Shown one piece after another: positions 1 through 64,000 of a stretch of DNA of 64,000 bases. This DNA comes from Liolophura sinensis (Eukaryota > Mollusca > Polyplacophora > Chitonida > Chitonidae). The DNA lies in the NCBI RefSeq assembly GCF_032854445.1, contig NC_088303.1, forward strand, positions 18,917,501 to 18,981,500. Reading direction: 5' to 3'. Each line of letters opens with the position of its first letter. Position 1 is the first letter of the stretch. The notes under the pieces were generated by a model that was given only the letters and a program-made list of their open reading frames with translations, did not search any database and had not been told where the DNA came from. The translations under genes and the position numbers were made by a program.

Positions 1-2099
1 CTATAAACGACAATGATTTTCCACTTAGTTATAGTTGGGGGAAACCGGAGTACCCGGGGTAAACCATCTACTTTGAACAAGTTAATGCCTAACTTCCCCA
101 CCTCAGATGTATACAGGCACGACACTGTGTTCAACATAAATTAGACGGCACAAACGGTCTCATATTGGTCCTCAACCGATTTATTGTTGGCAACACTTCA
201 CGAACAGTGAGAGCAGGGGAATTTATGAATTCCATGTCCATGGCCAGGATTGAACTGACTATGTATTTCATTGAATGAGGGAGAGCCAAACTCATAAACG
301 ACTCAGTTTGCCGCCTTTCTCGTCGATCCGAGCACAGTGCGTACGGTTATCAGATACCTGAAGTAGGCCTATAATTCCAATACTGCGATTTATGCAAATA
401 CAATTATACAGCGAAATTCCAGTCGCCAATTTTCATAATGATAATTATGATAATGACACTCGGAGAAAGACCTCTATCGTAGCTAAAAATACTTGCTTGA
501 TGAGTTCTTACAAATGGGCAATACTTTGCTATGTACTATTGCAAGTTAAAGGACTAATATGCATTTTTGTCCATGGTTGGCATTGGTGAAATATCGTTTA
601 AAAAAAGCTCACATCCGGGTCATCAGGGAAAACGCATGTGTGAATGCCATGCACCGCCGATATCGTGTAATGTGGGAACAATCTGCTCCAGTCCTGATAT
701 TCTATACCCCACCCTGCCTGAGGTTGCCACGCAGATTTACATGTGCAAACCCACTTTGATCTCTAGTGATTCTCTTACGCAAACAGTGCAGTGCCCAGCA
801 TAGGCACGTGTTATAGAGACTTTGGATTTGGCATCCGCTCAACATCTTGTGAATTTGACCGCGAAGGTAGAACTAATTACCTTTTCGTCTCCAGTTTTCA
901 GCTGTTTGTGATGTTTTGCTGACTTTTTTGGACGCGGTATATTATTGTTGTGTTGTCAGGACAATAGCACAGACAAGGCGTACCTTGGTCTCTGTGACAT
1001 TGACAGAAAGGATTTCTGGATCCTGAAAAACTTATCGATAATGCTCTAAGATCCTCTCTTTGCAGCGCTAAACATACAGTTGCGGTTTCTACCTACTTTT
1101 CGAGGACTGTTCCAGATGCATGCACAATGCGTTGTGCATGCACATCACATCACTCACAACTTGGAACAGTTTTTACAGTAGACATTCAAGCTATTACATG
1201 TAGCCTATATCTACACTTCACATATAGACTGTGCTGAAGTAAAAGAAGCTTTACACAAAATAATATGCTGTGTAATTAAGAGTTCCTAATTTTTCCTCAC
1301 TGAGGAGGAGTGACCTAAATCTATGCATTCGTATATCAGCCGTCGACCAAAATGGACTTTTCAGGTCAATAATCGCAAGTCTAATTCTCCAAATGACGTT
1401 TAGCGTAAACTACCAAAGAACAAACAAAGTATATACAGAACAAAATTAGGACGGAAATGTGCAAAGAGAAGCGGTCAACAGTTTTCAATGATGTAGGAAG
1501 ACGCAAGGAATCTTCTAGGCAAAAGAGGGAAATCGGTATTCAGACAGTGTACCATCTTATATAATAAGTTGTCGATAAAATAATATGTGTCTCAGTTATT
1601 CAACTGCTCATATATCCGACGTGGCAATCTAATTCAACGCGATGAATACACTTCCTCTAAGCGGAATTACCCACAATCGTGAAGCAGACTGGTGCCAGAG
1701 ATTCTGGACGCTTTGTCCATATTACTTAAGAAACTTAAGAAGTGAAGGCGTTTGATGAAATGACCTAAGCACACTGGTATTTTAAGTGATAACACACAGC
1801 ATCTAGCAAATGTTACAAGACGAGATATTTACACGCCATACACAGGACACTTCGAAAGAATTGAAATTTGTCTTTTATTTGTAAAGCCTGTGAGACAGGA
1901 AACTGTTTTGTTCTTTGTACAAATACAAGCAAAGATAATATGTACCCACTGGAAAGTCTGCAGTTTTCTTCAAAACCAGCGGCGAAGGGACTTACATTTC
2001 ATAAGAGATGATGTCTTGGTTGCCCCCAATGTAATGGTCAGGAACTAATCAGCTCGTTTGCCTGATTCTGTCGATACAGTCTCAGTAAAGAAGGAAGAA

Positions 2100-2560
2100 G
2101 GTCTTTACTCTTATGACGTTACGTCTGGTTGCTTTTCCCCTTCTATGTTGTGAGGATCGCGCTAACACATCGATCTGAATAATAAGCATCCCGTATGTAA
2201 ATGGCTAAGAAAATCGTGGACTAGCTTAGAGTCAGGTGAAATGACAATCACAGTATTCATGGTTATGTCATGCTCAGTAGCTAAGAACTGGTGTGTAAAT
2301 AATGACACACTATATTGTCTGAAACATCTTTGTTGTCTTTCTGCACTGAGATGTCATAGATCACTTTTTACGTTGTATTTGCAGATTATAATTTACTGAA
2401 ACTCATTCTCTTCAAAAACATTCATTGGCCACCAGCCCTCTTTGCCTGTTTGAGGAGAAAGCTGTATGCATGTGCTCATTTTGGTTGTTCCCATTTTAAC
2501 ATTGCTTTTGACATGATTTTGGTATTGTCAAGATGGGACCCATCACTCATCCACGGGATT
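2100..2560 (+). repeat. Diverged copy of the sequence upstream of the CAP gene
   Basis: This block aligns collinearly with 4380-4730. Matching landmarks are gatcgcgcta/gatcgcgctg (near 2155 and 4410), catggttatgtca/catggttctgtca (near 2258 and 4511), gtgtgtaaataatg/cgtgtaaaaaatac, and gacccatcactc/gtcccatcacta (near 2536 and 4706). I estimate about 65-70% identity by eye over the best 60 bases. No copy of CAP exon 1 follows the left block. Confidence 0.5.
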
Positions 2561-3463
2561 ATTAATGACAATGAGTTCCAGACAATTACGGAAATAAACT
2601 AGTTCCAAATCTTAGGCATTAGTCCATGTGGACATGAACTTTGATTTCCACCTCACGAAGGAATGTCCAGTAACATAGGAACCTTGTGAGTTGCACTTTC
2701 TGGGTTTTGTGCCCACGGACGACGCAAGACTTTCACTATTTCCTCAGAAAAGTCTGTAAAAACAATCCTGTTTGCAGTGCATATATGTTCGCTGGGGAAA
2801 TGTTACAATTCCTGTCATTTTCCAGATTACGTGACAATCCTCGTTGCATACACCGTAGCCAGTTTTCTCGGAGTAGGTGCCAAGGTTGCATTTCGCCAGT
2901 TACCTGACAACCTCTTAACCCTTGAAACATTAATGCATTTCACAAGGTATCGGACAATCTTGGCTACATGCAGTCTTAGCCGGTTTAATCGGAGGAAGTC
3001 ATAACTAAGAGGGAACTTTTCTTCGCATTTGGGCAGTTCCCCAATAATCGCCTTTACATACACTCGTAATCAGTATCGAGTAAGTCTTAACCCCTAGATC
3101 CCTATCGCATTTTCTTACAGATATATGCCCTTAGAGTCTATTCAGAGAAGGTCATTAGCCTTGGAAGCTTCCCTGCACTTCACCGATTATCTGATTATCC
3201 TCTTTTATACCTACAAGTTCAGAGACGCAGCCAGGTCAAGTCAGTTGAGTGTACATCTCGATTACATCTCTACACACATAATGTTTAAACACTCGATGAA
3301 TTCAATTTCGTTTTCAAATATTATATAGCAGTAGTGAAATGCCAAACTCCTTCCGGTAAGACTTATCAAAGATATTTTATGCACAAGAATATTTCATTTA
3401 TATGATGGCACTCAGTTTTCTGGTATAAAGAATACAAGGTAATGTCCTGGGGGAAATCTCAGC

Positions 3464-3697
3464 ACCAATTTCCTGTCAACGTTCTTAAAGTTAGGTGTCA
3501 GATAAACCGATTAAAGGTAAAATCGAAAAAGTAACATCCAACCACCAATTTCCTCTCTACGTTCTTAAAGTTAGGTGTCAGATAAACCGATTAAAGGTAA
3601 AATCGAAAAAGTAACATCCAACCACCAATTTCCTGTCTACGTTCTTAAAATTAGGTGTCAGATATACCGATGAAAGGTAAAATCGAAAAAGTAACCT
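3464..3697. repeat. Tandem repeat, three 80-bp units
   Basis: Three near-identical units start at 3464, 3544 and 3624, each opening with accaatttcct and containing gttcttaaa, ttaggtgtcagat and ggtaaaatcgaaaaagtaac. The spacing is exactly 80 bp and only a few positions differ, so the triplication looks recent. Confidence 0.9.
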
Positions 3698-4838
3698 CTC
3701 TAGCTTAATCGAAGTCGCCTGGACTGAGGTAGAGTACATGTTCACGGTTGTTCTGTAAAAATCCTCCACTTTCACTGTTCACAGTGCCTTGGTAACAATA
3801 AGAGATTGTCCACTTTGGTGTGACTGTTTTGCGTTGTTTAAGGTTTGTTGAAGATCAATACCATGTGCATACATGTACGTCACACGTGGAAAAGTTTTTC
3901 AGTGACGTATCAAATATCGGTGGTTTACTCCGGGCACTGCAGTTTATTCCATACTTCCATAAAACTGACCGCCATCGCATGAGTGAAACATTTCTGAATA
4001 TTGAAATAAACAACAGTCAAATAGACAAACAAATAAATTATTAATTACTCAATAAAGAAAACAGCATTACATCTGGCACAGAGTACTTATATACCGGTCT
4101 ATCCACAGATCAGTCTGTAACGAGAATAATCCATGAAACTATGTGTGGACATATTGACTTACAACAAACCAAAACAAACTTTTAACTATTCGTAACTACA
4201 CGATGCGCGGAAAGCCTTGGGCTATACGCATGGGTTATCTATTATAGAAAATGTATATGTAATGTTTCATTGCAATAGTTTGGTTGAAAAGGCAACCACT
4301 GACAACAGAGTTGCTTCATTACATCCATAATGTCTAGGTTTGCCGACGAGAAAGGTCTTTATTTCAATCACGTTCTGTTAGCTAAGTTCGCCCTGGTATG
4401 TTCGATAGATCGCGCTGACATACAGACACGGAGCGTATCGGTGACTCCGTGTCTATTGCTCAGAACATTGCTGATTAGTTTAGAGCCATGTATTATGACG
4501 ACCCCAATCTCCATGGTTCTGTCACACTCACTCACCAACAACTAACGTGTAAAAAATACCGCGCTATACTGAGCTAAACGGGACTGTCTTTGCTAAGGGT
4601 TGTTCCCTTTGTGCAGTGGTCGATTTGACAGATCGTTTGTTACGAAATTTTACGTGAAGACAATAAATGATTGTGATTCTGAGGAGTCGGTGATCGTCGC
4701 CATGTCCCATCACTAGTTACTTTGTCACTAGTACTTTGTCAGTCTGCTCGGAGACAACAAACATTGGTCTTCATTCTCTCGGTTCGCAAGCTGCCGCATC
4801 AAAGATCTCACTGAGCACGAACGCTGGACTTGCAAAGC

Positions 4839-7800
4839 ATGATATACCTGTCCAGAACCCTTCTTTTTCAAGAAATCCTCATTTTTGTGTGTCTTGGCTG
4901 TTTAAGAGCTAACTTAACAGAAGCAGACGGAGTGGTGGCGCTCAGTAAGGATCCGCCAGATCTTGACATTGCTAAACTGTCCCGACAAAAACGTGCATCG
5001 GGTACTGTGATTCCAATATCTATGGAAGAAAGGGAGGCTGGTGTATTACGCCACAATGAGTATAGGGCAAAGCAAAATGCTTCTAATATGGAATATATGG
5101 TTCGTATAATATTACGTGATTTATCACAGAACATTTAAGACTTGTCATTCTTTTTGATTTCGTCCTTGTTGACATATTTGGTTTACTACCTCTGTTGCAA
5201 AGCTTCGTTTTTTTTTAAATTTCCAATGCTTTTCTTGTAGACATGGAATTCTGAGCTTGCAAGAATGGCGGAGGAATACATTGGGAAATGTGTGTTTGAG
5301 CACAGTGACATGTTGAATAGAGATAAAGAATATGACTTCACCTATAAACGAGTTGGAGAGAATCTACATTACAACACAAAAGAGTTAAGCCTGGCCAAGG
5401 CCGTGGATGCCTGGTATATAGAAATCAATGACTACACGTACGAGTCGAACACGTGTGCTACAGGGAAAGTGTGCGGTCATTACACACAGGTATGTGTTCC
5501 TTTGTCCAAACTCATTTATATTTTTTAAATTGGGTTTTGCTTAATGCTACAATCAAAAATTCTTCCCCTATAGTCGTCAGTTTATGGATTGAGGAAATTG
5601 GTGTATCCAGCGTAAACCACCCACCTTTGGCAGGTTACTGACGAACTTTCCCCGATATGACGTACAAACACGCGCACACCATAACGGTGAACTGCAACGA
5701 CCGTAAAAGTGAGCAAGCGGCCCCAGAAGCGCCACCCATTGTCACCAAGACCTCATAAGCTGTGAGAGCGGAGTAATCTTCAAATCCCTTCAAAAATTTT
5801 TTGGTTTTTTTTTTTTTTGGTTTTTTTTTTCATGGCTTAATAACTTCAGGCTTCAATAAGAATGATAAAACTCTGTCCCTCCCGGGCTTCCGTACAATGG
5901 AAAGACCACTGAAAACTACCAATTATTTTGTTTTGAACTGAGTCACGTATATTCCGACGGATGTATTTCCTTTATTGACCGCGAGAATACTGTTACATGC
6001 CTCATGTAAAATTGCTTTACTTTCTATTTCAAATTCGGGTGAAATTCTTGTGAAATTTTCTAGTCTATAAGTTGTTTGAGTATAAATGAGTGCTGTTAGA
6101 GAATATACATGTCCATGACGCCATATCCACTGCATCAATGGTTCGACCAATGGTTCACGACTTTTTTACATGTATTCCTGATTATGTAGCGTGGAATTAC
6201 CATCATTCTCACACGTTCAGATCTCGTGTATTAGTGGTAACCAGACTTGGGATTAACACCGAGGATTAACACCGATCAGGAGACATATAGAATCATCTTT
6301 ATCCGTTTGTTTCTTTATCTTTATCTTTTACTTGCCAAAGTTCGGTCGTTTACTCCGGGTAGTCCGTATTCCGGCACCCATGCATAAATTGACTGCGTGG
6401 CATCTCATATACGTGAAATATTACTAAGTACAGCGTTAAACCGATCAAATAAGTAAATATGTAAATGTAATAAATGTCATTACAACGAAAGTAATAAATA
6501 AACACTCTTTTGTCTCGTACAAAAAATTGTGTTTGCGTACAGGTTGTTTGGGCAAAGTCGGAGATGGTGGGCTGCGCTAAAGTCATGTGTCCACTGCTAG
6601 AAGTTCCCTACAAAAAGAAGACGGTGAAGAATGCTGTATACACGGGATGTAATTACGGAGGACCGTATGTTAAGTTTTACTTATCCATTTATATTGAGTG
6701 GTGTTCAGTATGTATCAAGAAGTATTTACTTGCATGTGTCTGACGTCTGGTAGGTTTATGAATTGAAGAAAGCGGAGTGCCAGGAGGAACCACCTGAAGG
6801 CGATATATTCCTTGAAACATGATTCTTCTCAGAAGGCCTCCTTGCTACATGTACTCATCGAGTTTGTTTCCTTTTCCTGGTATTCATTTCGCCATTAGTT
6901 TATTCATTTACTTCTGTTTGATATGTTAGATAATGAATCACGCAGGGGATTGTTCTTATTAATATTAGTTTCCGCAATAGAATACAAATACAACATGTAG
7001 CTCAGGCCGCTGTATTATGCTTTAATGATTGGTATGTTTTTAATTTCCGGGCATCTTTTGTCGATATAAGATTCGAAACCCCACTCAAAATATCAAGTTT
7101 AAAAAGAATTCGTATAACCATATGCAAATGTTTATTAGAATAATTAAACGCAAGTGCTATAGAGTAAAGTGTAAATTATGAGTATCGTATTCATATGAAC
7201 AATTTTCATCAAGATGTTACTTTTGGTTTCGATATTGTAAAAGAAAAGTCATGCAATATTACACTATTTTAACTGGCCGATGGCGGCCAGGATTATGGTA
7301 GGAGGAAACCGTGCAGAGCCTGGAGGAAACTCGCGGCCATCCGCTGGTTGCAGCAACACCTTCTCAAGTATGGCCAGAGAGGGAGCCAGCACGAGCTTGA
7401 CTTGAACTCACAGCTACCTCATAGGTGAGAGGCGCCTGGGTCATTGCGCCTTGTTGTCGTGCTAATCCCCTCAGCTACGGAGGCCCGCTATATGTATTGT
7501 ATTTGACCTCTCATAGAACAGTTAATTACGCTGCTTGAGATTTTATTTCATACGATTTTCTCGCCTGTGGTGTGTTTTTCTGGGACAGAACATAATGTAC
7601 AATGCTCTCTCCAGCCTGTCTATGATCAGATGTCCAGTAGGAGGACATCACCCACTAACCGGATATCGTTAGCGCTTCAGTGGCATATTAGGGTCTAGAA
7701 CGTGTTTTACCAGATCACGACATAAAAGCGTAAAAAAGCCATTGAATGCGTTGCGTGACCCTTGGGTTTTCCTGCGCTTTTTACATATACCGTCAGAAGG

Positions 7801-10800
7801 TTGGCTATCTTGCTTTTGTGATGTCATGAAAAGGGAAGCATATTTTTGGTTTGCAGTAGTTTTCACAGCTCAATCCTTTGTGCACATAATACGTTCAGAT
7901 TACGATGAATTGTAGGAAAATAGAATTGTACTTTGAACAAACATAAAGCTACAATGAACAAAAAACTTCACATGTGGAGAAATGAATTATATTGAATACA
8001 AGGTAGTTAAAATGGACGAATGCCATAATGGCCTGGTCTCACCTGACGAATCCAACCATTTCAGTTGTGGTGAACCACGCGGGGTCCATGCCGGGTGCTC
8101 TTTCGAGGTCACGTGACCACAATTTTATTTGGCTGAGCACTAAGGCGTGTGAAGAAGTTGCTGGTGATTACAAAAAAAAAGTTAACAATCTTTGGCATGC
8201 TCCAAACTGTCCAGTGGATGTTGCACGTGTCATGAGATGCAGTAGACGGACAGGTAACACCCTGAGGGGCGCCTCAGTGACTCAGTTGGTAAGCGCGCTA
8301 GCGCAGCGTAATGACCCAGGAACCTCTCACCAATGCGGTCGCTGTGAGTTCAAGTCCAGCTCATGCTGGCTTCCTCTCCGGCCGTACGTGCGGATGGTCG
8401 TGGGTTTTCCCTGGGCTCTGGCCGGTTTTCTCCCACCGTAATACTGGCCGCCGTCGTATCAGTATATAATATTCTTGAGTACCGCGTAAAACACCAATGA
8501 AATAAATAAATAAATTATTTCATTACTTACTGAGGTTGTTTCTACACACGCCAATGATTTTTCACTGAGTTTTAGTTGATAACTATAACATCAATCAAAT
8601 AAATAAATCAAACAGTGAGGCCCTGTTTACGGTTTGTGTAACTCTCCAGAACATACCAAACCGCTTGCGCGCTGCCATTTTTTGTACCCGACGTGTTGGG
8701 CCGATTCTAACACAGATTAACTGCTATTAACGTCTACGCAGTGCACAATTTCAATTGCATTGGAATCAAATACGAAGGAATAGGGTTGTGTTCAGCGACG
8801 TATCACGTTTTACTTTGCGGTTTGCCGACGGGAGTGAACGTCATGCCTAGTGCTGCGTACAGGAAGTTGATCAATTTCGTGCTGGTGTTGAAGGTGCGCT
8901 TATGTCTTCTCGTAATTCGTGGGAACCTCATTGCAGTGGGATATCGTGACCAGGTTCTTGTTCCGGAGCTGGTGTCGTTCGTGGCTGCTCATGGTCCAGG
9001 CCTACTTGGCAATGCGACACACAGCTGTTTTCACACGAAATTGTCTGCAAAATGCTGGTATTGACGTCATGCGTGTCATGGAGTGGCCATCGAGATCGCC
9101 TGGCCTCGACCCCATCGTCTATTTGTTTATTTATTTGTTTATTTATTTTTATTTAGCACTATGGTAGGAGGACATCGGGCAGAGCCCGGGGAAAACCCAC
9201 GACCATCCGCAGGTTATTGGCAGACCTTCCCACGTACGGCCTGAGGGGATGCCAGCATGAGCTGGGCTTGAACTCACAGCGACCGCATTGGTGAGAGGCT
9301 CCTGGGTCATTACGCTGCGCTAGCGCGCTAACCAAGTGAGCCAAAGAAGCCCTTCCCATCGCCTATAAACCAAATTTATCCAGTAGAAACACACTTTGTT
9401 CCATGCATATTGGTATGTTTGGAACATAAAGTGACACATGAGAACTTTCTGTTTTTGTTCAGTATAGTTATGCAATGTCTGTTCATTTTAAAAATAAAAG
9501 ATAAAGAAGAACCAAACTACAAAATCGTTACGTTTGGAAATACTGTTGTTTTGCTTGGGCCAAATTTCGAATGAATGAAATCATGGTTTAACGACACATC
9601 ACCGAGTAATGTATGTATATATATACATGTAGCAGTGATTCTGTGGCGATATCAAACAGTTAAGGTGTTCAGTTGGCTCAGCCGGTTCTGACCTCAGGTT
9701 TTCACGGAGGAAGGTATGTATGTATGGAATATTGCAACAGTGAATGCATACTCCTTACAGCGCATGTGCCGCACTCCATGCTCGTCGTAGATCGCTTGCG
9801 CCACTAACACGAGCTTGATCTTTGGAGCCTGTGCGACGCATGTAAGCTTGCCTAGGCTTAGCTTCATCAAGCTAAGAGGAGTACTCGCGAGGAATTATTT
9901 AATTAGCATTCATCAATATGCATGTATTTGCTTGAAGGGTTGGTTTGAATCACGCTGTGCATACTTTATATGATAAAAGAATGCACGTGTATAAAAAAGC
10001 ATTGGAAGCAAAGGTCGAGACAGAGTTTTTTGTGTTTTCTCAATGTTTTCTGCTTTATCGCCGTGACTAAGGTGACCTCGACGTTATTTAAGATTTCTGT
10101 ACCAAAATGCGAGTGCTGGCAGTGATTTGAAACGAATGTAGAGAGCGATGCATGCACTATTGATCACCTGAATGATCATTTAAACGTCAACATTTTTTTT
10201 CCTTTTCAGGCATCTTGCTTTTCTGTCAATTCAGCTTTTGTGGTGTTACTTGATTGTTCAGTGTCGCTCATTTCATCTCCTTTTCAAATGACTTTAGTGG
10301 TAACATGGCTGCTGTTAAGCCCTTCCTACTGGGAGACCCGTGTTCAGCGTGTGATCAAAAGAGCTACCCCACTGACCATGGTTGTAAAATGGGCATGTGT
10401 TGTAAGTATTTATTTCAATTATCGGCATACCTCTCTACAGGGTGTCAGTTCTTGTATAGGAGAAGCTATACAATTGCTTTAGGCAATATCAAGCGTCTTT
10501 GATCTAAGACAACTGTATCCCCGGTTTGGTCATCAACCGACAAAAAACTGTTTGAATATTAAATCAAATCAGTAAATATACATAAGCGGACATATTTTCA
10601 TTAAAAATCCCTTCAGGTTTGGTTTTGGTCAAATAATTGTGCAATGTTTGCAGAAGAATTAGACCAATGTCTCCCATAACAAACAGCCGGCCCGGATAGC
10701 ACAGTTGGCAGAGCGTCCGCTTCGGGACCGGTAGATCCAGGATCAATCCTTGATCGAGTCACACCTTAAAAGAGGAAGTTGTAGCTTCCTCGCGTGGCGT

Positions 10801-12691
10801 TCAGCATGAAGGTTGATAGTTCAACGACTGGTTGACCCGTATCAGTATAATGGCTCGGGTGGGGCGGCTTACTTGCCTTGGGTAAGTCGTCTAAGTGAAG
10901 CAGCACTAAGTAAAAGAGCGGTGGAAATCCGTCCTGTAACAAGGAGGCACATTACACGTACATGCACCCTAATGATTCCTTCGCCGTCGTATGACTGAAA
11001 AATTGTTGAGTACGACGTTAAACCCCAAGCACTCACTCACTCCATAACAAACATAGATATTTATTAAAAAACCATCAACCTTGCAGTCAAATAAATAAAT
11101 AATTCATTACTATGTCGAAAAAGGATGCACAGTCAGTGTACGTTTTAACTATTCCCGGTATTAACCGGATGATTTTGATCTTAAAATAATTATGTAAGTA
11201 TTCTTGATTACTTGTAATCATTTTCCTTCATTTTAAGGTTAGGTTTGTGACATGGACACTTGACTAGTAAATGACAGATTGTTGTCAAACCATTCAGCAT
11301 GTTATTTATTTATTTATTTATTTAATATTTCTTGAATGGTGTTTTTTGCCGTGCTCAAATGTATTGTATTTCTATGATGGCTGTCAGATATATAAGCGCA
11401 GATCCTAGGAAAAACATCCACATTTGATCAGGCGTCTGATGGACCCTTTACAAGATGTTATGAATTTACGACTGAACAGTTGGTCTAAATTAGACTCTGC
11501 TGAGAACATGAATCAGATTAGATTTGTTTTACTGTGATAGATATAGAGACTGACGAGGAAGAAGGGGCAAACAGTGGTGTTACCGGGACAAACAGTGGTG
11601 TTACCGGGGCAAACAGTGGTGGTACCGGGACAAACAGTGGTGGTACCGGGGTAAACAGTGGTGGTACCGGGACAAACAGTGGTGGTACCGGGGTAAACAG
11701 TGGTGGTACCGGGACAAACAGTGGTGGTACCGGAACAAACGGTGGTGGTACCGGGACAAACGGTGGAGGTACCGGGACAAACGGTGGTGGTACCGGGACA
11801 AACAGTGGTGGTACCGGGACAAACGGTGGTGGTACCGGGACAAACAGTGGTGGTACCGGGACAAACAGTGGTGGTACCGGGACAAACGGTGGTGGTACCG
11901 GGACAAACGGTGGTGGTACCGGGACAAACAGTGGTGGTATCGGGGCAAACAGTGGTGGTACCGAGACAAACAGTGGTGGTACCGGGACAAACAGTGGTGG
12001 TACCGGGACAAACGGTGGTGGTACCGGGACAAACGGTGGTGGTACCGGGACAAACGGTGGTGGTACCGGGACAAACAGTGGTGGTACCGGGACAAACGGT
12101 GGTGGTACCGGGACAAACGGTGGTGGTACCGGGACAAACAGTGGTGGTACCGGGACAAACAGTGGTGGTACCGGGACAAACGGTGGTGGTACCGGGCCAA
12201 ACAGTGGTGTTACCGGGGCAAACGGTGGTGTTACCGGGGCAAACAGTGGTGGTACCGGGACAAACGGTGGTGTTACAGGGGCAAACAGTGGTGGTACCGG
12301 GACAAACGGTGGTGGTACCGGGCCAAACAGTGGTGTTACCGGGGCAAACGGTGGTGTTACCGGGGCAAACAGTGGTGGTACCGGGACAAACGGTGGTGTT
12401 ACAGGGGCAAACAGTGGTGTTACCGGGGCAAACAGTGGTGGTACCGGGACAAACGGTGGTGTTACAGGGGCAAACAGTGGTGGTACCGGGACAAACGGTG
12501 GTGGTACCGGGGCAAACGGTGGTGTTACCGGGGCAAACAGTGATGGTACCGGGACAAACGGTGGTGGAACAGGCACAGATACCGGTAGCGTAGACGGAGA
12601 TGGGAACGGAAATCCCGCTGGTTGTTTGCGGACCTTTAACTACCACATTGTGTTTCCCCTTACTGTATTGTACACTACATTGTCTCAGTGA
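4839..12691 (+). CDS. Secreted CAP-domain protein with 48 x 7-residue repeat tail (5 exons)
   Basis: Joined exons 4839-5099, 5241-5489, 6543-6664, 10298-10401 and 11541-12691 give 628 residues; phases 0,0,2,1 agree at every join. Residues 1-26 look like a signal peptide and a basic RQKR site ends at 52. The CAP (SCP/antigen-5/PR-1) domain follows: HNEYR at 72-76, a WNSELA stretch from 89, GEN at 126-128, WYIE at 145-148, GHYTQ at 166-170, then VVWA in exon 3. The usual tetrad is present (H72, E127, E148, H167). A YGGPGN turn and a Cys-rich hinge (CSAC, HGC, GMC) complete the CRISP/GLIPR-like unit. Residues 255-590 are 48 repeats of TNSGGTG type, and the end is a hydrophobic segment compatible with GPI attachment. 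The first four exons are convincing; the join to exon 5 rests on phase and an acceptor at 11540. The first donor (gttcgt) is weak. Ligand and function are unknown. Confidence 0.8.
5575..5790 (+). repeat. Dispersed repeat fragment in CAP intron 2
   Basis: The stretch ggcaggttactgacgaac with gtaaaccacccacc resembles 62680-62705 (gataaaccatcgac, ggcaagttactgacga) and the repeat at 30-260. It ends beside a T-rich run at 5796-5831. No coding capacity is seen. Confidence 0.5.
7270..7490 (-). repeat. tRNA-derived SINE, family A
   Basis: Reverse-strand copy: the forward strand reads gaggaaacc, ccatccgctggttg, then the complement of the tRNA-like head ending in ctcagctacggaggcc. It is diverged and lacks the AAAT tail. 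Confidence 0.8.
8265..8513 (+). repeat. tRNA-derived SINE, family A
   Basis: The tRNA-like head has an A-box-like ctcagttggtaagcg and a B-box-like gagttcaagtcc. It is followed by the body (cggatggtcgtgggttt, ctggccgccgtcgtat) and the 3' core aatattcttgagtaccgcg with an (AAAT)n tail. A 137-residue ORF spanning it is a by-product. Confidence 0.85.
8640..9117 (+). pseudogene. Tc1/mariner-type transposase remnant
   Basis: Two overlapping frames together match the C-terminal half of Tc1-like transposases. One frame gives a [13 protein letters not shown] stretch followed by HGPG; after a frameshift near 9015 the other gives LQNAGIDVM and SRSPGLDPI. These correspond to the family's GNLTA-Y-eVL, PHTA, LqnagI and W-a-SPDLNPIE blocks. 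The frameshift and missing catalytic context make it a dead copy. Its right part is interrupted by a SINE at 9118. Confidence 0.75.
9118..9354 (-). repeat. Family A SINE nested in the Tc1 remnant, with TSD
   Basis: This is a reverse-strand copy with the (ATTT)n complement of its tail at the left and the tRNA-like head at the right (gcgctagcgcgctaaccaag). It is bordered by the 7-bp direct repeat CCCATCG at 9111-9117 and 9355-9361. The insertion falls directly after the SPGLDPI codons of the Tc1 remnant, so it post-dates that element. Confidence 0.85.
10686..11041 (+). repeat. Full-length family B tRNA-derived SINE with 12-bp TSD
   Basis: The head reads as a tRNA-like sequence with A box tagcacagttggcagagcg and B box region gatccaggatcaatcc. 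The body includes gcgtggcgttcagcatgaag and aatggctcgggtggggcggc. The end is attgttgagtacgacgttaa followed by a (CACT)n tail. The target duplication CCATAACAAACA is perfect at 10674-10685 and 11042-11053. It lies in intron 4 of the CAP gene. The intact ends suggest a young insertion. Confidence 0.9.
11297..11365 (-). repeat. Family A SINE tail fragment
   Basis: The complement of the 3' core (tttcttgaatggtg, gccgtgctcaa) follows a (TTTA)n run that is the reversed tail. It lies about 180 bp upstream of CAP exon 5. Confidence 0.5.
11567..12574 (+). repeat. 21-bp coding minisatellite (48 units)
   Basis: The unit is 21 bp (acaaacagtggtggtaccggg type) and encodes TNSGGTG, with variants NGGGTG, NSGVTG and NGGVTG and an A/P swap before Asn. 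Forty-eight units keep one open frame, and most contain a GGTACC (KpnI) site. The 3' half is organised in larger blocks: the pattern starting with a P-N-S unit near 12196 recurs about 126 bp later near 12322. The unit has no stop in several frames, so long antisense ORFs also appear here; these are not separate genes. Confidence 0.95.
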
Positions 12692-13792
12692 GCTGTTGTT
12701 GTTAACTGGTTTAATAATGATTTGACACACCTTGGGTCATCTGCTGTGTTTTGAACAATCTCGTCTGTGATAACACCCTGCTGTTAAATGTAACTACTAT
12801 ACAAACGTGGGACGGTACAAATCTTTTTCTCTGTGAATAATATATATATGTGGCAGTTTCAACACTCACCAAACATCCACTTGCAGTTATAGTCGGAAAT
12901 GTGCGAATAAGTCCTTATATACAAGGTAAAAAGAAAAATTAACGGCATTAATTAGTGTTGGCCGATCACAGGTTAACAGTCAAAGCTGTGACATAGCTGT
13001 ACAAAACAGCCTCTGACCGGGCTTTTGCCTCATCGGGTAATCAACTTGTTCATTGTTTCTATCCAAGGTCCCCTATTGGCGGCAGTGATTCAGCACAGGG
13101 GAGCGGAGCATGCACATTCTGACACTCCAGGATAAATGCGGGGGAGGGCATCCTGTGAGGGTAGTGGTCCATCTAGAATGGCACCTCATATAAGACTATA
13201 TCCTAACATTCATCACATTTATATAAATAATAACAAATTCAAATATCAGCGATGAAAATCCTGACATTTCACTTTAATTTTCGCGAAAGCTATTTTCGCT
13301 TTACACACTTTGTTAACAAACGATATATTTTGGTTTTAATTGCGACATTTATGCTGGTGAGCATGATGGGGATGTTTGTTAGTTTGTACCATGATATGCT
13401 TTATATATGTGTGTTTGTTTTGATTTGTAAGCTTTTATGTAACTCAAACTGGTCTCAATATATCTGTATCTTTGTGTTCACTCTTTACTTCGTGTTACTC
13501 ATGGTTTTTTAACTTAACATTTACTTCTTGATGACTTTAGGTTTCATTCTATTTCCGGTAAAAGTGATTGTGACGACAAATAAAGTCACAGGGGGATGTA
13601 ACAGTTCCACAGGATCTGTGGAGGCAAGCGTTCGTCTTTGCAGGAAAGATGTTTTCTCAAAAAACCAACCCTCCCCCCCCCCCCTTCCTCTTCAAGACTA
13701 ATATGAACTAGGCAAAGCCTAAGACCGGGCGTAGTGTAAATTTATGTCAAATTAATGCCTGATCTATGCATATTATATACATTTAGGCCGTT

Positions 13793-14033
13793 CCTCGCTT
13801 GGCGTTCAGCATGAAGGGGATAGTGCAACGACTGGTTGACCCGTATCAGTATAATGGCTCGGGCGGGGCGACGTCTTGGGTAAGGTGTCTCAGTGAGGCA
13901 GCACTATAAAAGAGCGGTGGAAATCTGTCCTGCAACAGGGAGGCACATTGCATGCACTCAAATGATTCTTTCGTCACCATATGACTGAAAAATTGTTAAG
14001 TACGACGTTAAACCTCAAGCACTCACTCACTGA
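13793..14033 (+). repeat. Family B SINE, 5'-truncated
   Basis: It starts inside the body (cgcttggcgttcagcatgaa) and continues to attgttaagtacgacgttaa and (CACT)n. The tRNA-like head is missing. It is more diverged than the copy at 10686. Confidence 0.8.
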
Positions 14034-15065
14034 TCTCGAATTCAGAAATTGTCAATCTTGCAGGCTGTGGATTCACACTGGTATAAGACCCATGTAAAAT
14101 TAACACTTCCTACAGATCTGTCTGGTTGATTCTTGCTTCTACATTTAACATCAGCAGTGGTTAATGCTTAATTGTAGCTACAAAGGATAAGATATGCTTG
14201 CCACGTTAATGTTTATTTTAAGATACACAAAGTATACGGTATGAATAAACTTCAAGAACATGATGCAAAGCCTATCAAAGACCTTCAGATAGACTTGATT
14301 AATGGCTGACTGTTTTGCAAGTTTAGTTTGAAATAGTGTCAGGTAGGCTACCTGGGAAGGTATGGTGCATGGTTTTCTCCAGTCTCTACTTGGTTTCATT
14401 TACCCGTGAAATTTATTGACAGCATTGAAGTGAAAATTTTTGTGTGCGACATAAAAAAAATCAGTTGCCTGCGGTTGTACGTGTGAAGATCGTGGGTTTC
14501 CTTTGGACACTGCCGGTTTCCTCTCACCCTAATTTACGGTGTAAATCAGTGATCATGCCATAAAGCCTAGGGCGAACGCAGTACATTCTGATTAGATGTG
14601 TAAAGCCTAATAACTTTACATGCACTATTAAAAGTATAGGAGCCTACGCATGCAGTTAAGAAAAAAGGCCTCCATCTTCATTCAACATCACACGTTTCTC
14701 TCTTATCTTCAATCGCTCAGTAAGTGTACTTTTACGTGTGACTTCACGCCAATGCATGGATATGATTAACATGTCCGTAACGGATGCGAACAGGGTGTGG
14801 CAAAACTCCCACTGCTAATAACAAAGCTTTTAACAAAGAATAATTCTTTATACGTAGTGTGCACGCACAAGTTATAGTAACAAAAACACTTAAGATGGAC
14901 TTCAGTGGGCTCGAGCTACAGTATATCGCTTGACAAAACTTTTGGTTATAAACTTATTTGCCGTGGAGGGGAAACGGTTAATCTTTTCGATCTCACTTTA
15001 GCAACTGTGCGCAATTTAGTTCTTTAATTACAAACTTGATTGCAATGTATATATTTCCACTACAC

Positions 15066-15228
15066 TTTGATAAACGAGCGTCTTCTTTGTACCCGATATG
15101 GCAGCCTTCACAGCATTAACGACGGTCATGCGCTCTGACTGGCCAGTTGACATGCTTTCAACCAATGTGTATTGATCAATCAGCTCACCTGAGTTTCTAG
15201 TACCATGGAGACACTCGTTTATCAAAAT
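15066..15228. mobile_element. Short element with terminal inverted repeats (MITE-like)
   Basis: The left end TTTGATAAACGAGCGTCTTC is matched by the reverse complement of the right end (TTTGATAAACGAGTGTCTCC), and the match extends over about 27 bp with a few mismatches. The element is about 163 bp long with no coding capacity. I could not identify an unambiguous target duplication. Confidence 0.65.
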
Positions 15229-15316
15229 GCATTGGGAATTTTTACTTTACAGTCGCAGTTTGCAAATAAAGGACCAATGGCGAGTCCATATTTGATGTTT
15301 TATTAGTACCCCGGTG

Positions 15317-15580
15317 AGGGGCCTCCGTGGCCGAGGGGGTAACACGCCAGCGCGGCGAAATAGCCCAGGAGCCTCTCACCAGTGCGGTTGATTGTGAGTT
15401 TAAGTCCAGCTCATGTTGGCTTCCTTCCCGTCTATACCTGGGAAGGTCTATCAGCAACCTGCAGATGGCAGCCTAGTGGTTTTCTCCCGAGCTCTACCCG
15501 GTTTCCTCCCACCATAATGCTGAACGCCGTCGTCTAAGTGAACTATTCTTGAGTACAGCGTAAATAAAAAGAAATAATTA
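15317..15580 (+). repeat. Family A SINE, diverged
   Basis: The head is ggcctccgtggccgaggggg with a gagtttaagtcc B-box. It is followed by gcaacctgcagatgg, a gtttcctcccaccataatgc block and the 3' core attcttgagtacagcgtaa. Confidence 0.85.
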
Positions 15581-16997
15581 AATAGCTATCCCATCGTGTC
15601 TGTGATGGTTTCAAGCCCCCTATGTCTTTCATCGAGGTGGCGTTAAACCATACTCATTCATTCTTTCGTCGTCTTGAACGTCATTGACCGATTCTCATTT
15701 CTCCGTCACGTGACACAGTCATTCGGGCCGGAAACGCCATTAGTTGTCAACACATGCAGTAACGTCATCGTTTTAGGTGGTTGAAAATTGAAATTGTGGT
15801 TATCTGTTCGTCGACATTTGAGGGGGGAAATGTATGCAAGATTGTTTGATCGCAAATAGGTTGTAACTAGTTCCCTACAAGGTTAACAGACTATCTTGAA
15901 TCATATCATGATTGCGTGAGGTTGATAGGCCAGCTCGGTAAGGTAAGTAGATCGCCAAATCTGGCGTCAGCTTCTTTCGTGGATCTGGATTAGTACGATG
16001 TAGGTGCGAGTTCATGCGAGGCCTTGTAAAATTTAAGGGTGGAGAAAACACAAAAAATTACAGTTTAGATGAAAGAGTTCGAAAAGATAGTTGTAAATGC
16101 GGTCAATTTTTTCTTCAAAGAGAAAAAGTCACTGGAAAATAAGTATATAATAAGTATTTTGGACCACCTTTTGGTATGCATTGTTTTTGCGTAATAATGT
16201 TGTAAATGAGGATGTAACACACGTTTAATAAATACATTTGAACTAGAATTTGGTCTTTCCATCCAACACGTGTTCAGTCTGGGTTTTGATCATATTTATA
16301 TTTTTAATACATTTGTAAATATTATGATAGTTAAATTAAATGCATGCAAATTTACATTCAAATGAATTTATAATGACATTCATGCATCACATCCTTATTT
16401 ACACGTAGAACATTATTATGCAAGGATGATAAATACCAAAAGTTGGTCCCAAAATACCCACCATACAAAAATACTTTCAAACGCCCTTTTCTCCTGAGAG
16501 AAAATATCGAATAAAATAGTAAAGGCTATATTTGCAAATAAGCTTTCACGCTCTTTCATCTGATTTTGGCATCGTCTTAATGTTTGTTCTCCGTTTGCGA
16601 CTGGTCCCATCGCGACTCAGATAAACTTAAAGGAGATTCCAACGACTTCACTTTCACAGCAAATGTTCTCTAGACGCAATATTTATGCTATGTTAGTCTG
16701 TAAACTGTATTTTAATAAAAATGTTATGTTAATCAGTTGCATTAAAAGAAAAACATTTAAGCTGGACCATCTGCCGACATGTATCTTGTCAGCAGTGGAG
16801 CCTTGGCCAGGTGTCGGGATAATGTTTTGAAGCATCACCCACGTTTTTACAGAAGTCATGGTATAACTTAATTTATAAATACCTCTACGTGTACACCTCT
16901 TAACTGAAACCTGAAAATCATATAAGTACAACAGTTTCACAACAATTATTTTTAAAGATAACGGAGTTGCATTAGATCCTTGAAAATCGTGTACAGC

Positions 16998-17270
16998 TTA
17001 GCGACTGTGCGATATGATATAATTAAAGACGTACAGCACATAGAGTACGAGAGCAGCCACGACAGTTTTATAGCTGGCAATTGGTTTCTTGTCAATTTTT
17101 GCTCCCATACCAGCCACCGTAGATGACACAAACGCACTACCGTCTGCTTTCTCTGGCACAAGTTGGACATCCATGGAATGATGGTAGTACCCATGGAGAA
17201 TTTGGCACGCTGTCACAGTCCACAGCAGTGACGACGGAAGCAGTGCGGCCCTGGCCATACACCTTTTCAT
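16998..17270 (-). CDS. Uncharacterised small ORF, possible secreted or anchored peptide
   Basis: An ATG at 17270 opens a 90-residue frame with an in-frame stop a short way upstream. The first 30 residues contain a hydrophobic stretch (ALLPSSLLWTVTACQIL) that resembles a signal peptide. The last 25 contain another (VVAALVLYVLYVFNYII) that could be a membrane or GPI tail. Codon use looks coding-like. No family is recognised. An opposite-strand ORF (17123-17356) overlaps it, so at most one is likely real. Confidence 0.25.
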   Translation of the reverse strand: MKRCMARAALLPSSLLWTVTACQILHGYYHHSMDVQLVPEKADGSAFVSSTVAGMGAKIDKKPIASYKTVVAALVLYVLYVFNYIISHSR

Positions 17271-17366
17271 CAAAAAAATGTAAAAAATGTGTGGAAAAAA
17301 AGTCGAACCAATTTAATTGCGACGACAAAAACGAAGGCCAATGCACAGGCTGTTAAGCACACAAAA

Positions 17367-17603
17367 CTACAATGAATCTATATATGAAGAATAAAAATCC
17401 CGTGCAACAACTTCCGGGGATCTCCAGCGGTCTAGCATCACAAAGTCCGCCTTTTGTGCTGGGATAGTCCACAGATGACAGACTACTTTCAAATCGCCCA
17501 ACACACGCCTGCACAGAAGATAACTTTTACATCCAAGTTGAGCGATACCGACTGTGACCGGAGGAACCATATGCAGCCATCGGATTATGACATTTGAGAT
17601 CAC
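17367..17603 (-). CDS. Uncharacterised coding-like ORF, possible terminal exon
   Basis: This frame of about 78 residues reads like protein (VPPVTVGIAQLGC, LCRRVLGDLKVVCHLW, FVMLDRWRSPEVVARD) and ends in TAG. I do not recognise the family. It sits immediately outside the left end of the hAT-like element at 17627. A second coding-like frame on the same strand lies beyond the element's right end (20589-20834), so the transposon may have landed in an intron or exon of one gene. That link is inference. Confidence 0.25.
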   Translation of the reverse strand: MISNVIIRWLHMVPPVTVGIAQLGCKSYLLCRRVLGDLKVVCHLWTIPAQKADFVMLDRWRSPEVVARDFYSSYIDSL

Positions 17604-17626
17604 GCGCCTTTCTACGTTATTCTACG

Positions 17627-20341
17627 CAGGGTTCGTACTCAATTTACATTTGATTTTTCAAGGTCTTTTCGAGGTCTTTTCTGGGTAGCTGCAGTTAGTT
17701 TTCAAGGTATTTTTAGGAGCTTAAGAATATATATGCAGTATATTAAGCAGCGAATGGATGCTTTGGGTTTAACGCCGTACATAACATGCATTATTTCAGT
17801 CATACGGCGGCGGTGTCTACTTGTGACAGGGTGAATTTATTCGGAAAAGTGCTGCGGCCACTGAAGCATCTTTACCTGTCAGGCCACTACCAATAACAAC
17901 CTAAGCCAATTTATATTACCCTGCACGCCTACTTTAACGGACCATTAATCATATATTGTACACCACGCGAAAATGGAGCACTTTACCAGTCATAATGTCA
18001 TATTTCCAGCTTTCTCAGCTTGATCCGGGAGCTCATCATCTAATGTGGTCAATGAAGCTACATCGTGTTCATGCCATAGTCTTTTCTTACTCAATTCATC
18101 TATTTCTTCTGTCAAAATTCTCCGTTTTCTAGCATTAGTAGTTTCAACCTTATCACGTCAGAAGTATGCACAAACCAAGGGCTCGCCATACTCCTGGCGC
18201 GCAGACTGTGCAGCCATTAGCAACGGTTTCGGAATCGACACCTTCAACGTCCCCAAGAATCTGTTATGTGGTCGTAAACAACTCTCTGTGCAGATAAGGA
18301 TCTTTCTTTCATGTTTTCTACAACCAGTTCCTTATTGATGCTCTCTTTCCACTGATGCCTGACCGTGCGATAATATCAGGATCAACTGAGCCACATCCCC
18401 AAAAATATTCCAACCATCGCCATTTTCCACTACATGATGTCGCAGAAAGTGATCCAGTCGGTCCCTTGGGGCTTTGAATTCTCTTTTCTGGGGCACTGCT
18501 ACCTCGGTCACAAACATATCGTACTGTCTCTGTAGATTGTCACACACTGCCTCTGGTAATCGCTTAAAATACACCAGCTTTGTCAGTACACGATTAAATT
18601 TCTATTTACAGGACTCGGTCTCTGTAACCATGAGCTCGGGATCAAAACAAAACAAATTTTGTGTAAGAGTGTACTGTAGTGGGGATTTCACCTGGAATTT
18701 CTTAACTGACTAACATAACCAGTTTTTTCAGTCCATGTAGAACTCCATCTCTTGTCTGCTACTTATATTTTACAATCCAATCAGTTCTTTCATAGTTTTG
18801 GAAGCACTAAACCCAGTGTCGATTTTCTGAAAGGATTTGTGAACATTGACATCGTTTACATCTAACTTCAGCAATTTCGTGCATGTGTCAGCTTCCTTAA
18901 GAAGGTCTGATTTGATGGCGCGATTCATTAGACCACGCAGAAGTTTCTCCAGGTCACGGCTCAAGAATGGGACCATCGGACAGTCTGTTTGGTATTTTGT
19001 AAGAAATGGGGTAAATTGCTCAGCAAGTGAAGCATAAAATTGAAGCCTCGGTTTTCACTAGCCTCTTTTAGGATATCAAAAGACCTGGTCTGCGGGCGTG
19101 TGTATTTCTTATCTTTAAGGACAGTCTTTATATACAGCTTGATTGTGGACAGAATTTCAATTGCCCACTGGGCAACAGGCGCATTTTTGATCCATCTTGT
19201 AGGACAAAACTTCAGGACAAAACTATCACCTCCAGTGATGGCTGTGAAGTCGCCTCGGAGTGCTGCAGTTTGAATATGGTATGAAGAGCTCTCATTAGTC
19301 CATCTATATCCCAATCAACAGCTTGCCCTCCGGTCTTGAAAGAATTATGAATTATGTGAAGTCAACAAGTACCAATATCTATCTTTTTTGAGTCGTTCTC
19401 ATCTGATCTCACTTCGTTCTATAACTCCTTTTCTATAACTGCTTTTTTTTTTATCTTATCCAGTAGTTCACATAAAAAGAAAGGGGCCAGTCCAAAGCAA
19501 ACAAGATAAGCGCACTTTTTTCACCACACGAAAATGTCAACACTTTTTCACTGTCAGGGAACATTCTCTGAAATAAAAGTATGGATATCTTTCCAGCTTT
19601 TATAAGAATAATGTTCACATACAGTTTTCATCCCCAGAGACATTTGGCATTAGTGGTTTGATCTCTCTTAATGGACAATGTAGGCCTACCTGTGGCAATT
19701 GTGCGCTCGCCTTCACTCACACCGGTGTCCTTTTTTTGTTGCCTAATTGTAGTATTGCTAGCTGATTGGATTGCTAGTTGTCAACAGACTTCTCCGACTT
19801 TGCAAACCACCGCAGTGCTTTTTCCCACGTACATGTGACGAGAGCGCCAACCCATTTTGCCAATATCTATGTCTTTACTACATATACACCATACTGCCTT
19901 GCTTTCATCGCTGTGAGCGACGAGCCAGTCTTTATATTTGTCATCGCTCAACCACTTCAGATTGAAAACGCACGGCATTGTAACTTCTCCGTCACGAACT
20001 ATGACTTACAGCACACTTTCGGTCCTGCTCTGAGGATTGATTTAAATATGCATTTGTTCAAAGTTGTCTCCCTTGACACAGCGAAATCTCGGACGCGAAA
20101 TTCAACCAACTTTCGAGCCGACTGTGGTAATAGCTTTGTACAATATTGATTATTAGTACCGATATTTACCATGGATATCATAAGCTACAATTAGATTTGC
20201 AGTTAGGTCTCATTTTCATGGTGTTTTCAAGGAAATTGGAAAAGGACTATTTGTTCAATTTTCAAGGTGATTTAAGGCCTTGAATTCCCGGTGGCCATTT
20301 TCAAGGCTTTTCAAGGTTTTGAAGGTAGCGTACGGTCCCTG
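17627..20341 (-). mobile_element. Decayed hAT-type DNA transposon
   Basis: The ends are inverted repeats starting CAGGGTTCGTAC at 17627 and, on the other strand, CAGGGACCGTAC at 20341. CAGGG ends are typical of hAT elements. The flanking 8-mers (ttctacgc and gcctacgg, if the repeat starts at AGGG) share a central CTACG, compatible with a mutated 8-bp target duplication. The subterminal DNA on both sides carries the repeated motif tcaaggtctttt/tcaaggcttttcaagg. The minus strand holds a fragmented transposase, so the element is inactive. Confidence 0.7.
18250..19985 (-). pseudogene. hAT-like transposase pseudogene, in pieces
   Basis: N- to C-terminal pieces on the minus strand, in this order: an N-terminal zinc-binding-type segment at 19978-19781 (KWLSDDKYKDWLVAHSDES, then a CICSKDIDIGKMG Cys pair); a central segment at 19314-18961 with CPTRWIKNAPVAQWAIEIL; a segment at 18976-18770 (PFLSRDLEKLLRGLMNRA) entered through a frameshift near 19000; and a C-terminal dimerisation-like segment at 18574-18332 ending ILILSHGQASVER. 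After another frameshift, SINKELVVENMKERSLSAQR follows at about 18335-18270. The SHGQA-VER/SINKE-VEN blocks are characteristic of a large family of BED/hAT-like elements. The frameshifts show decay. Confidence 0.7.
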
Positions 20342-22079
20342 CCTACGGCACTGAGACAAGGCTAGTGTATAGATGGGCGCCATCAGCGCAGTGATTTCCC
20401 TTAATATTTGAGAGTAATTGTTGATAGAGGAGTATCAGATATTTTATGCGTATTTTCAGATTCCTTGAGCCTTAATCTCTACAAATTGCAGAAAAACCAA
20501 TCACCTAGGCTACCTGTATCTGAATCAATCAAAATCATCCAAAATAAAACTGAACTATTTACTCAGGTATTATCTAATGAATATTAAGTTATTCAACATA
20601 ACGGCGCCCTTGAAAGACAGTATGAAAAAGAGAGTTCAAATAAGTAATCGTGTATGCCAAGGCAAGCGGTGGCGTTTCTGTAGAGTTGAAGGCAAAGCAG
20701 ATCACCGCTCTTCGTGCGGCATATAAAGCCTTGTACATCAGCTTCTGTCTTGGGTCATCCAGCCTTGAGGACACAGTGGAGAACCCATTAAAACTATCGC
20801 TGTATATCCGCTGAATTCTGTTACGCAAAATCAAGTGGTAAACCTATATAGCCTTCAAATACGATAGTTTCATTGCCATGCATAGTACTTTGAACTGTAG
20901 GAATCGGCAAAAATCAGCATCACCCATTTAGCCATATGTTATTTATCATCTTCTGCTCCTTACCAGGCACCCAGCTGCTCGAAACTACGAATTTCGGATT
21001 GTCTACTGTGGTCCAGCTTTGTTGTACACGTAGAAAAGTCCCGCATGCCTGCCGGGTATGTACCGCCGTGACGTCACAAGGTCAGGGTGGCTCGATTGTA
21101 GTGGAGCAGACTTTCTGACGTTGAGCACCAAATTCTACCGTTTTTTTCTTCCGTTTTCCACGTTTTAAATGATCGGAATCGATTCAGGGGAATTCAAACT
21201 GTCTCTCCGCAGTTTGGCAGGACTAGTGCTGGGGGTATACTTTGAAAATATGTCGAAGACCCAAAGGTTTTACTTCTTGAAATGGGAGCCAGCATAGTCT
21301 CGCATTATTACTGGCTGTACCACGTATGAGCTGACGTATCGGCATGGGGATTTCGTTCATACAGTGCTGAATTTTCCGATTATAATTGGTTCTACTTCGC
21401 TGTTAGCAGTGCGTCGTGTGCCAAGCAACATACCGGATCGTACCCTCTCCCCAAATAATACATCGTCTTGCTGTTTATTTCTGAAAATAAAATGATTTCA
21501 GCCTGATTACGTATTACATTTGTATTTATGATTTATGCCTGGATTTCTTTCAGTGAGAAAGGTGCTATTTCATATGTTTTACAGATATCATTTTTCCTTA
21601 CAAAACTTTTACAGTCCTATATGTAGGCCTACGTCACGCAACAATAAGATTGATATGCAGCTTTCAGATATCTAGTGAATTGCTCAGCTTGACGCTGAAT
21701 GGTCTAAAATTCATGAACTTTGTGGAGCGTGCAACAGAGAACGGCTACATGAAATATGCCTTTTTTTTGTCCCCCCCCCCCCCCTTCCGAGATAGAATAG
21801 GCTTTAACACCTCCGTCTTGGCGGTTATTGTGTGACCCTATATCACTGAACCTTGTTTCGTACCTCGTCATATAGTATACCTCTTTCCCATTCTAGGTAT
21901 TCGACTTTGTACAAAACAAGGTACAGTGGCTAGGGCGGTGTATATTCTTAAATATACGATGTTAGTCATTTTCACGGGAGGAGGAAACTGGGCGTGCTTG
22001 GAGTAACCCATCGTCATTTGGCAAGACACTGATAAACCCTTTCAAGTTTATAATGTATTTTGGTGGATCTTCACAGAAT
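20342..22079. other. Intergenic, mostly unassigned
   Basis: The minus-strand frame 20834-20589 (PRQKLMYKALYAARRAVICF) has plausible codon use but no recognised family; it could be an exon. A C-run lies at about 21769-21784. Around 21970-22045 a fragment of the dispersed repeat seen at 5580 appears (ggaggaaactggg, ggcaagacactgata). Nothing else is recognised. Confidence 0.4.
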
Positions 22080-22345
22080 TGAGGCACCTCCGTGGCCGAG
22101 GGGTTAGCACGCCTGTACGGGGCAATGGACCTCCCACCAATGTGGTCCAAGTGAGTCCATCTCCTGCTTGCTGCCTCTCAGGCCTGTTATACCTGGCAAG
22201 GTCTGCCAGCAACCTGTGGATGTTCGTGGGTTCCCCCCAAGTTCTGGCCGGTTTCCTCGAAACCATAAAGCTGGCCAGTCGTCATCTTGGTGAAATATTC
22301 TTTAGTACGACGTAAAGCACCTATCAAATCAAATCACAGCAATAA
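22080..22345 (+). repeat. Family A SINE, diverged
   Basis: The head is ggcacctccgtggccgagggg. The body contains cctggcaaggtctgccagcaacct and gtttcctcgaaaccataaag. The 3' core aatattctttagtacgacgtaa is followed by the start of an AAAT-type tail. Confidence 0.8.
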
Positions 22346-22589
22346 AAGCAGGGAAATCCAGAAGTTCCCAGTCTAAGGCCGGAACTGAACCTGTTCCTGC
22401 ATATTTGCCATCAGTCAGCTATAAAGCCCCACTCCCCTGTGAGGATATGATAAGTGTCTATTTTGGCAAACAGAAATTTCTTTCAAAACGCATGTACAAA
22501 AATTACAAGATACAGGGTATTGAGTATTACTCTAGGTCACAGTTGATAACACTACGTCTGCTTATGAATTTTACACCATGCCCTTCGTG

Positions 22590-23575
22590 CTGATAACAGA
22601 CAGTTTTATTCTGTGGTCCTTGTGCTGACATCAAATCAGTTTTTACACCATGGTCTTTATGCTGATATCAAACACAGCGTAATTACGTTGTCCCCGCGCT
22701 GGCATGAAATCTGATTTACCCCCAATGTCTTTGTGCTGATATCAACCACACCTCAACTTAATTCTGTTCTCTTTATGCCGGCATAACATTAGATTTACAC
22801 AATAGTTCTAGTGTTGATATCAAACACAACCTAACTCTGTTGTCCTTGTGCGGACATCAAGTCAGGTTTGGAGCATTATCCTTGTGCTTATATCAAACAG
22901 CCTTATCTTGTCCTTAATTGTGCTGTTATCAAATCTGATTTACACCATGGTCCTTAAACATGCTGATATCAAACAAAACCTAATTCTGATGTCCTTGTGT
23001 TGGCATCAGAACAGATTTATACCATGGTCCTTTTGCTGATATCAAACACAGCTTTATTCTGTTGTCCTTATGCTGGCGTCAAATCTGATTTACACCGTGA
23101 TCTTCATCATGGTCTATTGGTGATATCAAACACGGGCTAATTCTGTTCTCAATGTGCTGTCATCAAATCAGTTTTACACCATGGTCCATTTGTTGAAATC
23201 AAACACAACCTAATTGTGATGTCCTTGTGTTGGCATGAGACCAGTTTTACACCATGGTCCTTGTGCTGATATCAAACAGGCCTTGTTCTCTTGTCCTTGT
23301 CATGAAATCAGTTTTACATCATGGTCCCTTTGTTGACATGGAATTGTGCTGATATCAAACACCACCTAATTCTGATGTCCTTGTGTTGGCATGAGACCAG
23401 TTGTACACCATGGTCCTTGTGCTGATATCAAACACCCCCTGATTATGTCGTCCTTATGCAGGAAGCAAACCTGATTACCATGGTCCTTAATTATGCTTTT
23501 ATCTGAAACACAATTTTGATGTCCTTGCGGTAACATCAAGTCAGATTCACACCTTGGTCCTTGGTTTTTGAGCTA
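22590..23575. repeat. Minisatellite, about 70-bp units, abutting the MATCAP stop codon
   Basis: Alternating half-units are ttgtgctgatatcaaacac with cctaattctgatgtcc, and ttgtgttggcatcaaatcag with tttacaccatggtcc. They repeat about 13 times with substantial divergence. The array ends within a few bases of the MATCAP stop (23579-23581), so it probably forms the 3' UTR. A minus-strand AATAAA at 23058-23053 within the array is a candidate polyadenylation signal. Confidence 0.9.
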
Positions 23576-23578
23576 GCA

Positions 23579-26500
23579 TCACACGCCAGCTAAGACCTCC
23601 TCGGTTAATCCATTTACTGTTGCCACTCTGTCCAAACACCTTTTGTAATTGTCATAGTCCCTCATAAAGCCTGGGATCCTGGTATTTCCCAAATCAGCCA
23701 GTTCCTTCAGTCTATCAACATCCTGGTATGCAATTTTTCCTAATGAGAGAAGTAACTGGAAATCTATTGAATTTCTGTGTTTAAGAAGTTCTAAGGCTCC
23801 ATCCAGATAAACCTGGTCCTTGCAAAACCCTCCTGAAAAGTTGAACAGCAAATTATGAGTGGAAAACAGGCAATATCCAAAAAAATGTATACTATACTTA
23901 ATAAGTTTCAGCATGTATTAGTTGATTTGCTGAAACACATCTGTTATGTTTCTTTCTGGGTGGATAAATGAACGAACTTTCTCTAGTGTAACATTTCATG
24001 CTGGTGGACGGAGAATGTGATGTGTGACCACACCACCTGCATGCAACTCCTAATGAGAGCTACATGACAGCCTTAAGAACAATAAATGCAACAGAAAACA
24101 AAGTCAATTCTCTGCCCAAGAATGAGACTGAACCCATATACATGTATATCCCATGCTACCAGTGAAAGACTAAAGCCTCAATGACTTGGCCTCTGCTCGC
24201 TCATCTTTTCCTGAGTTCATGTTCATGTGTTTAATTCAGTACCCCTGCATCGCCTGTTTATGTATTTAATACTGTGCATCCCCAGTTCATGTTAATGTCA
24301 TAATACAGCGCTCCTCAGTTCACGTTAATATCGTAATACAGCGCTCCTTAATTCATGTTCATATCATAATACAGCACTCCTCAGTTCTTCTTTATGTCAT
24401 AATACAGCTCTCCTCAGTTCATGTTCGTCATAATACAGCGCTCCTCAGTTCACGTTAATGTCATGATACAGCGCTCCTCAGTTCATGTTAATGTCATAAT
24501 ACAGTGCTCCTCAGTTAATCTTCATGTCATAATACAGCTCTCCTCAGTTCATGTTCAAGTCATAATACAGCGCTCCTCGTTTCACGTTAATGTCATTATT
24601 GGCGCTCCTCAGTTCATCTTCATTTCATAATACAGCGCTCAGTTCATGTTCATGTCATAATACAGCGCTCCTCAGTTTACTTTCATGTCATAACACAGCG
24701 CTCCTCAGTTTACCTTCATGTCATAATACAGCGCTCCCAAGTCCATATTCATGTCATAATACAGCGCAATTCATGTTAATGTCATAATACCGTACCCCTC
24801 AGTTCATGTTCATGTCATTATACAGCGCCCCTCAGTTCATGTTCATGTCATAATACAGCGCTCCACAGTTCATGCTAATGTCATAACACAGTGCTCCTAA
24901 ATTCATGTTCATGTCATAATACAGCCCTGCTCAGTTCATGTTAATGTCATAATACAGCGCTCTTCAGTTCATGTTAATGTCATAATATAGTGCTCCTCAG
25001 TTCATGTTCATGTCATAATATCTTATCAGTTTATGTTATGTTTATTACAGTACCCTCAGTTCGTTTTGACGTGTGTAATACAGTGCTCATTAGTTCATGC
25101 TGCTATGTTTAATACAGTGCTGATCAGTTCATATTATGGTTATAATAGTGCTCCTCAGTTCATATTGTTGTGGTTAATTTGGTTCTCCTCGGTTGATGTT
25201 GATATGTTCAATACAGTGCTTCCTCAGTCCATGTTGGTATGTTTAATACAGTGCTCTTCGGTTTATGTTGGTATGTTTAAGTGCTCTTCAGTTCATGGTG
25301 TTATGTTTAATACAATTCTAATCAGTTCGTGCTGATATGTTTATTACAGTGCCTGTCAGATCATGTCGATATGTTCAATACAGTGCTCTTCAGTTCATGT
25401 TGGTATGTTTAATACAACGCTCTTCAGTTCATGGTGCTATGTTGAATACAGTGCTCTTCAGTTCATGGTGCTACATGTATGTTTACTAGAGTACCCCTCA
25501 GTTTATACTGATATGTTTAATACACCGCTTCTTAGTTCATGTTGTTATGTTTATTAAAATTTATATCTGTGTAGATGTATGTTGCCGAGAAAGGCCATGC
25601 GATTTGATATAAAGCATAAACAATGTCTGCTTAGTTGACTTTAAAAATTGTAGAGTGTGAGCATACATATAGCAAGACATGCCATCCATCACACACAAAC
25701 CACGTGCATTTCCATGTGGCACTTGCAGCCAGGTGTAAGGTTTTGGAAAGTCTTTCAATCCCTGAGACATCCCTGATGTCTGTTCTAATGTCTACGGTAA
25801 ATTTAGAATTGCGAAGAATAGCTTATTCCATATGTGAATTTATATATTCCCTAATTATTTTAAATGTATCCTCGAAGATACCAATGATGCCGTATAACGT
25901 GGCATGTCATGTCAAGTAATAATGTTACCTCTGTTCCTACCCCTTGGAAGCCTCATTCAGTTCTCTCAGACATTATACTGAACTAAACTATATTCTTGAC
26001 AAACACACGAGAAAAAGAATGATTAAATTACTATCTAAGACTTCAGACAAAAACAGGAAGTTGGCAGCTGGTACATGTATATATCCTGCGGAGATTTTCA
26101 AACAGCTTTCCGCAATCATCTGTACGCCCGCTGGAATACCTACAAACCAGTCCTATCACATAACAGCAGTAATAATACAGTGCTTCTCAGTTCAGGTTGA
26201 TATGTTTAATGCCGTGCTTCACAAGTTCCTCTTGATATGCTCAATACCATGAATACAGCACTGTCTCAGTTCATGTTGATATGTTAAACACAGTGCTTCT
26301 TGCTTCATGTTGATATGTCTGATGCAGTGGTCCTCGGCTGGTGTTGATATATTTAATGCAGTGCTCCTCAGTTCATAATGGTATGTTTTAAACAGTGCTC
26401 CTCAGTTCATGTTGATTTGTTTAACACTGTGCTCATCAGTTTGTGTTGAAATGTTTAATACAGTGCTCCTCATTTCATATTGATGTGTTTAAAACAGTGT

Positions 26501-29500
26501 TCCTCAGTTCATGTTGATTTGTTTAACACTGTGCTCATCAGTTTGTGTTGATATGTTTAATAGTGCTCCTGTTTAACCCATGTTTACATGTTTACTGATG
26601 TCCTCCTAATTTGCCCATGTTGATATGTTAAATATAGTACCCCTCAGTTCATGTTGATATCTTTAATACAGTGCTTCCTCAGTGCTTGCTGATATGTTTA
26701 ATACAGTGCTCCTCAGTTCATCCTAATATGTTTAATACAGTGCTCAGCTCATGTTGATATGTTCAACACAGTGCTTCTCAGTTCAGGTTGATATGTTTAA
26801 TACAGTGCTCCTCAGTTCATCTTAATATGTTTAATACAGTGCTCCTCAGTTCAGGTTGATATGTTTAATACAGTGCTTCTCAGCTCATGTTGATATGTTT
26901 AATACACTGCTTCTCAGTTCAGGTTGATGTGTTTAATACAGTGCTTCTCAGTTCAGGTTGATATGTTTAATACAGTGTTTCTCAGTTCGGGTTGATATGT
27001 TTAATACAGTGCTTCTCAGTTCAGGTTGATATGTTCAATACAGTCCTTCTTTGTTCCTGCTGATATGTTTAACACAGTGCTTCTCAGTTCCTGTTTATAG
27101 GTTCAATACAGTGGCCTTTCTGATCATGATGAATGTTTATATATTAATCAGTTTCTATCAACTACTAATTCACAAACATTAAGCACTACCTCCTTGTACT
27201 CACCTGGAACTGACGTGTCTCCTTGGCCTCTCTTAGCCCGCATACAGTAATCCCATCTTACCTGGGCATCACTCACAAATTTACCCAAGTCTCGAAATAG
27301 ATCTTTGAATGAAAGATAGGCAGCCTTGTATGCTGTGTAGTAGAGAAGTGCTGACCTCCAGAGGCATGGGTCTTTCCTCAGGAGAACGCTGTGAAGAGAT
27401 GCTAGTCCTTCCTCAGTGGGGTTGAAGTGTTTCAAACTTAACTCCTTCCGCTTTTTCCAGTTGAACCAGATCTGTATGAAAACAAGATGAATGAAATTTA
27501 TGTGTAGAATAGAAATATTTCATCCAAAGGACTACTCTCACCAAAGACAATCTTCATGAAAGTTTTCACGACACTTTTAAAATATTCATTCGACAAATAA
27601 ACAGTATTTACTGAGGAGTATCATGCCACTAACATTAAAAGAATGTTTAGACGTGAATATAACCATCTATACATACTGCAATCATGGTTTATTTTCAAAC
27701 TGTTACTATGTATAAGGCCATATTGTTTATCATGTACACCTACAGTGTACATAGTCAATGACATCACAATGAATTTTCTCTATCAGTATAAACAAGGATT
27801 TCATGTCTGATTCACTTTAGCATGCACAGAAAAGAGAGTACAATTATATACAAATGTGTTCTTGTCAGCTGCAATGTTCCAATAACACCCCCTTCCTGTC
27901 CTCAGAGTATACATTTATATACAAATGTGTTTCTGTCAGCTGCAACGTTCCAATAACACCCCCTTCCAGTCCTCAGAGTATACATTTACATACAAATGCC
28001 TTCTTGTTAGCTGCAGCGTTCCAATAACACCCCTTCCTGTCCTCAGAGTATACATTTATATACAAATGCGTTTCTGTCAGCTGCAACGTTCCAATAACAC
28101 CCCCTTCCAGTCCTCAGAGTATACATTTACATACAAATGCCTTCTTGTTAGCTGCAGCGTTCCAATGACACCCCCTTCCTGTCCTCAGAGTATACATTTA
28201 TATACAAATGCGTTTCTGTCAGCTACAATATTCCAATGACACCCCTTCCAGTCCTCGGAGTATACATTCACATACAAATGCCTTCTTGTCAGCTGCAACG
28301 TTCCAATAACACCCCTTCCTGTCCTCAGAGTATACATTTATATACAAATGTGTTTCTGTCAGCTGCAACGTTCCAATAACACCCCCTTCCAGTCCTCAGA
28401 GTATACATTTACATACAAATGCCTTCTTGTCAGCTGCAGCGTTCCAATAACACCCCTTCCTGTCCTCAGAGTATACATTTATATACAAATGCGTTTGTGT
28501 CAGCTGCAACATTCCAATAACACCCCCTTCCAGTCCTCAGAGTATACATTCACATACAAATACCTTCTTGTCAGCTGCAACGTTCCAATAACACCCCCTT
28601 CCTGTCCTCAGAGCATACATTTATATACAAATGCATTTCTCTCAGCTGCAACGTTCCAATAACACCCCCTTCCTGTCCTCAGAGTATACATTCACATACA
28701 AATGCCTTCTTGTCAGCTGCAATGTTCTAATAATACCTCATTCCTGTCCTCAGAGTATACATTTATGCACAAATGCCTTCTTGTCAGCTGCAACGTTCCA
28801 ATGACACCCCTTCCTGTCCTCAGAGTATACATTTATGTACAAATGCCTTTTTGTCAGCTGCAACGTTCCAATAACACCCCCTTCCTGTCCTCAGAGCATA
28901 CATTTATATACAAATGCGTTTCTCTCAGCTGCAACGTTCCAATAACACCCCCTTCCTGTCCTCAGAGTATACATTCACATACAAATGCCTTCTTGTCAGC
29001 TGCAATGTTCTAATAATACCTCATTCCTGTCCTCAGAGTATACATTTATACACAAATGCCTTCTTGTCAGCTGCAACGTTCCAATGACACCCCTTCCTGT
29101 CCTCAGAGAATACATTTATGTACAAATGTCTTCTTGTCAGCTGCAACGTTCCAATAACACCCCCTTCCAGTCCTCGGAGTATACAATTATATACAAATGC
29201 CTTCTTGTCAGCTACAATATTCCAATAACACCCGCTTCCTCTCCTCAGAGTATACATTTATGTACAAATACCTTCTTGTCAACTGCAATGTTCTAACAAC
29301 ACCCACTTACTGTATCCAAAGTATACAATTATATACAAATGCCTTGCTGTCAGCTGCAACGTTCCAATAACACCTCCTTCCTGTCCTCAGAATATACAAT
29401 TATATACAAATGCCTTCTTGTCAGCTACAATATTCCAATAACACCCGCTTCCTCTCCTCAGAGTATACATTTATGTACAAATACCTTCTTGTCAACTGCA

Positions 29501-32500
29501 ATGTTCTAACAACACCCACTTACTGTATCCAAAGTATACAATTATATACAAATGCCTTGCTGTCAGCTGCAATGTTCCAATAACATCCCCTTCCTGTCCT
29601 CAGAGTATACATTTATATACAAATGCCTTCTTGTCAACTGCATTGTTCCAATAACACCCCCTTCCTGTCCTCCGAGTATACATTTATTTACAAATGCCTT
29701 CTTGTCAACTGCATTGTTCCAATAATACCCCCTTCCTGTCCTCCGAGTATACATTTATATACACATGCCTTCAGATGATCCAAATGGATGATTTATGGTA
29801 CTGAGTGACACAGACCTAACTAACCTGATGCTTGTTGTTACAGCTGCGTAAATAGTGGGTACCTGTAAATACAAAATAGTACAGTAAAAAATTAGATATT
29901 TTTTGACATGTTTGTGAATGACTGCACCAAACTGGTGATTTCTGGGATGTGGTCAGATCACTGCCCTTCTAATTACCCTAAATGACCACAAATTTTGTCA
30001 ATAATTTATATGCCTCTAAAAATGCACTTTTGTGGGAAAAATTTGAGATCATTTTAATAGGGTACTTGATCATCAGACAGACAGCCGTCCTATCTACACC
30101 TGTAACGCATTAATATCAGACTAACCATCCTATAATCAACAGATGCCAATTAACCTACCTGGACAATGTAAAGTTAGGATTGGACTGTTCTACATGTATA
30201 GCAATTCCAAGTTATGGTGATGCAATCAACACCATCAGACTTTCAATTTTCATGAGAATTGTTGTCAACAGGCTTCTCCTGTTCTTGTAGATAAATAAGA
30301 ATTTCTTCAAGAAAATAGTTGAAAAGTATTTTCAATAAAACTCCAGAATATTTCACAAACATAATGGCAACCAACAATTAGGTGGGAGAAAACTGGGGTT
30401 TTAACACACATGTTCAGTGTAAAATTGTACAACAAATGTTTATCACTTATCCTTTTTTGTTTTTAAATCCTTGTGATGTCATTGGTGGTCCCTTTCATTT
30501 TTGTTTTAATAATGTTTCTGTGGCATCAGATGTCAGCTAGGACATTCCAAACTTCAAGAAGACTCCACGGTATTTTTAGCAAATTTTAAACTGTCCTGGG
30601 GCCACTTTCACAAAGTGGCATACCACATGTATTTATTGTACATTTGTCGTACGATATTTTATACATCACTATTAACGTACCATTTTCCTATGTGTGCAAA
30701 GAGGCCCCAAATCTCCACAGCTTATTTCTAGCCAAATATAAGATATAAATTGCATATATACATGCATCAGAGGGTTAGCCATAAATGTAAAAGAGGGTGT
30801 CAAAGCATCCCATTTTGAGGCCATTTTGCCATAGTACGGTGTCCAGAATTTTTTTCTCTTATCTCTCCAGTGTTACAAGTGCTGAAAACAGGGTGTCCAA
30901 ACAGCACCAGTTTTCTATTTCTCTCGTCCACAGGTGGACAGGTAACTGGTTAAACCCTGACATGAGTACAAAATCACAGAAAAAAGTACACCTCATCACC
31001 AAGTATTTTAATACTCTGATAACTTTCAGTTTCAAATGTAAAATCTCTGCAGTTTACCTTTAACTGGAAAAATATGTGCATTGGATATTATCCAAAATGA
31101 TTTCTGTAAAAACCTTTACCTTAATAATTTGTTTGACAAAAAGGGAGAAAAAAACCCATACCAGCCTTATACTATATTTTTTCTGACAGGGACAGATGGT
31201 TACACCAAACAAATAATTATTTATAAGCATGGTCATATTTTTCTTTTTTTTAACACTATATTGTACTAACACTAATTGAAAATGTACCAATTTCATGTCG
31301 GAGGAGTCCTTCTACCCAGAATTCCCTTAAGTTGACAATACGGACATTGAGTGTAGCTTTGCCTCTGCCCTTTGTCATGGAAGCCCTCGAGAGTAAATCT
31401 TCAGAAAGATTCAATCGAATCTCATCTTCCAGGTCCTCTTGTCGAAGATAGCGTTTGATGATCGACACAATCTCAGGTCTATTTAAAATCTTTCCACCTG
31501 TCTTCTCCTCAAAATTTTCATAGTGGCCATGCTTTTCCAGAGCCCTTTCCATGATTAAAATTGCCTGCAAAATTATAGGAAGGGCTAATTCTTATATTTT
31601 TATGTACTAAACAAAGACATTTTTACAAAACAAAATTACTTACTGGCAATAATGTATGTATATGTTAAAAACAAAATAATATGTCCACTTAATATGTTTT
31701 GACCTGTTTTTACCCAGCAGATTAGTACAAACATGTATGAAAATACAGCCATAACTATCACGGACAACAATTACATAGACTATATACGTCCCAATGTATC
31801 ACTGATGTTTAATAGCTTTACAGCATGTATTAGGTGACTTTTATCTGGTATGTAACTCATAGTTATGTTTGCCGTATGAAAGCCATATATCAGACTTATT
31901 TTTTTCAGTTTTGTATGTGGCAAACCTTAATAATAATTACTGGTAGTACCTGAGGCAAATATTTATCACTTGGGGAGCTGAATCTTTCTAAGGCATCAAC
32001 GTCAGCTGGATTTCTGTATACAAACACTGGGTTGTAGCAAAATCTGGCCTGGAAGAAGCGTTCTTTTTCTGATTTCTCATTTTCAGGTCTGATAGCAGTT
32101 AACAGAGGGACTACTGGTTTCTTGCCCCCCTTTATGTTCAAAGGTTGAACTGAACAAGATTGCACATGGTCACTTGCTGCAGTATTATACCCTTGCTTAC
32201 CAACTAAACTGTTCTGGCCTGACTTCGTCTTACATGAAACATCATTATGGGAGACGTCCCAAAGAGATTGAGATGATGACAATGTGATATGTTTTAGCCG
32301 CACATGATTCACTGATGTTGCTCTTACGTTTAACTGACAGATTCGTTTTCTCACATTTGTTGATGTTGACAAATATGACGGGGTCAAACTGGCAGGGATA
32401 CATGTAGGTGTTACAGATATCTCTTTACCCAACACAGTAATATCACTGCTGACCTCTGCACTTCCAAGAGGCCTGGCGCGCACTTTCTTTTTTATATTTT

Positions 32501-32579
32501 TCTTCTTGCGGTGTTTTTTCTCGCCCGTCATAACACCCAGCTCTGAAGGGTCCTTTTTCTTAGCACAATTAATGCTCAT
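23579..32579 (-). CDS. MATCAP-family tubulin tyrosine carboxypeptidase (5 exons, complete)
   Basis: Joined exons 32579-31950, 31564-31288, 29862-29825, 27471-27204 and 23832-23579 give 488 residues, close to vertebrate MATCAP1/2; phases 0,1,0,1 all match. The protein belongs to the DUF1704 (KIAA0895/KIAA0895L) family, metalloproteases that remove the C-terminal tyrosine of alpha-tubulin on microtubules. The zinc motif HEIGTH is at 300-305, and a conserved NPTEEGLASLHSVL block from 332 carries the likely third ligand Glu. Other family blocks are RFCYNPVFVYRNP late in exon 1, the WRSALLYYT and RWDYC-RAKRGQ-DTS region in exon 4, and KDQVYLDG in exon 5. The first 130 residues are poorly conserved, with a Lys-rich tract at 21-33 that could help microtubule contact (inference). 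Whether it is nearer MATCAP1 or MATCAP2 was not determined. The start is the first ATG of the open frame. Confidence 0.93.
24240..25560. repeat. Minisatellite in MATCAP intron 4, about 33-34-bp units (left block)
   Basis: At 24240-25025 the units are tcagttcatgtt followed by catgtcataatacagcgctcc. From about 25030 the spacer changes to gatatgtttaatacagtgctcc, with the same tcagttcatgtt core. Both dialects therefore share one half-unit and differ in the other. About 40 units are present, with frequent length variants. Confidence 0.95.
25561..26160. other. Unique spacer inside the intron 4 minisatellite
   Basis: About 600 bp of non-repetitive sequence separates the two blocks. I see no exon of the MATCAP gene here; the open frames at 25635-25919 and 25944-26252 have no recognised similarity. 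Confidence 0.6.
26161..27130. repeat. Minisatellite in MATCAP intron 4 (right block)
   Basis: About 28 units of the gatatgtttaatacagtgct dialect are present with tcagttcatgtt or tcagttcaggtt. The tcagttcaggtt variant is homogeneous at about 26770-27030, suggesting local recent expansion. It ends about 70 bp from exon 4. Confidence 0.95.
27850..29770. repeat. 71-bp minisatellite with higher-order units in MATCAP intron 3
   Basis: About 27 units contain acaaatgccttcttgtcagc, tgcaacgttccaataacacc and ccttcctgtcctcagagtat. Higher-order periods are visible: 283 bp (a block near 28702 repeats near 28985), 423 bp (27925 and 28348), and about 212 bp (29210 and 29422). The array stops about 50 bp before the 38-nt exon 3. 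Open frames of about 104 residues inside it are by-products of the repeat. Confidence 0.95.
29825..29862 (-). other. MATCAP exon 3: 38-nt microexon carrying the second zinc His
   Basis: The acceptor ttacag and donor gttagt bracket 38 nt. The exon supplies the last two bases of the Gly codon, then THYLRSCNNKHQ. Exon 2 ends with HEI plus one base of Gly, so the HExxxH motif is complete only when this exon is included. Skipping it would remove His305 and shift the frame (38 = 3n+2). Confidence 0.9.
29881..31287. other. MATCAP intron 2, no repeats recognised
   Basis: AT-rich sequence without a recognisable gene or SINE. The ORFs at 30797-31063 and 31081-31269 are short and unassigned. Confidence 0.5.
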
Positions 32580-34111
32580 TGCATGACAATGGTGTACAAT
32601 CTGACTATTGCTAAGTATGATGCCGGTGCACCTGACTGATTAAATCAACAGTAAATGATATAATTGCCATAACGCACTCGATCACCACTTTGAAACTGAC
32701 TTACACCTGACCGAGATCACTACACTGAGGGATACAGAATGAAACTTTTCCCTGTGTACATTCGTGAACAAACGCCCGGTGGTTTACCTATGGCACCTTA
32801 GCTCATACAAGGTCACAGTTCATGCGTCATTGGTTGAGGGATATTTGTAGATGTTCCAATGCACATAAAACCATAATACAAACATCTGCCACTTGCCCGC
32901 GACTTCTGGTTTGTTTGCATGACAACAACGCCAACTTCCGTTTTATGGGTTACTAAATTACGAAATGCAACTATCTACCAACGCATGTATAAAATGTGGA
33001 ACGGACTTTTTTGTGGTATTGCCTCGCAAGAAAAAGACTTGATAGCAGGAAAAAATTCTGAGAGAATGACAGTAAAATAGTTCATTGCAAAGTAATATGA
33101 ATGTATAAGGGACACCTTGACACACTGGTTATATTAGTCCCAGCTAATAGTCCCAGAGGAAAAACAGAGGTGAAATACAAATGTATAGTGTTCGCCAGCC
33201 CTCTTTCAAAACGTATTGTGCTTACTAAAAAATGCTTTTTGATGTAAATCATATTTAACAAGTTGAAAGTTGATGAATATACATTCATAATTTTGCCAGG
33301 TAGGCTACGCACGTACACATGTTCGTGCTCAAATGTAGCTTTGAGGATACAGAACCGATTTTCAAATCAATTCTACACGACGGAAAAATAATTTAACCTT
33401 GAAAAATATATACATGTAAGTATGAAAAATAATGGACATTTAGAATGCTTTCAAGAAAAAAAAGTGGGCACTTCTACTACATGTAGCCATTGTACTTCAT
33501 TTACAAGAAGCAATGGGTACACGTACTTCAGTCTCCGTTGTATCCAACGACCTCCGCATACGTTGAAATCTCACATCAGATTTCATGTCTGATGTCGATG
33601 TCACGCACATGTACACATATATCCTGTAACTGGTGACCTGCAGAGAAGGGTAAAATGAAGCATAATAACATTATGCTCAACTGAAAGCAGTTGTTAAGTC
33701 GGTCACCTGGCCAAAGTGTGACCAACCCCTTGTCGTCATATCGCTGTAAAGTATGAAGTACGGCGTTTAACCCCAAACACACATAAACAGGCCTACATAT
33801 ATGCTTGAACATGAGGAAAATTAAAAATGCCGCCAATCTTCACTTGGGTTTAATAACTGGAGAAATTGGGCGAATCAAAAGGCCGGGATTAAAACTAAAT
33901 TTTACTTTGAATATAAAAAAAAAATCTAGCCAACTCCCCTCTACCATTCAATTTTTACAATTTTGACTTACACCGGACATACACGTGCCTGCAGACATTT
34001 GTTTATTTTTCTTGTACAATGAAAGCACAACTAAGCAACTTCCATGGAACATAAGGAGCTGAGTTCATCTTTTGCAGACCTATATTAAAACGTAATATCG
34101 GGATATTTAAT

Positions 34112-34178
<67 letters not shown>

Positions 34179-34301
34179 TTTTTTTGTTGTTTTTTTTCAG
34201 TCACATTATGTGGCGCTTTGGCGGGATTACATAAAAACCAATTCAACTTTTTCTTGTACTGTTAGTTTATTGGCCATAACTGACTCTGAAAGAGCGAGAA
34301 A

Positions 34302-34350
<49 letters not shown>
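34112..34350. repeat. (GT)n and (TA)n microsatellites
   Basis: A (GT/TG) run of about 60 bp at 34112-34175 is followed by a T-rich stretch and, after an A-run, a (TA)n of about 40 bp at 34309-34349. Both are pure enough to be polymorphic. Confidence 0.95.
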
Positions 34351-34352
<2 letters not shown>

Positions 34353-34937
34353 CCAAAGGATCACGCGGTTCACAACCAATCACGTTTTACACATTTCACA
34401 CATGTAGAAGAACATGAATCCCATGTGTACAGAATCGGTTCAGTGAAAACAAAAAAGGTTGCAGGGGGGGGGGGGGGCGCTATATTTAAATTTCTTGTGT
34501 ATATTAGGTGCCGCCGAAAACTAGCCCAAGCATTTGTGGTACTTGAAAAATTTAATATTATCTGTACAAACAGGCCTATATGCTGTACTTTGAAATTTGA
34601 AAATGAGTAGAACAGTCACTGTAGATACTTCATTAATCTAGGGCTGTCTGAACAAGTATATACTGCACAAGAGAAATGGTCCAGGAGGTGCCAAACATTT
34701 TATTCTTTGCGTTGACCCCGCAAGGCCTGATATCAGGCAAGTAAGGATGTTTATGGCAAAATCAGACAGCAATGCATTATACAATTCAGTTTATTCAGTA
34801 TCGACAAAAGCATTTATTAAATTACATCATTTTATTCTATTACCTACAGACGATAGCTCTGTATGACCATGCTCCGTTTTTTTTATATTTATATTGGCGC
34901 TCGCATAGTTATGGCTTTCTGATATTCACCCCTGTAG

Positions 34938-35160
34938 GATGCTAGCACGGCGCAATGAGCCAGGAGCCTCCCACCAATGAGGTGGCTGTGAGTTAGACAA
35001 CCCATGCTGGTTTCCTCTGCGGTATTACGGGGGAAGGTCTTAAAGTAACCTACGGATGGTCGTGGGTTTCTCCGATTTCCTTCCACTATAAGGCTGGACA
35101 CCGTCGTATGAGTGAAATATTCTTGTGTACGGCGTAACACCAATCAAATAAATAAATAAA
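34938..35160 (+). repeat. Family A SINE, 5'-truncated
   Basis: It begins in the tRNA-like part (gctagcacggcgcaatgagc), with the body ggatggtcgtgggtttctcc and core atattcttgtgtacggcgta, and ends in (AAAT)n. Confidence 0.8.
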
Positions 35161-35689
35161 TAACTACCCCAGCGCATTTGCGATCAGAATAGCCACCGTC
35201 AGTTTTTACAGGAACCTAGCGCAGTGTATCACACAAAAACAACCTGAGTATGCTACTTTCCAGATGGAAGATGTTTGTTTCAGCTCAGAGAAAACTACAA
35301 AAGATCACCGAAATTCCTGAAAAGGGAAGAGCACCATAGGCTGAGTGTTCTCCCCTGGACTCACAAAATACTATCTACGTGTACATGCAAAAAGAAATAT
35401 TACATGACCTGTCTCGGAGTAACAACTCTGTGTTTTCTTCTGTTTGGTGCCAACTGGCGTAATGTAAATCATGCAGAACTTGATTCTGTAAGCAGACTAG
35501 TAGAAATACACAATGTTTGCTCTCACCATCGTTGTTGGTAACTGTGTACACCTTGCTTCTCCATTGTTCTGTCCCATTGTTTCAGAAAAATTTGTACCGC
35601 TTTATACCCCTGTAAGCGCTCTGTTCCCTTTGGTAGATTTCCTTTCGCATAGTAAAATACCAGTCAGCTTATGATTGAGTTATCCCTCT

Positions 35690-35815
35690 GAAATTATTCC
35701 CATGGGTTTCTCCGGGTTTGTCCAATTTCCTCTCACCATAATGCTAACCGCCTCCATATAAGTCAAATACTCTTGAGTACGGCGTAAAACAACAAAAAAT
35801 GAATAAATAAATCCT
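35690..35815 (+). repeat. Family A SINE, 3' half
   Basis: The body and core gggtttctccgggtttgtcc, cataatgctaaccgcc and actcttgagtacggcgtaaa are followed by an A-rich tail with AAAT units. Confidence 0.8.
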
Positions 35816-36119
35816 AAATGGTGAAATTTCGCCATTTTCTCTGACTTAAATGAGCGTAGGCCTAGAACTCCCTCATCGGGATCAGCAGATGTTTCCAGAA
35901 CCAAACAGAGATTATGTAAATCAAATCTAACTGCTGTACTTCAATGGGTAATTCAGTTCCCTCGATTACAGAACACATCTCGACATTAATCTTAGCCAGC
36001 CAGATTTCTTCAATATCTGTATTGATATATTTATGTAAGATCTGTGTTTACTGGTATCCATGAGAAGGTATCTGCCCTGATGTTGGAATTTTCCGATCTG
36101 TACTGAAATTTAAAATTAA

Positions 36120-37420
36120 ACCCAAAGAGTTTACTGACTCACCTGTGCTCCAACGCCGGAACCCCACTCTTTGTCATGTGGCAAGTCAGGGGTTTGTTGT
36201 CTGTGAAGGCCAAAAACTCCTGAATTTGTCACACAGCCTGCTTAAGAGCTAGTCCTCTTAACGGTAGAATGAACTGAATCCTACAACGATTTCATTTCTC
36301 GCAGTGATGTTTGTGTAAGCCATTCAGAAACACAACGAATTAGCCGACACAACGTGTCCGAAAAACTTCTCTGTTTTGAAGAAATGACACTTGCACAGTT
36401 CCACCTTCAGCCCATGTTATGACAGCTTTACCATTAGCTTTACTGAATCAATTCAGTTAGTTCAAATGATCAGGGGTGCTGGGGGGCAACTGATGACATC
36501 GTCCAAATGGACGAATATCCATTCCATCAGATCATCTCTAAATATCGTCGACATCAGTCGTTGGAAGCTGGGCGGCACATTCATCAGTCTGATGGCCATT
36601 CTGTTGAATTTGTAATGCCCGATTGTCGCTTTCCTCTGTTTAATCTGATTGAATGCTGACTTCAAATCGATGGTCGAAGAGAAACATTCTCTAGACAAAA
36701 GGTCTAGAGACTCCTCGATTCATGATATCAGATATGCACCATGGTCTTGCTGTTTAGTGTGCAATAGTCCACGCACATCCTAAGATCTCCATTTTTTCTT
36801 CCAGATAAGCATCGGCGGTGCCCCATAGCTTGAAGTACTTTGTTCCAGCAGATCTTCAAGGCGTAACTTGACATCGCCGACTAAGTTGGGAGGTATTCTG
36901 CGACAGGAAACACTAAATGGAATATCGTCCGTGGTTGCAATTTTATGCTTGACGATTTGAGGCTTACCAAAATTCTCACAGAGAACTTCGGCATACTTAC
37001 CAAAAAATCTTCCTAGACTGTTCCAATTCTACCTTATTTCCACTGAAATTATCTAAATTGGGAAGCAAAACTTCACCAACAGGTTCCTCCCGGTTCACGC
37101 CGACAAACACTTGTTCATCTCAAAGTATAGCTTTGCATCACCCCAAGTTTAGCCGTAGATGGTAACCAAATGTCGCTAACTGTTGGATTCAAAACTTCCA
37201 CATTGCCATCAGAAAGTGCGAAAATTTAATATCCTGTTGTTGGCCGTGACAAGGGTTTAACAAGTAGAGTCTCACCCTGTGGCACTTTTGTGACCTATAC
37301 TCGTGAAAGTGATAAAGCTGGAATCAGAGTTTCATGACTGCTATTTATCACTGCCAACTTAGGCCGACACATGTCAGTAGATTTCACCTCAATCTTCTGA
37401 AAACTCAAGTTCTGAAATTC
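36120..37420 (-). pseudogene. Ty3/gypsy-type retroelement pol remnant
   Basis: Minus-strand frames at 36962-36740 and 36698-36462 carry reverse transcriptase blocks. The first gives IPPNLVGDVKLRLEDLL and SSYGAPPML, then after a frameshift LRMCVDYCTLNSKT. The second gives STIDLKSAFNQI, FNRMAIRLMNVPPSFQRLM and FVHLDDVI. These match the gypsy order (D-R-CVDYR-LN, DL-sgy-QI, fGL-naP--Fqrlm, YlDDil). YLDD is replaced by HLDD and stops interrupt the frame. The sequence on either side may contain protease and RNase H debris, which I could not delimit. No LTRs were found. Confidence 0.7.
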
Positions 37421-37508
37421 AAAAACACGTTACAACACATTCATACCAACAAAACGAACATGTTATTTTGACCACCACATGAATCACTAAACACTAACAT
37501 TCTTAAAT

Positions 37509-37783
37509 GGGGCCTCCGTGGCTCAGTTGGTTAGCGCGCTAGCGCAGCGTAATGACCCAAGAGTCTCTCACCAATGCGGTCGCTGTGAGTTCAAGTCCAG
37601 CTCGTGCTGTCTTCCTCTCCGGCCGTATGTGGGAAGGTCTCTCAGCAACCTGAGGATGGTCGTGGGTTTCCCCCGGGCTGTGCCCGGTTTCCACCCACCA
37701 TAATGCTGGCCGCCGTCGTATAAGTGAAATATTCTTGAGTACGGCGTAAAACACCAATCAAATAAATAAATAAATAAACAAAT
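37509..37783 (+). repeat. Full-length family A SINE with 10-bp TSD
   Basis: This is the best-preserved family A copy. The head is ggcctccgtggctcagttgg with B box gagttcaagtcc, the middle is ctcagcaacctgaggatggt, then ctggccgccgtcgtataagt, the core atattcttgagtacggcgta and (AAAT)n. The duplication ATTCTTAAAT is perfect at 37499-37508 and 37784-37793. Confidence 0.92.
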
Positions 37784-37793
37784 ATTCTTAAAT

Positions 37794-40700
37794 TATCAAC
37801 AATCGTATGAAGAACTTTAACACTGGTCACTATATACCCCACATATGGTAGTCTAGACGAATGATAGCTGTTTCAGCTCTCAAATTACCTCTGTTGCAAA
37901 ATATCACCGAAACTCTAATACAAAAACACGATGGAAGGGATACCACTTGAAAAAGGGTAGTGCTCTCCCACACATTCAAAAAATGCTATTTACATGTACG
38001 TACAAAAAGAAATATTATATGACTTGTCATAAAAGCTAACGATTCTATACCAATAGACTGACAAAAATCCTGAGCTGTAGATCATCACAAAGGTAAATAT
38101 CTATTCAAAGTCCTCAAGGTTTGACGCACTATACCATTTCATGTTTCAAACATAAAACTTGCATGAATAGCATTTCCACTGCATACCTGAAATTCAAATA
38201 TTGTCATGTGTTTTATGCTTTATAATCACTTTCACTATTTTTAATTTTCGACTAAAGGCAGCCATTAGTACTGGAAAGAGAAGACAGACACCATCACAAA
38301 GTACTGTTTTGGTCATCTGACAATTCTTTGCAGGGCGATGGAAAGAAGTGATTAAACAGCAGATGGAAGAGTAACCCGATGCGGTGGAAAGATAATACAA
38401 AGCGATGGAATGATAGACATTATCGTGCCATTACCTTCAACTATCGTTCCATCGTTTCGTTCCTTGATGATAACCTTAACTGATCTACATAATCAGTATA
38501 TATTTAAAACGAAACAGCTCGCGCATATCACCTATTATTGATTTTTCGGTCACCTGAGAATAATTCATTTAGGGTATTTAGGTACACATTTTACCTGATG
38601 TATATTTCTTATCGGGATATACGTAAGGAGCTACTGCGAACTGATAGCTGTTACCTTTATCAATACGGTGACTAACTCTGGCAACCGAACACATCCGCAG
38701 ACATGCGCCGTGGTGAGGTATCAACTTAGCGAGATCTCAAGGAGAACTATCTTTTAAATCAGAAATATCACACCCGGATCCGTGTGTTCTTTATACCAGG
38801 GGTAATTATCCACAGGTAAGTCTACTATCATTTGTATACTTTCTTGATATTAAAATGTTGCAACACTGATAATATTAAATCCAACATTTTGAAGGAGAGA
38901 AAGTATTTATAATGTAGGCTACATTAACACATTCAAAGGCGTTACAAATTTGACTCTTTAAACATGATGTAATTTAATACTGCCACCTTTTACTCCTTTT
39001 GAAATAGTATGAAGTATAGTTGGGTCAGCAACGCGGCGCCTCACTTTACGGTGCTCTTTGGAATCTAACGAAAGCAGAATTTTACATTTTCATGTAAAAT
39101 GTCTTGGTTTTTTGGCATTTGATTTACAGCTTGAAGGGACAACGCCACAACATTTTAGATATCAAATTTTTGCACATTATTGCGTTAAAGAATTTATGGA
39201 ATAAGCTACAATAAAGATGAACACGACAACAGGGAAAAGCTGATTTTGTTCTCATAATTCCGCGTTTTAAAATTAAAATGTTATCATGTTGGCAGGGTTT
39301 CAAAATGGGCCGATAACCAAAAGCGAAACTTTAACTTTAAATGTTTCTTTGACACAGTTTTGAAAAAGCTTTGCGCTTTGATTGCAACTGTTTACACATC
39401 CTACAAATCAATTTCATTCCATACAACCAATATACAGCCCCTAATCTAGAGATCTAGAGATACACTCGTTGTAAACCGTACGAAACTTGAAGTGAAGGCG
39501 TTCGATTTATCCATTTATTTCATCTGGTATTTTCACGCCGTACTCAAGAATATTTCACCTGAACGACAGAGGCCAGCAATATAGTCATATAAAAACGGGG
39601 GGGAAACCCACGACAGCTTGGTGGCAGTTCTTCCCACGGAAGGTGTTTGATGGAATAGCCTTGATATACCAGTGTTTTCAGCGATAGCGCAAATATGTTG
39701 GATAAATCGACAAATAACACAAAGGATCTAACAAATGTTACAAGGCGGGATATCTGCACGCCATATGAAGGACCCTTTGGTGGACTATGATCCAAGCGAG
39801 GATAACTTACAATGTCAACACTGAAACCATATGTACAAATATCCCTTTTGTCGTAAAGTTTGCTTAATATTAAACCGTTTTAGTCTTTGTACAAGTGTAG
39901 GTTCAGATAAGATGTACCATCTGGGGTCTGTATTTCCTTAAATGCAGCGATGGTGGTCTTGAGAGCTTTTGCTATACGTGGGTTGTTTAAAGGTAGCAGA
40001 TTATCAATATACCGTTTAGTGAATGAAAAAGATCGAGCCAGATGCAGATTACTTTTCTGCATTAATTTCTGTATATAATCGTATTAATATGAGAACAAGT
40101 ATATGTCAGCCAAACAGCATTACAGGGGAAGGGGGGAGTTTGTTGTTTGTCACAGTTTGTACCGGTTAACGCTATTTAGACTTTTTAATGAAGGAATGTC
40201 CATTAATAACGTGTAGAATTTGCTGTTCTATTCCGTCATCAATGTAAAATTGCGTGTTTACCTCTGGTGTCATGTCGCGTGGCAGGGGAGAAATAAAGGA
40301 ATGTGTGAACGTCATTGTTAATCTGTCTTGACGTTTTCCTCTTACCATGAAGTTGGCCAGCGTCGTATAAGTGAAATGATCTTGACTACAGCGTAAAGCG
40401 CCAATCAGATAAATAAATTAACTGATTAAAACATAAAAGGGACGTCGTCAAGTTTTAATGGGGGGGGGGAGGGGGGGGAGGGCTGAAGTGAAGATCTCTC
40501 CTATCACGGTTCGGGGGCTGTTATGGCCGTTTGCGCAGGGTTCCTTTCATGCCCACTTTTTGTGTATCATCAAAATAGTGTGCATGTGAGTGTGTGTGTC
40601 AGACGTGAGATAGTTCGGTGCCAATGATCAGTGGTTTACCCGGTGCACTGCGCTTTCCTTCATCTATAAAAACTGACCATCAAGTGGAAACAATCTTAAG

Positions 40701-41560
40701 TATGGCGTTGAACAAGAATAAAATAAATAAATAAATACATTTTATCATGACATTTGAAAACTGATGCCCTTTGTGCCCCGGTCTTTTTATGACTACCAAG
40801 CACCAATGAAATCATTCACATGTGACTCCTGTACGCAGCAAAAACTAATAGTTATATACATTGTTAAAATAAAAACGGCTAATTGACCATTCTAATAGAC
40901 ATGTCACGTGTTTTCTGTAAAACACCAATGTTTCGGAGAAAACGTTGGAAATGATTTATTGAAATTTGCAGCGTATTCCCCCACCCCATTTTTTGATGCA
41001 TTGCCAAAATGTTTGGAGTGTCTGGTATGTATTGATGTGTATTTTGAACCAACGAACTTCGATCGAAGGATACATAAGGTTTCCGATCTCCACTTTAGAT
41101 ATCTTTGTGTCGAAACATCCATCTGCACCATATGTTCACATTATCATTATTCACGTTTAAAAAAAACATATTGGCACATAGTCAACAGCCTGTGTTGTAA
41201 AATCGATTTATCTTGAAATGGAAACGTTGTAGAAAGTGCTTGGAAAAGCCACAATGGAATTACACAGCCTTCAGTTTTATACTGCTACCCTCTGCCTTTT
41301 CTGTAAACAAAGTCATTCTGTATTAAAGATCCCTTTTCATCTTCACCATCAAGACTATAATTATCAAAAAGCATGACAGAATTGCAGTAGAAATATTGAG
41401 GTCGTCAAGATGAGTTTTTGCGGAGTTGTATTGCTCGGCTAAAAAAAAACTCTTTCTGTATATATGTCTTTATGTTATTCCTATCATTCGTTGGCTGTCT
41501 GGAGGATTTATTTCTCATTTTTCATATACAATCATAACTTTACTTATATTTCACAAATAG
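37794..41560. other. Intergenic with SINE fragments
   Basis: Partial family A copies lie at 39530-39625 (minus), 40325-40425 (plus) and 40617-40738 (plus, variant with ggtttacccggtgcactgcg). G-rich runs lie at about 40461-40480. A Penelope-like fragment is at 39880-40070. The 102-residue ORF at 40908-41216 has no recognised similarity. No gene is recognised. Confidence 0.5.
39880..40070 (-). pseudogene. Penelope-like reverse transcriptase fragment
   Basis: A short minus-strand frame contains SFTKRYIDNLLPLNNPRI followed by TSYLNLHLYKD. It resembles the FxRYIDDLLxLNNP...sYLDLxL segment of invertebrate Penelope-like and related reverse transcriptases. The catalytic second Asp reads Asn (YIDN). 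Only this segment is recognisable. Confidence 0.5.
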
Positions 41561-41561
41561 G

Positions 41562-41850
41562 ACTAGAATTTATTTATTTAACGTCGAACAAAAAACTATT
41601 TAAGATGTTGCTATACGACTGCATTCATGGTATGGGAGGATAATCTAGTGTCTCCAACCACTACGTTCTGCCTTATCGGTGTGATATAATACGCGGCACT
41701 ACATTAAGTCTTCAGTCGAATAGGTATCATATTTTCCTTATAAGGCAGATGGTGAAATAAAGCCGCAGCTAAAATAGCGAGAGCTGGACTCGAACACACA
41801 ATCTCACAAGCCCGATAGCTGTTGAACGAGATTTTTTCGTTATGAAACAT
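41562..41850 (-). repeat. Family D tRNA-derived repeat
   Basis: The left end tttatttatttaacgtcgaa is the reversed tail and 3' core. The right end carries a B-box complement (gagctggactcgaacacaca). The central blocks resemble the copy at 58935-59220 (gataatctag, agcgagagctggactcgaac). Confidence 0.55.
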
Positions 41851-41944
41851 ACAAATTCACGCGTATATGTTAAAACACTGTATAAACCTCCAATGTCACA
41901 CGTAATTTAGAAAGTTTCTTACATTTTATAAACTTGTGGCATCT

Positions 41945-42285
41945 AAGGCTTTACATGGGCTGTATGTATGCTTGATGTTTTACGTCGTACGCAACAATTT
42001 CCAGTCGTATGACGACGAGGAGTCATTTATTGTGTGTATACATACGTATTGTGTTTTCTTGCTTCAAGGAAAGTCCATGCCGCCATGCAGTGCTACTGCC
42101 ACTGAATTAAGTATCATGCCGAAGACACCAGACATAACATCGCACCAAACCATTATGCTGACACCGGGCAAACCAATCCTGTTTCCATCTCTAACCTATC
42201 AATGATCACCAAACAGCGCAGCAACAAGTGTTATTTGTCGGTATGACCCGACCTGGGTTTGATCTCAAGTCTCCAGACATTGGAT
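41945..42285 (-). repeat. Family C SINE-like repeat
   Basis: The left end tgtatgtatgcttgatgttt (reversed CATA-type tail and core) is followed by cagtcgtatgacgacgagg, then atcatgccgaagacaccaga and aaccattatgctgacaccgg. It is the same order as at 47570-47822. Confidence 0.7.
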
Positions 42286-42489
42286 TGAGCATAGTTTCCA
42301 AAAATAAAAATATACATCTTTGTTGTGATATAGTTTACCATCCTATTGCTTAATTCAGTGATTGATGGATGAGAGTGGTGCAGCTTTTATTGTATATCAT
42401 AGACAAATAATGATATTGTGTGATCGATATTCTGGATTCTTCAGTCTTGTTCATACTTATATAGTTACACTGTGTGTTGTTTCTTCTAG

Positions 42490-43055
42490 TGTTTTCCGAT
42501 GGAAATTTGGATCGCCAAATAAGAAAACAAAAAGCACATAACAGCTGTGCCATTAATAATGTTGGAGTTGGCAGTATTGAATGCAATGTTGACAACAGTT
42601 GCAAATGCATACAAGGACAAATATCCTCCAAAATGGTGCATGTGTTCTTCCTCATCGATCGCAATGACCGTTGCTTTACAGTTCACATGAAAGTGTTCAG
42701 GAATGTACTCCATACGCAACAATCGCGCACTCAAGCCAATACGCATGCGTGCCGAATAGCCGGTAAATTGCAATCAACAGCTTGTTACAACTATATTCCT
42801 CATGATCATTCAAGTGTGGCGATTGTAATATACAGTACGAATTTTTATAAGCAACATATAAAAACCAGACCCATCCAATATGTTTTAGTTAGTTCCATAT
42901 TGGCTAAATTAGAGGCAGGCTCTCAAGTCAGTATTAAATGTGTGTCATTTAACTTTTTTACAACAGGCGTTACGCAGCTAAACGGAAGATTCGCAGTACA
43001 TTTGCACCAATACAATAATAGTCCACTGTGCTCTCCCAATTTTGGAAGATTTTGA
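42490..43055 (+). CDS. Uncharacterised terminal exon, about 188 residues, partial gene
   Basis: A 582-bp open frame is preceded by a good acceptor (tttcttctag, ending 42489) and ends at TGA 43053-43055. This suggests the last exon of a spliced gene whose upstream exons I cannot find. It encodes several Cys (NSCAINN, IECNVDNSCKC) and hydrophobic strand-like stretches (MVHVFFLIDR, SVAIVIYSTNFY, IQYVLVSSILAKLEAGSQV). A C-terminal KLEAGSQVSIKC...NGRFAVHL pattern resembles the end of TNF- or C1q-type jelly-roll domains, but the resemblance is weak and I make no assignment. It could also be a chance frame; overlapping antisense ORFs exist. Confidence 0.4.
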
Positions 43056-45110
43056 ATACATTTAGCTCGTTAACGGCTGTGTTAAAAATGAGAAAATATC
43101 AATCGGATCTCCAACAATCCTAACAAAAATGGCAGCTAGGAGCGAGACAAACCCAGAATCCAGTATATCAAGGCAGATACAAAGTAAACACAACTGGAAC
43201 TGAGCCGAATCCTAGGCTGTCGATGGAAGTCTGCAATGTTTTAGCATTGGCACATCTTCATTTGATCAAGCCGGCGATGTCCGACATCATCTTTCTTACC
43301 ATTCACACTGCCTAATCAGGTTTCACTTTATACCCTAGTTATTGACGCTTACAGTTCAAAACAACAACATGGGATGTGTCTATTGTTACGACCCAAACTG
43401 CCTGTATTATAAAGAGATGGCTTGTTCGAAATACACGACAGTTTAGCCGCACAAAAAAGTAACCAAAACCAGCAGATTTTATTTTACAACAATTTATTAG
43501 CTTAACAAGAACAGATAATAAGACTTATACAAATATTAAGGTACTTAAGTTTAACAAGAAAGGATAGCAGTATCTATACAAATACTAAGGTACTTACGGT
43601 GTCAAGTCCAAACGGACGCATATATTCCACAATATATATACCACACAGGCATAAATGCTCAGAGGCAAATTCACAAGGTGGAAAATCCACAGTATAACTG
43701 AGTGTATGACGAAATATACACAAAAAATGCTCGGTGGAGATAGGATATAACAAAGCCAGAGGCTATAGAGACACTAAAATTCAGCACAAAAGGCCTACTA
43801 AAATAATACACAGCGAAAGCATCCAAACTCTCAATAATTCTTCCATCTCCGATCTCTGTTCTCTCCCTCTGGCCTGCTTTCATAGGTCTTATATAACCTC
43901 GTGGAATTGTCCAGAATAAGAAAATTCCTGAACACTTGATGTAAACAAACAGGCACTAAGTTCAGACAGGTATGCTAAGTTCAGACAGCACTCCCTGAAC
44001 TTAGCATATGTAAACAGTGGCAAGCTATATTTAGAAACTGACGGCAGTCGTGCACATAACACTGTAGTGAGAAGTGTGCGATGTGCGGAATATATTTATT
44101 TCACTCAAGACGTAAAAGTGCTAGCGCAAAAAAAAAAAATAATTTCTCGCACATGGACGTGTTAAGGATTATTATAGGGGGGAACGCTCATTTTGAAGCA
44201 AAATAACTTTGACAGAAATTAGTGGCGCAACAACAACAACATAGGCTACATCGATAGGTTGTTCTATCTCTCTCGTTATCACCGGTATTGCCTAATAGCA
44301 CAGAGACTTTCAGCTGCCTACTTGTTTTAGTAAAAGCACATCTATAACCGTCCACAGCACTGCTTACTGTTGTTATATAACGCTGTGTCAAGGAATAAAT
44401 CGGACCCGAGCTTACATGCATTTACATTTCGAAACAAGGAAAGACACAATTACAAAGGACGATCAGTGATGGGCTGAAAATGCCTTGGCGGAAGTATTTG
44501 GCCCGCATTGCCATTCTCTGTCAAAAGAATAGGTTTCTGGAGACTTTTATAGGTACACTAAAAGCAAAGACGAATACGAAGCGCATGGCAAGTAGGCCAA
44601 TCATCTTGCTGACAGGAAGATGATCATACTATCCCGGACAAAATTACACTAAAACTGGCCATGACAAACTAAGGCTACTTTAGACAGAAACGGCGCCAGA
44701 CAAGCATTTGATCTGACTTAATTTAATAAATGTTTATAACTGTTCACAATCATATCTCCACACATAGATGTACCTACGGGGGCGGTCATTTTCATGGCCG
44801 AAGAACACCATCGTGTCCAAAGTGAAACAATGATCTTCTACAAGTTACAGACGAGCCTTCTCATTTATAACATGCCAACTCGCACGTCATGCATATTGGT
44901 AGAAGACAAATGGTCTTCAACGAACGTAAGACTGCGCGACTGGTCCCACCCATATCCGTCACCGCACATTATCCTAGTACCTTATGAATAATAAGTGTCA
45001 AGGAACGTATACAAATCCTCTTTCCAAGAAAAGGATTGAAGTCTATGTAATATAAATTTATGGAAATAAATTAAATTTGAGACATTTTTTGCAGCTACAG
45101 AAGAACTGTT
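43056..45110. other. Intergenic, upstream of the epimerase
   Basis: No gene is recognised. A partial 60-bp direct duplication lies at about 43498-43600 (ttaacaagaa, tacaaatactaaggtactta). A perfect 14-bp inverted repeat is at 43971-44008. Just before the epimerase ATG, ttttttgcag at 45085-45094 could be the acceptor of a 5' UTR intron. Confidence 0.5.
43971..44008. repeat. Perfect 14-bp inverted repeat (hairpin)
   Basis: The arms tatgctaagttcag (43971-43984) and ctgaacttagcata (43995-44008) flank a 10-nt loop. A direct copy of ctaagttcagacag lies just upstream at 43956-43969. There is no T-run and no neighbouring gene end, so it is not called a terminator. Confidence 0.8.
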
Positions 45111-46118
45111 ATGGAATCAAATGAGAAATGCCTGCCAGGACGCAGCGGTGAGAATGGGCATGACATGGGAAGGAGCATTGGGCATGTTCTGGTCACGGGA
45201 GGGGGTGGCTACCTGGGCACCACGCTTGTACCCATGCTCCTAGAGCACGGCTACGAGGTCACCATATTCGACGTGTTCTTGTGGGGAGTGACTTACTCCC
45301 TTCCGTACGCCGACCATCCCAAGTTCCATATCGTAAAGGGGGATGTCCGGGACAGAGATCAGCTTGAGATTGCTATGGAAGGAAAAGATGGCGTCGTGCA
45401 CTTGGCGGCAATAGTGGGCTATCCAGCCTGTGACCGCGATAAAGAGTCAGCGTACCAAATCAACGTGATCGGCACGAAAAACGTGACGGAACTGTTAAAG
45501 TCCTCGCAGAAGTTGGTGTACGCGTCGTCTGGATCGTGCTATGGCTCCGTAGAAGGCGTGTGCACGGAAGACACCCCGATTAGCCCGCTGACGCTGTATG
45601 GCAGCACTAAAGCAGAGGGGGAACGGCTGTGTGTTCAGGTGGGTGGTGTGGCTCTGAGACTGGCAACTGTGTTCGGCGTATCCCCTAGGATAAGACTGGA
45701 CCTACTCATCAACGACTTTACTCAGAGAGCACTGTGTGAGGGAAAACTTGAGGTTTATCAAGGCAACTTCCGGCGCACCTTTCTGCACGTGAAGGACGCA
45801 GCGCGTGCGTTCATGTTTGCTCTACTCAATTACAAAGCGATGAAAAGCAAGGCTTACAATGTTGGAGACGAGCGTATGAATATGACGAAATCCGATGTCG
45901 CCATTGCCATTCAGAAGCTGGTAAAAGACTGCACAGTCACTGAGACCGTTGGAGAAGACTTGGACAAGAGAAACTATGAAGTATCGTACAACATGATAAA
46001 GAGCCTGGGGTTTACATCCACCATATCGGTGGAGGAAGGTATTCAACATCTCATTAAAGTCTTGCCGTATATGAACAGTTCGGAAATATCGCGTGCTCGT
46101 AACTTTTGGCAAATGTGA
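45111..46118 (+). CDS. NAD-dependent epimerase/dehydratase (extended SDR), intronless
   Basis: A single 335-residue open frame, with an in-frame TGA at 45078-45080 upstream of the chosen ATG. It has the extended short-chain dehydrogenase plan: Rossmann motif TGGGGYLG at 29-36, acidic Asp54 at the end of the second strand, HLAAIVGYPACD at 97-108 and YASSGSCYG at 137-145. The catalytic YxxxK is Tyr163-Lys167, and FLHVKDAARA follows in the sugar-binding half. Such enzymes epimerise, reduce or dehydrate nucleotide sugars; the substrate cannot be read from sequence. Length matches bacterial homologues (about 300-340). The gene is clearly richer in G+C than its AT-rich surroundings, and the VGYPACD variant is, as I recall, common in bacterial members. 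A transfer from bacteria or an old retrocopy are both possible. No signal peptide or membrane segment, so probably cytosolic. Confidence 0.9.
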   Translation: MESNEKCLPGRSGENGHDMGRSIGHVLVTGGGGYLGTTLVPMLLEHGYEVTIFDVFLWGVTYSLPYADHPKFHIVKGDVRDRDQLEIAMEGKDGVVHLAAIVGYPACDRDKESAYQINVIGTKNVTELLKSSQKLVYASSGSCYGSVEGVCTEDTPISPLTLYGSTKAEGERLCVQVGGVALRLATVFGVSPRIRLDLLINDFTQRALCEGKLEVYQGNFRRTFLHVKDAARAFMFALLNYKAMKSKAYNVGDERMNMTKSDVAIAIQKLVKDCTVTETVGEDLDKRNYEVSYNMIKSLGFTSTISVEEGIQHLIKVLPYMNSSEISRARNFWQM

Positions 46119-47569
46119 AATGTAGGAATGTTTATGCATTCCTGGGACATGTGAGGTAATAATGAGTAATGTGAGTAATAATTTCAAAAGTCGATCCCAC
46201 AAAACCAGTTTTGATAGAAGCAAAGTTTTCTAACTCAGTATAAACGTATGGAATCACACTCTGTATAATCGTCTCCTAGAAGTCGTTGTTATTATTGCTG
46301 TTATTACACATGTAGTACGATGGGTTTCAGTTCTATAATGAGCTGTATCTGCAACTGCCTTATTCGAAGTTTGAGGATAAGCTCAGTATACGAATTACTA
46401 TTATCAGCTATATCCATGATAAATGAGATCTGTGCATGTTTGGCTCTTTAGTGTTTCAATGGGCAAATATAATTTGGAAATTAAAACAAAAAAATATACA
46501 AAACTAATATGAATCAGACAACGATTCATTTGCTTTACTTTATTACCTCCGCCAAAAAAAGTTGTATTTTGACCAGCGTCTGCTTGATGGCTGTCTGTCT
46601 GATGTCTGTCTGTCTGATGTCTATTTGTCTGTTTGATGTCTGTCTGTCTGATGTCTGTCTGTCAGGAACTTTACGGAAACAGCTATGAAGCTATTTGAGC
46701 ATAGGTTAGCCTTTGGCTAAGAGTGATTTGATTACATTTTTGTGGTAATCTGCAGCAGTATTCGGATGAACAGAATTTTAATCGATTCTTTAATGTTAAG
46801 GCTGAGAACAGAAATATAGAATGTTGTTTATTTATCTGTGCAAATCGAGGGTATTTGTACATATTGCTGAAGCAGATTTTTGTACTCCTGTTGTGCCTTT
46901 CAGTTTTGTATTTATTTTGTGGGTTAAGTGACTACCGGTTTAATGTAGTTTTAAAATGCATTAATATGGTTACATGTACTAAGATGTCTATGAGTACATA
47001 TGAAAGGTGTCTGACTGGTGTTATGTTTAAAATGTTGTTCCACTGAAAGCACAAAAGTACACTTAGAGGCACATGATCTTTTTCGTGAAAACTGAACACA
47101 AAATGAGACAAAATCTCTCAGCTTGATTGGCATGGTATACTAACTCGCCTTACCCGGGTTCTCCTTCTGCATGGAATGGACATCTGGAAATCTGGGCATA
47201 CAGACAAAAAACCCTGGAACATAAAACTTACATAAACATAGGCCTTTCAAACGACAAAAAACCCTGGAATATAAAACTTACATAAACATAGGCCTTTCAA
47301 ACGATAAAGAGCAAAGTGAAAGCAGGCACGTATAATAACGGAAATACTAATGTTTGAATGTATTTGCTTTACGTATTATTGCCTATGTATAAAGGCTAGA
47401 ATAGACATAGAGTATCACTCAGCGTGAAGGATGAAGTGTGACATAAATGTAGGCATAACAATAAAGCTTTGAATCCACAAACTCCGACACCCAACAAGGC
47501 ATCCACTTTTTTCTGAATGAAATCCAAATGACAGTGATATTTTATTCATTCACACTGTCTTCAAATACC
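46119..47569. other. Region downstream of the epimerase
   Basis: Contains a (GTCT)-rich simple repeat at about 46580-46663 and a two-copy direct repeat of about 52 bp at 47206-47305 (acaaaaaaccctggaa, ataggcctttcaaacga). No gene is seen. Confidence 0.6.
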
Positions 47570-48003
47570 GGTATGTATGTAAGTATGTATGCTTGAGGTA
47601 AAACGTTTTCCAGTCATATGACGACGAGGGGTCATTAGGTGTGAGTACATCACATGTGTCTTCCTGTGGCAAGGTAAGTACTGCCGCCACTGAAGTATCA
47701 TGCCCAAGACACCAGACATGACACCCCACCCAGTCACATTATCCTGACGCCGGACCAAGTGCTGAGCGCCTGGCGAGGCAGCAGCAAGTACCATTTTTAA
47801 AGTCTTTGGTATGATCCAACCTCAGTATAATGCGACTGGGTGGAGTCTTTTGCATGATACTTAATTAGAGACAGCAATGTGGCTGTATGGATGGACTCAC
47901 CCTGCCAGAAGAAGACACAGTATACGTACACACATCTAAAGACTACTTGTCGTCATGAGACTTAAATTGTTAAGTACGACGAAAAACCCAGAGCATACAT
48001 ACA
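47570..48003. repeat. Two family C repeats head-to-head (foldback)
   Basis: The left half (47570-47822, minus) begins gtatgtatgcttgaggtaaa and contains cagtcatatgacgacgag. The right half (47823-48003, plus) ends gttaagtacgacgaaaaacc followed by gagcatacatacacac. Matching central blocks are gtatcatgcccaagacacc (left) and the complement of gcatgatac (right), with cccacccagtcacattat facing its complement ataatgcgactgggtgg. The result is an imperfect palindrome of about 430 bp. Confidence 0.7.
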
Positions 48004-49536
48004 CACTTGAAGTTATGGAAAAGAACAACACTCCTACATGTGTCCAGTAACGTTAATGTTGTCATGCACGTATCAAACTGGTACTGATGAATCGCATGGG
48101 CTTAGGTGCTTTTCTGGTAGGCATACATTAACTGATCTTTTGTCCCGGTGTCTGTTACCATTTGTTACCTACAGAGCCATGCCCAAATGTAAAAGATCAT
48201 TAAACTGTTCGACTAATGTTGATGAATTGCATTGTCACCGATGTTGATGAATTCTAGTGTCGCTGATGTTGTTGAATTCCAATGTTACTCATGTTGATGA
48301 ATAGTGAAGTTTCGAGTTCGAACTCTTTTTTTCGCTAAAGGTGGGAAAAGTCAAAATATTAGGCAACTATTTCGGGATAACATTTACGATTGAGTGAGTT
48401 TGTGAGTGAGTGAGTGCTCGGGGTTTAACGTCGTACCACATTTACGATAACATGGGCATCTGAGAAAAAAAAATAGAGTAGACAAACGATTGAAGAAAGT
48501 GAAGAGTTTAACTTTAGTGAGCTTTTAAAGGAAAAATGTATCATTTGTGCTTCTGCAACAGGGTAAGACAAGTGTAAGAATTAACCCTCCATGGTTCGAT
48601 GTATTTTTAACTTTTGATAACCTGTTCCTTTATTCATTGTGAACAGACATGTTTTGCCATGGTTGTTTATGTCAGGTGTTGCTCATCTGAGGACGCCATT
48701 TTGAGGACGCCATTGTGTGTCTTTTGGAAGGGCGTGTTCGCTACCGATTTTGTGGAAATGTGTTGATTTAGAAGACGTCATTGCTTTGGTACCCCTGTTC
48801 TACTGTATGCCCGGTGCTGTCCTACGTCATTGCATTGATGGTAGCCCTGTTCTACTGTATACCCCGGTGCTGTCCTATGCCATTGCATTGATGGTAGCCC
48901 TGTTCTGCTTTATGCCCCGGTGCTGTCCTACCGAATTGCATTGATGGTAGCCCTGTTCTACTGTATGCCCCGGTGCTGTCCTACGTCATTGCATTGATGG
49001 TAGCCCTGTTCTACTGTATACCCCGGTGCTCTCCTACGTCATTGCATTGATGGTAGCCCTGTTCTACTGTATGCCCCGGTGCTGTCCTGTTGGTATCGTT
49101 TACACAAGTGACAAAGGTTGCCTCACATTTTTCACGGTTTTCACCGTCAATTACAACAGATTTAGAACTCTACTACTCTATCTACTCTATTCCATGGATA
49201 TGACGCACCACCACGATTTCTATTATCAAACACATCCTAATAGTTGCGTGCTGTTTCAGAGATATATGCTCATTATTCTTTTTAGAGATCGTTATTTGAT
49301 CAATACCCCTCAGTTATTTACTGAATATATTTTCTACTAACAGAGATATGTGATTCATAAAATGAGATTTCCCTCAGGTTCTCACAGTGCTGTTCCGGCG
49401 ATGTACGCATATAAGACAGTCCACGGGAGGCTACTCATTGTGGAAGTGTAATAGCATATAGTGGTTTCAGGTTTACTTCCCCTTATTTTTAAACTTTCTC
49501 TTACTTGTATAACTTATTCTACCGCACCCAAACGGT
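48004..49536. other. Intergenic with 53-bp minisatellite
   Basis: A short family B tail (gtgagtgagtgctcggggtt, about 48397-48440) and the 53-bp array at 48779-49091 are present. The array-derived ORFs (48717-48944 and 49026-49340) are by-products. Nothing else is recognised. Confidence 0.6.
48779..49091. repeat. Minisatellite, six 53-bp units
   Basis: The unit is ggtagccctgttctactgta, then ccccggtgctgtcctacgtc and attgcattgat. Successive gtagccc starts at 48841, 48894 and 48947 fix the 53-bp period. Confidence 0.95.
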
Positions 49537-49549
49537 GCGATTGTTGAGT

Positions 49550-49874
49550 GAGTGAGTGCTTGGAGTTTAACGTCGTACTCAACAATTTTTCAGTCATATG
49601 ACGACGAAGGAATCATTAGGGTGCATGTACGTGTAATGTGCCTCCTTGTTGCAGGACGGATTTCCACCGCTCTTTTATTTAGTGCTGCTTCACTGAGACG
49701 ACTTACCGAAGGCAAGTAAGCCGCCCCACCCGAGCCATTATACTGATACGAGTCAACCAGTCGTTGCACTATCCCCTTCATGCTGAACGCCAAGCGAGGA
49801 AGTTACAACTTCCTCTTTTAAAGTATTAGGTGTGACTCGATCAAGGATTGATCCTGGATCTAGCTGTCCCGAGG
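49550..49874 (-). repeat. Family B SINE with 13-bp TSD
   Basis: Reverse-strand copy running from (AGTG)n and taacgtcgtactcaacaatt through gaacgccaagcgaggaagtt to gaggattgatcctgg-type head sequence, 5'-truncated in the tRNA-like part. GCGATTGTTGAGT is duplicated exactly at 49537-49549 and 49875-49887. Confidence 0.9.
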
Positions 49875-52289
49875 GCGATTGTTGAGTAGACTTGTCTAAT
49901 AAAACTAGGACGTATGCAGTTTAATGCGATTTTAGCATTCGATAAATCTCACAGTCTGAACACGGCTTATGAAATACATCCTGTTTTCAACCACACCATC
50001 TGAAAGCAGTTATTTAACTAAGTCAGTCAGGTTCTCCGTGGTCAGTTTCATTAAGATGACGATAAATCGAAATTGAACGGTGGACCAGGTGAGGGATATT
50101 TATTTCTTGTTTACGTCGTCCTCAAGAATGTTTCATTTATTCGTGAAACTGTCCTTTACTTTAACCACTGCAAAAACGGTATGTTGTAGACTACTTTCCT
50201 AGATTGGATTGTACTCAAATATTTCGTAACTTGTCTAAAATAGAAGTAAGTGTGAAGGTACAATTCTGATATGTTTCTATCTTCATCAGCAGATGGCTTT
50301 CAATGTACAGAAACTCTCCATATCTATTAAATTCCATACATAATTATATACATGTACCATGCTTGGTCTCTTTCTCTTTTTACAAACATCCCACAAGAAA
50401 GGCTTACGTGTGTAAAGCTTCCCAAGGAATCGAAATCCCAGATCCTGACATGTTAAATTGTTTGTGTTATGTCCAGAAAGGATTAGATGCTGCATGGTAA
50501 TAGGGTTAATATGATAAGAACAAAAGAACACATTGGTTTGATCAACTTTTTATAATGTTCCACATTTCTTGCATTTTGACTTCAAGCATATACTAAATCT
50601 GACTGAGTAAGACCTACTTAGATAACAAAAAAGTAAATAAACAAGTGCATTTCTGGCTTCAGTGTACGGTACCTCCAAGTTGTCTATACAGGTACCTTTG
50701 GTAAGTGAGTTGACTAGTGTATACATGTGGGCTGGTCACCCGTATGCACAATCATCACACCTTTAATATTCCGCAGATTTAGACAAATGAAGCGTGGATT
50801 TCCATTAAAGGATCATTTATCACTCATCCTACAGCTGTCTGAATTTAACGGACATTACTGTAGGGCAATGAACTGCCAGTACTGACACTGACCAGGTCCC
50901 TTCTAGAATGCCTCCATCTTTTTGCATTGTCAAATATAACTCTTCTGTAAAGGAAAAAGTGACACACCGCGATCCCCAGTCGAATTCTAACACGAGCAGA
51001 ACTCATGGAAGGTGTCAGGTTTCTAGAAACAAAGTCTAGAAGAAACGAAACAAGTCAAGTTCATTTTGAAAATCATTTTAATCCGCGATAAGAACCTAAG
51101 CACAACATTTGTCAACAACATGGCCGTTTTATTTTGGAGCTAGACTGTTACAATGTCACTAAAACTGTATAGGGTCATATAGCCCTAGTGTGGGGCTTCA
51201 TTTGCGAGGTAACATATATACACAACGTGCGCTCATGACCCTTATGCCAATGATAACGTTTGCACCGGGTATGAAATGACATATTTTACTGTGGCAATGA
51301 ATTTCATTATAGATCCATAAATCACAACGTTGTTAGTATTAAACTTGTAAAAACAGAAACGAAACGAATATATATGCGGTTTGCTTTGATCAATTGATGT
51401 ATGAATCAGAGATCAATACCGGTGATTAAGTACAGACAAACATATATTTACCAAAATGACGGAGTAGTGGTCGACGTTGAAAACCAATAATTTCGATAAG
51501 ATGCTAGAACTGACTTTAAAATGAAATCCAATAAACAGCAACGCAACGACTTTAAAAGGAGAAACCAAAATGCTCAATCCTGAAACCGTACAAATAGTGG
51601 TTAAACATCACCAAAGACAAGCGGAGTAGATATCACTTTTTTGGTTGTATTTGATGCCCACTACATTATAGTGATTTACTGATATGTACACAATAAAACC
51701 AGGAGTACTGTAATGCATGTGAATATTGGGTCGACAGGTTTGTTTGATATGTCTCGCTTGCATGTAAACCTGAATGCTTTGGTTTAACCGACTTCTTGTC
51801 GATCATATCTCTTAGAGTTACCTCCCTTCTTAGTACATCCTGGTAACTTTACACAAAATTACAGATCTAACTCTGAACATTTCAATCCACATTGTCAACC
51901 AGAATTACTATGTACAAACATACTCAAAGAGATGCCTCTATTTTCAAGTGAAAATGAGAGGGTTTATAATTCAAACATGAAATGAATATTAAAAAAGAAT
52001 TGCTTTACACGTAGTTAATGTATGCATTTGTGTAACCGGTAGGGCTATGGACGACACCGTATACCTTTTGTGAACAGTAAGCTAGATTGTCCTCAATATG
52101 TTCTCAGACCTGCATCTTCTCGCACGACAGGTTCATGCAGTTTAGGGAATAAATGTTAAGTATGGAGCAAATAAATGAGAATATTATGCCATATCATGAT
52201 CCTATTCTGGAAATGTAACTAAAAGTTGCAATGTAAGTGAAATACGTTTTGCTGCTTTAAACAAAAAGTGTTGCAGTTATCTGACTACA

Positions 52290-52560
52290 CTGTATATGTA
52301 GCCCTATTTTGTGTATGTCATCAATAGTTGTCACGTCCCTGTAATTGTAGCCCTATTTTGTGTATGTCAGCAATAGTTATGACGTCACTGTAAATGTAGC
52401 CCTAGTTTGTGTGTGTCATCAATAGTTGTCACGTCACTGTAATTGTAGTTCTATTTTGTATATGTCATGATTAATTGCCACGTCACTGTATATGTAGCTC
52501 GATTTTGTATATGTCATCAGTAGTTGCGTTATTACTGTATATGTAGCCTTCTGTTGTAGA
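52290..52560. repeat. Minisatellite, about 49-bp units
   Basis: Five to six units contain gtagccctattttgtgtatg, then tcatcaatagttgtcacgtc and actgta. Starts at 52298 and 52347 give a period near 49 bp. Confidence 0.9.
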
Positions 52561-54559
52561 TTTTGCAGAATAAATCTGCGGTCACAGTAAACATTTTTGT
52601 AAATCTCTCCAGGAGTTGTCATGTTATTGTAGGCCTATATATAAACTCTATGATCCAATAACTGTGATCTAAATTGAGCTTCTGCTCTATACATATAGCT
52701 ACCTATGAAACCACCGTTAATTTACATGTACAGACAATGACAAATAACACGATTCCTACTGAGTTTATATATAATATGCATGTCTAACTGACGACAGAGC
52801 AAGAAATATGTTGCATTGATAGTACTTGGATGTACCTGAGAGCACACAAACAAACACATTCACCACGCATGCCACTCAAAGCACCGTTGCATAAAATAAC
52901 ATATGACATATGCTCACAAACGGTTGCATGATGTTTTCTGTAACATGGTGTAAAATATATCCCCTATACATGTATAAGGACACTGTTTTAAAGGAAAATG
53001 CTGACATGAACAAAATATAATATACGTATACTTTAGATAAAACAACATCTGCGCAATTCAGTATCTCCACATTATTTTACTGTCACGAGAGGAAACTAAT
53101 ATCGTCTTGAATTCCCCTGAATTGTAGGCGTCGTGCAGAAACAAGAATGGTAGCTGCCAGACGTGCTTAGAAAGAGCAAAATATTTTATTATTATTTTTA
53201 TGCACGTTTATCTTAAACAGCTGTAGGGCCTGATAATGATTACTCTTCAGTACATATGCACTATAACTGATTTCAAATCTAGTTTGCTAACAGCCAGTTT
53301 ACTGGTCGGTGGTGTCAAATGATTATTCTGATATTTTTTTTTTAATTTAGTCTTATTTTAATAGTTTCTCTATAAATCACAAGTAACTCTAAAAGTCAAT
53401 ATTTCGTTGTATTTATTTCATGTAGATTCCTTTTAGTTCTATAATAATTTTATCTTGAATGATCTTGGATGATGAAGATGCCTTGTATTAATTGCCTGAC
53501 GATGATACAGCTTCCTAAATATCGTTAATATGGCGGTAAAGTCCACACTTCAGCCGTAAGAAAGTTTGGCAGTAGTTTGCCAAAAGTCAATGGTTTTATT
53601 TTGAACACTCCAATTTTCTCCTCCTACGAATTGATTCCGTCGTACAAGTAAAATATTCTTGAGTATGGCGTTGAACAACAATCAAATAAATATATATTAC
53701 AAGTGAGTGAGTGAAATTATGAATTTGGCGATAAATATTACAAGAAAAGACACAGTTTATAGCTACTTCTACTATACGTGGATGGGCACGATGATTACTG
53801 ACTGATATGAGACTACATCTTAAAGTTTTTGAATTCTGTTTCAACCAGAGATGATATACACAAGGTGTAAGATGATGTGACATTCACCCATGGCACGACT
53901 GTCATGTACTGGGGGAAAAGAGCCCTAAGACATCTACAGGGCAGTGGAAATTTCTAAGAAAAGCATTTGTCAACACAGATGACCTTTTCGTCAATTTTAA
54001 CAGGACGCCCCACACACCGATGATCTACAGCATTTGCAGCGATGCCGTTTGCGGCATTTTATCGTTTATTTTGTTGAGGGACGTGACACAGCTTGCAGGT
54101 GTTAATTTTGCAGCTTGTGTGGTCGATGGAGAAGAATAGCATGTGCTATGGACATTTCTAAACTGGCAATCAAGAAAATTCACCAGACCAATGATAATCA
54201 ATATGGTCGCGAGCTGGCCAAACGGATATCCCACATAATGGTCACAAATCTTCAATCTTCCGGCGACGTTATGACGTCATCATCACTTTCACTAAGGTGA
54301 ACTGAAACGTTTTTAGGAGGTGGCAATACATTCGCCGGTTGGGATTCAATGCCACGGATTCTATAAGGGCAGATGCTCCTGTTTCAAACGTCATCACAAC
54401 ACCATAAGACACTTCTATAATTAAGCTTTAAAATGTGTCAAGCTGTGCCAAGTGATCAGTATTCAGCCACATTCACTCCCGTTTGGTCATATTCACTTCT
54501 TTTCGGACTCGTTTGCTTCTACTCCGCCACGTTCATATCTACTTCGTTATCAGCATACA

Positions 54560-54850
54560 CGACCACTTCTATGACTTATGCTTGTCTCACCATCAGAACA
54601 CACGGCAACTTTTGTGGCTTCTACTTGTCTCACTATCAGCACACACGGCAACTTTTGTGACTTCTGCTTGTTTCACCATCAGCACACACGGCAACTTTTG
54701 TGACCTCTGCTTGTCTCACCATCTGACATCAGCACACACTGCTACTTTTGTGACTTCTACTTATTTCACCATTAGCACACACGGCAACTTTGTGACTTTT
54801 ACTTATTTCACCATTAACACACCCGGGAATTTTTGTGACCTATACTTGTC
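54560..54850. repeat. Minisatellite, about 43-46-bp units
   Basis: About six units contain cagcacacacggcaactttt, gtgacttctgcttgt and ttcaccat. The 127-residue ORF across it is a by-product. Confidence 0.9.
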
Positions 54851-55144
54851 TCATCATCAAAAGTGAATATTCACTTTCAAACAAGAATAGAAAGATTTTT
54901 CTAATAAAAAATGAAAGTGTCCAACTTGGAGACCTTTGCTAAAGAGGAATGTGTTAACAGTACTATATTTTACCCGATTAGTATAATGCCTCCGGTTTCT
55001 TTGGAGACACATGTATTAATTAGAACTGAAAATAGTATTGGTGCTTATTACGTTTGAATGGATCCTAGTAAAATGATATTCCATGAAGCCTTGCGTGGTC
55101 TACATATGATGAGGGGGACGTCAAATATACACAATGCCTGAATT

Positions 55145-55275
55145 ACCAGCACCCAGCATGCGCAGTGAGTGACTGAGCACCACACAACACACACAGTAAG
55201 TGACTGAGCACCACAGAGCGTACACAGTGAGTGACTGACCAGGACACTGCGTGCACAGTGAGTGATTGACCAGGA
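55145..55275. repeat. Tandem repeat, about 30-bp units
   Basis: Four units of cacagtgagtgactgagcac, with variants ending in cacaca or aggacac, lie about 270 bp beyond the SLC6 stop codon. Confidence 0.85.
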
Positions 55276-55458
55276 CACAGCACAGCCCTGTTTTCTGTCA
55301 CGCTGATTTGTGGTGCTGAGTGCTACCTTTCTGGGACTTGTTCATCACCAAACATAGTAGCCGTGCAAAACACGGCTCAAGTATACCTACTCTTTTGCAC
55401 GTCACTGACTGAATCTTACATGTCTCTACACAGAATGTTATACCGTACCATGATTACC

Positions 55459-55464
55459 TTTATT
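55459..55464 (-). promoter_or_regulatory. Candidate polyadenylation signal of the SLC6 gene
   Basis: The minus strand reads AATAAA about 85 nt past the stop codon at 55548-55550, a reasonable position for a short 3' UTR. Confidence 0.5.
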
Positions 55465-55547
55465 GTACAAAGCAGTCGCAAAATTGCACTGAAAGGCCTA
55501 ATAGTTTGCAGGCATCACGTGGCATTGCTTAAAAGTTGGCGACCTTT

Positions 55548-57456
55548 TCAAGGTGCCGGTTTGAAGGTGGGTTCTCTAAAGCCGAAGAAAATTCTCTCGA
55601 ACAAGTTTGTCCGGTGGGGCTGGAGACCCCACTCCTCACGTAGTTCTTCAGCAGGGAAAAACGCTGGCGGCACCTCCCTCCACGGTATCAGGTTTTTCCA
55701 GCGAGCCAGCGCCACCCCCGGGATCCACAGAATCGAGCTGAGAATGAGGATGGCTGCGATCAGTTGACACCACCAGGGCCACGGCTGTAACACGGTCACG
55801 CCCTAAAGCAGACAAAATACCATAGCTGACAAAATTGCAATATTTAAATAACTAGCAGTGAAACAAGGCAGACGGGAAAAACGTGACACAGCCCGAACAA
55901 AGGCGATGACGTCTTGTGCTGATGTCCCTCATTGGACAGACAAACAAACAGACCAACTTATAGACAATCTCGTGGCAAACTGAAAGCCTCTACATGTGTC
56001 CCTGGAGAGGTTCAATTTGACAACCTAGGCAGTCTGATTATGAAGTACTTCGCGCAAAAAAATTAAAACTTCTTCCATATAGTCCCTGATTATACAGGGA
56101 CAACAGGGACTTTCATTTCTAATATAAATCATCTGTGAGTGCTGTTTTCATTTAAGCCACTGAGACGAAACATTGAGTTATGGCACCAGATGGCCATTCG
56201 AGCAAATATAATCTTGTACATGTAGTAAGTACATGTTTTAGTAGCAGGTACATGTTCTAGTAGCAGGTACATGTTCTAATAGCAGGTACATGTTCTTGTA
56301 GCAGTTACATGTCCTTGTAGCAAGTACATGTTCTAATAGCAGGCTTATGTTCTTGTAACAGGCACATGTTCTTGTTGCAGGTACATGTTTTTGTAGCAGG
56401 TACATGTTTTTGTAGCAGACACTTGCCACGTACATTCCAGATGAATACTAACACATATGTTAAATGGATAGGGCCATATACAAGACGCCATAATTGAATA
56501 CACTTTTTTTAATCACTTAATTGGTATTTTACGCCGTCGAATATCGGCCAACATCATGGCCAGCATTATGGTGGGATGAAACACATGACCATCCGCAGGT
56601 TACTGCAAATCTTCCGACGAACGAGACTTGGATCTTAAGAAGAGTCGATGAGCTGACAACATGGGATCTGGATTCTTGACAGTGAGATGCCAGACAGGTC
56701 GGCAGGAGCTAGCTGTCTATATCTAAAAGCTTTATTTCGCCAGTGAACGGTTGATTTGTTCTCAGAAACTCGACAGCTCTTTGCAGCCAGTCTCGAGGTG
56801 GGTGCCGTCATCGTTATGCCCTTTGGAAAGGTGCTGTTTCATGTAAAGCCCAGCCACTCGCTTTCACTCTCTCGTCAAATCGATCCTCAGCTAACACATC
56901 ACCTCGCACGGATTTTTTTTCACGCTGATTTAAAGCGTGGGAATTAAGAATGCTATTTCAGACAGGAAACAGGTGACAAAAGTGCAGACGGAAATTTTGA
57001 GACTTGGAATAACGTCAGAAAGTCTACTAATATCCTCTAGTTAAAAAGCCAAGGTAGCGATGTAATTCTAGATGTAGATATTGATTCATGCGCTCGAGTT
57101 TCAAATAAAAATCTGACCGCTGTGAATGGTCGTCTACACTTTCTCTGACTGATTAAACGCCCTGTTCTCATCAAATACCACATTTATCTAGGCACATGAG
57201 GGATACCTAGACATTTTCACTTGCGGGATACTTAGACATTTTCACTTGCGGGATACCTAGGCATTTTGACTTGCGGGCTACCTATATATTTTGACATGCG
57301 GGATACCTAGACTTTTTTACTTGCGGGATATACCTAGACATTTCAACTTGCGAGATATCTAGACATTTTGACTTTCACATCATCGTTACTGATGTTTAAT
57401 ATAAATCTGCCGGTCAAAGGGCAAAGTTTGTCAACTTTCCTTTTTACAGCTAATGT

Positions 57457-57503
<47 letters not shown>

Positions 57504-58959
57504 TTCATTCATTTATTTATATGTTTTTTACGCCGTATTCAAGAGCACTTCACTTCTACGGCGGCGGTGGGAGGAAACTGGACAGAGTCAGGAGGAAACC
57601 CACGAATATCCACAAGTTGTAATGGCGAATAACAGTTACACACCAATACTAATCCACGAAATTATTGGTGGCATTTTCAAATAATACTGTGAATCACACC
57701 AGAGTGATGCCCTTCTGGTTCTTCTTCTGGTTGCCCTTTGACGTGTAGTCCTGACGCTATCTCCGAATGGCATGTGGGGTCAAGTTCACACCATCGCCAT
57801 TGCTTCCGAGGTAGCTTTCTGATTGGCTGTTGTCAAATCTCTCGTTAAACCATGAATCCTACTAAACAGGGTGTGATCATTGATTGAAAATAACACAACG
57901 CCCTCAACAACCTGTTCCATGGGCTGACCTGACTTATACCAAAGTTAATTTTACATACACCTGAAGACGGAGATTTGGTTCAGCTTCAAACTGTCAGATT
58001 AGAAGTAATGAATTGTATAACACATCGATGGAAACCTACCAATCGACAAGGTGCAATGTTTATATGGATAAAATGAAAGTCTCTGCTGTGTGAAATGAAC
58101 GTATAAATTACCGTGCATTACTCAACTCGTTCCTTAGTCACCACAGTTGTTCAAAGAAGAAATTACAAGATGATGATCTTAATAAGCCAAATTCGTTCCG
58201 ATAACGCACAGGCACGAAAGGGAAATGTCATATTCACACATTGACAGATAGATGACGAGACTTGTCGCTGATGACCACGTTGAGAATTGACCTTAACAAT
58301 TACGCGAGATAACGTCAAGAGCCACTTATACAGCCGACTAAGTCGCCTTAGCTAACATTCAATTGCATATTAGATTTCAAATACTGATTTATCCTACTAC
58401 TACAGTAACGACAAAGTTTTATCAACATTTTTGGAGCATATTAAACCGCCATTTTTTAATTTGTTGTTTATATATGAAAACCAAAATATAAACCGAGTAT
58501 GTGCGTCATATTTTGGAACCTTTCTTCAGGGATCCGGTCATACCAAAGACTTTAAAAGTGGTACTTGTTGCAGCCTCACTTGGCTCTCGGCACTGCCATG
58601 TTAGAGCCAGCAAACAGGACTGACTTACCAGGTGTAAGTTTAATGTGACCGGATGGAGTGTCATGTCAGGTGTCTTCGGCATTTTACTTTAGTGGTGGTA
58701 TCCCTTTGGCAGGCTAGGACTCGCCCTGCCACAAAAACCCTGAATATATGTACATTCACCTAATGGTTCATCGTCTTCAAATGCATGAAAATTTGTTAAG
58801 TACGACGTAAAACCCCAAGGGTACATACATTCATACTTTCATCGGCCAAAAACTGTGATTTAGAGATAAGCGTACAAAACTTCAAATGATAAAAAGAATA
58901 TACCTTTGTGACAGATTTATCACATGAGTTTACCCTGTTTAATTTATTTATTGACACAT

Positions 58960-58990
<31 letters not shown>

Positions 58991-61900
58991 TTTTTTTATT
59001 TATTTAGTTATTTACTAGAGGTTTAACGATAGGCTTCAGCACATTACAGTTCCATCTACGTCAACCTTGATAGTCACATAAGCGGAGAAAGCCCGATAAT
59101 ACCTCAATAGAACTACCTTCGAGATAAATCCCGATTAAAGCAAGCTGTGGCTGGATTCGAACACGCGGCCGCACTGACCAAGGATCTGTCGCCTACAGAG
59201 TGCGCGGCTATTACTTTACATCTATGTTATTTATCGAAAAACAATCCTTTATGACCATAGTTCTTACCAACCTGACAGCCACGGTATAGGTAAATAAGTG
59301 AAGAATATTTCACTTATACGTCGGCGGCCAGCGTTATGGTGGGAGGAAACCGGGTAAAGCCAAGGAGAAATCCATTACCATTGGCAGGTTGCTGCAGACC
59401 CCACGTACCGCCGGAGAGGAAGCCAACATAAGTTGGACTCACAACGACGGCACTGGTGAGAAGCTCCTTGGCCATTGCACTGCGCTGGCGTGCTAATCAC
59501 TTCGGTTACGGAGGTAATAATCTGTCTGGAGTTAAATACTAATAAAGTAAATAAATAAATAAAAATAAAGAAATAATAAATAAATATTTCTTACCAGTTC
59601 CGGATGCCAAGCAGAATAAGATGTCCCTTTTTGGAAAATCTCGATGAGGTTTGAAATAAATATTACAACCATTGTAATTGGCGCTAAATATCGCCAGCTG
59701 AACAGCCAGTAATAAGAAGGCCTATGACCAAGCATCAACTCTATGTCGTCACTGAATCTGCGCAAGAAAAATTATCAGTTCCATGGTGAGGGGTGATAAC
59801 TGATCCTCGTGAAATACAGCAGTATGCCTATGACTGTGAGAAGTAGCTTTCTGGTTATCTATTATATGCATCATTTTATAGAACAGAACTGTCTTTCTAC
59901 TCCCTACATGTTTGTTGAAAATTTATAGGACTGCAAGGTTTGCTATGTTTACCCTTGCAAGTTACATTCAGGGAGAAATTTAATATCAATATATATTATG
60001 ATTATAACACATAATATCCTTTTTATTTGATCAATTTGGAATAAAATAAGTCGGCTAGAACTTAATGTTTTATACATGAACTGCCTAGGTATAGACATTG
60101 TAAACATTTCGGTGAATGAACGAAAGAAAGTATGGCTGATAGTAAAAACAAGTGAAATATTGTTGAGTATATGGTTGAGTAAATAAAAAAATAAAATAAA
60201 AAAATAAAATTAAAAAAATATAATGTATACACGTGTTCACTTACTGCTGCAGCCCATAGACATAAGACACGGCGATGCATTCTGTAAACGCTATGACCAA
60301 GAGCGGAATATTAGCTGAGAAGTCGTCGAATAGCTCGAAGACGTAAGGTCCGGTCGTTGTAGCGAAGGACAAAGATATGGCGCACATGACAAAACACACA
60401 ACACCTACAAGATAAAAGGAAATCGAAAGTATTACTGACGTTAGTGAGAAACATTGCGCGCCTAAAACAGGGCAGAGCAAACAAGCTCCAAACTCGTCAG
60501 TTCATAAACAAAGACTACACACAAAGGTTCACAAAAATACACACGTGACAGCAGACAATGGTCTATTTTTACACAGCTTGGAACCCACTTTTTGACGAGT
60601 TATATTTCCTCATGGTACAGGGAAAATCTTCATAGGCCTCATTATGATGTTTTTAGCCATTATTACTGCATATAAAATAATAAGAAGTGAATTCTCCATC
60701 GGAATTAGTTATTAACACTTTTTTGTTAAGACACTATATAGTAGAAAATTGGTCACATATAGAAATGTTTTCGTGGAATTCCATCACTGTGGTGTTCATA
60801 CCACCAGATCATAAGGGTTGAGACTTTGATTCATTGTTGGCTTGTTTCTTGATATGCAGAGACAGCGGTAACTTACACATACTGCATAGTTGGGCTAAGG
60901 AGGAAAAGTTTGAGGCTTACCACAAACGAGCTCTTTCCGGATTTTGATTAGCGTCATGTCATATATGGAGGTGAGCGCACCTTCCAGGGTACCGAACATA
61001 CTGTCCAAGCCCAGAGTAAACAACATCAAGAAGAACAACACTGACCAGAGCGGAGCCAGGGGGAACTGGTTAATGGCCTCTGTGAACGCAATAAACGCCA
61101 AACCAGTTCCGGCGGCCGACTGAAAACATATTTACATTAATAATTAATAACGAGAACGTCTTAACTAAACAACCATATTCATCTGTTAATTGACTTGAGT
61201 TTTATTTTTCTGATAAGGTTTTGAACACCACTGACGTCTACAGCATGAATAGGTCTTAGCTGTCATGGATCGACCACATGTACAAAGCTTGGAATAAATG
61301 AATGATTATGGCTTAACGCCACGTCGGCTATATTTCAGCCATATTGTGACGAGTGTAAAGCTTGGAAAAGTAGTTAGGTAAGATTTATCAGACTTAGAGG
61401 TCTACAGAACAATTTTCAAAACATCACAATTTAAATGTATAAAAGTGGATAATAATATAGCCTGGAAACAAATATTTTTAAATAATATTTATTACGTATT
61501 TACTAACTAAATTTTGAAGAAAAAAAAACAGCTGTTTATCGATTAAATATCACATTTTGACTAAATTCAATCCTGTCGATGTCCAACTCTTTGCGGTGGG
61601 GGTATTCAGAGACAATATGCTGTGCAATGCTTTCATGAATGAGCTATGAACAAAGCAATAATTCAGATGCTGTAATTCTTCAACCTTTTGGCATGTTCGC
61701 AAGGTGGGTTTTTTTTAGCAAATTCTGCCCTGAAACTGGCCAATCCAAAAAATATAGCTTTGTCTCCAAAATAATATTAAAAATTTGGATAAATAGCACT
61801 GAAAATTTTTTACATGCGAACAGGTTGAGGAATTAGGGTAGTGCCGAAAAAATGGTCACCATGGCGTCACACCTGATGAGAAGGCTAGCGAACTAATATT

Positions 61901-63560
61901 GCTGAGTAGCATACCACGGATTAAATAGACTCAAGGATAAACTTACCTCTGATATGATTTTTTGAAAATTACAAACTTCTGTTATGTTGCTAACACCAAC
62001 AGAAGACGTAGAGTTCATGGAATGTTGTCGTATGCATTCGTCGAAAGCAAGTGTTGCTTTGAAACCTGTCAACATGTAAGAAAGTTCTGAGGCCACAACA
62101 CGGTACAAAGCTGTATAGAATTCTTCTATGTTCTACAACGGTGAAGAATTTTTTCTTATCCAGAGATACAATTAACCAGTGGTTTGTGTAATGTTGCCCC
62201 ACACCATGCTACATGTACCTGGCGCGCGACACGCTTGGTAAGTCATCTTTATGTGACTACTTATATATCACTTTTAGGGCGGTATTGTAAAGTTATATAG
62301 TATGTGTGGTGTGGGTATTTATGTTTGGAATGGGTATTTGTATCTGGAGTGGGTATTTGATTGTGGAGTGGGTATTTATGTGTGGAGTGGATATTTGTAT
62401 GTGGAGAGGGTATTTATTTGTGGAGTGGATATTTGTGTGTGGAGTGGGTATTTGTATGTTGAGTGGGTATTTGTATGTGGAGTGGGTGTTTGTGTGTAGA
62501 GTGGATATTTGTATGTGGAGAGAGTATTTACATGTGAGTGGATGTTTGTATGTTGAGTGGGTATTTATATGTGAGTGGATATTTACTTTATTTGTTTTGT
62601 TGTTTAAAGCTATATCCAAAAGACTTTCCCTCTGCGATGGTAGTAAGCCTTATGGTGAGAGAAAAGCCAGGATAAACCATCGACTGTTGGCAAGTTACTG
62701 ACGACTTTCTCAAGTGAAACGATCATATTGGTAGAAAACGCATTGTCACTAAGATCCCAAAAACAATGCGAGCTGACGAATCTGCAAATTCCCCTGATAA
62801 AGTCCGGTACTGAACAAGCACCAGTGTCCTTGCGATTGAAATACAATACCGTGGATTTGGTTGGGCTTACATGTATCCAAGTGTAGAAGCCGATTCACTT
62901 ACCTAATATAGAAAACACCACAGACGCTGTAAATATTGCAGTTAAAAAGTCGGTTATGGTCACAATCAATGTTTGTCGCATGAAGTTATTCCGGACTGGA
63001 TTGTATGATGCCAAAGCAATGAGGCCTCCAAACGCTAACCCGAACGAATAGAAAATCTGCGAGGCGGCATCCAACCAGACCTGGGGATCCATCAATTTGT
63101 TCCACTGGAAACAAACAAGAGACAATCTCAGCTAAATATAACCTATACAAGGTAGATAGTCGTAAAAGTAACGGCGCATTTCAGCGCATAACGGCTTTCT
63201 CATTTTACTGGAGATCCATCCCAGATATCGGATTCCAGGATAATAACAAAGTGGTCCAGCATCCAGCTCACATTACGCTCTGAAAATACACCGGGTAATT
63301 ATTTTACAGGCATCTTTGATCTGAATGCTGCAATATTGTTAACTGCAGGCATTACCGAGTCTATTTTAGGATAAGGCTAATAAGCCCATAGCTCTAGGTA
63401 ATTTAAGATTTAGCCTGGCGCCAAAACTTTAGCTAGTGTGACAACTTACATCCGGAACAAACAAATGTTTTAATCCTTTCTCAAATCCAGGCAACGTAAC
63501 TCCTCGGAAGAAAAATATCACCAAGACCAAATACGGAAATGTGGCTGTGACATATACCAC
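55548..63560 (-). CDS. SLC6 transporter, B0AT-like subfamily (3' seven exons, partial)
   Basis: Exons 63560-63450, 63104-62903, 62065-61947, 61119-60921, 60404-60245, 59757-59595 and 55802-55548 join in phase to 402 residues and a stop. Earlier exons with TM1-4 lie off the right edge. This family couples Na+ (often Cl-) to amino-acid uptake at the plasma membrane. Landmarks in order: [38 protein letters not shown] with SYNP (TM6 region); a SILGFKA start of a long extracellular loop carrying sequons NST and [23 protein letters not shown] with LGLDSMFG (TM8); [14 protein letters not shown] followed by [11 protein letters not shown] (TM10-11 region); and a Trp-rich last membrane region ending in a short cytosolic tail. 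The SILGFKA loop and the [10 protein letters not shown] block match the neutral amino-acid SLC6A15/18/19/20 branch rather than monoamine, GABA or glycine carriers. The substrate is not proven. Confidence 0.92.
56220..56425. repeat. Minisatellite, about 19-bp units, in SLC6 last intron
   Basis: About ten units of agtagcaggtacatgttct with single-base variants. Confidence 0.9.
57195..57375. repeat. Minisatellite, about 25-bp units
   Basis: About seven units of gggatacctagacattttca with cttgc, including a few insertions. Confidence 0.9.
57455..57620 (-). repeat. Family A SINE, 3' half, with long (TTTA)n tail
   Basis: A (TTTA)n run of about 50 bp (the reversed tail) precedes tacgccgtattcaagagcac, ggcggcggtgggaggaaact and aaacccacgaatatccacaa. 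Confidence 0.85.
58530..58838 (+). repeat. Family C SINE-like repeat
   Basis: Blocks are ggtcataccaaagactttaa, gtcatgtcaggtgtcttcgg, ggcaggctaggactcgccct, then atttgttaagtacgacgtaa and a tacata-type tail. It is the same element, in the opposite orientation, as 41945-42285. Confidence 0.75.
58935..59220 (-). repeat. Family D tRNA-derived repeat
   Basis: A long (TTTA)n tail complement is followed by gaggtttaacgataggcttc. The right end is ggctggattcgaacacgcgg, the complement of a tRNA-type B box. It shares its layout with 41562-41850. Confidence 0.6.
59283..59515 (-). repeat. Family A SINE, nearly full length
   Basis: Reverse copy: gaatatttcacttatacgtc, cagcgttatggtgggaggaa, the body, then cattgcactgcgctggcgtg and gttacggagg at the tRNA-like end. 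It ends about 80 bp from an SLC6 exon. Confidence 0.85.
62300..62590. repeat. Minisatellite, about 19-bp units, in an SLC6 intron
   Basis: About fifteen units of gtggagtgggtatttgtat with variants (tgtgtggagtgg, tgtgagtggat). Long overlapping ORFs on both strands here are by-products of the repeat. Confidence 0.9.
62630..62840 (+). repeat. Dispersed repeat fragment
   Basis: Contains gataaaccatcgactgttgg, caagttactgacgac and cattgtcactaagatcccaa, matching the order in the copy at 5610-5760. It lies directly after the 19-bp minisatellite. Confidence 0.5.
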
Positions 63561-64000
63561 CTGCAGAAATAGAAAATACATTTGTTAGCGTTGTGTGTTT
63601 GTCGTTCTTTTGATTTATGAGCATATTTTTTTTTACTTTTTGGCTTAAAGGTTACTGATGTTAAACAGCATCATAAAATGTATACCAGAAACTATAGTCG
63701 AGTTAACCCTAGCAAAATAAGTCTTTGAAGCGTGCTTTTAAAGATTCATGTTGTGGCATAGTTATAAATAAATCATAAACTCCAAATCTGTCTTCTCATG
63801 GCATTATTTGATCTCTCACTGTATTCATTCAAACACAAAGCCCTGGCTGACTCAGACGGATAAAGGAACGTCTGTCAGATCCAGAGACTAATGATGTCAG
63901 GCTAGGGCCTGGCGAAGACCAGGGGTTTACTTTGGACAATCCCTTTTACTTTGAGCAATGCGGTTTACACTTAACAATTCGGCTTACACCGAACAATACG
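63561..64000. other. SLC6 intron continuing past the right edge
   Basis: No exon is seen here. The final 70 bases contain three similar phrases (tttactttggacaat, ttttactttgagcaatg, tttacacttaacaat), an apparent short degenerate tandem. Confidence 0.6.

Follow-up and report, generated by a model that had tools for sequence, protein, structure and literature searches.

A CAP gene and a large minisatellite on contig C9

The stretch analysed here, called the window throughout, comprises 64,000 nucleotides of the Liolophura sinensis genome (contig C9, positions 18917501-18981500), and genome searches were run against the assembly of 609,464,459 bases in 632 contigs from which it comes. The genome was originally published under the name L. 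japonica (PMC11068029), which a later correction changed to L. sinensis (PMC12441733). The features discussed below are collected in Table 1.

The plus strand of the window carries a CAP gene that can be modelled with five exons, the spliced translation giving 628 residues with a stop codon at 12689-12691. Its four introns all have GT/AG borders and are in phases 0, 0, 2 and 1, in that order. The intron limits given in an earlier note on this DNA are those of the flanking exon bases. The predicted N-terminus is hydrophobic, with 12-residue windows reaching a hydropathy of 2.46, and an RQKR motif can be seen by eye ahead of the CAP domain. The model recovers every part listed in the earlier note: behind a signal-like N-terminus come RQKR and the CAP domain with its tetrad, then a hinge with four Cys, 336 residues arranged in 48 heptads and, last, a C-terminus that is hydrophobic.

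Table 1. Features of the window, numbered from its first base
Feature	Position	Strand	Description
Exon 1	4839..5099	+	Start codon at 4839, signal-like hydrophobic N-terminus, propeptide-like stretch to RQKR, CAP start HNEYRA
Exon 2	5241..5489	+	CAP core holding all four tetrad residues, His-Glu-Glu-His (FEH, VGEN, WYIEI, GHYTQ)
Exon 3	6543..6664	+	VVWAKS...CNYGG; end of the CAP domain
Interspersed repeats	7262-7490, 8265-8500, 9140-9350, 10690-11030		Inside the CAP introns; approximate limits; resemble tRNA-derived SINEs by eye
Exon 4	10298..10401	+	GLIPR1-type short hinge; phase-1 donor right behind the last Cys
Probable exon 5 (last)	11541..12691	+	Acidic IETDEEE start, array, Gly/Asp-rich remnant, hydrophobic C-terminus, stop
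Minisatellite, 48 x 21 bases	11564..12571	+	Heptads mostly G-(T/A/V/P)-N-(S/G)-G-(G/V)-T
GPI-signal-like tail	12602..12688	+	Candidate omega triplet AGC and hydrophobic core; judged by a crude rule
MATCAP (microtubule-associated tyrosine carboxypeptidase) match	23582-23917	-	Pfam 1.6e-6; probably an exon
NAD-dependent epimerase/dehydratase family match	45081-46118	+	Open frame of 345 codons, Pfam 8.4e-40

The CAP head and its relatives in the genome

Residues 71-189 match the Pfam CAP family (PF00188) with an E-value of 1.5e-18 and a score of 68.1 bits, against a cut-off of 21.1. A search against CAP families had been proposed in the earlier note, and the Pfam result agrees with the CAP assignment made there, the tetrad being kept. 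Human GLIPR1 (PDB 3q2r) ranks first, with E 4.2e-30, among 19 distinct PDB sequences found at a cut-off of E 0.001, and the four residues that we take to be the CAP tetrad, His-Glu-Glu-His (motifs in Table 1), align between the two proteins, as does the CSAC of the hinge with a CSAC in GLIPR1. A short four-Cys hinge of this kind, which here follows the CAP domain, is a mark of GLIPR1/PI16-type CAP proteins, and five other CAP genes of this genome have a similar one. Human GLIPR1 has the CAP domain, the tetrad and the short CSxC hinge as in the window protein; it differs in ending in a transmembrane segment and is not known to carry a repeat stalk. A C-terminal Cys-rich ion-channel-regulator domain of the CRISP type is absent from the model: exon 5 matches nothing in Pfam up to E 10 and contains a single Cys, located in the tail. 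At the level of sequence comparison, the assignment of the head to a GLIPR1-type CAP domain with an intact tetrad is solid.

The first four exons are backed both by this homology and by intron positions that are common to paralogs, and this part of the earlier interpretation stands. In the CAP gene found at loci L013/L014 on contig C1, introns 1, 2 and 3 interrupt the coding sequence at the same residue and in the same phase as in the window gene; in a second CAP gene of the same contig (L010), introns 2 and 3 match in place and phase, intron 1 being unread there. A phase-1 donor lies at the last Cys of the hinge or one codon past it in 6/6 hinge exons, the window's included, a count restricted to CAP matches whose hinge exon could be located. 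Exon 4 and its donor are thus considered sound. Both C1 genes have the introns and the hinge of the window gene, but they differ in what comes next. By eye, L014 carries two Cys-rich ShK-like segments after the hinge (about 1538-1795 and 2565-2742), and in L010 the hinge is followed by what seems to be a long charged exon. Judging by the two ShK-like exons of L014, the CAP genes of this genome may carry different modules behind one shared phase-1 intron.

The nearest relatives are sequences at C5:13681488 (50% identity over exon 2) and C6:53290561 (50% identity), and a pair on C9, minus strand, with 54% and 45% identity over exon 3, which precede the window by about 25 kb and 6 kb. No further exon was seen by eye in the 3.5 kb downstream of the C5 paralog. 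The two minus-strand matches, at C9:18891933 (L041) and C9:18911130 (L044), are two more CAP genes or fragments, and since they stand so shortly before the window, the window gene is part of a small CAP cluster.

Another paralog, a single-exon gene at C6:51519617 (L002 1171-2238, minus strand), is 26% identical to the window head and lacks a repeat. Like the window protein, it has a basic motif (KVKR) before the CAP domain and a hydrophobic, GPI-like C-terminus; unlike it, it has a degenerate tetrad, and a single open frame spans the stretch that is interrupted by introns in the window gene. It has the look of a retrocopy whose frame has remained intact. Its hydrophobic end suggests that a GPI-like C-terminus is perhaps not peculiar to the window gene in this genome.

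At two other loci, the end of CAP exon 2 is itself copied beside the exon. Eight matches like WYSEGQHYVYSNNSCTQVCEHYTQV were found in L045 (C9:1371285, minus strand), and several weaker copies in L043 (C5:4763356, minus strand), as though the exon-intron border had given rise to a minisatellite.

The array as a DNA repeat

The repeat is far beyond chance. All of its 48 units are exactly 21 bases long, but they fall into 15 distinct DNA units and 12 distinct heptads, the most frequent being GTNGGGT (15/48) and GTNSGGT (10/48). The array had been called perfect in the earlier note; this holds for unit length and fails for sequence. As that note also said, an N-x-S/T sequon is absent from the whole array. 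Its 336 residues comprise 152 Gly (45%), 78 Thr (23%), 48 Asn (14%) and 27 Ser (8%), with only 2 Pro (0.6%) and 2 acidic residues. Units 30-34 are identical to units 36-40, and this recurrence of a five-unit block six units further on is expected from a recent tandem duplication.

When the variant cells of the units are sorted by codon position, 38 fall at position 1, 16 at position 2 and 7 at position 3; residue-changing variants make up 8 of the 12 distinct ones observed, compared with 46 of the 63 possible. The variation shows no sign of amino-acid or codon constraint and, being concentrated at codon position 1, gives the picture of an array made uniform at the DNA level and not by constraint on its residues. 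Furthermore, all six frames of the array are open over at least 200 codons, three of them across its whole length, so that openness alone is no evidence of coding.

Large arrays are frequent in the DNA sampled. The sample, which is not random, covers 264 kb, of which 64 kb come from the window and 200 kb from loci surrounding matches to the CAP profile; seven of these loci adjoin on C13. In it we counted 29 arrays of at least 8 copies and a period of 10-90, the window array included. Sixteen of these 29 have a period divisible by 3, and 11, again with the window array, have 0% indels (rounded). We have consequently dropped two arguments for coding: the open frame, given six open frames, the absence of constraint and the frequency of large arrays, and the indel-free length, which is found in 11/29 large arrays. 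A DNA search of the genome, which skips very common words and for this reason does not prove rarity, matched the array itself at full strength and returned no second copy of it; the five remaining matches, at 66-74% identity, all fall within repeat arrays elsewhere. An expansion of a repeat-exon family was rejected, since translation of those arrays shows no relation to the window array.

Probable joining of exon 4 to the repeat exon

The argument for a repeat-coding last exon hence depends on its surroundings. With a rough splice matrix, the acceptor at 11541 ranks 4th among the 299 AG sites in 10440-16500, and on the same matrix two of the three upstream acceptors, which belong to exons 2-4, score lower. 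At the three sites ranked above it (11238, 15259 and 11243), a frame in the phase demanded by exon 4 closes after 1 to 3 codons. From 11541, the array is entered after 23 bases, in a frame closed upstream by an in-frame TAG at 11519; this same frame continues for 39 codons beyond the array and ends in a hydrophobic, uncharged tail. A point against this last exon is that the first AATAAA past the stop codon comes at 13579 (0.9 kb on), although an AATATA lies at 12839.

The array could instead be a non-coding minisatellite located in the last intron, in the 3' untranslated region or downstream of the gene, with the true last exon elsewhere or with exon 4 read on into the intron as far as a TGA some 35 codons away. 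Several observations would fit this explanation: large minisatellites are common in the sequence sampled, the six open frames and the lack of visible amino-acid constraint are what a non-coding repeat could also give, and no paralog with such a last exon turned up in the genome, among relatives other than those on C9 and C5. Moreover, rival acceptors exist in the right phase. Two are among the 15 best-scoring sites, 13541 with an open frame of 53 codons and 14721 with one of 32; a third, 13250, scores poorly but leads into 87 open codons whose end is hydrophobic. The tail peptide itself has no convincing relatives elsewhere in the genome, the one other match having an E-value of 0.43. Against a non-coding array, the donor of intron 4 is a GTAAGT at the conserved phase-1 place, which makes a plain read-through unlikely; a good in-phase acceptor stands 23 bases ahead of the array; and the frame runs through the repeat into a GPI-like tail. 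Altogether we judge a non-coding array to be unlikely, while giving it appreciable weight, and from the sequence context exon 4 probably joins the repeat exon at 11541. Of the earlier interpretation, the head, the hinge and exons 1-4 are thus well founded, and the connection between exon 4 and the repeat exon is likely, given the in-phase acceptor, the frame and the tail.

The C-terminus and the nature of the putative stalk

The tail was compared with GPI signals by means of a crude rule, written after the tail had been seen. It is passed by the window tail (score 1.9), by the C6:51519617 paralog (2.7) and by a CD59 tail (2.5); that the window tail scores lowest of the three counts against the anchor. 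Among 592 open frames of at least 45 codons in the window, taken as background, 28 pass the rule and 14 score as high as the window tail. Considered jointly, a genuine exon 5 and a GPI anchor are the combination towards which we lean, with modest confidence.

Three other readings of the exon 5 product were considered. One is a heptad beta-roll such as bacterial trimeric autotransporters form from their head repeats (Hep_Hag, YadA_head), since exon 5 matches a bacterial adhesin chain (PDB 7o23) in heptad register with an E-value of 1.1e-11. However, when a 168-residue half of the array was compared with three column-scrambled controls, one control matched 7o23 better than the real sequence (5.9e-15 vs 1.4e-7), the two others giving no match up to E 10 and a match at E 0.0092, and the Pfam families of such repeats do not appear at E 10 either. 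Composition and period thus account for the 7o23 match; the likeness to an autotransporter passenger was rejected on the scrambled control that outscored the real array, and we give a beta-roll practically no credence.

In a second reading, the array would be the stalk of a proteoglycan bearing glycosaminoglycans on Ser-Gly pairs. It contains 26 SG dipeptides, and an acidic DEEE cluster precedes the first of them. The attachment motif of proteoglycans is SGxG near acidic residues, and 0/26 SG sites fit SGxG in an array that has just the 2 acidic residues counted above. A proteoglycan stalk was rejected on this count and is very improbable.

The third reading accepts the exon but sees in its product a secreted or matrix-embedded protein (mucus, egg coat, cuticle or tooth), in which the repeat would be a Gly-rich structural or O-glycosylated segment and the hydrophobic end would not be a GPI signal. 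The composition of the array, dominated by Gly, Thr, Asn and Ser, would suit such a protein. Nevertheless, the C-terminus lacks charges and is hydrophobic, features that it shares with GPI signals, and the near absence of Pro is unlike the usual PTS repeats of mucins; a mucin was rejected, the array being Thr-rich yet almost without Pro. A precedent for the matrix reading comes from the chiton tooth matrix protein RTMP1, described with a Gly/Ser-rich repetitive region in the main text of an article on the Cryptochiton radula (PMC6351634). Yet this same main text contains 0 occurrences of the CAP-family terms (CAP domain, allergen, GLIPR, peptidase inhibitor 16), and on this basis a role in the tooth matrix was rejected (PMC6351634). 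We hold a secreted or matrix-embedded protein to be improbable, though it is the most serious of these three readings.

Discussion

The protein that we favour on balance, by no wide measure, consists of a GLIPR1-type CAP ectodomain carried by a repeat spacer and attached to the membrane by a GPI anchor. Such a product would enter the secretory pathway by means of its signal peptide, and a short propeptide would probably be cut off at RQKR. The minisatellite may have arisen in the coding sequence or been captured by it, and would then have expanded and been homogenised as DNA. Its translation would give a spacer of about 336 residues rich in Gly, Thr, Asn and Ser, probably disordered and possibly glycosylated, and the C-terminus would most likely direct the addition of the GPI anchor. 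In this protein, the CAP head would be held off the cell surface by a long flexible tether and could bind a partner or a lipid, by analogy with other surface-held CAP proteins.

GLIPR1L1, which is not known to have a long heptad stalk, otherwise offers a first comparison. This CAP protein of mammalian sperm (also named MAK248) is GPI-linked, variably by species (PMC6824042), as the chiton protein may be. Its role is in sperm-egg binding. HrUrabin, on ascidian sperm, is reduced in size by PI-PLC and binds a vitelline-coat protein; HrUrabin and CiUrabin combine a CAP/PR domain and a GPI site at the sperm surface, in a chordate rather than a mollusc, and CiUrabin, at 40 kDa, leaves little room for a stalk of 336 residues of the chiton kind (PMC9265791). 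A similar layout is that of Pry3 in the yeast Saccharomyces cerevisiae, where a CAP domain, a Ser/Thr-rich stalk exceeding 600 residues and a predicted GPI site follow each other in the same order as the head, low-complexity stalk and putative GPI site of the chiton model. The GPI-anchored CAP domain of Pry3 is necessary and sufficient for mating inhibition, the stalk enhancing it only slightly (PMC7340583). Pry3 is, however, a fungal cell-wall protein, and its Ser/Thr-rich stalk differs from the Gly/Thr/Asn heptads of the chiton (PMC7340583).

The earlier note knew of no CAP protein with a long perfect heptad array. Taken as a claim that the layout has no counterpart, this cannot be maintained for the general plan: head, long stalk and GPI site are known together in Pry3, and GPI-anchored CAP proteins are known in Urabin and GLIPR1L1. 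It can be maintained for the regular Gly/Thr/Asn heptad stalk, for which a search of open-licence full texts with a few sets of terms found no paper on a CAP protein.

If the last exon is real, the chiton protein may work like Urabin, GLIPR1L1 and Pry3, and a task in fertilisation or in another kind of surface recognition can be proposed by analogy with the role of known GPI-anchored CAP proteins. A bolder idea, which we consider improbable, is that the minisatellite stalk is unstable, so that its length would differ between alleles and individuals and tune the reach of the CAP head, in a gamete or mucosal recognition protein.

Should the exon prove not to be expressed, the locus would serve as a warning that long open heptad frames beside genes come cheaply in minisatellite-rich genomes. 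If it is expressed, an animal CAP gene has incorporated a minisatellite that supplies a long, regular stalk at the place where Pry3 has its Ser/Thr-rich one, and the chiton gene would offer a simple test of whether repeat length, which can change rapidly, sets how far a surface recognition protein reaches.

Follow-up and report, generated by a model that had tools for sequence, protein, structure and literature searches.

The architecture in which a CAP head is followed by a stalk and a membrane anchor is already known. In the yeast protein Pry3 a CAP domain is followed by a Ser/Thr-rich stretch of more than 600 residues and then by a GPI site; inhibition of mating by Pry3 requires the head and the GPI site but not the Ser/Thr region, and mutations in conserved residues of the cavity weaken that inhibition (PMC7340583). 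HrUrabin, the ascidian Urabin, is described as a GPI-anchored CAP protein that binds an egg-coat protein (PMC9265791), mouse GLIPR1L1 is described as a sperm CAP protein located in lipid rafts (PMC6824042), and PI16 is termed 'GPI-anchored peptidase inhibitor 16' in the title of a paper (PMC7541153). In Sclerotinia, a coding minisatellite gives SsGsr1, a GPI-type surface protein, Gly-rich tandem repeats of variable copy number (PMC10269696). The papers on Pry3, Urabin, GLIPR1L1 and the fungal Gly-rich repeats were the nearest that we found in the literature, where passages on CAP proteins call their mode of action elusive or poorly understood. Judged by title or by the start of the abstract, none of the papers listed by searches of the open literature describes a Gly/Thr/Asn heptad repeat on a CAP protein.

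The gene described here lies in a stretch of 64,000 nucleotides of the genome of the chiton Liolophura sinensis, which is referred to as the window. Five exons join into a sequence of 1887 nt that encodes 628 residues and has a single stop, at its end, with GT-AG borders at all four introns (Table 1), and this model is well supported as an animal CAP protein gene, with GLIPR1 as the nearest protein among solved structures. The reading that we favour, and to which we give about an even chance, is that it encodes a CAP head on a flexible Gly/Thr/Asn stalk, that the stalk comes from a predicted minisatellite exon, and that the protein is likely to be tethered to the cell surface by GPI. The exon pairs 6663/10402, 6664/10404 and 6666/10402 are alternative ends of exons 3 and 4 that also yield a frame with a single stop; the pair 6664/10401 has GT donors on both sides, and in it a single base of exon 4 follows the codon of C245, the last cysteine of the hinge. 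The start of the protein is signal-like, with its best hydrophobic 12-mer at residue 8, and it is followed by an RQKR site, in agreement with the signal peptide and the processing site that an earlier note on this DNA had claimed.

Table 1. Features of the CAP gene model and of its two neighbouring copies. Positions are those of the window unless a piece outside it is named.
Feature	Position	Strand	Remarks
Exon 1	4839..5099	+	start codon, signal peptide, RQKR site, start of CAP domain; donor at 5100
RQKR furin-like processing site, residues 49-52	4983..4994	+	from the sequence; RHKR at the matching place in P0068
Exon 2	5241..5489	+	CAP core with H108, E127, E148, H167
Exon 3	6543..6664	+	VVWAKS to CNYGGP of CAP domain; both flanking intron positions common to neighbours A and B
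Exon 4	10298..10401	+	GN..., four-cysteine hinge (C226, C229, C240, C245); phase-1 donor GTAAGT
Predicted exon 5	11541..12691	+	YIETDEEE, array, unique C-terminal tail, stop; sole long frame among filtered in-phase acceptors
48 x 21 bp units, heptad GTN[S/G]G[G/V]T, residues 254-589	11564..12571	+	
Hydrophobic core (11 residues) of possible GPI signal, residues 615-625	12647..12679	+	
Exons 3-4 of neighbours A and B	L021:3752-3052 and L019:4552-3826	minus	upstream of window; exon 3 starts at L021:3752 (A) and L019:4552 (B)

The search against CAP families for which the earlier note had called matched Pfam CAP (PF00188) at residues 71-189, where it scored 68 bits and the cut-off is 21.1 (E 1.7e-18), and 19 distinct PDB sequences matched the protein, the best being GLIPR1 (3q2r) over residues 69-240 at E 3.8e-30. 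The head was aligned in 15 rows, consisting of the CAP protein and 14 relatives that the analyst picked out of 111. Every row has H108, E148 and H167; at position 127 either Glu or Gln occurs, with Gln in six of the 14 relatives as counted by eye. We take H108, E127, E148 and H167 to be the His/Glu/Glu/His tetrad of CAP proteins, which is of the metal-binding type, and the tetrad is complete, as had been claimed. Ten cysteines are likewise invariant, the four of the hinge among them, and the short Cys hinge proposed from the sequence therefore stands. A CRISP proper is defined by a Cys-rich ion-channel regulatory domain beyond the hinge; that domain is absent from the model, in which a single Cys follows C245. 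The two best-scoring relatives come from a land snail and an oyster and the next three from birds and reptiles, an order that makes a molluscan source likely. An Arg-x-Lys/Arg-Arg site lies N-terminal of the CAP domain in at least seven of the 14 relatives (by eye), so the RQKR site appears to be a common feature of the family. One relative, P0068, is an unspliced frame of 164 residues that agrees with exon 1 at 61 of 88 residues before running into the intron, where its first nine codons give residues identical to those of intron 1 in the window; the gene, with the same first donor, therefore exists in a related genome. Across window 4839-5240 this degree of identity in exon 1 is seen despite an intron 1 start that is much the same in both, a hint of rapid change in exon 1.

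Two further CAP copies, A and B, were found in the 264 kb around the gene, both upstream and on the opposite strand. Their identity to exon 3 of the gene is 49% over 41 residues in A and 55% over 40 residues in B, and they share with it a phase-0 intron after HYTQ (HYKQ in A), a phase-2 intron before GN and a phase-1 donor directly after the last hinge cysteine. Both have an extra intron within the stretch that matches exon 2 of the window gene, and both have apparent frame breaks in the second CAP exon, so they may be decaying copies. Because the phase-1 donor after the hinge is common to all three, a separate tail exon is to be expected; a search for one in A or B found none that could be assigned. 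A hinge exon that requires a separate tail exon after it thus seems, from these shared borders, to predate the window gene. A search for the CAP family in the genome gave at least ten six-frame matches, one of which is exon 2 of the gene, and the other seven CAP loci returned include none as close as A and B.

The stalk depends on the use of exon 5. A screen of the 9 kb after exon 4, with a pyrimidine filter of 0.6 and at least 18 residues required in phase, passed 19 acceptors. The acceptor at 11541 alone opens a long frame, of 383 residues against 68 for the next longest, and it is the sole one of the 19 whose frame passes a crude rule for GPI signals. Its phase and an 8-codon lead-in to the array fit exon 4, and of the three plus-strand frames only that continued from exon 4 stays free of stops through all 48 units, since variants at three sites introduce stops into the others. 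We conclude that exon 5 is probably used, as predicted. The opposing view is that the array is a non-coding minisatellite that is open by chance, and that exon 4 joins another last exon or stops in intron 4. This we think unlikely, given the fit of acceptor, phase and lead-in and the short products of the other listed acceptors, but it draws on several observations. The pyrimidine score at 11541 is weak (0.62, where the filter limit is 0.6). The surrounding genome is rich in minisatellites, the 264 kb containing 19 arrays that are 400 bp or longer, and the array has three open frames whether it is coding or not: frames +0, -0 and -1 contain no stops, +1 contains two, +2 one and -2 eleven. An open frame is weak evidence of coding here because a 21-bp unit that lacks stops is open in several frames, three of the six in this case, and we rejected the argument that openness proves coding. 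The array of the CAP gene is nevertheless alone among the 19 in having three open frames; two of the remaining 18 have a single one. There is also no sign of selection on its residues. Relative to the array consensus, 12 kinds of change consist of eight that alter a residue and four that are silent, with no constraint by codon position, and selection within the array was rejected as evidence of coding since this is near the chance expectation of about three in four altering (the analyst's estimate). Downstream, no AATAAA or ATTAAA occurs until 13579, a long way from the stop, and the C-terminal tail, used as a protein query, matched none of 21 candidates at E up to 10.

The array runs through its 48 units of 21 bp without indels, and Tandem Repeats Finder reports 47.8 copies with 91% matches and 0% indels. 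The 48 heptads that had been described are thus present; the array is not perfect, for it contains 15 different 21-mers and 12 different heptads. Gly at position 1, Asn at 3, Gly at 5 and Thr at 7 are nearly fixed, the Asn being present in every one of the 48 units, and the remaining positions are mostly Thr, Ala, Val or Pro at 2, Ser or Gly at 4 and Gly or Val at 6. When the units are written as a string of letters, the four successive units HDCE recur six units later and the greatest number of identical unit pairs is found at a lag of six (12 of 42); the six-unit recurrence is, on this evidence from the unit string, a trace of whole-unit duplication. Elsewhere in the 264 kb the repeat unit has one 12-base match. 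The 336 residues of the array are made up of 152 Gly, 78 Thr, 48 Asn, 27 Ser, 13 Ala, 13 Val, 2 Pro and one each of Glu, Ile and Asp. As had been claimed, the heptads hold no N-x-S/T sequon; two are found outside them, at residues 25 and 80. With 105 Thr or Ser residues, 152 Gly and only 2 Pro the composition is not the Pro/Thr/Ser-rich one of mucins, so heavy O-glycosylation of the stalk, as had been suggested, is a guess.

Exon 5 was modelled on its own by single-sequence AlphaFold, a procedure whose models are often poor and whose low confidence is no proof of disorder. The model has a mean pLDDT of 29.7 and one helix, in the hydrophobic C-terminal end; 13 of its 382 residues reach pLDDT 50-70, nearly all of them in the hydrophobic core. 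It fits a stalk that is disordered. It also bears on a different view of the tail, in which the heptads form a regular beta-roll with rows of T-G-T, binding ice or a mineral for example, and the tail is the working part of the protein with the CAP head as its passenger. Beta-rolls built from heptad repeats occur in a grass ice-binding protein, and nearly all borders between units here read Thr-Gly-Thr/Ala/Val/Pro, with the invariant Asn at position 3. We consider such a roll very improbable, however, because Gly accounts for almost half of the array, which offers no hydrophobic core, and because the model contains no strands, its pLDDT taken block by block over the array being about 24-37.

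At the C-terminus a GPI signal is predicted as possible. The rule that was applied is crude, requiring a site of small residues, a spacer and an uncharged hydrophobic core of 11 residues near the end; the tail passes it with the site NPA and a core of mean 1.66. The rule also passes 61 of 2000 shuffles of the tail, 33 of the 592 unselected ORF ends in the window and 10 of 111 homologues. Eleven homologues were examined singly. Seven pass, six of them PI16s, and four fail, three of these (P0001, P0003 and P0011) with strongly hydrophobic ends, so GPI does not necessarily follow from a hydrophobic end. The tail of the window protein contains Pro, and its core has a lower mean than the cores of the six PI16 tails that pass (2.12-2.96). 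The best hydrophobic 12-mer at the C-terminus has a mean of 1.84, which is equalled by 61 of the 592 unselected ORF ends; the hydrophobic C-terminus from which a possible GPI tail had been proposed is thus real but modest. It may be that exon 5 is coding and carries no GPI signal, the protein then being secreted and its Gly-rich tail embedding the CAP head in matrix or mucus. The modest end of the protein and the failure of homologues with strongly hydrophobic ends speak for this possibility, to which we give a minor share of our confidence, about as much as to a non-coding array. The rarity with which shuffles of the same tail pass the rule argues for the tether instead, as does the finding that 11 of 17 relatives, the analyst's choice from the 111, have ends at least as hydrophobic.

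The tethered CAP protein can be compared with the known systems in detail. Pry3 resembles it in having a CAP head, a low-complexity tail and GPI attachment and differs in that its tail is Ser/Thr-rich rather than Gly/Thr/Asn. To our knowledge Pry3 lacks the animal-type hinge. Urabin, by its published description, is like the predicted protein an invertebrate GPI-anchored CAP protein, and the GLIPR1-type proteins P0003 and P0022 are not among the 18 best repeat-bearing tails of the 112 sequences compared. The closest parallel is with PI16, for example that of Pelodiscus sinensis (P0033), Orycteropus (P0023) or Tenrec (P0012), in which a CAP domain and hinge are followed by a long repetitive tail, as here, where 383 residues encoded by predicted exon 5 follow the hinge. 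The softshell turtle PI16, P0033, has a near-perfect array of a 16-residue unit at residues 205-465 and an end that passes the GPI rule, and its period score of 225 (shuffles at most 7) compares with 215 (shuffles at most 6) in the window protein. At the level of architecture this array answers the earlier note, whose author knew of no CAP protein with a long perfect heptad array of this type. Tandem repeats well above shuffles, of several kinds of unit, are present in six of ten PI16 or PI16-like matches. The PI16 tails compared are rich in Pro/Thr/Ser or Pro/Glu/Asn, in contrast to the Gly/Thr/Asn heptads of the window protein. When the 112 sequences were ranked by their repeat tails, such a heptad occurred among the best 18 in the window protein alone; within that set the unit is new. 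A tree of CAP domains with 38 rows places the window protein outside the PI16 group, on a branch so long (1.93) and among forks so weak (93/68) that its place is unsure; orthology to PI16 was considered and rejected, as the tree does not resolve the long branch. SsGsr1 differs in being fungal and in having an 11-residue unit, and the passages of its report that are cited here mention no CAP head. Pry3 and PI16 are precedents that make the display of a CAP head on a stalk, as first suggested from the sequence, plausible, with exon 5 and the GPI anchor still as predictions.

Under the favoured reading, that of a GPI-tethered head on a flexible stalk, the pro-segment would be removed by cleavage at RQKR, the C-terminal tail would be exchanged for GPI, and the stalk would remain unfolded and serve as a spacer. 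The head may act via its conserved cavity by binding a lipid, a metal or a partner protein, by analogy with the Pry3 head and its need for cavity residues. The array probably gains and loses whole 21-bp units, and the length of the stalk is therefore probably variable. Use of exon 5 would mean that a minisatellite with an unusual Gly/Thr/Asn unit, filling a whole exon, forms the stalk, and this would offer a direct test of whether the distance from head to membrane matters in CAP proteins. CAP proteins that are distant from one another have repeat stalks of differing sequence at one position, after the hinge: the unit is a Thr/Pro 16-mer in turtle PI16, differs again in several mammalian PI16s and is the Gly/Thr/Asn heptad in the window gene. 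We suggest, tentatively, that tethered CAP proteins repeatedly gain a tail exon that grows by in-frame expansion of a minisatellite, the stalk being a fast-changing and possibly polymorphic ruler for the distance between head and membrane.

The surroundings of the gene contain other features. Introns, elements that the analyst read as SINE-like and the many minisatellites of the window are in keeping with an animal genome. Scans for tRNA genes and Rfam families found none. Dense long minisatellites with units of 33-73 bp lie at window 22570-29772 and at L011:6-3102, the latter with 94 copies of a 33-bp unit; four window arrays of 22570-29772 that were tested are closed in all six frames. At window 40899-41216 (+) there is a weak match to the Pfam c-SKI SMAD-binding domain, below the cut-off (E 2.4e-4, 21.6 bits against 25), and this segment is perhaps an exon of a SKI-like gene. 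Window 45081-46118 (+) holds an intact, intron-free frame of 345 residues for an NAD-dependent epimerase (Pfam Epimerase, E 8.4e-40), whose best solved match is the putative sugar-nucleotide epimerase/dehydratase 6vo6 (E 3.1e-64) and which may have been horizontally acquired or retroposed.
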